This document shows, in pieces, positions 1 through 45,625 of a stretch of DNA of 45,625 bases; the first letter of the stretch is position 1; every line of letters starts with the position of its first letter. Source of the stretch: Clostridia bacterium (GTDB taxonomy: Bacteria; Bacillota; Clostridia; Oscillospirales; CAG-272). The translations under genes were made by a program, and so were the position numbers. A model generated the notes under the pieces. The model was not told where the DNA came from. It saw only the letters and a list, made by a program, of their open reading frames with translations, and searched no databases. The stretch is taken from positions 1 through 45,625 of the forward strand of contig JAFTNU010000025.1 of the NCBI GenBank assembly GCA_017451735.1, given 5' to 3'.

Positions 1-711
1 AAGGTGCTGGAACATATGGTCGATGCGGTCGTCTATTTTGAGGGCGAACGCCAGCAGACCTACCGCATCATCCGCGCCATCAAGAACCGTTACGGCTCCA
101 CCAATGAGATCGGTGTATTTGAAATGACCGACGAGGGGCTGGCCGAGGTGGCGAATCCCTCCGAAATGCTGCTGGCGGGGCGCCCCCAGAATACCCCCGG
201 CAACTGTGCCGTTTGTATCATGGAGGGCACCCGCCCTCTGATCGCCGAGATCCAGGCGCTGGTCAGCGCCACGGCCTTTCCTGCTCCGCGCCGCACCTCC
301 AACGGCATTGACTACAACCGTCTGTGCCTGATCCTGGCAGTGCTGGAAAAGCGACTGGGACTGCGGTTTTCGGTCAACGACGTATACCTCAATGTCATCG
401 GCGGTATGCATCTGGACGAGCCCGCCTCGGATGTGGCGGTCGCCATGGCTCTGATCTCATCCCTGACCGATCGCGCCGTGCCGGATGATCTCATTGCCAT
501 CGGCGAGCTGGGGCTTTCGGGCGAGTGCCGCTCGGTCTCGGGTCTTGAATATCGCGTCAAGGAGGCGGCAAGACTGGGCTTTAAAAAGGCCGTGGTACCG
601 TTCAGAAATCTGGAAAAGCGGCAGATCAAGGCCGATATCGAGCTGATCCCCATCAAAAGCATTTTCGAGGTATTGAAATATCTTGCCGCCCCGGAGAAAA
701 CACAAAGCTAA
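1..711 (+). CDS. radA: DNA repair protein RadA/Sms, C-terminal part (5' truncated by window)
   Basis: This is the last 236 codons of RadA, open to the left edge in frame 1. RadA is a RecA-like ATPase that helps process recombination intermediates by branch migration. The visible part begins after the Walker motifs. It carries the RadA signature KNRYGS near fragment residue 28, where most members have KNRFGS. The rest is the Lon-protease-like C-terminal domain, with motifs such as GGMHLDEPASD and GELGLSGECR. That domain lacks a working protease site in this family. The gene ends TAA at 709-711, inside the left arm of a hairpin terminator. No start or promoter is visible. Family assignment is firm. 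Confidence 0.95.
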   Translation, partial: KVLEHMVDAVVYFEGERQQTYRIIRAIKNRYGSTNEIGVFEMTDEGLAEVANPSEMLLAGRPQNTPGNCAVCIMEGTRPLIAEIQALVSATAFPAPRRTSNGIDYNRLCLILAVLEKRLGLRFSVNDVYLNVIGGMHLDEPASDVAVAMALISSLTDRAVPDDLIAIGELGLSGECRSVSGLEYRVKEAARLGFKKAVVPFRNLEKRQIKADIELIPIKSIFEVLKYLAAPEKTQS

Positions 712-748
712 AAAGGAAACGCTTGGTAAACCCAAGCGTTTCCTTTTT
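711..748. terminator. Bidirectional rho-independent terminator between radA and the YgjV-like gene
   Basis: The inverted repeat has arms GGAAACGCTTGG and CCAAGCGTTTCC around a 5-base loop, flanked by an A-run on the left and a T-run on the right. It therefore works for both convergent genes. It overlaps the stop codons of both. Confidence 0.9.
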
Positions 749-1259
749 AGCTCTTCTCTTTTTTGCAAAAGCGGAGCAATCCCACAATGGAGGACAGAAT
801 CGCCACACATTCGTTGAGAATGCCGCCCAGTGAAAAAACAAGGATATTATAGATCAAGACCAAGGTGGAGGTAAACAGGATACTGACACGCAACGGCTGG
901 GGCTTGCCAAAGGACAAAACGATCGTGTTGACCACCAGGGCGACGATCATCAGTATGGAGCTCCACCCTTGCCAGGAAAGGATACCGCAGGCACCGATGG
1001 CCGTCGCAAATAAAATACCGGCCGCAAGCTGAAGGCGCGAGCCCTCCCTTTGAAAATAAAATACGATGTTGCGCACAAGGCAAACGATGTTCAGGACAAA
1101 GCCTGCGGTTGCCCCCAGCAACCAATAATTAATGCAAATGAAAACGATAGAAGCACACTGTATCGTCAATATCTTTTGCTTGCTGTTGGCTTGATAGGAA
1201 AGACAGGTCATGACTGTGGAAAGAACTCCGAAAATCTGACCGATGACCTCTTGCGCCAT
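747..1259 (-). CDS. YgjV-family integral membrane protein
   Basis: A 170-residue, very hydrophobic protein with about five or six membrane segments and a short basic tail (FCKKEKS). The opening (IGQIFGVLSTVMTCLSYQANSK) followed by a QCASIVFICINYWLLGA-like second helix matches the YgjV/Imp family (PF10688), whose function is not established. I chose the ATG at 1259 because GAGGTG lies just upstream. The longer frame from 1289 lacks a ribosome site. It is a single-gene unit with its own promoter (1315-1343) and shares a terminator with radA. A second member of the same family lies at 20424-20966. Family call by pattern; role unknown. Confidence 0.75.
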   Translation of the reverse strand: MAQEVIGQIFGVLSTVMTCLSYQANSKQKILTIQCASIVFICINYWLLGATAGFVLNIVCLVRNIVFYFQREGSRLQLAAGILFATAIGACGILSWQGWSSILMIVALVVNTIVLSFGKPQPLRVSILFTSTLVLIYNILVFSLGGILNECVAILSSIVGLLRFCKKEKS

Positions 1260-1314
1260 GTTAAGCACCTCGTTTTCTTTGCAATGCATTCAAGCGGGTA
1301 TTGACCGCTCCTGT

Positions 1315-1343
1315 ATTCTAACACAAAACGGTTGCTTTTGCAA
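1315..1343 (-). promoter_or_regulatory. Sigma-A-like promoter of the YgjV-like gene
   Basis: Read on the minus strand, TTGCAA, a 17-base spacer and TAGAAT, with TGT before the -10 giving an extended -10 element. It lies about 55 bases upstream of the start codon. The remaining sequence to 1468 holds no gene I can support. Confidence 0.65.
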
Positions 1344-1468
1344 GCGCAAGTGCCCTTTTCGCTTAAAAGTAGATTTGAGAAGCATATTAGGTTAATTTAT
1401 GTTCTCTTATTTGGCAATTCAAGTCTTGATAAGCAAAGAGAAAACGACCAACACCGCAATACGGTCTT

Positions 1469-2323
1469 TTACGCTTCTTCAAACATTTTCTTTAAGATAC
1501 GCCCTGTATGGACGGCTGTGGCAAGGAATTCCGCAACCATCTCATCGGGAAGATTGCCGTAAACGAATTCAAAGGTCAGATTTCCCTTGTAGCCGATCTC
1601 CTTCAGGGTGGCCATCTGCTCTTTCCAGTTGATATCCCCGTAGAACGGCAGAAGGTGCAGGTCCTTATTGTAATAGTTGTCATGTACATGGGTGCAGGTA
1701 ATGTGAGGAGCCAACGCACGCATGGCGTCGGGCATGCCCTCGCGGGTGAAGGCCAATCGGGCGTGCCCCGTATCCCAACAGCAGGTCACCAGCGGATTGT
1801 CAAAACGCTCAATGAGGCCCTTCAGCTCATCCAGGCGGGAGGTGAAGCGATTGGGTGGCGCATTTTTGCTCCGATCATCCTCAAACACCGTCTCGATGGC
1901 AACCGCAAGCCCCTTGCTTGATGCCCTTTCCACATAGGGCGCCCAGAGCTCGTACATCTGATTCATCGCATCGGCGGCATCATATGCGCCGTCCTTCGGT
2001 ACGCGATAATCGTCCCCATGGATCACGATCTGTTTATTGTGCATGCGGATGGCCGCCTCAAAAGCAATATCAAGCTGTGCCTTATACTCCTCGATGGGCA
2101 GCTTTTTATAGCGATTGTAGGGGGCGTGAGACTGCTCGATAGGCAGCTCAAAGGCCTCGGAAGCACGGTTGAGTGAATCGACCTGCTTCTCCCAGGTTTC
2201 GCCGCCGGGGCTGTAGTCCATCACGGTAAAGCCCGCCTCCTTACAGAGCTTGAACATATTGTAAGCGCTCTTGTCCGAAAGCCCTGTCTTTTGCAGATAG
2301 TTGGCACAAATAGATAACTCCAT
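1469..2323 (-). CDS. Sugar phosphate isomerase/epimerase, AP endonuclease 2-like TIM barrel
   Basis: A 284-residue single-domain protein of the xylose isomerase-like TIM-barrel superfamily (PF01261). Likely metal and catalytic residues are visible in order: Glu in AIETVFE, Asp and His in CWDTGHA, the HVHDN motif, and a C-terminal Glu in TFEFVYG. The family covers epimerases and isomerases of inositol and sugar catabolism, so the substrate cannot be named. There is no signal peptide, so it is cytoplasmic. The start ATG at 2323 follows GAGAGGAGAAGAACA, a good ribosome site. It lies 32 bp downstream of malQ and is probably the last gene of a polA-malQ-isomerase transcript. Only a weak hairpin follows it. 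Confidence 0.8.
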   Translation of the reverse strand: MELSICANYLQKTGLSDKSAYNMFKLCKEAGFTVMDYSPGGETWEKQVDSLNRASEAFELPIEQSHAPYNRYKKLPIEEYKAQLDIAFEAAIRMHNKQIVIHGDDYRVPKDGAYDAADAMNQMYELWAPYVERASSKGLAVAIETVFEDDRSKNAPPNRFTSRLDELKGLIERFDNPLVTCCWDTGHARLAFTREGMPDAMRALAPHITCTHVHDNYYNKDLHLLPFYGDINWKEQMATLKEIGYKGNLTFEFVYGNLPDEMVAEFLATAVHTGRILKKMFEEA

Positions 2324-2355
2324 TGTTCTTCTCCTCTCTTATATTGCTCTTATCA

Positions 2356-3807
2356 TTAAATTCTTCCGTAAAGTGTATTGAGGTGCCGGAGCTTCTTGGC
2401 GTCCAGATTCCGCAGTTGCTCCCGGGTGATACGGTATTCCCAGTTGCCCTCGGCTCTGCCGGGCGTGTTCATGCGGGTGTCGGCACCGAAGCGGAGCAGA
2501 TCCTGAATCGGGAAGATCACAAGTCCCGCATGGGAGCAAAGCATGGTACGGAAGATCGCGTCATAGCCCTTATCCCAATCGGCATCGGTATAACCGCAGT
2601 ATTCCAGCATTTGGCGGCGGGTCGCCTCGTCCTGCTCCCACACGTAGCCAAGCAAGGTATTGTTATCGTGTGTGCCTGTATAAGCAATACAATCGGCAGG
2701 ATAGTTATGGGGCAGATGGGGGGACAGCGGATCGCCGAGAAACGCAAACTGAAAGACCCGCATTCCGGGGAATTTGCTTCTTCGGAGTAAATCTTGCACG
2801 GCAGGCGGAATATCACCCAAGTCCTCGGCAATGATCATCCGATCTCCTGCCACCTCCTTCATGGCGCGGACAAAGGCCATCCCCGGGCCCTTGCACCATT
2901 TTCCCTCCTTGGCGGTCTTTGCCGTTGCGGGAATGCGCCAATACGACTCGATACCGCGAAAATGATCGATACGGACACCGTCAAAAAGCGATAAGGTATG
3001 CTCCATACGTGCGCGCCACCAGGTAAAATCATCCTGCTTCATCAAATCCCAACGGTAGAGCGGATTTCCCCAGAATTGCCCATCCTTTGAGAAATAGTCG
3101 GGCGGACAGCCCGCAACGCCCAAGGGATTCCCCTTTTCGTCCAATTCAAACTGATCGGGGTGAAAATATACATCGGCACTGTCCAATCCCACATAAATGG
3201 GCAGATCGCCGATGATGCGGATTCCCTTCTCATTGGCATAAGCCTTGACCGTCTGCCACTGCTGATAAAAATGGTATTGTGTGAAGGCGTGATAGAAGTA
3301 GTCGGCATCCTCAAAGGCATGGGTCTTCCACTTCTGCCACGGCAGAAAGCTGTTGGCCTTGGCTAAGGCCAGATAACGGCAGGCCTCTTCCAGATAAGGA
3401 TACTCTGCCATAAAGGAAAGAATCTCCTCCCTGTTTCGGGCGCGACCGGCGGCTTTGCGGAGCAGCAGCTCCCGGCTCAGCGCCAAATGCTTGCTTTCGA
3501 TAAGATAAGGAGAGGTCTGCCCGGCGCTTGCCAGCTCCTCCTCGGTGATCAATCCTTCTGATGCTAGCGTGGGCAGATCGATAAAATAGGGGTTACCCGC
3601 AAAAGCCGATACCGATTTATAGGGAGAATTGCATTCATCCGGAATGGTAAAGGGCAACACCTGCCAGTAGGAAAAGCCCGCATCGGCAAGAAAATCAATG
3701 AATTCCAATGCCTCCTTGCCGAAAGCTCCCACCGAGTAATCCCCGTGAAGCGAGGAAACGTGCATCAATACGCCTGCGGCGCGTTTGATTGTGTCAGTGA
3801 CTGTCAT
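2356..3807 (-). CDS. malQ: 4-alpha-glucanotransferase (amylomaltase)
   Basis: A 483-residue GH77 enzyme that transfers alpha-1,4-glucan segments between maltooligosaccharides in the cytoplasm. It is used in maltodextrin and glycogen breakdown. Family hallmarks are the N-terminal GVLMHVSSLHGDYSVGAFG, SYWQVLPF, DGVRIDHFRG with the catalytic Asp, and IAEDLGDIP with the acid/base Glu. A late YTGTHDNNTLLGYVWE motif completes the site. I prefer ATG 3807 to the upstream frame start at 3828 because AAGGAGAG lies seven bases before it. The start lies 14 bp inside the 3' end of polA, so translation is probably coupled. Pairing malQ with polA has no obvious functional logic. Identification is firm. Confidence 0.95.
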   Translation of the reverse strand: MTVTDTIKRAAGVLMHVSSLHGDYSVGAFGKEALEFIDFLADAGFSYWQVLPFTIPDECNSPYKSVSAFAGNPYFIDLPTLASEGLITEEELASAGQTSPYLIESKHLALSRELLLRKAAGRARNREEILSFMAEYPYLEEACRYLALAKANSFLPWQKWKTHAFEDADYFYHAFTQYHFYQQWQTVKAYANEKGIRIIGDLPIYVGLDSADVYFHPDQFELDEKGNPLGVAGCPPDYFSKDGQFWGNPLYRWDLMKQDDFTWWRARMEHTLSLFDGVRIDHFRGIESYWRIPATAKTAKEGKWCKGPGMAFVRAMKEVAGDRMIIAEDLGDIPPAVQDLLRRSKFPGMRVFQFAFLGDPLSPHLPHNYPADCIAYTGTHDNNTLLGYVWEQDEATRRQMLEYCGYTDADWDKGYDAIFRTMLCSHAGLVIFPIQDLLRFGADTRMNTPGRAEGNWEYRITREQLRNLDAKKLRHLNTLYGRI

Positions 3808-6307
3808 ACCAGTTCTCTCCTTGTGCAACGCCCACTTTCAGAGCAACATTCATTTTAACGGCATTTTCCATCTCGGAAACCAGAATCTCACGGGCGGTGA
3901 CGGCATCCTTCTTGTGGCACTCAACGATAAGCTCGTCATGAACCTGAAGAATAAGACGTGCATCAAGCCCAGAGGCCTTGAGCATTTGATCCACCCGCAC
4001 CATGGCGATCTTGATGATATCCGCGGCGGTCCCCTGAATGGGACTGTTCATGGCCACGCGCTCACCGAAGTGTTGCATATTCTTGTTCTGCATCTTCAAT
4101 TCGGGAATATAACGGCGGCGACCGAACAGAGTGGTCACGTACCCATCCCGATAGGCGTTCTCGATGACCGATTTCAGATACTTGTCGATCTGGGGATAAG
4201 CGGCAAAATAGCTGGCAATATATTCCTTGGCCTTAGCCTGGCTGATGTGCAGATCCTCGGAAAGGCTAAAGGCCCCCATTCCGTAAAGGATCCCGAAATT
4301 GACCGCCTTGGCCCGCTTACGCAGCTCCGGTGTCACCGATTCTACCGGGACGCCAAAGACATTGGCCGCAGTGGCAGTGTGGATATCCTCACCCCCCGCA
4401 AAGGCCTTCAGCATGGCCGCGTCATCGGCGAGTGCCGCAAGCAATCGGAGCTCAATTTGCGAGTAGTCTGCGTCAATAAGCAAATAATCGTCGTTCCGAG
4501 AGATAAAATAACGCCTTAATTCCTTGCCGAGCTCAGTACGGATCGGAATGTTTTGTAAGTTGGGCTCTGCCGAGGAAAGCCGCCCGGTGGCAGTACCGGT
4601 CTGCTTGAAAACGGTATGGATCCTTCCATCCTCACTGATCTGCTTGAGCAGTCCTTCGGCATAGGTGCTGTTGAGCTTGGTTACCTGTCGGTAGTCCAGG
4701 ATCTCTTCGATAATAGGATGATAGGGCCGCAGCTTTTCCAGTACCTCGGCATTGGTGGAATAGCCGGTCTTGGTCTTTTTGCCATGGGGGAGCCCCAAGC
4801 GCTCAAAGAGGACCTCACCCAGCTGCTTGGGCGACAGGATATTAAACTCTCCGCCTGCCAGGTAGTAGATACGCTCGGCCAGCGCCGCACTGACAGACGT
4901 CAGTTGCTCACCGTATGCCGCAAGGCCTTCCCGATTCACGCAGAATCCCACCAGCTCCATGTCGGCAAGAACCGCCGCCAGAGGCATTTCGATCTCGTAA
5001 AGAAGGTTCTCTGCTCCCTCCTGCCCGATACGTGCGGCAATCTCCCGATAAAGCGCGGGGATCACACTGATCTGTGCAGGCGCCTTCGGTGTCTGCACGC
5101 CGCAATATTGAAGCGCCAGGCGCGGCAGGTCAAAGCCCCCCTCGGCGGCATTGAGCACATACGCCCCCAGCATGGTATCAAAGGCGCAATTTCTCCAATG
5201 AATTCCCTTGCCCTCCTCCAGCTCCTTGTAAAGTCGCTTGGCATCGTGGCAAAGGAGCTTCAAGGCCCCATTGGAAAACAGTGCGTTGATCCCCTTATGA
5301 TCCGTGATCCTTTTGACCCATCGACCATCGGACAGATAGAGTGCATTGTCGTGTATATCCAATGCAATCTCACCCGTCAGTGCCGCGATCTCTTCTGCGT
5401 CAATGGTACCCGGCTCTATCTGCTCGGTGCTGTCGGCAGATTTTGCCTCGGCAAGCCCAAAGCGCTTGATGAAGGAGTTGAATTCGAAACGGTTGAAAAG
5501 CGCCAGGGCACGGGCGCTATCCAGTCCGTGATAGGCATAGGCTTCCAGACCGTTTTCCAAGGGCACCTCCCGACAAATGGTGGCAAGGGTTTTGGAAAGA
5601 TAAGCACTCTCCTTGCCGTTTTCCAGCTTAGTGCGGACCGAAGGGGTGTGCTTTGCCGTGGGCAATGTGTTGTACACGCCATCCAGAGAACCATATTCGG
5701 CAATCAGCTTGAGAGCGGTCTTTTCGCCGATACCGGGAACACCGGGAATATTGTCGGAGCTATCCCCCATCAGCGCCTTGACATCTACAAATTGCTTGGA
5801 TTCCACACCGTACTTTTCAAAAAATTTCTCGCGGGTCATATCAACGGTCTCGGTATTGGTGGCAAGCAGGATGTGCACACGGTCGGAAATGAGCTGAAGG
5901 GCGTCTCGGTCACCGGTCAGAATATAGGCCTCGCAATCCTCCCTCTCAGCCATGGCGGCAAGAGTCCCCAAAATATCGTCGGCCTCATAGCCCTCTTTTT
6001 CAAGGCAGGTAAAGCCAAGTGCACAGGCCAGCTCCTTGGCCAAGGGCATCTGCGTTAACAGATCCTCCGGGGTGGGACGGCGACCGGCCTTATAGTCGGT
6101 GTACATCTTATGTCGGAAGGTGGGAGCCTTCAAATCAAAAGCAATGGCGCAGAAATCGGGATGCACGGTCTCCAGATTCCGTTCCAGAATGCTGACCATG
6201 CCAAACAGGGCGTTGGTGGGCAGCCCCTCCTTGTTGGAAAGAGGTCTGACCCCATAAAACGCCCGATTGACGATACTGTTGCCGTCTACTGCCAAAAGTT
6301 TTTTCAT
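3794..6307 (-). CDS. polA: DNA polymerase I (5'-3' exonuclease plus polymerase; inactive 3'-5' exonuclease)
   Basis: An 837-residue PolA for Okazaki fragment maturation and gap repair. Residues 1 to about 285 are the FEN-like 5'-3' exonuclease, with LLAVDGNSIVNRAFYG, EGYEADDILGT, ILTGDRDALQL and GDSSDNIPGVPGIG. About 300-455 is a 3'-5' exonuclease-like fold whose first motif reads IALDIHDN, without the D-x-E metal pair, so proofreading is probably lost. About 460-837 is the polymerase, with motif A DADYSQIELR near residue 610 and motif C QVHDE near the end. The ATG at 6307 follows GGAGGAAGAT directly. The ORF could extend upstream but has no other ribosome site. A strong promoter precedes it, and malQ overlaps its stop. 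Confidence 0.97.
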   Translation of the reverse strand: MKKLLAVDGNSIVNRAFYGVRPLSNKEGLPTNALFGMVSILERNLETVHPDFCAIAFDLKAPTFRHKMYTDYKAGRRPTPEDLLTQMPLAKELACALGFTCLEKEGYEADDILGTLAAMAEREDCEAYILTGDRDALQLISDRVHILLATNTETVDMTREKFFEKYGVESKQFVDVKALMGDSSDNIPGVPGIGEKTALKLIAEYGSLDGVYNTLPTAKHTPSVRTKLENGKESAYLSKTLATICREVPLENGLEAYAYHGLDSARALALFNRFEFNSFIKRFGLAEAKSADSTEQIEPGTIDAEEIAALTGEIALDIHDNALYLSDGRWVKRITDHKGINALFSNGALKLLCHDAKRLYKELEEGKGIHWRNCAFDTMLGAYVLNAAEGGFDLPRLALQYCGVQTPKAPAQISVIPALYREIAARIGQEGAENLLYEIEMPLAAVLADMELVGFCVNREGLAAYGEQLTSVSAALAERIYYLAGGEFNILSPKQLGEVLFERLGLPHGKKTKTGYSTNAEVLEKLRPYHPIIEEILDYRQVTKLNSTYAEGLLKQISEDGRIHTVFKQTGTATGRLSSAEPNLQNIPIRTELGKELRRYFISRNDDYLLIDADYSQIELRLLAALADDAAMLKAFAGGEDIHTATAANVFGVPVESVTPELRKRAKAVNFGILYGMGAFSLSEDLHISQAKAKEYIASYFAAYPQIDKYLKSVIENAYRDGYVTTLFGRRRYIPELKMQNKNMQHFGERVAMNSPIQGTAADIIKIAMVRVDQMLKASGLDARLILQVHDELIVECHKKDAVTAREILVSEMENAVKMNVALKVGVAQGENWYDSH

Positions 6308-6342
6308 ATCTTCCTCCGTATTTGCGGATTGCATCCTTCAAT

Positions 6343-6371
6343 ATTATACTACTTTTTTGTCTTTTCGTCAA
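6343..6371 (-). promoter_or_regulatory. Sigma-A promoter of polA
   Basis: On the minus strand TTGACG, a 17-base spacer and TATAAT, 11 of 12 consensus bases. It lies 36 bases from the polA start and back to back with the divergent promoter at 6380-6408. Confidence 0.85.
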
Positions 6372-6379
6372 TCTGTCTC

Positions 6380-6408
6380 TTGCCTTTTGCATCGAGTTAT
6401 GATACAAT
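6380..6408 (+). promoter_or_regulatory. Sigma-A-like promoter of the 6440 membrane protein cluster
   Basis: TTGCCT, 17 bases and TACAAT, about 31 bases before the ATG at 6440. It is divergent from the polA promoter with only eight bases between the -35 boxes. Confidence 0.65.
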
Positions 6409-6439
6409 AGTAAAAGCGAAAACGCAAAAGGAGCTTTAG

Positions 6440-6973
6440 ATGAAAGAAAAGGATTATTTAAAAAAAATCGGTATCCATACCTGCATCTACTATACGGCGG
6501 CGACCTTTCTCATTCTCTTTCTCTATTTTATTCTGAACACCGACCTGTCCGCAGGCGTTCAGCCCGAGGCGCTGATCTGCATTCTTCCCTTTGCCCTGCT
6601 CTTTGCCTGTGCCAACATTCTTTACAAGTACGCACCTATCAAAACGGGGTGGAAGGTTCTGCTCCATTATATTCTGACGCTGGGCGGTGCTTTCTGTTGC
6701 CTCTATCTGCCCAATAAGGATCCCGAAGCCAATGCATCGCAGGGATTGATCCTGTTTTTGGCGCTTTCTTTGATTTACATCATGATCATGGGCATTGTTC
6801 TGGGGCTCAGCGCCCGCATCCGTCGGGTTATGAGGGATGAATCCCATTACAAGAGCGTTTACAAGCAAGGTCAAGACGACAAAAAGAAAACAGGAAGCGA
6901 TAAAAACGGTAAAAACAGTAAAAGTAACAAGAAAGATAAGGACGACTATCAAAACGTATTCAAAAAGAAATAA
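6440..6973 (+). CDS. Four-helix membrane protein with lysine-rich C-terminal tail, unknown function
   Basis: A 177-residue protein I do not recognise. Four hydrophobic segments are visible at about residues 10-32, 44-62, 70-90 and 102-125. A strongly charged tail of about 50 residues follows, rich in Lys, Asp, Ser and Asn (QDDKKKTGSDKNGKNSKSNK). The tail is probably cytoplasmic and disordered. The layout resembles small DUF3021-like membrane proteins of Clostridia, but I see no decisive motif. The ATG follows AAAAGGAGCTTTAG. It starts a plus-strand run, with the SGNH lipoprotein gene 31 bp downstream and a DUF4358-like lipoprotein after that, so an envelope role is plausible but inferred. Confidence 0.75.
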   Translation: MKEKDYLKKIGIHTCIYYTAATFLILFLYFILNTDLSAGVQPEALICILPFALLFACANILYKYAPIKTGWKVLLHYILTLGGAFCCLYLPNKDPEANASQGLILFLALSLIYIMIMGIVLGLSARIRRVMRDESHYKSVYKQGQDDKKKTGSDKNGKNSKSNKKDKDDYQNVFKKK

Positions 6974-7004
6974 GCGGAAACAATACGGTTGGAGGTGCAT
7001 TTCG

Positions 7005-7739
7005 ATGCGATTCAACCGTATTGTTCTTTTTATTTTGACGCTCTCTCTTATTTCTCTGCCCCTGTGCGCTTGCCGCCAAGCAAGTGCCGCAGCCACGGGA
7101 ACCGACGATCGGGTGACCGAAACTGCCGACACAAAAGAAAATTTTGTGGATTCCCTGACCTTTCTCGGCGATTCGATCACCGCCCATATGCAACAACGGG
7201 CCAAGGTGCGCCCCGAGCAGATCTGGGCCGCCAAAAATCGCTATCTGAATCTGGATTCCCGTATCACCTATGCCAAGATCGTAGCGCCCGACACCGGCGA
7301 GGAGGAGACCATCGCGACGGTAGCGGCACGCTTGAACCCCCGCTATCTTGTGATCACCCTGGGCATTGATTACGGTGTTTATTATTACCGCAACAAGCCA
7401 GATACCTTTCGCCACTACTATGAAAAATTACTTTCAAGCATCGAGGAGGCCTCACCCGACACGGTGCTGATCTTGCAATCGATTTTCCCCGTAGGGCGAA
7501 GCAGTGTAGCCATTACCAACGAAATGGTACGTAACGCCAACGGTATCATCCGCGAGATTGCCGGGGCGCGGGGCCTTGCTTTTGTGGATCAAACACCGGT
7601 GCTTGCCGATGATGCGGGCTTTTTGAGGCCCGAGTACTGTTACAGTAACGACGGCATTCACCTGACCGCATCAGCTTATGATGCCATTCTCACACACCTT
7701 GCTTCTTATGAGCAAGAAATAACAGGAGATATCACATGA
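7005..7739 (+). CDS. SGNH/GDSL-type hydrolase lipoprotein
   Basis: A 244-residue protein with a lipoprotein signal (hydrophobic stretch then LPLCAC, likely lipidated Cys near residue 23). The SGNH fold follows: block I LTFLGDSITA with the nucleophile Ser57, and the C-terminal block V NDGIHLT with Asp and His of the triad. Block III, normally GxND, reads LGIDYGV, so the usual oxyanion Asn is absent. Either it is replaced or the activity is unusual. The family includes deacetylases and acyl esterases acting on cell-wall or capsule sugars. The ATG at 7005 was chosen because GGAGGTG lies seven bases upstream, and because the longer frame from 6837 runs through the previous gene without a signal peptide. 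Its stop overlaps the next gene's start (ATGA). Confidence 0.85.
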   Translation: MRFNRIVLFILTLSLISLPLCACRQASAAATGTDDRVTETADTKENFVDSLTFLGDSITAHMQQRAKVRPEQIWAAKNRYLNLDSRITYAKIVAPDTGEEETIATVAARLNPRYLVITLGIDYGVYYYRNKPDTFRHYYEKLLSSIEEASPDTVLILQSIFPVGRSSVAITNEMVRNANGIIREIAGARGLAFVDQTPVLADDAGFLRPEYCYSNDGIHLTASAYDAILTHLASYEQEITGDIT

Positions 7740-8209
7740 AAAGATTTTGTTTTTTGCTGATCGCGCTTTTACTGCTGCTCCCCTCCTGCGGGAGAAGGGC
7801 CGACGAGCTGTCCCTTGCCAAAGCCACCGACATGGTGTTGACAGAATACGGCGATAACGCCTCCTTTGTCCGCGCAGACGGAGACTTTATCACCACCAAT
7901 TTCGGCAATCGGGAGGATGTGGCGGAATCCGCCGTTTATTTTTCGGAAAGCGGTGACGGCACCGAATTCGGCTTTTTCCGCATGTCGGATGCCGCACACT
8001 GCGGCGACATGGAATCCGACGTTCGGGCATATATTGCAAGCGAGCGTCAATCGGTAGAGTCTCTTGCCGCTCTATATCCCGCCGACGATCTGAATGCTCG
8101 ATTGAAGCGGTTTGACAACGCCACCGTCGGTACCGTAGGCAATATCGTGTATTATTTCATCACCGAGCCCACTATAGCCAAGAATGCGGTCAGACGCTTC
8201 AGAGGATAA
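7736..8209 (+). CDS. Lipoprotein with a DUF4358-like domain
   Basis: A 157-residue lipoprotein: basic start, hydrophobic core, then LLPSCGRR giving a lipobox Cys near residue 18. The body (KATDMVLTEYGDNASFV..., AVYFSESGDGTEFGFFRMSD, then a helical DVRAYIASERQSVESLAALYP) fits the DUF4358 family (PF14270) of Clostridia. Members are often encoded beside SGNH hydrolases and membrane acyltransferases, but the biochemical function is unknown. Translation is coupled to the SGNH lipoprotein by a 4-base overlap, so the two probably act together outside the membrane. A strong bidirectional hairpin follows. The family call rests on pattern and context. Confidence 0.75.
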   Translation: MKRFCFLLIALLLLLPSCGRRADELSLAKATDMVLTEYGDNASFVRADGDFITTNFGNREDVAESAVYFSESGDGTEFGFFRMSDAAHCGDMESDVRAYIASERQSVESLAALYPADDLNARLKRFDNATVGTVGNIVYYFITEPTIAKNAVRRFRG

Positions 8210-8210
8210 A

Positions 8211-8252
8211 CCAAAAGCCGTGCGGAATCGATCGATTCCGCACGGCTTTTGG
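8211..8252. terminator. Bidirectional terminator, near-perfect 42-base palindrome
   Basis: Arms CCAAAAGCCGTGCGGAATCG (8211-8230) and its exact complement (8233-8252) are separated by two bases. T-rich flanks lie on both strands. It closes both the lipoprotein cluster and the convergent TIR-LRR gene. Confidence 0.9.
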
Positions 8253-10958
8253 TTACCCTTCCGGAGTTGTGGGCTCATCTGTCTCTGTTTCCTCTACGGT
8301 AGCCCACAGAGTAGGCGTACCGTCTGCATAGTGCCAGTATTTTTCGGGATTTTCAGTGGGCTCTGCGGCCGCATAATAATATTTTGCAACGCTTTCCAGC
8401 ACCCCTTTGGAATCGACCGTTTTCCATTCACTTTCCATGCCCTCGTAATATATGGTTTGCAATTTACTGCAATCCGCAAAGACTTTTTTACTAAGGGAGG
8501 TGACAAACAGCGGTATGGTTACCCATTCCAGATTGCTACAGCCCTCGAAGGCATCTGAACTGATATAGGTGAGCTTTGTACCCTCTCCGAAGTCCACACC
8601 TGTCAGGCTGACACAATTTTTAAAGGCTTCGCTCCCAACATTGACCAACTGATTATTGGGATAAAACTTCACCTCCGAAAGCTCTGCACAGTCCTCGAAA
8701 GCGGCAACACTGATGTTGGTAACCGTGTGAGGGATCGTTACAGAGGTCAAGGTGCGACAGTCATTAAACGCGTCAACGCCAATCACGGTTAAAGCGCTGT
8801 TTTCCGCAAACAGTACAGTAGCAAGCCTGCGGCAATTGGCGAAGGCGAAGGTTTTGATCTCGGTCACACTTGCGGGGATCTCAATGCCCGTCAGCAGGAT
8901 ACAAGACTGGAAGGCGTAATCTCCGATCATCGTCAGCTGTGAGCCTTCGGCAAAGGTCACAGTCGTCAGAGTGTTACAGCTGTAAAAAGCATAATCTCCG
9001 ATCTTTTTCACCGAGGCGGGGATGGTGACCGAGGTCAGATTATCTTCGTCTTTGAAGGCATTTTTTTTGATTTCCACCACAGGAATCCCGTTGATGCTCT
9101 CCGGAATGACGATATCCCCGTGGGGATTTTCGCATTTTTTGATCGTGGTTCCATCGTCGCGTTGCTTATAAGTAAAGCCATCACTTGTCCGGGTGGCAAT
9201 GGCGCTATCCGCAATGGCAGATGCAGCGATGCCGATACCGGCACAGAGTATACCTATCAGCACCACAAGCATAAACCGCCCGAAATGAAAGACTCTCTTC
9301 GTATGACCGTAGCTTGAGACACAAGTCGTTATGTATTTACCGATGGACTTGGAACAAAAGCCCGTGATTGCCACCGCCACCGCTCCTATCCCATACAACG
9401 GGAAACGCAACAGCGTGAAATTTTTGCTGACTGTATCGTTGGCGGTCGCAACGATATCCTGAATGCACATGATCAAAAGCCCGATGGCAATCAGAAGAAA
9501 TCCGATCATGATAAACAGATCCTCCCGTTTTTCCATGGCTTCCTTCTTCTTCTGTGCATCCTCTTGGCCATCATCACCCGTTTTTTTCCGTTTCTTCTTG
9601 GAATGCTCACGGCACTCCTTTATCAGCTGATCGGCGTCCTTGTATCCGGAGATGCTTTTAAACAAGCCTGCGGCGGTTTTATAATCCCCGTCGCTTTGCG
9701 CTTCGCAGGCCTTTACATAGATCTCCTCCTTCCGCTTGTTCTCCTTGCGGGTGCGGATATCCTGCAAATAGCCGCGCATTTCGGCCTTCAGGGTATCGTC
9801 GCCGTAGCGCATAATCTGGGTATAGTTGTGGTTCTGGTCAAAGGGATTGCATTCGGAAAGCCCGCTCACATCGGTCACTCGCAGCTCTGTCATCAGCCTG
9901 CCCAGATACCCGCGGGCATTGGAGGGCGCACGGTTGATCACCTGATCAAACATCTCCCCCGCGCTGTCAAAATCACCTTGCTCCAGATAAGCAAAGCCGC
10001 TTTTCAGCAACGGAGCGATCTCGGTACGAACCGTCATGGGCTCACTTGCGGCGGGCGAAGCAGTAGCGGGAGCACCCACGATCTTTTTGATGCCGTGAAC
10101 CAGATCGGCCATAAATCCAAGGCGGGACATATCCAAAGCCTGCAAATGAGAAAACTCCTCGGGCAGATCGTACGGATTCATATCCCGATAGGCCGGGATC
10201 AGATGCTTACGGGCACCGTTACGGATCAGCGTCAGATAGCGGCTCCATTCGTTCTTCACCCAAACGGCGTTGAAGTATTCGGGCTTGGTGCCCAGCACCA
10301 CCATGACCTTGGAGCTGTTTAACGCCGCATAGATGTAGGGCTCATAGGCCACACCGGGCTTATCCTCCAGGGTGATACGGGAGAAAAAGACCTTGAAGCC
10401 CTCCCGCTCCAGCTCATGATACAGATCGGTGGCCAGGGCGCTGTCCTGCGTACGCCGCCCGGAGGCATCGGATTCCTTGTAGCAAATAAAAATATCAAAG
10501 GGATCCTCGCTCTGTGCAATGGAGAGATAGCCGCGTTGGATCTCGTTGATCGCATTCGCTTCCTGCTCATAGAGCTTGTGTTGTTCCCCATCGGCGTATT
10601 TCAGTGCCGATTTATAATCCTCATCTGCAAAAACGGCGGTTCGCTGCATTCGGTTGACGGTGGGCAGATGCCGCTTGGTGGCGGGATCCTCTACATACTC
10701 GATCCCATAGCGACAAAGCACCAAGGACCAATAGGCCTCGGCATCGGTGGCATCCTCCCGCAGGATCCGCTCATAGGCCTCCATCGCCTTGTCGAAATCG
10801 CTGTTACGACGGTAATGATTGGCACGGTTATAAAGATTGACTCGGACATCACTTGCCTTTTTGGGCAAGGTCTGCTCGTATCCGCAGTAGATGCATTTGG
10901 CTACAGACCTTCCGTTTGCCTCCAATGCGGCACCGCAGTTTTTACACTCAAAAATCAT
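8253..10958 (-). CDS. Zinc ribbon-TPR-TIR-3TM-LRR receptor-like protein (paralog 1)
   Basis: A 901-residue multidomain protein. Residues 5-25 form a zinc ribbon (CKNCG and CIYCG). About 40-145 is helical and TPR-like (DFDKAMEAYERIL). About 150-292 is a TIR domain, with DPFDIFICYKESD as box 1, YEPYIYAAL holding Glu206 at the catalytic position of NAD-cleaving TIRs, and WVKNEW after it. A second TPR-like region follows (315-345, 410-445), then a basic stretch and three membrane helices (about 481-502, 514-535, 561-586). The C-terminus is a BspA-type LRR domain (about 605-840). Basic residues before the first helix and an odd helix number predict TIR inside and LRR outside. The ATG at 10958 has AGAGG upstream; a TTG at 10973 is an alternative. 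It lies 39 bp after pncB with no promoter between. Function unproven. Confidence 0.85.
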   Translation of the reverse strand: MIFECKNCGAALEANGRSVAKCIYCGYEQTLPKKASDVRVNLYNRANHYRRNSDFDKAMEAYERILREDATDAEAYWSLVLCRYGIEYVEDPATKRHLPTVNRMQRTAVFADEDYKSALKYADGEQHKLYEQEANAINEIQRGYLSIAQSEDPFDIFICYKESDASGRRTQDSALATDLYHELEREGFKVFFSRITLEDKPGVAYEPYIYAALNSSKVMVVLGTKPEYFNAVWVKNEWSRYLTLIRNGARKHLIPAYRDMNPYDLPEEFSHLQALDMSRLGFMADLVHGIKKIVGAPATASPAASEPMTVRTEIAPLLKSGFAYLEQGDFDSAGEMFDQVINRAPSNARGYLGRLMTELRVTDVSGLSECNPFDQNHNYTQIMRYGDDTLKAEMRGYLQDIRTRKENKRKEEIYVKACEAQSDGDYKTAAGLFKSISGYKDADQLIKECREHSKKKRKKTGDDGQEDAQKKKEAMEKREDLFIMIGFLLIAIGLLIMCIQDIVATANDTVSKNFTLLRFPLYGIGAVAVAITGFCSKSIGKYITTCVSSYGHTKRVFHFGRFMLVVLIGILCAGIGIAASAIADSAIATRTSDGFTYKQRDDGTTIKKCENPHGDIVIPESINGIPVVEIKKNAFKDEDNLTSVTIPASVKKIGDYAFYSCNTLTTVTFAEGSQLTMIGDYAFQSCILLTGIEIPASVTEIKTFAFANCRRLATVLFAENSALTVIGVDAFNDCRTLTSVTIPHTVTNISVAAFEDCAELSEVKFYPNNQLVNVGSEAFKNCVSLTGVDFGEGTKLTYISSDAFEGCSNLEWVTIPLFVTSLSKKVFADCSKLQTIYYEGMESEWKTVDSKGVLESVAKYYYAAAEPTENPEKYWHYADGTPTLWATVEETETDEPTTPEG
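8440..9125 (-). repeat. LRR_5 (BspA-type) repeat coding region of paralog 1
   Basis: About ten units of roughly 23 codons with the pattern ...LTSVTIPxSVxxIGxxAFxxC..., typical of Treponema-type LRRs (PF13306). These are protein repeats, not DNA elements. The array is the shortest of the three paralogs. Confidence 0.85.
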
Positions 10959-10997
10959 ATTTTCGCCTCTCAAAGGATGTTAAATGACCTTGCACTA

Positions 10998-12449
10998 TTA
11001 TTTGTGTCTTTGCTTTTTGATCATGCCGAATTTGAGATCCCAGAGCTTTTGAGAAAGATCCACATAGTAGTTATGGGGATTATCAAAGCGCTTGACCTCA
11101 TCCCACATGCTTTCAAGGGATGCTTTGCAATGGGTACGAATCTGCTCGATGGTGGGCAGCTCATAGATCTGGTTGCCATCCTTGAAGATAGGCACCAGCA
11201 ATTCCACTGCCTTGAAATTCTCCAGGGTTTTGGTCTTCCAGGTGTTTTCGGGATCAAAGATCTCCAGGGGCTTGGTATCATCCACCGTCTCGTCATGGAC
11301 ACAAAGCAGGTCGGCCTCGGCCTTGCCGGTATCCCGACCGATCAGGCGATACACCTTTTTAAAGTGGGGGGTGGTGATCTTGCCCACATTCTCGCTCAGC
11401 TTGATCTTGGGAGTGATATTTCCCTCCTCATCTTCTACGGCGCAAAGCTTGTAAACGCCGCCGAACACAGGGGCGCTCTTGGCGGTGATCAGACGCTCAC
11501 CAACGCCGAAAGCATCGACCTTGGCATCCTGTTGAATGAGTCCGCGGATGATGTATTCGTCCAGAGAATTGGAGGCGACGATCTTGCATTCCGGGAAGCC
11601 GGCTTCGTCCAGCATTTTGCGGATCTTGCCCGAAAGATACGCAATATCACCCGAATCAAGGCGCACGGCACACTTTCTGATCCCCTTGGGTACCAACACC
11701 TCTCTGAATGCGCGAATGGCATTGGGGACGCCCGATTCCAGTACGTTGTAGGTATCCACCAGCAAGGTCACATCGTTGGGATAGATCTCGCAATAAGCCT
11801 TGAAGGCCTCGTATTCGCTATCGAACATCTGCACCCAGGAGTGTGCCATGGTACCGGTTGCGGGCACGCCGAAGGCGGCGTCTGCGATGGCACAGGCAGT
11901 ACCCGAAACGCCGCCGATATAAGCGGCACGGGCACCGAGAATGGCGGCATCCGCCCCTTGTGCGCGGCGGGAACCGAACTCACTGATGGCACGTCCCTTT
12001 GCGGCACGGGTGATACGCGCCGCCTTGGTGGCGATCAGGGATTGGTGATTGAGCATCATCAAAAGATAGGTTTCGATGAACTGAGCCTCAATGGTAGGAG
12101 CTCGAACCGTCATCAGGGGCTCGCCCGGAAACACCACGGTCCCCTCCGGAACCGCCCAGATGTCACCGGTAAAATGGAAGCCCCGCAGATACTCCAGGAA
12201 ATCCTCTTGAAAACAGCCCCGACGGCGCAGATAGTCGATATCATCCTTGTCAAAATGCAGATCATTCACATATTCAATGATCTGCTCCAGGCCTGCGGCA
12301 ATGGCATAGCCGCCATCATCGGGATTCTTGCGGTAGAAAACATCAAAATAAGCGATCTTTTCCTTCATTCCCTTGCGGAAATATCCGTTACCCATGGTCA
12401 ATTCGTAATAATCGACCAGCATCGTCAGATTGCGTGAAATGTCTTTCAT
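10998..12449 (-). CDS. pncB: Nicotinate phosphoribosyltransferase
   Basis: A 483-residue enzyme of the long Gram-positive type. It joins nicotinate to PRPP, with ATP hydrolysis, to make nicotinate mononucleotide, the committed step of the Preiss-Handler NAD salvage route in the cytoplasm. Landmarks are LTMLVDYYELTMGNGYF near the start, EFGSRRAQG around residue 157, GTMAHSWVQMF with the phosphorylated His203, and LVDTYNVLESG. The ATG at 12449 follows AAGGAAAATACT. It lies 16 bp after the DUF5722-like gene and 39 bp before a TIR-LRR gene, so the three are probably one transcript. Linkage to a TIR protein is notable because TIR enzymes consume NAD. Identification is firm. Confidence 0.95.
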   Translation of the reverse strand: MKDISRNLTMLVDYYELTMGNGYFRKGMKEKIAYFDVFYRKNPDDGGYAIAAGLEQIIEYVNDLHFDKDDIDYLRRRGCFQEDFLEYLRGFHFTGDIWAVPEGTVVFPGEPLMTVRAPTIEAQFIETYLLMMLNHQSLIATKAARITRAAKGRAISEFGSRRAQGADAAILGARAAYIGGVSGTACAIADAAFGVPATGTMAHSWVQMFDSEYEAFKAYCEIYPNDVTLLVDTYNVLESGVPNAIRAFREVLVPKGIRKCAVRLDSGDIAYLSGKIRKMLDEAGFPECKIVASNSLDEYIIRGLIQQDAKVDAFGVGERLITAKSAPVFGGVYKLCAVEDEEGNITPKIKLSENVGKITTPHFKKVYRLIGRDTGKAEADLLCVHDETVDDTKPLEIFDPENTWKTKTLENFKAVELLVPIFKDGNQIYELPTIEQIRTHCKASLESMWDEVKRFDNPHNYYVDLSQKLWDLKFGMIKKQRHK

Positions 12450-12465
12450 AGTATTTTCCTTTTTA

Positions 12466-15162
12466 TCAAATGTTATTTTCCTTCGCCTGCTCTTCGGTAT
12501 GTGTCGCTTTTACTCGTATGCCGTGCCCGTGCCGATAGCGAATGATCAGGAATGCGGCAAGGGCAATGCTTGCGCCCACCACCAAAACGGTTACCAGGAT
12601 CGGCCTTGTATAATCCTTTTTGACCTCTGTGTCATCCCCCGTTGCGGTATTCGAATCGGCGGCGATCCGTTCGGCAAGTGCCGCGGAATCCAGCAAGGTA
12701 CTTTCCAGTGTCACACTGTGCAGACGTAAATTGTATGCCGTCGCACTGTTGTCCAGTGGACGGGCCAATACGCGAACAGAGCGCAGCTTGCTCAGATTCC
12801 CCGCATAGCCGGAAAGATCCAGATAAAGCTCCTGCGCATCTCCCGCCGTCAGAACTGTAGAGGAGATGACGGTGATGCCTTCACCCAGCAAGCGGATCTG
12901 CACCTCATAGGGCGTGCCCGATGTACCGTCGATACCAAGAGAAAAGCGCATCAAAGGAGCAAAGGAATAATCCTTGGAGGGCGAAAAATGATAGGCGATC
13001 TCGGCATACCCTTCTCCCACATCGGAAGAAAAGCGTGCGGTCAGCGCACGGTTCAGCACAGACAGGTCACTGCAACCGTCCCCCGCGTACCAATCCGGCA
13101 CATCGGCCGTGGTAGAAAAATTCCATAGCACGTAACTGCCGACGGCTGTGGCGCCGCTTTGATACTTTTCACCGGTCAAGGACAGCTTAACGATCTGTCG
13201 CGTGATGAGTGCCCTTTCGCTGTATGTAGGATAGATCTCGGTAAAGGATGAAACGCCGACGGTTTTCAGCGTGGAGGCGGTTACCGTGACGGTATCCGCT
13301 GTATTGATATAGGTAGCCATATATCGGAGAGCTTTGGCGCATGCATCATTCCCTGCGGATTCGGCTATGGAAAAGTCCACAAAGAAGCTTCTGACACGAT
13401 TGTTCAGTGCAAGGCTGATATACTGAAGCGCGTATGCGGCACAGAGTTCTTCTTGCGAGAGGGCGGTATCCGGCATCCAGGAATACAAAATGCTTGTATC
13501 CAAAAAAGCGTAGTACCTGCCGTACTCTTCCAGAATGGAAAGGAAATCGGACAAACGGTCGATGCCGTAGGAGCTTTTTTCCTCCGCTTCATCCTCCGAC
13601 AACCGATCGGGGATCGCATCGGATTCCAGCATCACCGAAAAATGCGGAGGGGTCAGGACGCGGGTATTGATCGCTTCCAGGAGTGACAGTAAAAAGAGCT
13701 CGGAGAAATAATCTCCCGTCAGATTTTCGGACGTCACCGTGTCGGGCCACATGCGGTCCGACACAGGTACCACGATATGCACCTGCGGAATGTTCACCCG
13801 GGCAGTCCCCGCAATCAGATTCAGAACGGCGGCATACATTTCGGTATACTCCGAAAGCCCCATAGAGCCCACATAACCGTAAGTAGAGGCGCGGTCGGCA
13901 CTGCGCCCGATGATGATACCGCTGATCGTTCCGTTCGTCCCCTCTGCGTAGCGCAGGGTCAGAAAATCGGTAAAGGCATGAACGGCAAGAAGCGCATCCT
14001 CGCTTTGTACCGTAATACCCTTGTTCACAATGTCACCGGCATCCTCGGTATAAGTCACAAAGGGTAAGCCGTTGGCGTCGGGAGAAATCAGAAACCGCAA
14101 ATAGACAGCGCATCCTGCCCCCGAGAGATTGCGCACACGGCGATCCAGCTCGTTTACATAGGTCTCATCAAAATAATAATAGGAGTGTGCTCCGGCGTAA
14201 AGAATACTGGTGCTTTGCACGGTGAGCATGCGATCCAGATAAACATCCACGATTTCCACCTCCGCACCGCTGTCGATCACGGAAAAGAGCGAATCGGTGT
14301 GAAAGCCCTTGAAGCCCACATCGGACACGGTGGTTGCGGCGGGAATATCGGGATAGATCGGCGTGCACAAGGGCACACGCTCCCCCGTCTTTGTCACGGC
14401 CGCGACAACATAACGGGCATAGATCTCTTCAGCGCCCTCCACCTCCACGGAAAAGGAAAAATTCTCGGAAACTCCGATGCGCGCCACGGGAGTCTTATTG
14501 GAGAGATACAGATCCTCGTCAAAATCCAAAGCGAACAGTGCCAGTGTTTCACCGTCGTAAAGCACCTGCGCATCAAAGCTGAGCTTTCCCTTGATCAGGA
14601 CGGTGTTGCTTGCGCTGTCATAGGAGCAGGATTCCAACGTCATCATATTCTCAAAGGATTCCTCGTAAACCGAAACATCAAAGAAGGATTCCAGTGTGAC
14701 GCTTCCCTTCGGACTGCCGTCACAGTAAAATGAGATCGACAGCTCGCTCAATCCTTGCGAAAAATGAGGGGCAGGCAGAACATAGGAGCTTGACGTTGCG
14801 GCTCCGGCCGAAATATCCTGCTTGACTTCCCCCCATACGGGAGAATTATTTTCAAGGTACTTGTACCGGATCACCAGCTCGCGGGCGTTGGAATGATTGG
14901 TCAGGGCGATGTACAGGGTGTTGGTGGTGCCGTCGCTCCCCATGGCCGACACACCGTCTGCCACAAAGGTTGTGTTGGATTCGGAAAGCTCGATCTCCAC
15001 AGGGCTTCCGTTTGTGGTGTCATATGTCCCGAGCTTGGAAAAGATAAAACGCCGACCGTCGGCAGATGCATCGGTTTGCAGCGCACCGAACATCCCGAGC
15101 ACGGAGCCAAGCAAAAGGCAACTCAAAAAGAACGCCAGAAAACGCGTCGCTTTTTTTATCAA
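12466..15162 (-). CDS. Secreted, membrane-anchored DUF5722-like protein with glycosidase-type barrel
   Basis: An 898-residue exported protein. It opens with MIKKATRFLAFFLSCLLLGS, a signal sequence with probable cleavage after DASA near residue 33. An all-beta region follows, then about residues 270-650 a segment resembling the DUF5722 barrel (DVGFKGFHTDSL, YYYFDETYVNELDRRVR, VYLRFLISPD, IIIGR). A beta-rich discoidin-like part follows, then one membrane helix near residue 865 (ILVTVLVVGASIALAAFLII) and a basic tail. It should be held by its C-terminus on the outer face of the membrane. The start is inferred as TTG at 15162 because AGGAGG lies eight bases upstream; the ORF continues upstream without any ribosome site. 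Substrate unknown. It is first in a cluster with pncB and a TIR-LRR gene. Confidence 0.7.
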   Translation of the reverse strand: MIKKATRFLAFFLSCLLLGSVLGMFGALQTDASADGRRFIFSKLGTYDTTNGSPVEIELSESNTTFVADGVSAMGSDGTTNTLYIALTNHSNARELVIRYKYLENNSPVWGEVKQDISAGAATSSSYVLPAPHFSQGLSELSISFYCDGSPKGSVTLESFFDVSVYEESFENMMTLESCSYDSASNTVLIKGKLSFDAQVLYDGETLALFALDFDEDLYLSNKTPVARIGVSENFSFSVEVEGAEEIYARYVVAAVTKTGERVPLCTPIYPDIPAATTVSDVGFKGFHTDSLFSVIDSGAEVEIVDVYLDRMLTVQSTSILYAGAHSYYYFDETYVNELDRRVRNLSGAGCAVYLRFLISPDANGLPFVTYTEDAGDIVNKGITVQSEDALLAVHAFTDFLTLRYAEGTNGTISGIIIGRSADRASTYGYVGSMGLSEYTEMYAAVLNLIAGTARVNIPQVHIVVPVSDRMWPDTVTSENLTGDYFSELFLLSLLEAINTRVLTPPHFSVMLESDAIPDRLSEDEAEEKSSYGIDRLSDFLSILEEYGRYYAFLDTSILYSWMPDTALSQEELCAAYALQYISLALNNRVRSFFVDFSIAESAGNDACAKALRYMATYINTADTVTVTASTLKTVGVSSFTEIYPTYSERALITRQIVKLSLTGEKYQSGATAVGSYVLWNFSTTADVPDWYAGDGCSDLSVLNRALTARFSSDVGEGYAEIAYHFSPSKDYSFAPLMRFSLGIDGTSGTPYEVQIRLLGEGITVISSTVLTAGDAQELYLDLSGYAGNLSKLRSVRVLARPLDNSATAYNLRLHSVTLESTLLDSAALAERIAADSNTATGDDTEVKKDYTRPILVTVLVVGASIALAAFLIIRYRHGHGIRVKATHTEEQAKENNI

Positions 15163-15205
15163 AACACATGCCTCCTTTCGCCATAGGATCAATGAAGTAA
15201 AATAT

Positions 15206-15234
15206 ATTATATCACAAAACATAGGTTTTGAAAA
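15206..15234 (-). promoter_or_regulatory. Sigma-A promoter of the DUF5722-pncB-TIR cluster
   Basis: On the minus strand TTTTCA, 17 bases and TATAAT, with TGA just before the -10 (extended -10). It lies 44 bases upstream of the TTG start. It is the only promoter I can find for the three-gene cluster. Confidence 0.75.
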
Positions 15235-15326
15235 GAGATTTCCAAAACATTGTCAAAAATTCGCATGCAAATGATAAATCGGCGTAAAACAAAAACAAAT
15301 CGGTTCTTTTTCTTTTTCTCCCTGTA

Positions 15327-15335
15327 TGCTAAAAT
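15327..15335 (+). promoter_or_regulatory. Possible extended -10 promoter of the GH106-like gene
   Basis: TGCTAAAAT matches an extended -10 (TGn plus TAAAAT) 38 bases before the ATG. No good -35 hexamer is present at 17 bases, so this is tentative. Confidence 0.4.
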
Positions 15336-15373
15336 GATTTTGAAAACATTGATTTTTCAAGGAGGATCAGAAA

Positions 15374-18300
15374 ATGCTCTACCCGAAGAACAAAGAAAAA
15401 TCGCTCTCACCCGAGCTTTTCAAAAAGCCCACTGCCGAATACCGCGGCACCCCCTTCTGGGCTTGGAACTGCGATCTGGAGGAAAAGGAATTGGTCCGCC
15501 AAATCGATGTTCTGCAGAAAATGGGCTTTGGCGGGTTCCATATGCATGTGCGCGCCGGAATGTCCACCCCTTACCTTTCCGAAGAATTTATGGATCTGAT
15601 CTCCGCCTGCGTGGACAAGGCCAAGAAAAATGAAATGCTCGCTTGGCTCTATGACGAGGATCGCTGGCCCTCCGGCTTTGCGGGCGGTCTTGTAACCAAG
15701 GATCCTCAGTATCGTCAGCGTTTTTTGGTCTTTGCCCCAGAGACGGATGAAAATGGCTTGGCTTTTTCAATCGCGGCCAGTCATACCATCAGCACCGAGG
15801 GTGTTCGCGCAAGCGATGATAAAAGCGGCTTTCTGGGCAGCTATGATGTGGAGCTGGACGAAAACGGTGCTCTGCTCTCCTACCGTAAGCTGAAGAAGGG
15901 TGAAGGTGCCAAGGGTGCCGTATGGAATGCTTACCTGCAGGTTGCCAATACTTCCCCCCGCTTCAACAATCAGGCTTATGTCAACACGCTGGATAAAAAA
16001 GCCATCGATCGCTTTATCGAGATCACCTATGAACCGTATAAAAAGCGCGTGGGTAAGGATTTCGGTAAAGCGGTTCCCGCCATCTTCACCGACGAGCCTC
16101 AGTTCTCCAGAAAAAAGACATTACCCTTCGCAAACAGCCGCGACACGGTCACCCTCCCCTGGACCGACGATCTGCCGGATACCTTCCGTGCCGCCTATGG
16201 CGAGGATCTGATCGAATCCTTGCCCGAGCTGATCTGGGAAAAGGCCGACGGCAAGCCCTCTACCGTGCGTTATCACTATCATGACCATGTCTGTGACCGC
16301 TTTACCGAGGCCTTTGCCGACAATTGCGGCGCCTGGTGCCGCAAGAACGGTCTGGCGCTGACCGGTCACATGATGCAGGAGCCCACGCTGAAATCTCAGA
16401 CAGGAGCCGTAGGCGAGGCCATGCGCGCCTACCGCGCCTTTGACTTGCCCGGCATTGATATGCTGGCAGACAAGCGCGAATACACCACCGCCAAGCAGGC
16501 CCAGTCCGCCGCTCACCAGTACGGTTACGAGGGCGTGATGAGTGAGCTTTACGGTGTGACCGGATGGGATTTTGATTTCCGCCGTCACAAGATCGCGGGC
16601 GACTGGCAGGCAGCCCTTGGTATTTCCATCCGTGTTCCCCACCTTTCCTGGGTCTCCATGGGTGGTGAGGCCAAGCGCGATTACCCTGCCTCCATCAACT
16701 ATCAATCCCCTTGGTATGCACAATATAACTACATTGAGGATCATTTTTCCCGTGTGCACACGGCAATGACCCGCGGTACCCCCGAGGTGCGCGTAGGTGT
16801 GATCCATCCCATCGAAAGCTACTGGCTCCATTGGGGTCCCTCCGAACAAACCGCACTTGTTCGGGATCAGTTGGACGACAACTTCAAAAAGGTAACCGAA
16901 TGGCTGCTGTTCGGCAATGTGGATTTTGACTACATTTCCGAATCGCTCCTCCCCGAGCTGAACAAACAGGGCGGCGCACCCTTGCAGGTCGGCAAAATGG
17001 CTTACGATGTCATTGTTGTTCCCGGTTGTGAGACTCTGCGCAGCACCACCCTGGAGCGTCTGGAAGCATTCCGCAAGGCGGGCGGCAGGCTGATCTTCAT
17101 GGGAGACGCTCCCCGATACGTTGATGCCCTTGAAAACGACCGTCCCCTTGCCCTTTACAAGGCGGCCGATCGTATCTCCTTCTCTCGCTCTGCCCTGTTG
17201 GATGCACTCGATTCTTATCGCACCGTTGAGATCCGAAACAAGGACGGTCAGCTTTCTGACAACCTTCTTTATCAACTGCGCCGCGATAACGAGAACAAAT
17301 GGCTCTTTATCGCAAACGGCAAGCTGCCCTATAATCACGACATCTCCCGACAGCAAAAGATCCGTATCGCTTTGAAGGGTCATTTCCGCGCCGAGCTCTA
17401 CAATACCCTTGACGCCTCGATCACCCCGATCTCCTCTACCCAAAAGGGCGATTCCACTTATTTCGATTTTGCCCTTTATTCTCATGACAGTCTTCTGCTC
17501 AAGCTCATTCCTTACGACGGTGATTATACGGTAGCTCTGACCGAAGGTGCATGCGCCGGGCGGACGTTAAAATTGCCCACCCGTGTGAATTTCACATTGG
17601 ATGAGCCCAACGCCCTGCTGTTGGACCGCGCTATGATCAAGCTGGATGACGAGGATTGGCGCGAGTCGGAGGAGTTGCTACGCGCAGATACCAAGATCCG
17701 AGATGAGCTGAAATATGATCGCTGGGGCGACTCCCACTGTCAGCCCTGGTGCATGGCCGCCGAGCAGCAAAAGCATACAGTCGGAATGCGCTTTACCTTT
17801 GAAAGCGAGATCGATGTAAAAAATGCACATCTCGCCGCAGAATTGCCCGATGACGCATCGATCCTGTTGGACGGCAAGCAGGTGGGCAACACCCCTGACG
17901 GATTCTATGTGGATCATGCCATCCGAACCTACTCTCTTCCCGCGCTGTCTGCGGGCACGCACACGCTGGAGCTCACCACGTCCTATGATTCTCATTCGGC
18001 GCTGGAATGGTGCTACATTCTGGGCGATTTCGGCGTTTACACCGCAGGCGGATATGCCACCATCACCAAGCTCCCTCAAAAGCTGGCCTTTGGCGACATC
18101 ACCCGCCAGTATCTGCCTTTCTACAGCGGTAAATTGACCTATCATCTCCCTGTAGAAACGAGTGCCGGCAAGCTGAAGCTCCACGTCCCCCACTATCGCG
18201 CATCTGCGGTTCTGGCAAGAGTCAATGACGGTGCGGATCGACAGCTTTCGCTTTCCCCTTACACCGCAGAATTTGAAGTTGGGGACGGAGAGAGCCGTGT

Positions 18301-18484
18301 GGACATCGATCTTTACATCAGCCGCACCAACGGATTCGGCCCTGTTCACCTGGCCGACCGTGCCATGTCGTATGTAAGTCCCAACGGCTGGCGTACCAAG
18401 GGTGACTCCTGGAGCTACGAATATTTCCTGCAGGAGGAAGGCTTCCTATCGGCCCCCATTCTCGAAAATATCATCGAGGAATAA
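15374..18484 (+). CDS. Large cytoplasmic glycoside hydrolase, GH106-like (possible alpha-L-rhamnosidase)
   Basis: A 1036-residue protein without a signal peptide, so cytoplasmic. The N-terminal half resembles the barrel of Clostridial glycosyl hydrolases related to GH106: GTPFWAWNCDLEEKELVRQI, then GFGGFHMHVRAGMSTPYLS, then AWLYDEDRWPSGFAGG. Later TGHMMQEPT, MLADKREYTTAKQ and GVTGWDFDF probably form the active cleft. From about residue 550 it is beta-rich, and near 820-1000 it looks like a galactose-binding-type jelly roll. GH106 enzymes release rhamnose from pectic and other glycans, but substrate and even family should be checked. The ATG follows GGAGGATCAGAAA. It is divergent from the DUF5722-like cluster and followed by a hairpin. 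An SGNH esterase gene lies nearby on the same strand. Confidence 0.75.
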   Translation: MLYPKNKEKSLSPELFKKPTAEYRGTPFWAWNCDLEEKELVRQIDVLQKMGFGGFHMHVRAGMSTPYLSEEFMDLISACVDKAKKNEMLAWLYDEDRWPSGFAGGLVTKDPQYRQRFLVFAPETDENGLAFSIAASHTISTEGVRASDDKSGFLGSYDVELDENGALLSYRKLKKGEGAKGAVWNAYLQVANTSPRFNNQAYVNTLDKKAIDRFIEITYEPYKKRVGKDFGKAVPAIFTDEPQFSRKKTLPFANSRDTVTLPWTDDLPDTFRAAYGEDLIESLPELIWEKADGKPSTVRYHYHDHVCDRFTEAFADNCGAWCRKNGLALTGHMMQEPTLKSQTGAVGEAMRAYRAFDLPGIDMLADKREYTTAKQAQSAAHQYGYEGVMSELYGVTGWDFDFRRHKIAGDWQAALGISIRVPHLSWVSMGGEAKRDYPASINYQSPWYAQYNYIEDHFSRVHTAMTRGTPEVRVGVIHPIESYWLHWGPSEQTALVRDQLDDNFKKVTEWLLFGNVDFDYISESLLPELNKQGGAPLQVGKMAYDVIVVPGCETLRSTTLERLEAFRKAGGRLIFMGDAPRYVDALENDRPLALYKAADRISFSRSALLDALDSYRTVEIRNKDGQLSDNLLYQLRRDNENKWLFIANGKLPYNHDISRQQKIRIALKGHFRAELYNTLDASITPISSTQKGDSTYFDFALYSHDSLLLKLIPYDGDYTVALTEGACAGRTLKLPTRVNFTLDEPNALLLDRAMIKLDDEDWRESEELLRADTKIRDELKYDRWGDSHCQPWCMAAEQQKHTVGMRFTFESEIDVKNAHLAAELPDDASILLDGKQVGNTPDGFYVDHAIRTYSLPALSAGTHTLELTTSYDSHSALEWCYILGDFGVYTAGGYATITKLPQKLAFGDITRQYLPFYSGKLTYHLPVETSAGKLKLHVPHYRASAVLARVNDGADRQLSLSPYTAEFEVGDGESRVDIDLYISRTNGFGPVHLADRAMSYVSPNGWRTKGDSWSYEYFLQEEGFLSAPILENIIEE

Positions 18485-18490
18485 AAAATA

Positions 18491-18521
18491 GCCCCGCCGT
18501 TCCTATGGGAAACGGCGGGGC
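18491..18521 (+). terminator. Hairpin terminator after the GH106-like gene
   Basis: GC-rich stem (GCCCCGCCGTT with AACGGCGGGGC) and a short loop. The following T-run is weak (CATTTGT), so termination may be partial. Confidence 0.65.
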
Positions 18522-18611
18522 CATTTGTAAACAAATTGTCAACCCTGCGACCTCTGTCACCGCTCCGTCACACTCCCATGGTAAAATAAGCCGTGAAAGG
18601 AAGTGAGCAGT

Positions 18612-19286
18612 ATGGATGACAAAAAGCGGCGGCGCATCGTCAGCCTCGTCTCTTTTATCACTCTCCTCGGAGTGATGATCCTTATTACGGTCCTGTTCGG
18701 CGAGACGCTGATCGATATGGTCAAGGACCCGGAGGTCTTTCGTGAACGGACCGACGGAATGGGCCTTCTCGGGAAATTGCTTTTTGTGGCCTTGGTCGCC
18801 TTGCAGGTTGTGTTGGCTGTTTTGCCCGGCCAGGTCTTCTGCCTTGCGGGGGGCTACTGCTTTGGCCCCTTCTGGGGCATTTTGCTCACGGTTGCGGGCA
18901 CGGCATTGGGCTCCTTGATCGCGTTTCTGCTGGCTCGCTTTTTGGGACTTCGTGTGGTCACAGCCTTTTATCCCGAAGAAAAACTGCAAAAATTGTCCTT
19001 TTTGAGAGAAAGCAAGCAGCAGGATCTGTTTACGTTTATTGTCTTTTTGATTCCCGGGATTCCAAAGGATATGGTCACTTATTTTATGGGCTTGACCCAA
19101 ATGAGACTACACAAATTTCTTTTGATCTCCACCATGGGGCGGCTCCCCGCCCTGGCCCTGACAGTGCTTGGCGGGACAGCCCTGCAGACCCGAAATCTGA
19201 CCTTGATCATTGTTGTCATCTGCCTTGTTCTGCTCTTGCTGGTGGCCGGTTATTTCTTTTATCGGCGCAAGAAAAGTAATAGCTGA
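18612..19286 (+). CDS. TVP38/TMEM64 (VTT/DedA-type) membrane protein
   Basis: A 224-residue protein with about five or six membrane segments and a basic C-terminal tail (YRRKKSNS). The central region has the VTT/SNARE-associated domain signature (PF09335): PGQVFCLAGGYCFGPFWG, GTALGSLIAFLLARFLG, then FLIPGIPKDMVTYFMGLTQM followed by the final helices. DedA-superfamily proteins act as lipid scramblases or transporters in envelope maintenance; the exact substrate here is unknown. I use ATG 18612, preceded by AGGAAGTGAG; a GTG at 18603 would add three residues. No clear promoter is seen in the 90 bases after the upstream terminator, and there is no strong terminator after it. Confidence 0.85.
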   Translation: MDDKKRRRIVSLVSFITLLGVMILITVLFGETLIDMVKDPEVFRERTDGMGLLGKLLFVALVALQVVLAVLPGQVFCLAGGYCFGPFWGILLTVAGTALGSLIAFLLARFLGLRVVTAFYPEEKLQKLSFLRESKQQDLFTFIVFLIPGIPKDMVTYFMGLTQMRLHKFLLISTMGRLPALALTVLGGTALQTRNLTLIIVVICLVLLLLVAGYFFYRRKKSNS

Positions 19287-19337
19287 ATTTCCATTTTCTG
19301 TGCCCCTCACCGAAATTAAAATTTTTGTCATTTGTTT

Positions 19338-19365
19338 GTTTGCTCTTTACAAATACCGAAAAATA
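19338..19365 (+). repeat. 28-base exact repeat, copy A (promoter of the SGNH esterase gene)
   Basis: It begins GTTTGCTCTTTACAAATACC and ends CGAAAAATA. It is identical base for base to 36982-37009 on the opposite strand, upstream of pyrH. It contains the -35 hexamer and most of the spacer. Confidence 0.9.
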
Positions 19366-19374
19366 AGGTACAAT
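19346..19374 (+). promoter_or_regulatory. Sigma-A promoter of the SGNH hydrolase gene
   Basis: TTTACA, a 17-base spacer and TACAAT, 10 of 12 consensus bases, about 85 bases before the ATG. The -35 and spacer lie within the repeat shared with the pyrH promoter. Confidence 0.75.
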
Positions 19375-19458
19375 GTAACAGAAATATCCGATCATCAATT
19401 GGCCGAGAAGCATTATGACGGATATTTGAGTTCATCCCTGTGAAAGAAAGGCTACAAT

Positions 19459-20346
19459 ATGAAAACAATTTGTTTTTTGGGCGACAGTATCACCCGACGC
19501 GGGTACTGGATCGCTGAAATTTTCGAGCACGTAAAAAAGAAAGGCATCCGCGCTTATAACTGCGGTGTCAGCGGCGACTCTGCTTCCGGCGCCATTCACC
19601 GCCTGTATACCGATTGTCTTTCCCGCACGCCGGATACCGTGGTCATGATGTTCGGCATGAATGACGTGGGGCGCGATCTTTATGACGAAGGCAAAACCGA
19701 TGTGGAGGAAAAAAAGGCACTCCGACTGGAGCGTTACCGAAACGCCATTCGTACATTGACCCAAATGATTCGGGAGGCGGGCTGCGACCTGATTCTCTGC
19801 ACCCCCACGCCCTGTGACGATGTCACACCGGGCGCGGAAGTCATCAATCACTGCAATGACGGTCTTTCCGTCTGTGCCGAATTCATCCGCGCCTTTGCCA
19901 AGGAGCAGGGACTCCCCTGCATCGACTTTTTCGCCTATCTGCGCCCCATAGTGGGCACGGGATACCTCACCCTGCCCGACCGGGTACACCCCACTCCCGA
20001 AAGCCATCACCCCATGGCACAGTTCTTTATGAAGGAGATGGGATGGATCGAGGAGATCGATCCGACGCCGTTCTTACCCATGAGCGAGGCCGCACAGGCA
20101 CGTTTTGACGTAGAACAGCTGAGCCGTGAGATCGAGTTTATCGAGTGGAATCAGATGTATAAGGATCGCGTCAGCCGCAAAATGACGCATGCCGATTTTA
20201 TTGCCTTAGCCGAGGAGCGCCTTGCTGCCGCCACGGAGGCGGGCGATGAACGTAAAATCAAGTGGTACAGCAATTATCTTGCGATCGTAGAGAACAGAAC
20301 GGAATACGAGGATGAGCTGGTCCGCCGGACACTGAATATGCGGTAA
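19459..20346 (+). CDS. Cytoplasmic SGNH/GDSL hydrolase (probable carbohydrate esterase)
   Basis: A 295-residue protein with the four SGNH blocks intact: nucleophile Ser10 in FLGDSITRRG, Gly of block II in NCGVSGDSA near residue 36, Asn68 in FGMNDVG, and Asp174 and His177 in LPDRVHPTPE. There is no signal peptide. Such enzymes remove acetyl or other acyl groups from sugars or lipids. With a hydrolase and sugar isomerases nearby, deacetylation of imported plant oligosaccharides is a reasonable inference. A C-terminal helical region of about 80 residues (from RFDVEQLSREIEFIEWNQ) extends beyond the usual domain and may oligomerise. The ATG has GAAAGAAAGG upstream. It has its own promoter and a strong hairpin afterwards. 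Confidence 0.85.
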   Translation: MKTICFLGDSITRRGYWIAEIFEHVKKKGIRAYNCGVSGDSASGAIHRLYTDCLSRTPDTVVMMFGMNDVGRDLYDEGKTDVEEKKALRLERYRNAIRTLTQMIREAGCDLILCTPTPCDDVTPGAEVINHCNDGLSVCAEFIRAFAKEQGLPCIDFFAYLRPIVGTGYLTLPDRVHPTPESHHPMAQFFMKEMGWIEEIDPTPFLPMSEAAQARFDVEQLSREIEFIEWNQMYKDRVSRKMTHADFIALAEERLAAATEAGDERKIKWYSNYLAIVENRTEYEDELVRRTLNMR

Positions 20347-20356
20347 TGAAAATTCT

Positions 20357-20405
20357 AAAGCCCAAGGGTATAACCGAGCATCAAACGGTTATACCCTTGG
20401 GCTTT
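20357..20405. terminator. Bidirectional terminator, 20-bp stem
   Basis: AAAGCCCAAGGGTATAACCG pairs perfectly with its complement at 20386-20405 around a 9-base loop. It lies between the convergent SGNH and YgjV-like genes. Confidence 0.92.
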
Positions 20406-20423
20406 ATAGATGCAAAGCGATAT

Positions 20424-20966
20424 TTATTGCTCCTCTGTTTTGGATTTTTCTGTTTTAGAATCGGTCTTTTGAAAGCATTTGATCAAAAGCGATGTCACAG
20501 AGGTCAGTATCGTAATCGACACGCCGATATAAACCGAGACGGAGTTCGCCACCGTAATATTATAGCTCAGGGTGCACAAGGCGGCAAAGATTGCAAGAAT
20601 CTTTGTATGCTTGGGATTTTTCATCCAAAAAGCAACCGTTGAGATGGACGAGCTTATGGCAGGCAAGATACTGAAAATGCTTTTCCATGTCAGAAGTGCG
20701 GATACGGCATACAACAGAAGAAATAGCAGAAGCACAAGCTTACTTTTTGTTTCTTTCTTCGGATTTCCGTAAAATGTTACCGACCTTACAACACAAAGCG
20801 CGCTGGTAGCTGCGGCGGAAAATGCCGACAAAAGCAGATAATGCACAAGCCAACAGATATCCTGTATGCACTTGAAAACGAGAAGCTTCTTTTTTTCGTT
20901 TCTGGAGTAAATGAGCAAGGAGCAGCAGATGGCCAATGCACCGAATATTTGTGCGATCGGATTCAA
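20424..20966 (-). CDS. Second YgjV-family membrane protein
   Basis: A 180-residue membrane protein with about five or six helices and a charged tail (KCFQKTDSKTEKSKTEEQ). The start NPIAQIFGALAICCSLLIYSRNEKKKLL and the following CIQDICWLVHYLLL helix have the YgjV/Imp layout (PF10688), as in the gene at 747-1259, though the two are clearly divergent. Its ATG overlaps the stop of the upstream isomerase/oxidoreductase fusion by four bases (ATGA), so translation is coupled. Coupling to a sugar-catabolism enzyme may hint at a transport-related role, but no function is established for the family. A terminator follows at 20357-20405. Confidence 0.75.
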   Translation of the reverse strand: MNPIAQIFGALAICCSLLIYSRNEKKKLLVFKCIQDICWLVHYLLLSAFSAAATSALCVVRSVTFYGNPKKETKSKLVLLLFLLLYAVSALLTWKSIFSILPAISSSISTVAFWMKNPKHTKILAIFAALCTLSYNITVANSVSVYIGVSITILTSVTSLLIKCFQKTDSKTEKSKTEEQ

Positions 20967-22846
20967 ATTGACAACCAGCCTTCCGTGCTCTGTGCGCTCT
21001 CGTACAGCTTATCCAGTACATACCGTGAGCGAATGCCGTTTTCTGCCGTTACGATCAACGGCTCCCCTGTTCTCAGGGCATTGGCAAAATTGTCGGCGGC
21101 CTGATTCCACTCCTTCTTGACAGGATAGGGCGAGGTCTCGCTCCATTCACCGTTCTTCCACCAATATACATGATCGCCCTCCGGCCCTCCCGAGGTCAGA
21201 AGGTATGCCCTGCTATCGCCGTAAACCTCAAGCCGTGTGTACCAGGAGGATGCCGGATAGGACGTGGTAGAGGAGATTCTGGCGATCATCCCATCGGCAA
21301 ATTTCAGCTCGGCAATACCGTAATCCTCTGCTTCGATATCATGGGTCTGCGTCGCTGTGGTGCATCTGACCATTTGGGGCATACCGAATATCGTCAAAAT
21401 CCGATCGATCTCATGAATTCCCTGATTGCTGAGCGCACCGCCGCCGTCCATTGCCCATGTTCCGCGCCAATGCCCGTTTTCTTCAAAATATTGCTTTGTT
21501 CTGCGGATATTGAGGATCATATTTGCCGATTTGAGTTTACCGAAATATCCGCCCTTCACCGCTAAATTCAATTCGGTCAGCGGTCCGCGAAAGTGCAGAT
21601 CGAAATCGCACGAAAGCAACAGACCCTTTTCCTTGGCAAGTCTTGCCACCCGCTCGCATTTTTCGTACGCCACATCCATTGGCTTTGTCATCAATACGTG
21701 CTTGCCCGCATTCAGGCATTGCTCTGCAATATCGCAATGGGTGCCTGTGGGAGTTACGATATACATGACCTCTACAGAAGGATCATTCAGAAAAGTATGA
21801 ATGTCGGTGCTATACCTTACGTGGTATTGCTCGCCCACTGCTCTTGCCTTTTCTTCATTGATATCGCAAACGCCAACCAAACGGATGCCGCAGGTGTCCT
21901 CCAGCTGCTTGCAACGATTCTTCCCCATTCCAAGCCCTACGACAACCATCCGCACGGGATCGTCTGCATAGGGCCTTTCAAATCGCACCTTAGGGGACAA
22001 TGCCGCTTTCATATCACCGGGGGCGGAAGCCGGGATCGTCTTTTTGATATACTCATATACGCGCTTACTGGTTTCTGCCTTATCGAGATCGGATTCCTTC
22101 GGAACATGGGTCTCCACCGAAATCGGCATATCCTTTCCCGTAACCGCAACACCCGCAAGAACTCTCTCCCACGGAACCTTCTTGTATTTCAGCTCGGGAA
22201 TGGCAGGCACACCGCGGGATTTGACGTGTATCATATTGGCGTATCGAAGTGCTTTGGCAAAATAGCTCACGCAATCCCCCTGCGCCTCGGGTAACAGCTC
22301 AAACATATTGGATACATCCCAAGCCATGCCCCATTCGGGAACATTCAGGGCTTCCAACACGCAGATCACCTCGTCGGGCGTGACACCGCAGTTTTCAAAG
22401 CCAAGAATCAATCCTGCCTCCTTGGCGCGCTTGGCGATCGGTGCAAACATTTCCAGCACCTCAGCAAGTGCGTCGGGGCGCATGGCAAGCTCACCGCAAG
22501 CGGGATCGTCCTGCTTATGCTGCCAATAGAAAAAACTGCGAACCAGTGGCGTACCTAAAATTTTAGAGGCACGAATAATCCCCTCAAGCTTCTCCATTTC
22601 AAGCTTCTGCCGCTCCTGATCGGGCAGGTGTACCTTGCAAAGGGAGGATTGAATGACACCCGCCTTGAGTCCATAGCGATCAAGTGCCTTTTTTAACTCA
22701 TAGAGCTCCTCATCGCTCTGCTTTTCGATGGGCTTTCCGTTGATCATACCGCGAAAGTCCACATGGGTCATTCCCCACTCCTTGATGACGGGGAGGACAT
22801 CGTAAATATCCCGATAAAGCTCATCCGAAAAAATTGAAATGTACAT
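20963..22846 (-). CDS. Fusion of sugar phosphate isomerase/epimerase and Gfo/Idh/MocA oxidoreductase
   Basis: A 627-residue two-domain enzyme. About residues 1-275 form an AP endonuclease 2-like TIM barrel (ISIFSDELYRDI at the start, Glu in LGFENCGV, Asp in MAWDVSNMF, His in MIHVKSRG, Glu in ISVETHV). About 295-627 is a Gfo/Idh/MocA dehydrogenase, with Rossmann motif VVVGLGMGKNR, a VCDINEEKA strand end, MTKPMD in place of the usual EKP, and GGALSNQGIHEIDR with the catalytic His region. These families normally occur as adjacent separate genes in inositol and sugar catabolism. Fusion suggests channelling of a keto- or ketose intermediate. The ATG at 22846 follows AAGGAGAGCAAAA. It is divergent from an AraC regulator that probably controls it. 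Substrate unknown. Confidence 0.88.
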   Translation of the reverse strand: MYISIFSDELYRDIYDVLPVIKEWGMTHVDFRGMINGKPIEKQSDEELYELKKALDRYGLKAGVIQSSLCKVHLPDQERQKLEMEKLEGIIRASKILGTPLVRSFFYWQHKQDDPACGELAMRPDALAEVLEMFAPIAKRAKEAGLILGFENCGVTPDEVICVLEALNVPEWGMAWDVSNMFELLPEAQGDCVSYFAKALRYANMIHVKSRGVPAIPELKYKKVPWERVLAGVAVTGKDMPISVETHVPKESDLDKAETSKRVYEYIKKTIPASAPGDMKAALSPKVRFERPYADDPVRMVVVGLGMGKNRCKQLEDTCGIRLVGVCDINEEKARAVGEQYHVRYSTDIHTFLNDPSVEVMYIVTPTGTHCDIAEQCLNAGKHVLMTKPMDVAYEKCERVARLAKEKGLLLSCDFDLHFRGPLTELNLAVKGGYFGKLKSANMILNIRRTKQYFEENGHWRGTWAMDGGGALSNQGIHEIDRILTIFGMPQMVRCTTATQTHDIEAEDYGIAELKFADGMIARISSTTSYPASSWYTRLEVYGDSRAYLLTSGGPEGDHVYWWKNGEWSETSPYPVKKEWNQAADNFANALRTGEPLIVTAENGIRSRYVLDKLYESAQSTEGWLSI

Positions 22847-22862
22847 TTTTGCTCTCCTTTTC

Positions 22863-22891
22863 TTGACATTTTGGGTTGGCACCATTATAAT
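22863..22891 (+). promoter_or_regulatory. Consensus sigma-A promoter of the AraC gene, overlapping a divergent control region
   Basis: TTGACA, 17 bases and TATAAT match the consensus exactly. On the minus strand the same bases contain a possible extended -10 (TGATATTAT, 22887-22895) for the fusion gene, without a good -35. Overlap would let the regulator control both genes. Confidence 0.85.
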
Positions 22892-22947
22892 ATCATTAAA
22901 CTTATTCTATTTATAGCATAATTTTAATAAGAAATAGGAGATTTTTC

Positions 22948-23820
22948 ATGCCGGAAAGCTTTTTCTCAAAAGAGAGGAACATTCATTTATCAAAAAATGC
23001 CGCCCCTGTTCTGTTGGCGCACAAAAGAGGCCCGGCGCATTCCGAACGCTTTTTTCTGCATTTGAATCATCACATCGAAATCTATATCTATATTTCCGGA
23101 GATACGGATTATATTGTGGAGGATCACTACATTCCCCTGGAGCACGGAGACATCGTTGTCATTTTGCCAAACGAGGTGCATGTCCCCGTGATAAAAGCTC
23201 CGGGCGTGTATGAACGGTTTTATATGCTGATCCCCCTTGATGCTTTCTCTGATTTCGGGTTTGACCCATTGACGCAGTATTGCTCGGTTAAAGGACACAA
23301 GATAGCATTGCCTCCCGAAAAGAAAAAAGAATTTTTAAGCCTGCTTTATCAAATCAGCGATCTGCTCGATGCGGAGGATACACAAGGCACACGGTTGCTG
23401 ACAGCCGGATTGCTCTTACAAGTGCAAGGTGTTTTATCAACCTTCAAAAGCAAGCAAAATACGCCCACCGAGATTGAAATTCCTTCGGAGATCCCCAAGC
23501 ACCTGCGTGATATATTAAAGCATATCGGTCTGCATGCGCAAGAAATCCATTCCGTCGAAGCCATTGCCAAGCACTTTTATATTTCTCCCCAATACCTGTC
23601 CACGCTTTTTAAAAAATATGTGGGAGTCAATGTCAATCAATATTTGCGAATCAAAAAAATCGCCTTGGCAAAAGGCTTTCTGGAAAACGGAAGCTCGGTT
23701 GCCGAGGCTTGCTATGAATGCGGATTTTCGGACAGCTCGCATTTTATCAAAAACTTCAAGCAATATGTGGGAATGACGCCAAAGCAATATAAAAACAGAG
23801 TCTTGAAGAAAACACTCTGA
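22948..23820 (+). CDS. AraC-family transcriptional regulator with cupin-like sensor domain
   Basis: A 290-residue regulator. About residues 25-110 form a cupin-like beta barrel for ligand sensing (HHIEIYIYISGDTDYIVED, LEHGDIVVILPNEVHVP). About 185-285 is the double helix-turn-helix DNA-binding domain (SVEAIAKHFYISPQYLSTLF for the first HTH, SVAEACYECGFSDSSHFIKN for the second, then the family end KQYVGMTPKQYKNR). The AGGAG site lies seven bases before the ATG. It is divergent from the isomerase/oxidoreductase fusion, 101 bases away, so it probably activates that gene in response to a sugar. A hairpin terminator follows its stop. Confidence 0.93.
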   Translation: MPESFFSKERNIHLSKNAAPVLLAHKRGPAHSERFFLHLNHHIEIYIYISGDTDYIVEDHYIPLEHGDIVVILPNEVHVPVIKAPGVYERFYMLIPLDAFSDFGFDPLTQYCSVKGHKIALPPEKKKEFLSLLYQISDLLDAEDTQGTRLLTAGLLLQVQGVLSTFKSKQNTPTEIEIPSEIPKHLRDILKHIGLHAQEIHSVEAIAKHFYISPQYLSTLFKKYVGVNVNQYLRIKKIALAKGFLENGSSVAEACYECGFSDSSHFIKNFKQYVGMTPKQYKNRVLKKTL

Positions 23821-23831
23821 GGTGCTCTACG

Positions 23832-23873
23832 CAAAAGGCACTTGCGGCAAAAATTTTCCGCAAGTGCCTTTTG
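23832..23873. terminator. Bidirectional terminator between araC-type gene and spoVFB
   Basis: CAAAAGGCACTTGCGG pairs perfectly with its complement at 23858-23873 around a 10-base AT-rich loop. T-rich arm ends occur on both strands. Confidence 0.9.
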
Positions 23874-23879
23874 TGTTCC

Positions 23880-24440
23880 TCATGCCTGAAAAATTCTTTG
23901 ATACTGCTTCCCCTTCAAGGCGGCATCCAGAGTGTTGGGCAATTGAGAGAAATCCGCTACCAGCGAGTGCGGCTTTCCTTCCGGATCGTCTTGCTTCATG
24001 GGAACGAAATAGACGTTTTTGCGCGTCAACAGCTCTCCGATATTCTTTAAATTTGCCGAAAGTGCATCGTTGGAGGCCAGCGCGATGACCAAAGGACGAT
24101 TACTGCGCAAATGGGCCTTTGCCGCCATTGTTACTCCGGAATCGGTGATACCGTTGGCCATCTTGGCAAGGGTATTTCCCGTACAGGGGCAGATGATCAG
24201 CGCCTCCAGGGGAGAGGTGGGACCCAAGGGCTCGGCACCCACAATGTTGTGGATCAGCTCCCGCCCCGTCAGCTGCCTGATCTCGTCCAGCACATCGGCG
24301 GCAGTCGCAAATCGGGTATCGGTGCTGTAAACCGCCTCACTGACGATCCCCTGCACCTCAAAGCGTTCGGTTAACCTCTCCAATTCTACCAAAGCACGCC
24401 GAATCGTACAAAAGGAACCGCAAAGTGCGAAGCCGATCAT
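23880..24440 (-). CDS. spoVFB: Dipicolinate synthase subunit B
   Basis: A 186-residue flavoprotein-like subunit (DpaB). With subunit A it makes dipicolinic acid from a lysine-pathway intermediate in the mother cell during sporulation. Landmarks are MIGFALCGSFCTIRRALVEL at the start, the ICPCTGNTLAKMANGITDSGVTMAAKAHLR segment typical of the family, and PLVIALASNDALSANLKNIG. The ATG at 24440 sits six bases after AAGGAGGGG; the longer frame from 24536 lies inside spoVFA. It overlaps the upstream gene by four bases, so the subunits are translationally coupled. This is the clearest sign of endospore formation in the window. Confidence 0.95.
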   Translation of the reverse strand: MIGFALCGSFCTIRRALVELERLTERFEVQGIVSEAVYSTDTRFATAADVLDEIRQLTGRELIHNIVGAEPLGPTSPLEALIICPCTGNTLAKMANGITDSGVTMAAKAHLRSNRPLVIALASNDALSANLKNIGELLTRKNVYFVPMKQDDPEGKPHSLVADFSQLPNTLDAALKGKQYQRIFQA

Positions 24441-25330
24441 AGAATCCCCTCCTTTTTGAAATAAGCAAGCACGCTTTCGGCAATGATCTCCCCTGCCGTT
24501 ATGGGGGCATATTTCCCGGGTAAGGACAAGGCCCATATCACGCGAATGCCGTAAGCCGCCGCCGCATTGGCATCCACACCGCCGGGGGCAGAGGCAAGAT
24601 CGATGATCAAAATGGATTTGTCCATATCGGCAAGCACCTCGTCATCAAACAGCCAATAAGGGACCGTATTGAAAACGACCGCCTGCCCCTTTGACAAGTC
24701 TTTTAAAGATTTTTGGTCGGTAAGAAGAACGGTTTTGCACCCCTGCTTGGCCGCCGATGCAATATCCTCCTTCTTGCGTGCCGTTACAGTGACCGTGGCA
24801 TTCATGGCAAGCAACAATCGGATCAGTGCCTTGGCAACGCGTCCGTATCCAGTGACCGCCACAGGCAATCCCGACACCGTGCGCGGCACTTCGCGCATGA
24901 GGATCGACACCGCTCCCTCCGCCGTGGGCAGAGCGTTTTTGACCTGAAGCTCTTCACATTCGAAATAATCATATAGCCTTACGCCCTGTTCCTCGGCCAG
25001 TAATTTCAAGGCAGGACTGAATTTTCCCCCTGCCACCGGAATCCGATTGCCAAGCCCCGCAAACAGCTCGGCAATCAAGGGCGGCTCTTCTCCCGTGGCA
25101 AGCGGCAAATGGATCCTACGCCCATCGGGAGAGGCCGGAAGCGGCAGAACGACGGCATGGACGCCCTTGATCGCCTCATGCCAATCGTCAAAGCAATGGA
25201 TCCCTGCGGACAGCTTTTCCGACGGCAATCCGAATGTGTGCACTCCGATGTTCTCGGCGAGCAAGCGCTCGCACAAAGAAATCTGGCGGGTATCCCCGCC
25301 CAATATTGCAATGGTTCGATTCGAAATCAT
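24437..25330 (-). CDS. spoVFA: Dipicolinate synthase subunit A
   Basis: A 297-residue dehydrogenase-like subunit (DpaA). It opens with the family motif TIAILGGDTRQISLCERLL. The NAD(P)-binding Rossmann fold of the second half shows VAVTGYGRVAKALIRLL, followed by DLASAPGGVDANAAAAYGI and SLPGKYAPITAGEIIAE. Together with subunit B it forms dipicolinate for spore heat resistance. I chose ATG 25330 because TGAGGA lies upstream and the protein then begins like its relatives. I see no convincing sigma-A promoter. A sporulation sigma factor such as sigma-K would be expected, but I could not identify its boxes. A hairpin separates it from birA. Confidence 0.95.
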   Translation of the reverse strand: MISNRTIAILGGDTRQISLCERLLAENIGVHTFGLPSEKLSAGIHCFDDWHEAIKGVHAVVLPLPASPDGRRIHLPLATGEEPPLIAELFAGLGNRIPVAGGKFSPALKLLAEEQGVRLYDYFECEELQVKNALPTAEGAVSILMREVPRTVSGLPVAVTGYGRVAKALIRLLLAMNATVTVTARKKEDIASAAKQGCKTVLLTDQKSLKDLSKGQAVVFNTVPYWLFDDEVLADMDKSILIIDLASAPGGVDANAAAAYGIRVIWALSLPGKYAPITAGEIIAESVLAYFKKEGIL

Positions 25331-25360
25331 GACATCAATCCTCACTTTTTTGTGGGATAT

Positions 25361-25404
25361 CATAAAAGAAAGGACGCGTCGTTTCACGCATCCTTTCTTT
25401 TATG
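25361..25404 (-). terminator. Hairpin terminator after birA
   Basis: An 18-base stem with one G-U wobble on the minus-strand transcript (arms 25387-25404 and 25361-25378) and an 8-base loop. The 3' arm is T-rich (CCTTTCTTTTATG). It ends the long core operon before spoVFA. Confidence 0.75.
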
Positions 25405-25425
25405 AATCATCTATTACAGATTATG

Positions 25426-26145
25426 TCAGATTTCGCAATTTTGCGCCAATCGCAGTGAAATTTCGCCACCGCGCAGCTCCTCGATAGCACCATGACCGAA
25501 ATCCACCTTCAAGGCACCGTCCTCCAGCACATCCAAGGCGACACCGCAACGCACCTGATCTCCTTGTATAACTGCCACGACCTGACCGAGAAAAGAGCAA
25601 TACTCCCGATAATAATCCAGCCAGGTGCCTTTTTCGATGATCTGCTCATATGGAGCAAGCTCAGCCAAGATGGCACCGATCAAGGCGGCGTTATCCTCAC
25701 AGGGTACAAAGGTTGCCACCTCCCGCAGCTCGGGTGGAAACTCCACCGGGGCGGTATTGATGCCGACGCCGAGAATCACAAAAGGATCCCCATGAAGATC
25801 GGTACCCGATTCCGCCAGGATCCCGCAAATCTTTTTGCCGCAAAGAAGCAGGTCGTTGACCCATTTCAATTGAGCCACAACCCCGGTGACATGAACCAAG
25901 GCCCGATGGACCGCCACAGCCGCCACGGGAGTGATCCTGCCATATTGGGAAAATGGCAGGACAGGACGCAGAACCGTGCTGAAATAGACGCCGCCCGCAG
26001 GTGAGTGAAAGCTGCGCGAAAGGCGCCCACGCCCCGCAGTCTGGCACTTAGCCACCACGGTATAGAATTCCTCTGCTCCCTCCCGCGCCGCCTCATAGGC
26101 AGTGCGGTTGGTAGACGGTAACGAATCGTAAAAATGCAATTCCAT
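25426..26145 (-). CDS. birA: Biotin-[acetyl-CoA-carboxylase] ligase, short form
   Basis: A 239-residue biotin protein ligase that attaches biotin to carrier proteins. Landmarks are DSLPSTNRTAYEAA, the biotinyl-AMP loop GRGRLSRSFHSP, KWVNDLLLCGKKICGIL with the catalytic Lys, and VILGVGINTA. The N-terminal winged-helix domain of bifunctional BirA is missing, so it should not repress transcription. KWVNDL carries Val where most members have Pro. The ATG at 26145 has GAGG upstream; a TTG two codons earlier is possible. It lies eight bases after polC, closing the operon. Confidence 0.94.
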   Translation of the reverse strand: MELHFYDSLPSTNRTAYEAAREGAEEFYTVVAKCQTAGRGRLSRSFHSPAGGVYFSTVLRPVLPFSQYGRITPVAAVAVHRALVHVTGVVAQLKWVNDLLLCGKKICGILAESGTDLHGDPFVILGVGINTAPVEFPPELREVATFVPCEDNAALIGAILAELAPYEQIIEKGTWLDYYREYCSFLGQVVAVIQGDQVRCGVALDVLEDGALKVDFGHGAIEELRGGEISLRLAQNCEI

Positions 26146-26153
26146 AGGCAACC

Positions 26154-29100
26154 TCAGAACATCGAAAGCTGATCGGTTTCATTCACGTTATCCAGTACGC
26201 CGGCGTGACGCAGCTTTTCCACCACGCTTTTGTTGAGTCCCGCACGGATCTGCAGATCCTCGATGGAGAAAAAGGGCTCTTCGTTGCGGGCCTTAATGAT
26301 GCTTTCCGCCGCATTCTCACCAACGCCCTCCAGTGCCGAGAACGGCATGCGAATGGCTCCGTTTTCCGGCAGGAAGGCCCTGGCATCGGATTTTTCCAGA
26401 TCGATGGGCAAAAAGCGGATATGCCGCGCCATGCATTCGTTGATCAGCTTTAGGGTGGGGATGGACGCCTGCTCCTTGGGTGAAGCCTCCTTCCCCCGCT
26501 TTTCAATATCCTTGATGGTGGCCACCACCTTGGATTTACCGCCCATGACGATCTCGGCATCGAAGCCGCCCGGCGCCACGGTAAACATCGCGCAGTAAAA
26601 GGCAATGGGCATATGGACCTTATACCATCCCAGACGGATCGCCGACATGACGTACGCCGCAGCGTGAGCCTTCGGGAACATGTATTTGATCTTTTTGCAG
26701 GAGCCGATATACCATTCGGGCACATTGTGCTCGCGCATTTCCGCCTCCCACTCGGGGGTCAGCCCCTTGCCCTTACGAACCGCCTCCATGATCTTGAAGG
26801 CATGGGCATTTTCCAGGCCGTAACGGATCAGGTCATTCATGATGTTATCACGACATCCGATCACGTGGGAAATATCGCAAACGCCCTCTTTGATCAGATC
26901 CTGAGCGTTATTTGTCCACACATCTGTACCGTGAGAAAGGCCGGAGATCTGCAACAGGTCGGCAAAGGAGCGGGGCTTGGCCTCCTCCACCATCTTCATA
27001 ACGAAGTTGGTGCCGAACTCGGGCAGACCGTAGGTTCCCAGCTGCGCGTCGATATCCTCCGGCGAAATACCCAGAGGCTTGGTAGACAAAAACAGATCAT
27101 ACACTTCCCTTGCGTTCATGGGCACATCCATAACATTGGTGCCGGAAAAACGCTCGATCCACTTATACTTGGTCGGCATATCGTGCCCGAGCTCGTCAAG
27201 CTTGAGCAAGGTGTCGTGCAGATATTCAAAGGTAAAGTGGGTGGTGACAATATCCGAATTGGGGTCATCGGCAGGATGCTGTACCGGGCAGAAATCGTAG
27301 ATCTCATATTCCTTGGGTACAACCACGATGCCACCGGGATGCTGTCCCGTGGAGCGCTTGACCCCCACGCAATGGGCTGCCAGTCTGTTCATCTCGGCAC
27401 GGGGAATGGACAGTTCCTTTTCCTCCAGATATTTGAGCACAAAGCCGTAGGCCGTCTTATCGGCAATACCGCCGATGGTACCGGCGCGAAACACGTTTTC
27501 GGCGCCGAACAGCTCCTCGGTGTATTTATGAACACGTCCCTGCACCTCACCCGAAAAGTTCAGATCGATATCAGGCGACTTGTCGCCGTAGAAGCCAAGA
27601 AAGGTCTCAAAAGGAATGTCGTGGCCGTCATTATTCATTTTTGTTCCGCAAACGGGACAATTTTTATCGGGAAGATCAAAGCCCGAACCGATCCCATCGG
27701 GCACATCAAACTCGTTGTGCTGACACTTGGGGCACCAATAGTGCGGTGGCAGAGGGTTAACCTCCGAAATACCTGCCATGGAGGCGACAAAGGAGGAGCC
27801 CACCGAGCCGCGGGAGCCGACAAGATACCCTTGACTTTCACTGTACCACACCAGCTTTTGCGCGATCATGTAAAGCACGGCAAAGCCGTTTTTGATGATG
27901 GAGGTCAGCTCCTTATCCAGGCGCTTTTCCACGATCTCCGGGAGCGGATCGCCATACATGGACTTGGCGCGCTCATAGCAGATGCGCTGCAGATCCTCCT
28001 CGGCACCCTCCATGTTTGGGGTAAAGGTTCCCTTGGGAAAAGGACGGATATCGCTCTCGATCTGATCGTTGATGGCATTGGTATTGGTTACCACCACCTC
28101 GTACGCCTTTTCTTCGCCCAGATAGGCAAACTCCTCCAGCATCTCCTCCGTGGTACGGTAATACAGATGGGAATCCTTGTCATCATTCTTAAACTTGACG
28201 CTGACCAGGATCTTACGGAAAATCTCATCCTCATCATCCATAAAATGGGCGTCACAGGTGGCCACCACAGGGATGCTTAGCTTTTCTCCCAATGCAACCA
28301 CTCGTCGGTTGAGATTTCGCAGGCCCTCTTCATCGGCGATCAACCCCTTATCGATCATAAATCGGTTGTTGGACAGGGGCTGGATCTCGAGATAATCGTA
28401 AAATTTTGCAATCTCCTCGATCTCACTCTCGGGCTTGTTCTCCAGCATAGCGGTGATCAGCTCGCCCGCCTCACAGGCAGAGCCCACGATCAATCCCTCA
28501 CGGTGCTTTTCCAGTACGGTTTTGGGCACGCGTGGGACCTTGCGATAATAATCCAGATAGCCGTAGGAAACCAGCTTATAAAGATTTTTAAGTCCTACCT
28601 TATTTTTGACCAGAAGGATCTGGTGATAGGTGGGCAAGCGCAAGGGATCCGCCGAGGCACTCATCTCGTTTTGCAGCTCCTTGAAGCTGCGGATCTCCAT
28701 CTTCTGCATCTTTTCCTGCATGCGGAAGTAGATCATGGCAAGCATCTCGGCATCGTCACAGGCGCGGTGATGGTTGAAATCACCCAAGCTAAAGTATTTT
28801 GCCAGAGTATCCAGCTTGTGATTTTTCAGATCCTGATTCAGATGGCGGGAAAGCGCTACTGTATCAAGATATGGATTCTCAAAGGGCAATTCGTTACGCT
28901 TTGCCGCCTCGCGGATAAAGCCCACGTCAAAATCGGCGTTATGAGCAATGAGTAGTCGATCCCCCACAAAGGAGAGAAACTCGGGCAGTGCCTTGGCAAT
29001 AACCGGGGCATCCTTCACCATCTCGTCGGTGATGGAGGTCAGCTTGGTGATCTCCTCAGGGATGGGCATTTCGGGGTTGACAAAGGTGTTGAAGCGCTCC

Positions 29101-30569
29101 AGCACTTCCCCATTTTTGACCTTGACCGCACCGATCTCGGTAATACCGCAGGTGGCGTTGGAAAGGCCCGTGGTCTCAATATCAAACACGATAAACTCAT
29201 CCTCAAAGGTGCCGTTATAGACACCGTCAAGGGCGCTGGCAGTATCGTTAACAAAATAGGCCTCGATACCGTAAATGACCTTTTGCCCCAGCTTTTCGGA
29301 GGCGAGCATGGCATCCTGATAGCCCTGCACATTTCCGTGGTCGGTAATGGCAACGGCGGGGTGCCCCCACTTTTTGGCCATTGCTACCGCTTTATCGGGG
29401 GGGATCAGGGCATCCATATTAGACATGGTGGTGTGCAGATGAAGCTCCACGCGCTTCACGGGGGCATTGTCCACGCGCTCCACCTTCTTGACAACGGCAA
29501 TATCACTGTAGTAGAAGGTCACATCTACGTCTACCACGTCCTTATGGGTGTCGTGCTTGGCGTAGCCCTTCAGGGCGATCGCGGCACCATCCCGCACCAC
29601 GGCGGAAAGCGCCCCGGCATCGTCGGGCTCCAAGGAAAATTTCTTGACCATGATCGAGGTATTTCCGTCAGTCACACCGAAGCTGACATTGAATTTATCG
29701 CCGGAACGGTTGGTATCCTGCGTGTAGCCGAACACCTCGCCGATAATGACCACGTTGCGCATTTGTCTGTCTACACGGGCAAGGGGCACGGGCTTGATCT
29801 CAAAGGGAGATCCGATGGCAAAATTCGGCTCCGAAATATCAAACGCACGGGTACCGATGCGGCAAATACCGTCCTCGATCACCGCGTCCCCTACCTCGCC
29901 CAAAAGACTCATGATACGGCGAGCACCGGGGTTCTGATCGTCGTCAGCGGGGGCAGCCGATTCGCTGGGACCAATGGCACGGCGGTTTTCCTGCATACGG
30001 TCATATTCCGCACTGCTCTGCTTGAGCTTGGCATCCCATTCGGCCAGCTCGGCATCGGTATCACGAAAGGAATAAGAGGCCGCCAGCTCGGGAGAGTGAC
30101 AGATATGTACCTTGATCGAAAGTCCAAACTCACTGCGAACGATCCCCTCTATGACCTCGGGGGTCTTACCCGCCTCCATTAAAAGCAGACTTTCGTCGAT
30201 ATAAGGCATCTCGATGGTCAACTCGCCGTCTGCAAGGTTTGCTCGATACGAGTGAAAAAAGCCCCGCGCCACGATACCGATACGTTGTGTCTCCTCCAAC
30301 AGCTCGGGAATATAACGCTGATCGAACAGCTCGGCGGGATAGTGTGGCAGAATGCGCACGTGATTCAGCTGATAGGCCTTCTCGATCTCAGCCTCAACGG
30401 CATAAAGGACGCGTTTTTCCACCAAAGCGGGAAAAGCGGCGCTGACCTCGATCATTCGCCGCTCCTTATCCGCCCGCAAGCGAATGTCGGTGGCCGTTAG
30501 CATCCACGCGGCATTCCGCTCACTCGGTTGATATTTTGCAAATATTTCCAACAGGTTTTTCCCTGCCAT
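26154..30569 (-). CDS. polC: DNA polymerase III PolC-type alpha subunit
   Basis: A 1471-residue replicative polymerase of Gram-positive type, full length for the family. After an N-terminal region there is an OB fold (about residues 270-350, NVVIIGEVFGYTQDT). A PHP domain follows (RVELHLHTTMSNMDALI, AVAITDHGNVQGY), interrupted by the 3'-5' exonuclease (FIVFDIETTGLSNATCGITE, IAHNADFDVGF, HRACDDAEM). The polymerase core has GSRGSVGSSFVA, the zinc-binding CPKCQHNEF and CPVCG pairs, and SPDIDLNFSGE with catalytic Asp residues. A C-terminal helix-hairpin-helix part (ALEGVGENAAESI) closes it. The ATG has GAGGTG upstream. Antisense open frames here are by-products of codon bias. Confidence 0.98.
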   Translation of the reverse strand: MAGKNLLEIFAKYQPSERNAAWMLTATDIRLRADKERRMIEVSAAFPALVEKRVLYAVEAEIEKAYQLNHVRILPHYPAELFDQRYIPELLEETQRIGIVARGFFHSYRANLADGELTIEMPYIDESLLLMEAGKTPEVIEGIVRSEFGLSIKVHICHSPELAASYSFRDTDAELAEWDAKLKQSSAEYDRMQENRRAIGPSESAAPADDDQNPGARRIMSLLGEVGDAVIEDGICRIGTRAFDISEPNFAIGSPFEIKPVPLARVDRQMRNVVIIGEVFGYTQDTNRSGDKFNVSFGVTDGNTSIMVKKFSLEPDDAGALSAVVRDGAAIALKGYAKHDTHKDVVDVDVTFYYSDIAVVKKVERVDNAPVKRVELHLHTTMSNMDALIPPDKAVAMAKKWGHPAVAITDHGNVQGYQDAMLASEKLGQKVIYGIEAYFVNDTASALDGVYNGTFEDEFIVFDIETTGLSNATCGITEIGAVKVKNGEVLERFNTFVNPEMPIPEEITKLTSITDEMVKDAPVIAKALPEFLSFVGDRLLIAHNADFDVGFIREAAKRNELPFENPYLDTVALSRHLNQDLKNHKLDTLAKYFSLGDFNHHRACDDAEMLAMIYFRMQEKMQKMEIRSFKELQNEMSASADPLRLPTYHQILLVKNKVGLKNLYKLVSYGYLDYYRKVPRVPKTVLEKHREGLIVGSACEAGELITAMLENKPESEIEEIAKFYDYLEIQPLSNNRFMIDKGLIADEEGLRNLNRRVVALGEKLSIPVVATCDAHFMDDEDEIFRKILVSVKFKNDDKDSHLYYRTTEEMLEEFAYLGEEKAYEVVVTNTNAINDQIESDIRPFPKGTFTPNMEGAEEDLQRICYERAKSMYGDPLPEIVEKRLDKELTSIIKNGFAVLYMIAQKLVWYSESQGYLVGSRGSVGSSFVASMAGISEVNPLPPHYWCPKCQHNEFDVPDGIGSGFDLPDKNCPVCGTKMNNDGHDIPFETFLGFYGDKSPDIDLNFSGEVQGRVHKYTEELFGAENVFRAGTIGGIADKTAYGFVLKYLEEKELSIPRAEMNRLAAHCVGVKRSTGQHPGGIVVVPKEYEIYDFCPVQHPADDPNSDIVTTHFTFEYLHDTLLKLDELGHDMPTKYKWIERFSGTNVMDVPMNAREVYDLFLSTKPLGISPEDIDAQLGTYGLPEFGTNFVMKMVEEAKPRSFADLLQISGLSHGTDVWTNNAQDLIKEGVCDISHVIGCRDNIMNDLIRYGLENAHAFKIMEAVRKGKGLTPEWEAEMREHNVPEWYIGSCKKIKYMFPKAHAAAYVMSAIRLGWYKVHMPIAFYCAMFTVAPGGFDAEIVMGGKSKVVATIKDIEKRGKEASPKEQASIPTLKLINECMARHIRFLPIDLEKSDARAFLPENGAIRMPFSALEGVGENAAESIIKARNEEPFFSIEDLQIRAGLNKSVVEKLRHAGVLDNVNETDQLSMF

Positions 30570-30599
30570 GTTTCACCTCACACGGCGGTGACCGCCGCT

Positions 30600-31688
30600 T
30601 TACATCTTCTCTTTTATTTTTTTCAATTCTCCGATCAGCACGTCGATCACATCGGATTCGGGAATTTTTCGAATGATCTCACCCCTGGCGATCAAAAGGG
30701 CTTCTCCGTCACCGCCGCAAATACCGATATCGGCCTCTCTGGCCTCACCGGGACCGTTGACGGCACACCCCATCAGCGCCACCCGCAGGGGCAGATCGGA
30801 GAGTCCCTCACGGCGTACGGCATCCTTGAACCGTGCCGAAAGAGAGATGAGATCGATCCGAGTTCGTCCGCAGGTGGGACAGCTGACAATGTTCATGCCC
30901 GACTGCCCTTCTACCGAAAGAGCGGAAAGAATACGGCGTGCGGCGCCGATCTCCTCTACAGGGTCGGCGGTCAAGGATACCCGCACGGTATCGCCGATAC
31001 CGTCGGCCAGGAGCGCACCGATACCGATGGCACTTTTGATACTGCCCATTTCGGTATCCCCTGCCTCGGTCACACCCAAATGAAGCGGATAGTCACACCG
31101 CCGGGCCAAAGCCCGGTTAGCCGCGATCATGGCAGACACCTCGGAGACCTTCAAGGAGATCACCGTATCGTAAAAATTGAATTTTTCCAATAAGCCGGCA
31201 TGATACAGAGCGCTTTCCACCAGCGCATCGGGTGTAGGAGCTCCGTACTTTGCAAGAATGTGCTTTTCAAGCGAGCCGCCGTTGACACCGATCCGAATCG
31301 GAACGCCGTATTTGCGGCAGGCTTCCACCACGGCGCGCACATTCTCCTCGCCACCGATGTTGCCGGGATTGATGCGGATCTTGTCCACGCCGCGCTCGGC
31401 GCAAGCGATGGCAATACGGTAATTGAAATGGATATCCGCCACCAGAGGAATTCTGACGTCTGCCTCTTTTAAAGCAAAAATCGTATTTGCCGCTCCTTCA
31501 TCCGGTACGGTCAAGCGCACGATGTCGCATCCCGCGCCTTCCAGGGCACGGATCTGGGCAAGTGTAGCGGCTATATCATGTGTATCGGTATTGGTCATGG
31601 ACTGGATGGCAATCGGTGCCATCCCGCCGATGACCTTGTTCCCTACCTTTACACTGCGGGTCTTACGGCGAATATCATTATATTTCAT
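30600..31688 (-). CDS. ispG: 4-hydroxy-3-methylbut-2-en-1-yl diphosphate synthase (GcpE)
   Basis: A 362-residue iron-sulfur enzyme of the MEP isoprenoid pathway, which reductively opens the cyclic diphosphate MEcPP to HMBPP. The start region RKTRSVKVGNKVIGGMAPIAIQSMTNTDT is typical. The C-terminal cluster ligands are in SCPTCGRTRIDL and MGCAVNGPGEAREADIG. The length fits the bacterial two-domain form. Its ATG overlaps the rseP stop by four bases, so translation is coupled. It is the second MEP gene in this operon, with dxr. Confidence 0.97.
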   Translation of the reverse strand: MKYNDIRRKTRSVKVGNKVIGGMAPIAIQSMTNTDTHDIAATLAQIRALEGAGCDIVRLTVPDEGAANTIFALKEADVRIPLVADIHFNYRIAIACAERGVDKIRINPGNIGGEENVRAVVEACRKYGVPIRIGVNGGSLEKHILAKYGAPTPDALVESALYHAGLLEKFNFYDTVISLKVSEVSAMIAANRALARRCDYPLHLGVTEAGDTEMGSIKSAIGIGALLADGIGDTVRVSLTADPVEEIGAARRILSALSVEGQSGMNIVSCPTCGRTRIDLISLSARFKDAVRREGLSDLPLRVALMGCAVNGPGEAREADIGICGGDGEALLIARGEIIRKIPESDVIDVLIGELKKIKEKM

Positions 31689-32812
31689 CTTGTAAACAGT
31701 CCTGCTATATCCTTGCAGGCCACCAATATCATGATACCGAAGAGAATCATCAGACCTGCAAAATGAATATATCCTTCTACATTTTTATTGACCGGGCGTC
31801 GCAAAACCGCCTCAATAAGCAAAAACAGTAATCTACCGCCGTCCAGCGCGGGAACAGGCAACAAATTGAACACCCCTAAATTGATGGTAATGACGATGAC
31901 CAGATACAGGAAGGTATCAAAGCCCGATTTGGCGGCATTTCCGATCTCCTCGGTGATGCCGATGGGGCCCGAAACGGCATTCATACCAAACCGCCCGCGG
32001 ATCAGATCAAAGAGCTGATCGTAGATCATCTTCACGGTGGAAACCGAGCGGAAGAAGGTGTGCTTCATCAGATTGCCGAAATTCCGCTCCTCTGCATACA
32101 CACGGAAATCGGGAGAGCCGAAGGCGATCCCTTCCGCCTCCATCCCCGGAAACAGAATGCCGTTGAGCTCGATCCTTTCGCCGCCGCGCTCCACGGTCAG
32201 ATCAATAGCCTCATACCCTTGATTCATGACCTCGTAAACCAGCTCGTTACCCGTATGGACGCGGGTACCGTTCACATGAGTGACAACATCCCCCACCTGT
32301 AAGCCGTAGGAGGGGCTTGTGGCGCCCTCATTGAACGCACCAATGGTATTGGAGGCCAATTGAGCCGTATTGAGCACCAATACGAACATCAAAAGGAACC
32401 CGAGGATAATATTCATCACAGCACCTGCCATGACGATCAGGATCCGTTTCCAGACGCTTTTATTGCCAAAGGCCGCGGGAGAATCCGATTCCTCGTCCTC
32501 ACCCACCATACTGCAATAACCGCCGATGGGAAGAAGGCGCAGGGAGTAAACGGTGACCCGCTCCTCGGGCTCCTCCTCTTCCGGATCCTCCTCCAATTCC
32601 CCGTTTTCATCCAATCGGATGGCGGGGATTTTTTTCTCGGTCGCTGCCCATTGCTTTTTCCCCTTCCAGGAAAACAGCTTTGGGCCCATGCCGATAGAAA
32701 ATTCGCGAACACCGACACCAAAGACCCGCGCCATGATAAAATGTCCGAACTCATGGATCATGACCAAAAGGCCGAATACAAAAAGCGCAAGCAAAATATA
32801 AACTGCGGTCAT
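31685..32812 (-). CDS. rseP: Site-2 intramembrane zinc metalloprotease (RseP/RasP)
   Basis: A 375-residue membrane protease that cuts anti-sigma factors and signal peptides within the membrane. The zinc motif HEFGH is at residues 20-24 in the first helix, a PDZ domain is around residues 170-250 (GLQVGDVVTHVNGTRVHTGNEL), and the second metal motif is LLPVPALDGGRLLF in the third helix. Between the first helix and GGYCSM lies an acidic insertion of about 20 residues (DENGELEEDPEEEEPEE). The ATG follows GAGGAGTAATTT. Flanked by dxr and ispG, as is common in Firmicutes. Confidence 0.95.
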   Translation of the reverse strand: MTAVYILLALFVFGLLVMIHEFGHFIMARVFGVGVREFSIGMGPKLFSWKGKKQWAATEKKIPAIRLDENGELEEDPEEEEPEERVTVYSLRLLPIGGYCSMVGEDEESDSPAAFGNKSVWKRILIVMAGAVMNIILGFLLMFVLVLNTAQLASNTIGAFNEGATSPSYGLQVGDVVTHVNGTRVHTGNELVYEVMNQGYEAIDLTVERGGERIELNGILFPGMEAEGIAFGSPDFRVYAEERNFGNLMKHTFFRSVSTVKMIYDQLFDLIRGRFGMNAVSGPIGITEEIGNAAKSGFDTFLYLVIVITINLGVFNLLPVPALDGGRLLFLLIEAVLRRPVNKNVEGYIHFAGLMILFGIMILVACKDIAGLFTR

Positions 32813-32828
32813 AAATTACTCCTCTAAT

Positions 32829-33986
32829 TCAGATGATGGCCGTGGCGCGTTCTCGGGCCTCGCGGTCAATGTCAAGAATCTGGGAAAGTGTGCGTGCTCC
32901 CGCCGCGTGAGGCATATCATTCACCACGCGCAAGACCGTATCAAAAATTTGCAACAACGAAATACGCCGTTCAAGGAAGGCGTTCACCGCCACCTCGTTT
33001 GCGGCATTGAGCGCGGCAGGAGAAGCACCTCCTGCGGCCAGGGCGCGTCTCGCCGCACCAAGGAGCGGGAAGGTCTGCTCATCGGGGGCAAAAAAGGTCA
33101 GCTTGCCGATAGAGACCAGGTCCAGTGGCGGAATCACTGCAGGCGTGCGCCGAGGCGCGGTCAGGGCGTACTGTACACACAGGCGCATATCGGGCACCGA
33201 CATCTGGGCAATGACACTGTTATCAATATATTCGACCATAGAATGGATTATACTCTCCCGATGGACCACAACATCGATGCGGTCGGCACCAACGCCGAAC
33301 AGATGGGCGGCCTCGATGATCTCAAAGCCTTTGTTCATCAGCGTTGCGGAATCCACGGTGATCTTAGCGCCCATGCTCCATGTGGGGTGGGCCAGCGCGT
33401 CATCCACAGTCAGATTTTCCAGTTCTTTTGTCGTTTTACCGAAAAAAGGACCGCCGGAGGCTGTGAGTATCAGCTTTTTGATTTCTTTGGCTTCGCCCGA
33501 GCGCAAGGATTGATAAATGGCGCAATGCTCGCTATCCACGGGCGTAATACGGCAACGCTTCTCTATTGCCGACTGCATGACCAGCTCACCTGCCACCACA
33601 AGGGATTCCTTATTGGCAAGGGCCAGATCCTTGCCCGATTCGATCACGGTAAGCGTGGGCAACAGCCCCGCCTCCCCCAGAATCGAATTCACGGCAAATT
33701 CCGCATCGCTTTCCCGAATCATTTCAAGCAGTCCTTCATTGCCGCTTTTGACTTTGATGGGAGTATCGGCAAGTGCCGCGCGCAATTCGCGCGCGGCACT
33801 CTCATCGGTCATAGCCACAACGGGGATCCGAAGGGCGCGTGCCTGATCGGCAACACGCCGCCAATTTCGGTGTGCGCTGATTCCGCGCACCGAAATACCG
33901 CATTTTGCGGCAACATCCAGTGCCTGCTCTCCCACCGAGCCGGTGGAGCCAAGCACCAGAATTTTGGGAAACTTGTTTTCTGTCAT
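32829..33986 (-). CDS. dxr: 1-deoxy-D-xylulose 5-phosphate reductoisomerase
   Basis: A 385-residue NADPH enzyme converting DXP to MEP, the committed step of isoprenoid synthesis. Motifs are VLGSTGSVGEQALDVA for the nucleotide fold, ANKESLVVAGEL, PVDSEHCAIYQ, LTASGGPFFGK and MGAKITVDSATLMNKGFE for metal and substrate. Only one base separates its ATG from the cdsA stop, so translation is probably coupled. Feeds UppS, encoded two genes upstream. Confidence 0.97.
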   Translation of the reverse strand: MTENKFPKILVLGSTGSVGEQALDVAAKCGISVRGISAHRNWRRVADQARALRIPVVAMTDESAARELRAALADTPIKVKSGNEGLLEMIRESDAEFAVNSILGEAGLLPTLTVIESGKDLALANKESLVVAGELVMQSAIEKRCRITPVDSEHCAIYQSLRSGEAKEIKKLILTASGGPFFGKTTKELENLTVDDALAHPTWSMGAKITVDSATLMNKGFEIIEAAHLFGVGADRIDVVVHRESIIHSMVEYIDNSVIAQMSVPDMRLCVQYALTAPRRTPAVIPPLDLVSIGKLTFFAPDEQTFPLLGAARRALAAGGASPAALNAANEVAVNAFLERRISLLQIFDTVLRVVNDMPHAAGARTLSQILDIDREARERATAII

Positions 33987-33987
33987 A

Positions 33988-34848
33988 TCAAATTACCTGA
34001 AAAATCGGAAAATAGGTGTTGATCACGATCAGCACGACCGTGACGGCGATGCTGGAATCAAAACGGTCGAGCAATCCACCGTGCCCGGGGAGCATATATC
34101 CAAAATCCTTTACACCGTACTGGCGCTTGATGGCGGACATGACAAGATCCCCGATCTGCGAAACCACCGAAATGATCAAGCCGCCGATGATCAGCACGGG
34201 ATAGTTGGGTGTCACATCGAAGGCAGCATTGACAATCAGTCCGTAAAGGAAAGCGGTCAACGCGCAGAATACAGCGCCGCCGATGGCGCCCTCCACCGTC
34301 TTTTTGGGGCTGACCGATGGGATCAGCTTATGCTTGCCGAACAAACGGCCGGAGAAATACGCAAAGGAGTCGGTCACCCAAGAGAACACAAACGGAATCA
34401 GGAACAGAAATCTGCCCGCAACACCCTCATCACGTAGAAGAATGATGGAGGAAAAGGCACCGATCACATAGAAGGAGGTCATAAAGGCCAGCGCGATCTT
34501 GCCCATATCCAGTTTTCCGAACTGAAAAACGATAACGGCAAAGAGATAGATCACCAGCACCAGCGCGGTGAGAATGGCGGCCAGAATAAAGGCCTCGCGC
34601 ATGTTGCGCATGATGCGCGCCAGCATCGGAAAGACCAATGCTGCCAGATACAACGGTACACTGACAAAATATTTTTTATCCAGCTCCATGCAATGCAGCA
34701 ATTCCCAGACCGATACAAAGGTGATCAGCGAAATGAGCAACGGGAACAGATAATTGAGCGGATTGGTCGGTTCCACCGGATCGGAAAACCAGAAGAACGG
34801 AAAGATACCGGCGATAGCAACCACCGCCGTGATAATACGGACTTTCAT
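33988..34848 (-). CDS. cdsA: Phosphatidate cytidylyltransferase
   Basis: A 286-residue membrane enzyme making CDP-diacylglycerol from phosphatidate and CTP. About seven or eight helices precede the family signature near the C-terminus (SAIKRQYGVKDFGYMLPGHG then GLLDRFDS). The ATG at 34848 was chosen over the upstream frame start at 34878 because GGGGAGGGC lies six bases before it and the longer frame overlaps the uppS stop. Sits between uppS and dxr in the conserved envelope-lipid order. Confidence 0.96.
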   Translation of the reverse strand: MKVRIITAVVAIAGIFPFFWFSDPVEPTNPLNYLFPLLISLITFVSVWELLHCMELDKKYFVSVPLYLAALVFPMLARIMRNMREAFILAAILTALVLVIYLFAVIVFQFGKLDMGKIALAFMTSFYVIGAFSSIILLRDEGVAGRFLFLIPFVFSWVTDSFAYFSGRLFGKHKLIPSVSPKKTVEGAIGGAVFCALTAFLYGLIVNAAFDVTPNYPVLIIGGLIISVVSQIGDLVMSAIKRQYGVKDFGYMLPGHGGLLDRFDSSIAVTVVLIVINTYFPIFQVI

Positions 34849-34874
34849 CAAAAGCCCTCCCCTTCTATCAATCG

Positions 34875-35579
34875 TCAAACGCCGCCGTAACGGCGCTTGC
34901 GTTTGTAAAAATCCTCGATGGCGGCATCCAGCTCGGCGGGGCCGAAATCAGGCCAGAGCACATCGGTAAAATACAGCTCGGCGTAAGCCGCCTGCCATAA
35001 CAGAAAATTGGAAATACGCAGATCCCCGCCTGTACGGATGATCAAATCGGGATCCTCGCTTTTTGCCGTATAAAGCGCCGATGCAAAGCTTTCTTCGGTC
35101 ACCTCTCGGACTCCCTGGGCGATCAAACGATTACAGGCATGAACGATCTCGTCGCGTCCACCGTAATTCAGAGCAATATTCAAGGTTTGTAAACGGCCTG
35201 CCGTTTGCTTTTCCAGCTTTTCCATGCGCGTGCGCCGCTTATCATCAAAAGCCGCCTTGCTCCCAAGAAAGCAGATGCGAAAATTGTATCGCTCGATCTT
35301 TTTTTCGCACTCGGTCAGGTATTGGTCCATCAGCTTCATGATGGCATCCACCTCTTTTTTGGGGCGCTTCCAGTTCTCGGTGGAAAAAGCATAAACGGTG
35401 ACAGTCTGAACACCCAGGTCACGGCAGTGCTCTAAGATCCTTTGAAAAGCCTTGACGCCGAAGCGGTGTCCGTATTCCCGGGGCATTCCCCGTTGCTTCG
35501 CCCATCTGCCGTTACCGTCCATGATAAAGGCGATATGTCCGATGGGAGCACGTTCTTCTGCATTGACGGTTTGATTCAT
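34875..35579 (-). CDS. uppS: Undecaprenyl diphosphate synthase (cis-isoprenyl transferase)
   Basis: A 234-residue cytoplasmic prenyltransferase that makes the C55 carrier for peptidoglycan. Asp21 begins the catalytic loop (HIAFIMDGNGRWAKQRG), followed by GHRFGVKAF and the C-terminal DLIIRTGGDLRISNFLLWQAAY substrate region. The ATG follows GAGGTGAACG. It lies 60 bp after frr and 26 bp before cdsA in a shared transcript. Confidence 0.97.
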   Translation of the reverse strand: MNQTVNAEERAPIGHIAFIMDGNGRWAKQRGMPREYGHRFGVKAFQRILEHCRDLGVQTVTVYAFSTENWKRPKKEVDAIMKLMDQYLTECEKKIERYNFRICFLGSKAAFDDKRRTRMEKLEKQTAGRLQTLNIALNYGGRDEIVHACNRLIAQGVREVTEESFASALYTAKSEDPDLIIRTGGDLRISNFLLWQAAYAELYFTDVLWPDFGPAELDAAIEDFYKRKRRYGGV

Positions 35580-35639
35580 CGTTCACCTCGAAAATGGGAG
35601 AGCGGAAAGTCGCCTTTCGGTTTCTTCCCGCCTCTTCCG

Positions 35640-36194
35640 TCAGATTGCCATGACGTCGCTCTGCTTTTTGGCAACGGCGGCATCGATTTGCTTTGTAAAC
35701 TTATCGGTCAGATCCTGGATCGACTTTTCGGAGGCCTTGCCCTCATCCTCGGTCATCTCTCCATCCTTCTGCATCTTTTTTGCAGTGTCGTTGGCATCGC
35801 GGCGGATGTTTCGAACGGCAACCTTGGCCTCCTCACCCATCTTGGTGACCTGCTTGCACAGCTCCTTACGGCGTTCCTCGGTCAGCTGGGGGAATACCAG
35901 GCGGATCACCTGACCGTCGTTGGCGGGAGTAATTCCCACATCGGAAGCTAAGATCGCCTTTTCCATAGCCTTGAGTGTGGAAGCGTCATAGGGCTTGATC
36001 ACAAGGGTTCTGGCATCTGCCTGACGGATATCCGCCATAGTGGGCAGAGGGGTGGGAGAACCGTAATATTCAAATGTCACACGGTTGAGAACCGACGCAT
36101 TTGCCTGCCCTGCACGGATGGTGGCAAAGTTGTTCTCCAGAGCGGCAATGGCCTTGCCCATTTTCTCTTCATATTCTTTGGTGTTCAGCTTCAT
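35640..36194 (-). CDS. frr: Ribosome recycling factor
   Basis: A 184-residue protein of standard length that splits post-termination ribosomes with EF-G. Typical features are the N-terminal helix with LENNFATIRAGQANASVLNRV, GSPTPLPTMADI, RLVFPQLTEERRKELCKQ and a helical C-terminus with NDTAKKMQKDGEMTEDE. It lies 36 bp downstream of pyrH. The ribosome site is modest (GAGAG). Confidence 0.97.
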   Translation of the reverse strand: MKLNTKEYEEKMGKAIAALENNFATIRAGQANASVLNRVTFEYYGSPTPLPTMADIRQADARTLVIKPYDASTLKAMEKAILASDVGITPANDGQVIRLVFPQLTEERRKELCKQVTKMGEEAKVAVRNIRRDANDTAKKMQKDGEMTEDEGKASEKSIQDLTDKFTKQIDAAVAKKQSDVMAI

Positions 36195-36230
36195 GGTATT
36201 CTCTCACTTTCTCTATGATTTGTGGGGCAA

Positions 36231-36947
36231 TCAACGGTGCAATTCGGTACCGATGTGCTCACCCATGACCACACGGTAGATGTTTTCGGGATCGCGGAGC
36301 TCAAAGGCATAACAGCAGATGCCGTTATCCATACAGAAGGTCGTTGCCGACAGATCCAGCGCCTTCAGCTCTTTATCCAGCACCTCTTTGTAGGTGACCT
36401 CCTTGTACCGCACGGCAGTGGGATCCTTGCGGGGATCGGCGGTGTAGATACCGTCAATATTTTTCGCCATCAGTACTGCGTCGGCACCGATCTCGGCGGC
36501 ACGGAGCACCGCGGCAGTATCGGTGGAAAAGAACGGCTGACCCAGTCCGCAGGCAAAGATCACGGTTTTACCCTTCTCCAACGCCCGCTTGGCATCGCGC
36601 ACGGTAAAGGCATCGGCAAAGGCGGGCATTTCCACCGCGCTCATGACAATAGCATCCAGCCCCGCGGCACAGAATCTGTCTTGCAAAGCAAGGGCGTTGA
36701 TGGCCGTGGCCAGCATACCCATATGGTCTGCCTGGGTCCGATCCATTTCACCGCCCTGGCGCCCGCGCCAGATATTGCCCGCACCAACGATCACACCGAC
36801 CTCCACGCCTGCCTCGCGGCAACGGTGGAGCACTTTTGCGATTTCATCGATGAAATCGAAATTGAGGATCCCAGTGCCTCCGGCGGCCAGTGCCTCGCCG
36901 GACAGCTTCAGAAGAATGCGTTTGTATTTCGGAGCTGTCATCGCCAT
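36231..36947 (-). CDS. pyrH: UMP kinase
   Basis: A 238-residue hexameric amino acid kinase-fold enzyme that phosphorylates UMP. Motifs are YKRILLKLSGEALA, VIVGAGNIWRGRQG, MGMLATAINALALQD and AVLMAKNIDGIYTADP. It is the first gene of the ten-gene run to birA and has its own sigma-A promoter. In many bacteria it follows tsf directly; here two TIR-LRR genes (about 7.4 kb with flanks) lie between. Confidence 0.97.
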   Translation of the reverse strand: MAMTAPKYKRILLKLSGEALAAGGTGILNFDFIDEIAKVLHRCREAGVEVGVIVGAGNIWRGRQGGEMDRTQADHMGMLATAINALALQDRFCAAGLDAIVMSAVEMPAFADAFTVRDAKRALEKGKTVIFACGLGQPFFSTDTAAVLRAAEIGADAVLMAKNIDGIYTADPRKDPTAVRYKEVTYKEVLDKELKALDLSATTFCMDNGICCYAFELRDPENIYRVVMGEHIGTELHR

Positions 36948-36972
36948 ACCTCTCTTTTGCTTATTCTTATAT

Positions 36973-37001
36973 ATTGTACTCTATTTTTCGGTATTTGTAA
37001 A
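36973..37001 (-). promoter_or_regulatory. Sigma-A promoter of the pyrH-to-birA operon
   Basis: On the minus strand TTTACA, 17 bases and TACAAT, about 26 bases upstream of the pyrH start codon. The -35 and spacer lie in the repeat also found upstream of the SGNH gene. Confidence 0.8.
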
Positions 37002-37009
37002 GAGCAAAC
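36982..37009 (-). repeat. 28-base exact repeat, copy B (promoter of pyrH)
   Basis: Minus-strand sequence identical to 19338-19365 on the plus strand, ending three bases before the TACAAT -10 box in both copies. Confidence 0.9.
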
Positions 37010-37055
37010 GACGAAAAAGATGGCAAAACGGTTCAAATTTTTCAGAAATTTCAAA

Positions 37056-37091
37056 AACATCTCCGCAGAGCCTTGACTCTGCGGAGATGTT
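37056..37091 (-). terminator. Terminator of TIR-LRR paralog 2
   Basis: Minus-strand stem AACATCTCCGCAGA with its complement, an 8-base loop, followed by TTTTGAAATTT. It insulates pyrH from the TIR gene. Its outer stem resembles that of the paralog 3 terminator. Confidence 0.88.
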
Positions 37092-37097
37092 GGCATT

Positions 37098-39884
37098 TTA
37101 ATTGCGTTTCCAGTAATAATCGTCATACGTATCAAACAGAAGCACGGCATCACTCCCCGTACCGCTCAGGGACACCGATTCACCATCCACGGCAGAAGCC
37201 GATTGCGTACGCATCCAGCCCTGGGTGTTGGCAAAGATCACACTCATTTTGCTGCATCCTCTGAAAGCACATTGACCGATGCTTGTCACAGAGGCAGGAA
37301 TTTCTGCCTCAAGCAAATTTTGGCAGTCGGCAAAAGCATAATCCCCGATGCCGATGCATTGAGCAGTTCCCTGGAATTGCAGCTTTGTAATCTTCACTTC
37401 CGAGCCGTAAAACAAATACGCAGGAATCCGGGTCACATTTTCACCGATATAAACCGTAACGCCATCTCCGTTGTAACCGGCATAACCGAAAATAGAGGAA
37501 TTAGCCGTTGCATTACTCATTTCCGTAGCATTAAAGTAAATTGCTGTCAGCCCCATGCACTGGCCAAATGCATCGGAGCCGATCCGTATGACGCCGGACG
37601 GGATCGTAACGCTGCTAAGACCGATACAATTGAAGAAAGCACCCTCGCCGATGTTCGTGATCTGTTCGTGTAGGGTCAGGCTTGTCAAGCCCTCGCAGCA
37701 ATCGAATGTATAAGCGCCGATCACCGTTACACCGGAGGGGATCACAATTGCTTCAAGCGCCGTGCAGGCCTGAAATGCACCGTCACCCAGATTGGTCAGC
37801 GAGGACGGAAGCGTTATGGCCGTCAGGTCATCACAATAAGAAAATGCGTAATTGCCGATGGTGGCGCATTGGCTATCGGCCGCAAAAGAAACGGTCACGA
37901 TCTTGGGGGCACTATCCGCAGATGAATAGGGTGAGAACAGATAATTGGGGATGCGGGTTACGTTGGCGCCGATATTGACCGTGATACCGATGCCGCTCTG
38001 CCCCGATTTTGAAAAAATATAATTGGATTCACGCAGATGATTGGCGGCAGCTGCATTGTAATGGATCTCGGTCAGGCCGGTGCAATCAGCGAAGGCACTC
38101 TCACCGATGGTGACTACGCCCTCACCTATCGTGACACTCTTCAGGGCCGCGCAACCGTAAAAGGTGGATTCATTGATGGTGGTCACACCTGCGGGGATCG
38201 TTACACTGCCGAGCTTTTCGCAAGCGTAAAAAGCACGGGAGCCAATGGAGGTCACGCTTGCGGGGATGAAAATAGTTTCCAGCTTTCCGCACTGTGAAAA
38301 GGCAGATGCACCGATGCTGATCAGATCAGACGGCAGGGTGACGGTCTTTAATGCAGTACATCCGGAAAAGACCGAATCGCCGATTTCCGTTACACCCGAG
38401 GGGATCGCAATGCTTGTCAAGGATGTGCAATCACCGAAGGCCTCGGTGCCGATGCTTGTCAAATTTTGGGGAAGCGTCACGGTGGTCAATTGGTTGCATC
38501 CGGAAAAAGCATACAGACCGATGGTCGTCACCGAGGATGGAATCGTCACACTTGTGATCCCCTTTTCACGACTAAAGGCATTGTCACCGATCTTCACAAC
38601 CGTTTTGCCTTCTATGGTATCGGGGATCACAACCGCCCCCGAGACATTATGGCAGGAATCGATAGAAACCCCTTCTCCCGATGCGGAGCAGGTGTATTCG
38701 GGTACCCCCGAAGATTGGTTGCCATCAGCCTCGGGTATGGGATTCTCCATCGCACCGCCGTCGTCCGCATAGATGCTCTTATCGGAATTTGTGCTGCCGC
38801 CGTTCAAAATACTGCCGCCGATCTTATCCACCAGCGAAGCGATGCCGATCACGGCAGCGATCACAACGACCGCTGCGGATATGGCCAGAATATGCCGCGG
38901 CTTCAGCTGCAGTCTGCGTTTTTTCTTTTTTTGTTTTCCGTCCGATTCCTCCTGAATGATCCTTTTGATCTCCTCGGACAGATCCATGGGATGGACGATA
39001 CGCTCCAGGGTGCGCTCCAGCTCGGCAATCAGATGGACATCGGCCGTCAGACCCTGATAGCCTGCCAGCTCCTCGGGGAGCATGCTCGGCTTGAACTCGT
39101 CGATAAAGATGGGAATGATGGTTTTATTGGTGGCGGAATTTTTGGTGAAGGCGTGAAAACGGCTCCATTCGTTCTTGACCCATTGAGACTCCAGATAGTC
39201 CCGCTTACTGCACAGAACCAGCATGACCTTTGCCGTGTACAGACCGTAGTAAATGTTGGGCTCATACTCGCGGACCACCACATCCTTCAGGGATTTTTCA
39301 CTGAAAAAGACGCGGTATCGACCGGCAAAATGGTTGTAGAGATCATAGGCCAGATCGTGATCCTTGGTCACTCCCCCGTCAAAAGCACTCTTCTTGAAGC
39401 AAATGAAAATATCGTAGGGGGCAGAGGTCTTTTCGATGGTATGATAGAGGCGCTTGGCCTGTATCAGCCGATCGCCCATATCGCGGAAGCGCGCCGCCTT
39501 TTCGGGGTCGTTTCGTTCGGCCAGACCAATGGCACTGATGTAGTAGGATGAGGTCTCGATATCCTCCTCTGCTACGGCATAAAAGGAAGGAAAGCGCTCC
39601 CCCTTCTCGTCGGTCTCGAACATCACGCGCTGTTGGCAAAGCAACAGATTCCAGTAAACATCCGCATGATCCCTGTCGGGATAGTCCTTGATGATATTCT
39701 GATATAGCCCCTCCGCCTCGCGGAAGCGGGTGCTCTCGCGGAAAACATTTGCCTGAGCAAAATCATGCTCCAGCTGTGGATCGCCCACTATGTGGACCGA
39801 CTTACAATATCGGCAGACCCGTTTTCCGCCCTCGCCGGGCAGGGGCGCTCCGCAAACCGGGCATACCACCGTTGTCAATTCCAT
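37098..39884 (-). CDS. Zinc ribbon-TPR-TIR-TM-LRR receptor-like protein (paralog 2)
   Basis: A 928-residue protein. Cys8, Cys11, Cys24 and Cys27 form a zinc ribbon. About 40-150 is a TPR-like helical segment. About 155-305 is a TIR domain: YDIFICFKKS as box 1, RVFFSEKSLKD, then EYEPNIYYGL with Glu208 at the NADase catalytic position, and SQWVKNEWSRF. A basic stretch (KKKKRR near 319-324) precedes a single membrane helix (about 331-352). A Ser/Gly/Asn-rich linker leads to about twenty BspA-type LRR units (about 400-890) and a short C-terminal cap containing TQGWMRTQ. Basic residues before the helix predict TIR in the cytosol and LRR outside. The ATG follows AAAAGGAGAATGT. It has its own consensus promoter and terminator. 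The first 310 residues are nearly the same as in paralog 3. Function unknown. Confidence 0.88.
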   Translation of the reverse strand: MELTTVVCPVCGAPLPGEGGKRVCRYCKSVHIVGDPQLEHDFAQANVFRESTRFREAEGLYQNIIKDYPDRDHADVYWNLLLCQQRVMFETDEKGERFPSFYAVAEEDIETSSYYISAIGLAERNDPEKAARFRDMGDRLIQAKRLYHTIEKTSAPYDIFICFKKSAFDGGVTKDHDLAYDLYNHFAGRYRVFFSEKSLKDVVVREYEPNIYYGLYTAKVMLVLCSKRDYLESQWVKNEWSRFHAFTKNSATNKTIIPIFIDEFKPSMLPEELAGYQGLTADVHLIAELERTLERIVHPMDLSEEIKRIIQEESDGKQKKKKRRLQLKPRHILAISAAVVVIAAVIGIASLVDKIGGSILNGGSTNSDKSIYADDGGAMENPIPEADGNQSSGVPEYTCSASGEGVSIDSCHNVSGAVVIPDTIEGKTVVKIGDNAFSREKGITSVTIPSSVTTIGLYAFSGCNQLTTVTLPQNLTSIGTEAFGDCTSLTSIAIPSGVTEIGDSVFSGCTALKTVTLPSDLISIGASAFSQCGKLETIFIPASVTSIGSRAFYACEKLGSVTIPAGVTTINESTFYGCAALKSVTIGEGVVTIGESAFADCTGLTEIHYNAAAANHLRESNYIFSKSGQSGIGITVNIGANVTRIPNYLFSPYSSADSAPKIVTVSFAADSQCATIGNYAFSYCDDLTAITLPSSLTNLGDGAFQACTALEAIVIPSGVTVIGAYTFDCCEGLTSLTLHEQITNIGEGAFFNCIGLSSVTIPSGVIRIGSDAFGQCMGLTAIYFNATEMSNATANSSIFGYAGYNGDGVTVYIGENVTRIPAYLFYGSEVKITKLQFQGTAQCIGIGDYAFADCQNLLEAEIPASVTSIGQCAFRGCSKMSVIFANTQGWMRTQSASAVDGESVSLSGTGSDAVLLFDTYDDYYWKRN
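37215..38690 (-). repeat. LRR_5 (BspA-type) repeat coding region of paralog 2
   Basis: About twenty 22-24-codon units (LTSxxIPxGVTxIGxxAFxxC) with two longer modules that end in IGANVTRIPNYLF or IGENVTRIPAYLF. These are coding repeats, not a DNA repeat element. Confidence 0.85.
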
Positions 39885-39932
39885 ACATTCTCCTTTTCGG
39901 CTGACACCGAGAATGAAATCATGATCTGTTTT

Positions 39933-39961
39933 ATTATAGCAAATTTGTTTTTCTTTGTCAA
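39933..39961 (-). promoter_or_regulatory. Perfect-consensus sigma-A promoter of TIR-LRR paralog 2
   Basis: Minus strand TTGACA, 17 bases and TATAAT, about 49 bases before the ATG. The leader shares GATTTCATTC and AGCCG-AAAGGAGA with the paralog 3 leader. Confidence 0.88.
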
Positions 39962-39977
39962 TATTTCATACAAAAGA

Positions 39978-40011
39978 ACATCTCCCAAGGGAAAGCTCTC
40001 TTGGGAGATGT
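39978..40011 (-). terminator. Terminator of TIR-LRR paralog 3
   Basis: Minus-strand stem ACATCTCCCAAG with its complement and a 10-base loop, followed by TTCTTTTG. It ends just upstream of the promoter of paralog 2. Confidence 0.87.
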
Positions 40012-40026
40012 CGAAAAAAGCTAAAA

Positions 40027-43000
40027 TCAGCTGCGTTCCCAATCGGATTCGGAATTCTTGAAGAGTTCTGCCGCTTTTTGGGAATTTTTCATGTCCGCAC
40101 TCGGTATAGCGGAGCTGGCAAAATCGTTGGTGGCGACCCATCCCTCGGTGCTCTCAAATTCCATCTCGGACAGCGCACTGCAAGCATAAAACGCACTGAT
40201 GCCGATATGCGTCACATTTTCGGGGATCTTGATGTTGACCAGATATTCGCAACCGAGGAATGCACCGTCGCCTATATCGGCGCACCGGCTATCGGCTTCG
40301 AATACCACGACCTTGATCTCAGACACATAATGGAACAGATAAGCAGGGATCCTGGTCACATTCGCCCCAAACGTCACCGTCACGCCGACCGTATCGGTTC
40401 CTACAGAAAAGGCGTTGTTCCAGGCTTGCAGATCGCTCATGGCCGTAGCGTTGAAGTTGAGCTGCGTCACACCCGTACAGACGCTGAAGGCCGAATTTCC
40501 AATCGTTGTTACGCCCTTCCCTATGGTGATGACCGTTAATCCGGTGCATCCGTAAAAGGCCTTGGTTCCGATTGTCGTCACAGCGTCGGGAATGACAATA
40601 TTCACCAAGCCCGTGCACCCGTAGAAGGCCTCGCTGCCGATGGTCTTGCATTGGCTTTGGCTTGCAAAGCTTACAGCCACCATATCGGTTACACCGCTGA
40701 ACAGGTAAGCGGGGATCTGCGTTACATTGGCGCCGATATTGAGCGTGATGGTATTGGACGTTGCCGTATTTCGTGTGAAAATATACAGCTGCTCACTCAA
40801 ATCGGGCATGGCGGTGGCGTTAAAGTGGATCTCGGTCAGCCCGGTGCAGTCATAGAAGGCCTGTGTTCCGATGCTTACCACGCCCTTACCGATGGTAACG
40901 CTCTGCATGGATGCACAACCCGAAAAGGCGTATGCGCCGATGGTCGTCACACTATCGGGAATCGTCACGCCGGTCAGTGAGGAGTAGGAAAATGCACCTG
41001 CGCCGATGGATGCGACCCTTGACGGAATGACAAAGGACTGCAAGCTCGTACACGATTGGAAGGCTCTTTCCCCGATCTGTGTAACCGTTTCGGGAAGCGT
41101 GATAGCGGAAAGAGCGGTGCAACGACCGAACGCATAGGCTCCGATGCTTACGCAGACACTTCCCTGCTCGAATACAACGGTCCCAATGTTGTAATTTTCG
41201 TAGAACAAATAAGCGGGAATCTTGGTGACGTTGGCACCGATATTGAGCGTGATCGGATTTTGCGTATCGGTGGAGCCGAGCCGGAACGGCTGCTCTCCGG
41301 ATAGCAGATCATCCAGTGCGGTAGCATAGAAATTGATCTCGGTCAAGCCCGCACAATCAGCAAACGCACGGGAACCGATGCTTGTAACCGTTGCGGGGAT
41401 GGTTACACTCGAAAGCGCGGCGCTCGCATAGAAGGCATAGGCACCGATGCAGGTGCATTTGCTCCCCTGTGCAAAAGCAACGGATGTGATCTTGGGTGCG
41501 TCGTCATAAAGGCCGGGATAGAACAGATATGCAGGAATCTGTGTGACATTGGCACCGATCTTTACCGTAATACCGCTTGACAGGCTACCGGCTTTGCCGA
41601 ATACAGGAGTACCCGAGGTCAGGTGCAGCATTGCCGTAGCGTTGAAATTGATCTCGATCAATCCCGTACAGCCTAAAAATGCATTTTCACCTATCTGCGT
41701 GACCAATTCGGGAATGGTGATGCTTGCCAGGCGCGCACAGCCGTTGAAGGCAGAAGCACCGATCGTGGTCACCGAATCGGGGAGCGTAATTGAGGCCAGC
41801 TGTGTGCATCCGTTGAAGGCCAAATCTCCGATGCCTGTACAATGGCTTCCCTGCTCAAACGTGACCGACGTCAGATAAGAAGCATTGTAGAAAAGGTATG
41901 ACGGAATCACGGTTACGTTGGCACCGATGCATACGGTGATGCCCGTTACGTCCCGACCTGCATCATGAAAGAAATTGCCTCTTAAATCACTCATCGCCGT
42001 CGCATTGAAATTGATTTGCGTCAGCCCGACACAGCTATGAAAGGCATTCTCACCGAGGCTTCTGACGCTCCGACCGATCGTTACGCTTGCCAGATTGGAG
42101 CAGCCGGAAAAGGCCTGACTGCCAATATCGGTTACACCATCACCGATCGTGACCTCCGTCAGCCCCACACAACCGCGAAACGCCTGCTCACCGATGCTCA
42201 CGACACTTGCGGGAATCGTCATATTTGCCAGATTGGTGCAATTGTAAAATGCGGAATCGCCGATGCTCTCGCAAACGCTGTCCTGAGCAAAGACCACCGA
42301 AACAATATTGGAAACACCGACAAAGAGATTAGCGGGAATCACGGTCACGTTGGCACCGATATAAACGGTGATCCCTTCGCCACCCTTCCCTGCCTCATCA
42401 AAGGTCCGATGATAGCCACTCATTGCTTCCAATGCCGTGGCATTGTAGTTGATCTCTGTCAGCGCCTTACAACCACTGAATGCACCGTAACCGATGCTTA
42501 CCACATTTGCAGGGATCGTGATGCTTGTAAGCCCCGTACACCCCGAAAAAGCGGCCTCGCCGATGCTTGTAACGCCTGCAGGGATGGTGACACTTGTCAA
42601 TCCCGTGCAATTGGCAAACATATTGGAGGCAATGCTTGTTACCCCTTCCGGGATGGTGATGCTTTTGAGCGCCGCGCATCGAGAAAAGGCGGAGTCCCCA
42701 ATGGTCGTAACGCTTGCGGGAATCGTCACGGTGGTAAGCTTGACGCATCCCTCAAAGGCATTCTGACCAATATTTGTGGCACCGTTGCTGATCGTCACGC
42801 CGGTCAATTTTTTACAATTCGAAAACACGCCCGTGCCCATATTGACAACAGAGGACGGAATCGTTACATTTATCAAATTTTCACAAGCTTCAAAAGCATT
42901 CCGACCGATATCGGTCACTCCCTCGGGGATCACGATGCCGGAAAGCGAGCTGCAACGGGCAAAGGCCGAATCACCGATCACAGTCACCGTAGACGGGATG

Positions 43001-44289
43001 GTAATGCTTGTCAATTCACTCCCACAACCGGAAAATGCATCATTTCCGATTGCCACCACCGGCAATCCGTCAATCGTTTCGGGAATGGTGGCCGTTTGGC
43101 CGTCGAGATTCCACCGATCCAGGCGAACACCGTTCCCGAAGGCCGAATATTCATAAGGCGCCGTTTCTTCAGGCACATCTCCCGGAGGTGTCACAGGATC
43201 GGTTACGGTGGAATCTTCCTCGTTTTTGCCGATATTGTAAACAATCAGGGAAACGGCAACAGCCATACCGATCACAACAGCAGCGATGATGGGGATCAGC
43301 AAGCGTTTTTTCCCGGATTTGCTCTGCCCTTTTTGCGCATCGGCTCCCTTTTCTTCCCGAACCAGCCGTTTGATCTCTTGGTACAGGTCCACCGGATGCA
43401 GCACAGGCTCCAGCATTTTTTCCAATTGAGCGATCAAATGCACATCGGCAGGCAATCCGTGGCAGTCTGCCAATGCTTGCGGGAGCATGCCGGGCGTAAA
43501 ATCGTCAATAAAGATCGGAATGACCGTTTTCCCTGCAGCGCTGTTTTGAGAAAAAGCGCAGAAACGGCTCCATTCATTCTTGACCCATTGGGATTCCAGA
43601 TATTCCTTTCTGCTGCATAGCAAAAACATGATCTTGGCTGTGTACAAGCCGTAGTAAATATTCGGCTCATACTCACGAACCGCCACATCTTTGAGAGACT
43701 TTTCACTGAAAAACACCCGATATTTACTGGCAAAATGGTTGTAGAGATCGAATGCCAGACCGTGATCCTTGGTCACACCGCCATCGGCGGCAGTCTTTTT
43801 GAAGCAGATGAAAATATCATATGGCTTGGATGTTTCCTCGATGGTACGGTACATCCGTTTCGCGCGTACCATCCGCTCACCCATATCGCGGAACCGTGCC
43901 GCCTTTTCGGGGTCGGAGCGTTCTGCCAGAGTGATGGCACTGATGTAATGGGGAGAGGTCTCGATATCCTCCGGTGCAATAGAATAAAATGAAGGAAAGC
44001 GCTCCCCCTTCTCGTCGGTCTCGAACATCACCCGCTGCTGGCAAAGCAACAGATTCCAATACACATCGGCGTGATCGGTATTCGGATAGGCTTTGATGAT
44101 ATTCTGATACAGCCCCTCCGCTTCACGGAAGCGGGCGCTCTCGCGAAACACATTTGCCTTGGCAAAATCGCGCTCTGCGCGGGGATCGTTCACCACATGC
44201 GCGGTTTTACAATAAGGGCACACCACTCTGCCACCATCACCGGACATTAATGCCCCGCAAACCGGGCATACCACGGTTGTCAGCTCCAT
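40027..44289 (-). CDS. Zinc ribbon-TPR-TIR-TM-LRR receptor-like protein (paralog 3, long ectodomain)
   Basis: A 1420-residue protein with the same order as paralog 2: zinc ribbon Cys8/11/24/27, TPR-like helices about 40-150, TIR about 155-305 (YDIFICFKKT, RVFFSEKSLKD, EYEPNIYYGL with Glu208, SQWVKNEWSRF). A basic stretch then precedes one membrane helix about 329-352. An acidic and Pro-rich linker leads into about 1000 residues of BspA-type LRR (about 400-1385), ending in a cap with TEGWVATN. Six longer modules ending in motifs like IGANVTQIPAYLF recur about every 150 residues. The N-terminal 310 residues match paralog 2 at most positions, while the ectodomain is far longer. The ATG follows AAAGGAGAGAGC. 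Own perfect-consensus promoter and terminator. Predicted topology is TIR inside, LRR outside. Ligand and output unknown. Confidence 0.88.
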   Translation of the reverse strand: MELTTVVCPVCGALMSGDGGRVVCPYCKTAHVVNDPRAERDFAKANVFRESARFREAEGLYQNIIKAYPNTDHADVYWNLLLCQQRVMFETDEKGERFPSFYSIAPEDIETSPHYISAITLAERSDPEKAARFRDMGERMVRAKRMYRTIEETSKPYDIFICFKKTAADGGVTKDHGLAFDLYNHFASKYRVFFSEKSLKDVAVREYEPNIYYGLYTAKIMFLLCSRKEYLESQWVKNEWSRFCAFSQNSAAGKTVIPIFIDDFTPGMLPQALADCHGLPADVHLIAQLEKMLEPVLHPVDLYQEIKRLVREEKGADAQKGQSKSGKKRLLIPIIAAVVIGMAVAVSLIVYNIGKNEEDSTVTDPVTPPGDVPEETAPYEYSAFGNGVRLDRWNLDGQTATIPETIDGLPVVAIGNDAFSGCGSELTSITIPSTVTVIGDSAFARCSSLSGIVIPEGVTDIGRNAFEACENLINVTIPSSVVNMGTGVFSNCKKLTGVTISNGATNIGQNAFEGCVKLTTVTIPASVTTIGDSAFSRCAALKSITIPEGVTSIASNMFANCTGLTSVTIPAGVTSIGEAAFSGCTGLTSITIPANVVSIGYGAFSGCKALTEINYNATALEAMSGYHRTFDEAGKGGEGITVYIGANVTVIPANLFVGVSNIVSVVFAQDSVCESIGDSAFYNCTNLANMTIPASVVSIGEQAFRGCVGLTEVTIGDGVTDIGSQAFSGCSNLASVTIGRSVRSLGENAFHSCVGLTQINFNATAMSDLRGNFFHDAGRDVTGITVCIGANVTVIPSYLFYNASYLTSVTFEQGSHCTGIGDLAFNGCTQLASITLPDSVTTIGASAFNGCARLASITIPELVTQIGENAFLGCTGLIEINFNATAMLHLTSGTPVFGKAGSLSSGITVKIGANVTQIPAYLFYPGLYDDAPKITSVAFAQGSKCTCIGAYAFYASAALSSVTIPATVTSIGSRAFADCAGLTEINFYATALDDLLSGEQPFRLGSTDTQNPITLNIGANVTKIPAYLFYENYNIGTVVFEQGSVCVSIGAYAFGRCTALSAITLPETVTQIGERAFQSCTSLQSFVIPSRVASIGAGAFSYSSLTGVTIPDSVTTIGAYAFSGCASMQSVTIGKGVVSIGTQAFYDCTGLTEIHFNATAMPDLSEQLYIFTRNTATSNTITLNIGANVTQIPAYLFSGVTDMVAVSFASQSQCKTIGSEAFYGCTGLVNIVIPDAVTTIGTKAFYGCTGLTVITIGKGVTTIGNSAFSVCTGVTQLNFNATAMSDLQAWNNAFSVGTDTVGVTVTFGANVTRIPAYLFHYVSEIKVVVFEADSRCADIGDGAFLGCEYLVNIKIPENVTHIGISAFYACSALSEMEFESTEGWVATNDFASSAIPSADMKNSQKAAELFKNSESDWERS
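40135..43092 (-). repeat. LRR_5 (BspA-type) repeat coding region of paralog 3
   Basis: About forty LRR units in six higher-order blocks. Each block holds several 23-codon units plus one longer module with NATAM and IGANVTxIPAYLF motifs. Nucleotide similarity between units makes this stretch prone to recombination and to assembly collapse. Confidence 0.85.
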
Positions 44290-44336
44290 GCTCTCTCCTT
44301 TCCGGCTTTTGACCCGAATGAAATCGTATTTGTTTC

Positions 44337-44365
44337 ATTATATCAAAATCGTCCTTGATTGTCAA
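44337..44365 (-). promoter_or_regulatory. Perfect-consensus sigma-A promoter of TIR-LRR paralog 3
   Basis: Minus strand TTGACA, 17 bases and TATAAT, with TGA before the -10 (extended element), about 48 bases upstream of the ATG. It has the same spacing as the paralog 2 promoter. Confidence 0.9.
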
Positions 44366-44382
44366 TCATGCAAGGCAATAAC

Positions 44383-44429
44383 AATCAACAAAAAACGCAA
44401 CGTCCGAGACGTTGCGTTTTTTGTTGATT
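44383..44429 (-). terminator. Terminator of the rpsB-tsf operon
   Basis: A 22-bp perfect stem around a 3-base loop, beginning AATCAACAAAAAACGCAACG. It lies 11 bases after the tsf stop. The T-tract is inside the stem. It separates tsf from the TIR genes. Confidence 0.92.
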
Positions 44430-44440
44430 AACAGAAGGAA

Positions 44441-45370
44441 TTATTGCTTTACGCCGGAAAGTCTTGCGATCTCGGCTGCGTAATCCTCTTCCACCTTTTC
44501 GATGCCTTCGCCCTTCTCAAAGAGGTTAAAGGAAACGATCTTGATGTCGCCGCCCAGCTCCTTGGCAGTTGCCTTGGTGTAAGCGCCGACGGTCATGCTG
44601 TCTTCCTTAACATATGCCTGCTCCACAAGGCAAACGCGCTCATAGAACTTGCCAAGACGACCGGAAACGATCTTGTCGAGAATATTGTCGGGCTTGTTTG
44701 CGTTCTTGGGATCGTTCTTCATCTGAGCGATCAGAACGGCCTTCTCCTCGGCAACGGCCTCGGCGGGAACATCCTCGATGTTCACATACTGGGGGGGATT
44801 GCCTGCGGCGATCTGCAAAGCGATGTTCTTTGCATACTCGGCAAAGCCTTCTTTATCGGCAACATTGGTCTCGAACTTGACAATAACACCGGTGCCGCCC
44901 ATGCCGTGGATATAGGTGGAGGTCACACCCTCAACGATAACGAAACGGCGGATGGTGATGTTCTCCTTGATGATAGCAATCTGCTCAACAAGGGTCTTCT
45001 GAACATTCTCGGTGCCGCCAACGAAGGGCAGCTCCATGAGAGCGGCCACGTTTGCGGGCTTGTTCTTGATAATGGTCTCAAGCAGACCGGTAACAAAAGC
45101 CTTGAAAGCGTCGCTCTTAGCGGCAAAATCGGTCTCGGAGTTGACCTCGACCATAGCGGTGACGCCATCCTTGGTCATAATGTCAACACGGCCCTCGGCA
45201 GCCACGCGGCCGGCCTTCTTCTCAGCGGTAGCAAGGCCCTTCTCACGAAGGATCTTGACAGCCTTTTCCACATCGCCCTCAGCCTCAACGAGAGCCTTCT
45301 TGCAATCCATCATGCCAAGACCGGTCTTGGCACGCAGAGCAGCAACGTCCTTTGCAGTAATGTTAGCCAT
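44441..45370 (-). CDS. tsf: Translation elongation factor Ts
   Basis: A 309-residue guanine nucleotide exchange factor for EF-Tu. The N-terminal UBA-like domain ITAKDVAALRAKTGLGMMDC and ALVEAEGDVEKAVKILREKG is standard, and the core contains MVEVNSETDFAAKSDAF and the coiled-coil region near VCLVEQAYVKEDS. The ATG follows AAGGAGAACTACA. It lies 27 bp after rpsB and is followed by a strong terminator, so transcription normally stops before the TIR genes. Confidence 0.98.
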   Translation of the reverse strand: MANITAKDVAALRAKTGLGMMDCKKALVEAEGDVEKAVKILREKGLATAEKKAGRVAAEGRVDIMTKDGVTAMVEVNSETDFAAKSDAFKAFVTGLLETIIKNKPANVAALMELPFVGGTENVQKTLVEQIAIIKENITIRRFVIVEGVTSTYIHGMGGTGVIVKFETNVADKEGFAEYAKNIALQIAAGNPPQYVNIEDVPAEAVAEEKAVLIAQMKNDPKNANKPDNILDKIVSGRLGKFYERVCLVEQAYVKEDSMTVGAYTKATAKELGGDIKIVSFNLFEKGEGIEKVEEDYAAEIARLSGVKQ

Positions 45371-45397
45371 TGTAGTTCTCCTTATATTTTATTCGAA

Positions 45398-45625
45398 TTA
45401 CTCGGCGTCCTTCTCAGCCTCGGCCTCAGCCTCAGCGGCGGGAGCCTCGACAGCGGCGGTCTCTTCGCCCTGCTTGCCCTCGATCACGGCGTCGGCAATC
45501 ACGGAAGAGATCAGCTTGATGGCGCGGATAGCGTCATCGTTACCGGGAATGATATAATCGGCATCGTCGGGGTTGCAGTTGGTATCAACGATAGCGATAA
45601 CCGGAATGCCCAGCTTCTTAGCCTC
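45398..45625 (-). CDS. rpsB: 30S ribosomal protein S2, C-terminal part (truncated by window)
   Basis: The last 75 residues of S2, open to the right edge, too short to judge its start. The fragment contains the conserved [19 protein letters not shown] and [17 protein letters not shown]. An Ala/Glu-rich tail ([12 protein letters not shown]) ends at TAA 45398-45400; such acidic tails are common in Clostridia. The order rpsB-tsf is conserved. Confidence 0.96.

Follow-up and report, generated by a model that had tools for sequence, protein, structure and literature searches.

Tandem TIR-transmembrane-LRR proteins with a predicted reversed Toll-like receptor layout in a Clostridia genome

The gene pair and its chromosomal site

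The window, a stretch of 45,625 nucleotides, belongs to a draft genome of 2.37 Mb that is 90.7% complete. The two genes that the initial annotation recorded at 37098-44289 are present there as open reading frames on the minus strand, P1 (37098-39884, 928 aa) and P2 (40027-44289, 1420 aa), with a spacing of 142 bp by their ORF coordinates. ORF analysis, Pfam and paralogue alignment identify P1 as a zinc ribbon-TPR-like-TIR-transmembrane (TM)-LRR protein and P2 as a protein of the same layout with a longer LRR tail. A third paralogue, P3 (8253-10973, minus strand, 906 aa), carries a TIR domain followed by hydrophobic segments and then LRRs, as judged by ORF, Pfam and hydropathy. Upstream of it, at 24 bp, lies a nicotinate phosphoribosyltransferase gene (10998-12449). 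A link to NAD salvage was considered and rejected, since just two cases occur among all loci examined, this one and one at ~3.4 kb from a TIR gene in genome G037. No RNA families were found within the window.

P1 and P2 are each preceded by a perfect promoter-like site (TTGACA-17-TATAAT, 12/12 in the motif scan). The P1 site (39933-39961, minus strand) has a TG before the -10 box and lies 48 bp before the ATG; the P2 site (44337-44365, minus strand) lies 47 bp before its ATG. P1, P2 and the paralogues L011 and L012 all have a perfect site whose second box is preceded by TG, at a distance of 47-58 bp from the start codon, and L010 has a perfect site at 130 bp. The upstream scan found no perfect site for P3, L009 or L013. 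Promoter-like sites are not enriched overall (nine found vs 8.0 expected), and the perfect ones alone stand out: seven occur in nine stretches of the window genome (~160 kb), five of which precede paralogue genes. A terminator-like hairpin of 20 pairs (44384-44427, minus strand; hairpin scan) separates tsf from P2.

The pair is flanked by tsf and pyrH, both named from reading of their sequences. A search of 21 genomes of the genus gave 20 pyrH loci, in which tsf lies within 250 bp in eight, the gap measures 0.9-1.4 kb in five, the window accounts for one, and no tsf was found within a flank of up to 1.5 kb in six. An LRR protein occupies this spot in G002 and G017, and the one in G002 is a lipoprotein. 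Since both the gap and its contents differ among the loci of the genus, P1-P2 is most simply read as an insertion at a variable spot.

Domain architecture and the TIR module

The proposed order of zinc ribbon, TPR-like helices, TIR domain, one membrane helix and BspA-type LRRs is well supported by the sequences of both P1 and P2. The zinc ribbon (C8-C27 in each; 39804-39863 in P1 and 44209-44268 in P2, minus strand, the latter by paralogue alignment) falls below the Pfam cut-off in both proteins. Its four cysteines (C8, C11, C24 and C27) are nevertheless invariant in all eight paralogues of the window genome, and the RNA polymerase subunit P zinc ribbon is hit by the profile at E 0.0064. The TPR-like part stands less evenly. 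The P1 region (residues 36-153; 39426-39779, minus strand) contains modelled helices at 36-84 and 113-153, and TPR_1 is clear in P3 (E 3.4e-8), but Pfam gives a sub-threshold TPR in P1 and lists none in P2.

The LRRs are unambiguous. LRR_5 (PF13306, cut-off 27.7 bits) scores 350.6 bits in P1 (E 3.5e-106) and 756.2 bits in P2 (E 1.1e-231), far above the cut-off and as annotated. By Pfam and composition the repeats span residues 431-898 of P1 (37191-38594, minus strand), where they are predicted to lie outside, and residues 413-1395 of P2 (40105-43053, minus strand). Pfam scans of P1-P3 revealed no NTPase switch domain. Homologues sharing the domain order exist, for example one in G019, of the same genus, with LRRs behind its TIR domain and helix, and the C-termini vary across the family.

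The TIR fold is likewise upheld. The domain occupies residues ~156-286 of both proteins (39027-39419 in P1, by Pfam, model and profile; 43432-43824 in P2, by Pfam and paralogue alignment; both minus strand). TIR_2 (PF13676, curated cut-off 28 bits) scores 40.6 bits in P1 (E 4.3e-10), 32.8 in P2 (E 1.1e-7) and 52.6 in P3. An AlphaFold2 model of P1 residues 1-315 has a mean pLDDT of 86.6 and a pTM of 0.74, and a sequence profile compared with solved structures matches a plant TIR (3jrn, E 8.8e-5) and the TLR15/TLR2 TIR (7ylf, E 1.2e-4).

P1 carries a catalytic-type glutamate, Glu239, at a WVxNE position that we take to be that of the catalytic residue in NAD-cleaving TIR enzymes. It is present in 8/8 paralogues and faces a glutamate in both 3jrn and 7ylf in the profile alignment. 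Among stretches found by profile, the column holds a glutamate in 35 of 36, or in 27 of 28, three of them from the window genome, once eight refetched genes are removed; 80 named loci and 141 ORFs were picked by a motif around Glu239 and are unusable for this count. The TLR15/TLR2 TIR also has a glutamate there, and we know of no NADase activity for animal Toll-like receptor TIRs, so the residue alone is no proof of an enzyme. On the favoured reading, the module probably cleaves NAD+.

Membrane helix and predicted topology

P1 has a membrane helix at residues 332-352 (38829-38891, minus strand; hydropathy 2.73) with a strongly basic N-terminal side, counting nine K/R in the 15 residues before it and one after. 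The P2 helix (residues 330-351; 43237-43302, minus strand; hydropathy 2.82) is preceded by KSGKKR. A second, weaker hydrophobic call in P2 at residue 650 (1.93) lies inside the LRRs, and for that reason we read it as spurious. The basic-flanked single helix of the initial annotation is thus retained for both proteins, and neither has a hydrophobic N-terminus.

The charge pattern recurs among relatives. A set of 126 non-redundant relatives, which includes the window genome's own members, contains 55 with a single hydrophobic segment after the TIR domain, 19-25 residues long; P2 falls outside this subset on account of its second weak call. K/R residues are in excess before the helix in 53 of the 55 (332 vs 116 residues), or in 44 of 46 without nine members whose tails of six residues or fewer make the bias trivial.

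LRR composition follows helix status as well. The LRRs of TM-bearing members have a median charged fraction of 13.4% (n=16, including three truncated at contig or locus ends) vs 19.4% in TM-less members (n=6; p=0.003), with overlapping LRR envelopes in which some residues are counted twice. The fraction is 11.4% in P1, 10.4% in P2 and 18.5% in P3. Ser/Thr content runs in the same direction without separating TM-bearing from TM-less members (p=0.07). Among TIR-less LRR proteins with a lipobox, the charged fraction is 11.1% in L149, 14.8% in L177 and 9.4% in L181; L177 and L181 are LRR lipoproteins of the window genome, while L149, like L141, comes from the tsf-pyrH spot of relatives. Further values are 13.8% for L141 (start outside the sequence), 10.4% for L178 (no signal recognised), 16.2% and 22.9% for L176 and L179 (starts outside the sequence), and 23.7% over 97 residues for the zinc-ribbon protein L180. 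L182, a window-genome protein with a signal-like N-terminus, goes against the trend at 25.8% over 62 residues.

These sequence features support a topology in which the amino end of P1 and P2 is inside and the LRRs are outside, because the charge distribution follows the positive-inside pattern, the N-termini are not hydrophobic, and the LRR composition resembles that of exported LRR lipoproteins, unlike that of TM-less relatives. The suggested prediction of an N-in helix therefore comes out in favour of that orientation. The side on which the P3 LRRs lie is less sure, as P3 shows a pair of clear hydrophobic segments, with a third visible by eye.

Paralogues, distribution and exchangeable C-termini

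The window genome encodes eight paralogues, one of them (L013) truncated by its contig end, together with a ninth that is split into two fragments at contig ends. L012 joins the same module to LRRs without a membrane helix, whereas L010 lacks LRRs and ends in a repeat and a glycine-rich tail. Matches occur in 16 of 59 relatives (own genome counted; three of the 16 have weak and short ones only), in 7 of 21 genomes of the genus (one only a fragment) and in 19 of 293 members of the class (own genome counted). A scan of public named genomes yielded at least 570 encoding stretches among 588 found. The 80 named loci discussed below are the best 80 for the query out of at least 570, found through the motif around Glu239, and a further set of 141 ORFs was picked by a motif like it. 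These best 80 come mostly from Clostridia-type MAGs of animal guts, and a few among those listed are labelled Victivallales, Chloroflexi or planctomycete. Arrays of three to five such genes with differing tails are found at L055, L060, L061, L083 and L084.

Sequence comparison depicts the family as a constant zinc ribbon-TPR-TIR module joined to exchangeable C-termini, with one, several or no membrane helices. After 20 of the 126 relatives were left out as incomplete, 106 full-length members remained, of which 37 or 40, depending on the hydropathy threshold, have no helix; LRR-bearing ones are among them. Pfam (E 0.001) was run on the C-termini of 104 of the 106, two being left out for size, and recognised DUF6273 in 27, TPR_2 in 23, LRR_5 in 19, Flg_new and RCC1 in three each, FGE-sulfatase and SH3_3 in two each, and ankyrin in one. 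In phage proteins, DUF6273 domains are reported to have a fold similar to that of C-type lectins and to be hypermutation targets (PMC10743442). The G019 relative L170 (2561 aa) carries InlB-type Flg_new repeats and LRRs behind its TIR domain and helix. The LRR ectodomain layout thus holds for P1 and P2 and has to be widened for the family, in which LRRs are one of several C-termini, many members lack a helix and many relatives sit in an SPFH/four-helix operon.

Over the TIR module, P1 shares 77% identity with P2 and 80% with L011; the LRRs of these three proteins reach 34-42% in their best alignments. A tree built on the constant module requires no fewer than 26 switches of C-terminal class, vs a mean of 40.7 (range 34-46) over 200 label shuffles, so C-termini appear to be exchanged often but not at random. 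This was a quick tree in which some branches are long (L010, L013), built from 124 of the 126 relatives (two dropped for short modules), 104 of them with crude class labels. Two routes to diversity were considered and rejected. For a diversity-generating retroelement, no template or variable repeats were found in 124 sequences (the window and loci, with named-locus flanks of up to 7 kb). For a recent expansion of LRR repeats, no tandem array was found, the sole long direct repeat being a 300-base match between the two TIR parts.

Genomic neighbourhood

Of the 80 named loci (the best 80 of at least 570), 48 have an SPFH (Band_7_1) gene at most 6 kb away in the same orientation, and none has one on the opposite strand. 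A four-helix membrane protein of ~230 aa is nearby in 44 of these 80, and both partners are present in 41. The counts come from a six-frame scan with two search models built from the same loci and are therefore descriptive. Four SPFH proteins scanned match PF13421 (E 3e-19 to 3e-40), and two four-helix proteins scanned have no Pfam match. PF13421 matches of any kind occur in 43 of 59 relatives, mostly one or two per genome. In G019, TIR-LRR genes lie within SPFH-four-helix operons (L130, L170). In G005, G012, G014 and G030, which gave no module match, the neighbours of the SPFH-four-helix pair include proteins with a DUF5050 domain or a zinc ribbon (the latter in some cases below cut-off) that do not match TIR. 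The window genome encodes only one lower-scoring PF13421 protein, of the common type, plus another with a weaker match, and its paralogues have neither an SPFH nor a four-helix partner within the flanks examined.

Some traits resemble those of defence genes. The patchy distribution, AbiH/SIR2-like neighbours and one operon near integrase- and recombinase-like genes (L170, by reading) suggest such a role. An AbiH/SIR2-like gene adjoins the TIR gene in six loci (L060, L096, L119, L122, L131 and L173); of three scanned, one is above the Pfam cut-off and two are below. SIR2_2 has no match in the window genome, and no ThsA-type effector gene occurs among the neighbours scanned or read. With the P3 module as the only query, no relative was found in phage or plasmid records. 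One viral contig carries a relative, and this is less carriage than expected for a mobile defence gene. Among PADLOC-DB models, no system fits P1 or P2: P1 matches only PD-T4-6 (E 0.011), outside the TIR domain, and P2 matches none. P3 matches PDC-S66 (2.1e-4) and ThsB (6e-4), and one SPFH and one four-helix protein scanned have no match there.

Proposed function and alternative readings

We tentatively favour, at a little short of even chances, a surface-sensing receptor whose clustering activates an NAD-cleaving TIR domain, most likely for defence. P1 and P2 would be single-pass membrane receptors with the amino end inside, and the LRR tail outside the cell membrane would bind a ligand, at a guess a phage part, a toxin or contact structure of a competitor, or a host or diet polymer. 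Binding would cluster the chains, the cytosolic TIR domains would assemble, and the assembled domains would cleave NAD+, leading to a growth stop or an ADP-ribose signal. With a consensus promoter-like site in front of each gene, the receptors might stand ready in advance. The sequence basis for this reading comprises the domain order, the TIR fold (model and profile), the conserved glutamate, the N-in charge, the export-type LRRs, the promoter-like sites and the shuffling of C-termini; the ligand, the clustering, NAD+ cleavage and the defence role are what we infer from it. The conserved TIR module, the divergent LRRs and the many changes of C-terminal class suggest receptor-like evolution.

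More broadly, gut Clostridia and some other bacteria might carry a large family of transmembrane pattern-recognition receptors diversified in the germline, in which a constant cytosolic TIR is combined with exchangeable ectodomains (LRR, C-type-lectin-like, InlB-type, TPR), often together with an SPFH-four-helix platform. Such receptors would sense phages or rivals before entry and answer with NAD-based arrest. This extension is possible but rather doubtful.

BspA-type LRRs are typical of surface adhesins, and P1 and P2 could be environment receptors whose LRRs bind host mucus, diet fibre or other bacteria, with the TIR domain as a scaffold or signal for attachment instead of defence. Models of the LRR adhesin HupY/LrrG and of Gli349 match the LRRs, far below their cut-offs, and the genome, which also encodes LRR lipoproteins, is that of MAG RGIG4228 ('Clostridia bacterium') from roe deer colon or very near it (a 5017-base contig of that MAG is 100% identical over its whole length to part of another contig of the window genome). 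We hold this reading to be unlikely, given the catalytic-type glutamate kept in nearly all profile-found stretches and the C-type-lectin-like, RCC1 and ankyrin modules and TM-less forms, which are untypical of adhesins. SPFH-type neighbours would also fit membrane-stress surveillance like that of B. subtilis YdjGHI-PspA, in which the SPFH and membrane proteins would gather at the stressed membrane, the TIR domain would be the output, and the outside domain would only anchor the protein or report on the envelope. The paralogues of the window genome lack both partners within their flanks, and a general stress sensor would not need ectodomains of such diverse recognition folds. We accordingly give this account a low probability too, although the same-strand placement of SPFH genes and the frequency of the four-helix protein in the best 80 of at least 570 loci, by models built from these loci, speak for it, as do the SPFH-four-helix pairs whose zinc-ribbon or DUF5050 neighbours show no TIR match and the reported need for YdjI, with YdjG/H, to bring PspA to the membrane (PMC8581546).

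The outside placement of the LRRs could itself be questioned. L012 has the module and LRRs without a helix, so an LRR can work inside, and in P1 and P2 the hydrophobic segment might be only a tether with the LRR tail inside, as in TM-less members. P1 and P2 group with the TM-less LRR members L012, L045 and L046 (6-row set, support 76), and more than a third of full-length members have no helix. Against this stand the charge bias in 53 of 55 single-helix members, their segment lengths of 19-25 residues, an LRR composition like that of exported LRRs, and the InlB-type ectodomain behind the helix in L170 and, by reading, in the paralogue L010. We regard an inside tail as very improbable.

Comparison with known systems

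Toll-like receptors have LRRs outside, one membrane helix and a TIR domain inside, in the chain order LRR-TM-TIR. P1 and P2 resemble them in the single helix, in the predicted placement of LRRs outside and TIR inside, and in a TIR domain that matches the TLR15/TLR2 TIR by profile, but differ in the order TIR-TM-LRR, in the BspA-type LRR_5 repeats, and in the zinc ribbon and TPR-like part. Nothing indicates that the chain as a whole shares ancestry with Toll-like receptors, and 'reversed' refers to layout only. Plant TIR-NLR and bacterial TIR-STAND proteins likewise unite a TIR domain and a repeat-type sensor in one chain; P1-P3 differ in having no NTPase switch domain in Pfam scans and in that the sensor follows a membrane helix. 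The TIR_2-type domain and catalytic-type glutamate are shared with bacterial TIR immune proteins such as Thoeris ThsB/ThcB, and P3 weakly matches the ThcB4 and ThsB models. The match to ThcB4 reaches only 33.7 against 220 bits, and the membrane receptor layout and the absence of a ThsA-type neighbour set the present proteins apart. BspA-like LRR surface proteins of the genome and genus (L149, L177, L181) have the same repeat class and a similar LRR composition, but they are lipoproteins without a TIR domain.

In the B. subtilis PspA-YdjGHI system, an SPFH (band 7) protein accompanies membrane proteins, among them a zinc-ribbon one; no TIR term occurs in the available text on it, and the ESCRT-III homologue PspA serves as partner there (PMC9239133, PMC8581546). 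Within the available text of two further papers, SPFH appears only in a reference (PMC7159879) or is absent (PMC8195603). In the open-access literature searched, no TIR-TM-LRR receptor or SPFH-TIR operon is described, in agreement with the earlier statement that no bacterial system of this topology has been characterised; most subscription papers and bioRxiv lie outside that scope, so the arrangement may be known elsewhere.

To our knowledge, the known bacterial TIR immune proteins sense from inside the cell. If the proposed reading is true, this widespread family, with diverse recognition domains outside and TIR inside, would be what Toll-like receptors are in animals, built in the opposite chain order, making both the surface detection of phages or competitors by ligand-specific receptors and the role of a bacterial SPFH platform in TIR signalling open to experiment.

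Among the best 80 of at least 570 relatives, taken as named-genome loci (L044-L123), genes encoding zinc ribbon-TPR-TIR proteins recurrently share an operon with genes for an SPFH (Band_7_1) protein and an unnamed four-helix membrane protein (e.g., L053, L064, L110). Two loci of G019, a genome from the same genus as the window genome, have the same operon layout (L130, L170). In other genomes, the SPFH-four-helix pair accompanies zinc-ribbon or DUF5050 proteins without TIR; large TIR-less proteins are encoded near the pair at L163 7994-11191, L161 8067-11984, and L159 2-3325, and two of these three carry DUF5050. The operon of SPFH and four-helix genes is a candidate uncharacterised system. 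The sole relative on a viral contig is L138 (IMGVR_UViG_3300031555_010668), a putative viral sequence whose gene row reads SPFH, four-helix protein, TIR, and a DUF6273-like stretch.

The interval between tsf and pyrH varies in content across the genus: it may contain TIR-LRR genes, LRR proteins, or other lipoprotein-like ORFs, or be empty (window 36948-44440; L139-L158).

An AbiH/SIR2_2-like gene adjoins a TIR gene in six loci from different genomes (L060, L096, L119, L122, L131, L173). A protein of ~230-270 aa does so in four (L080, L109, L112, L114), and the one scanned (L112) had no Pfam match. A nicotinate phosphoribosyltransferase gene lies 24 bp before P3, the third TIR paralogue in the window (window 8253-12449), and in a second family is at most ~3.4 kb from TIR genes (L133 1534-8829), giving two cases in all.

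DUF6273 is matched in 27 of 104 C-termini of TIR proteins (e.g., L054, L097, L101, L173), some of which lack a membrane helix. PMC10743442 likens the DUF6273 domains found in phage proteins to the C-type lectin fold; the DUF6273-bearing proteins may join TIR to lectin-like sensors.
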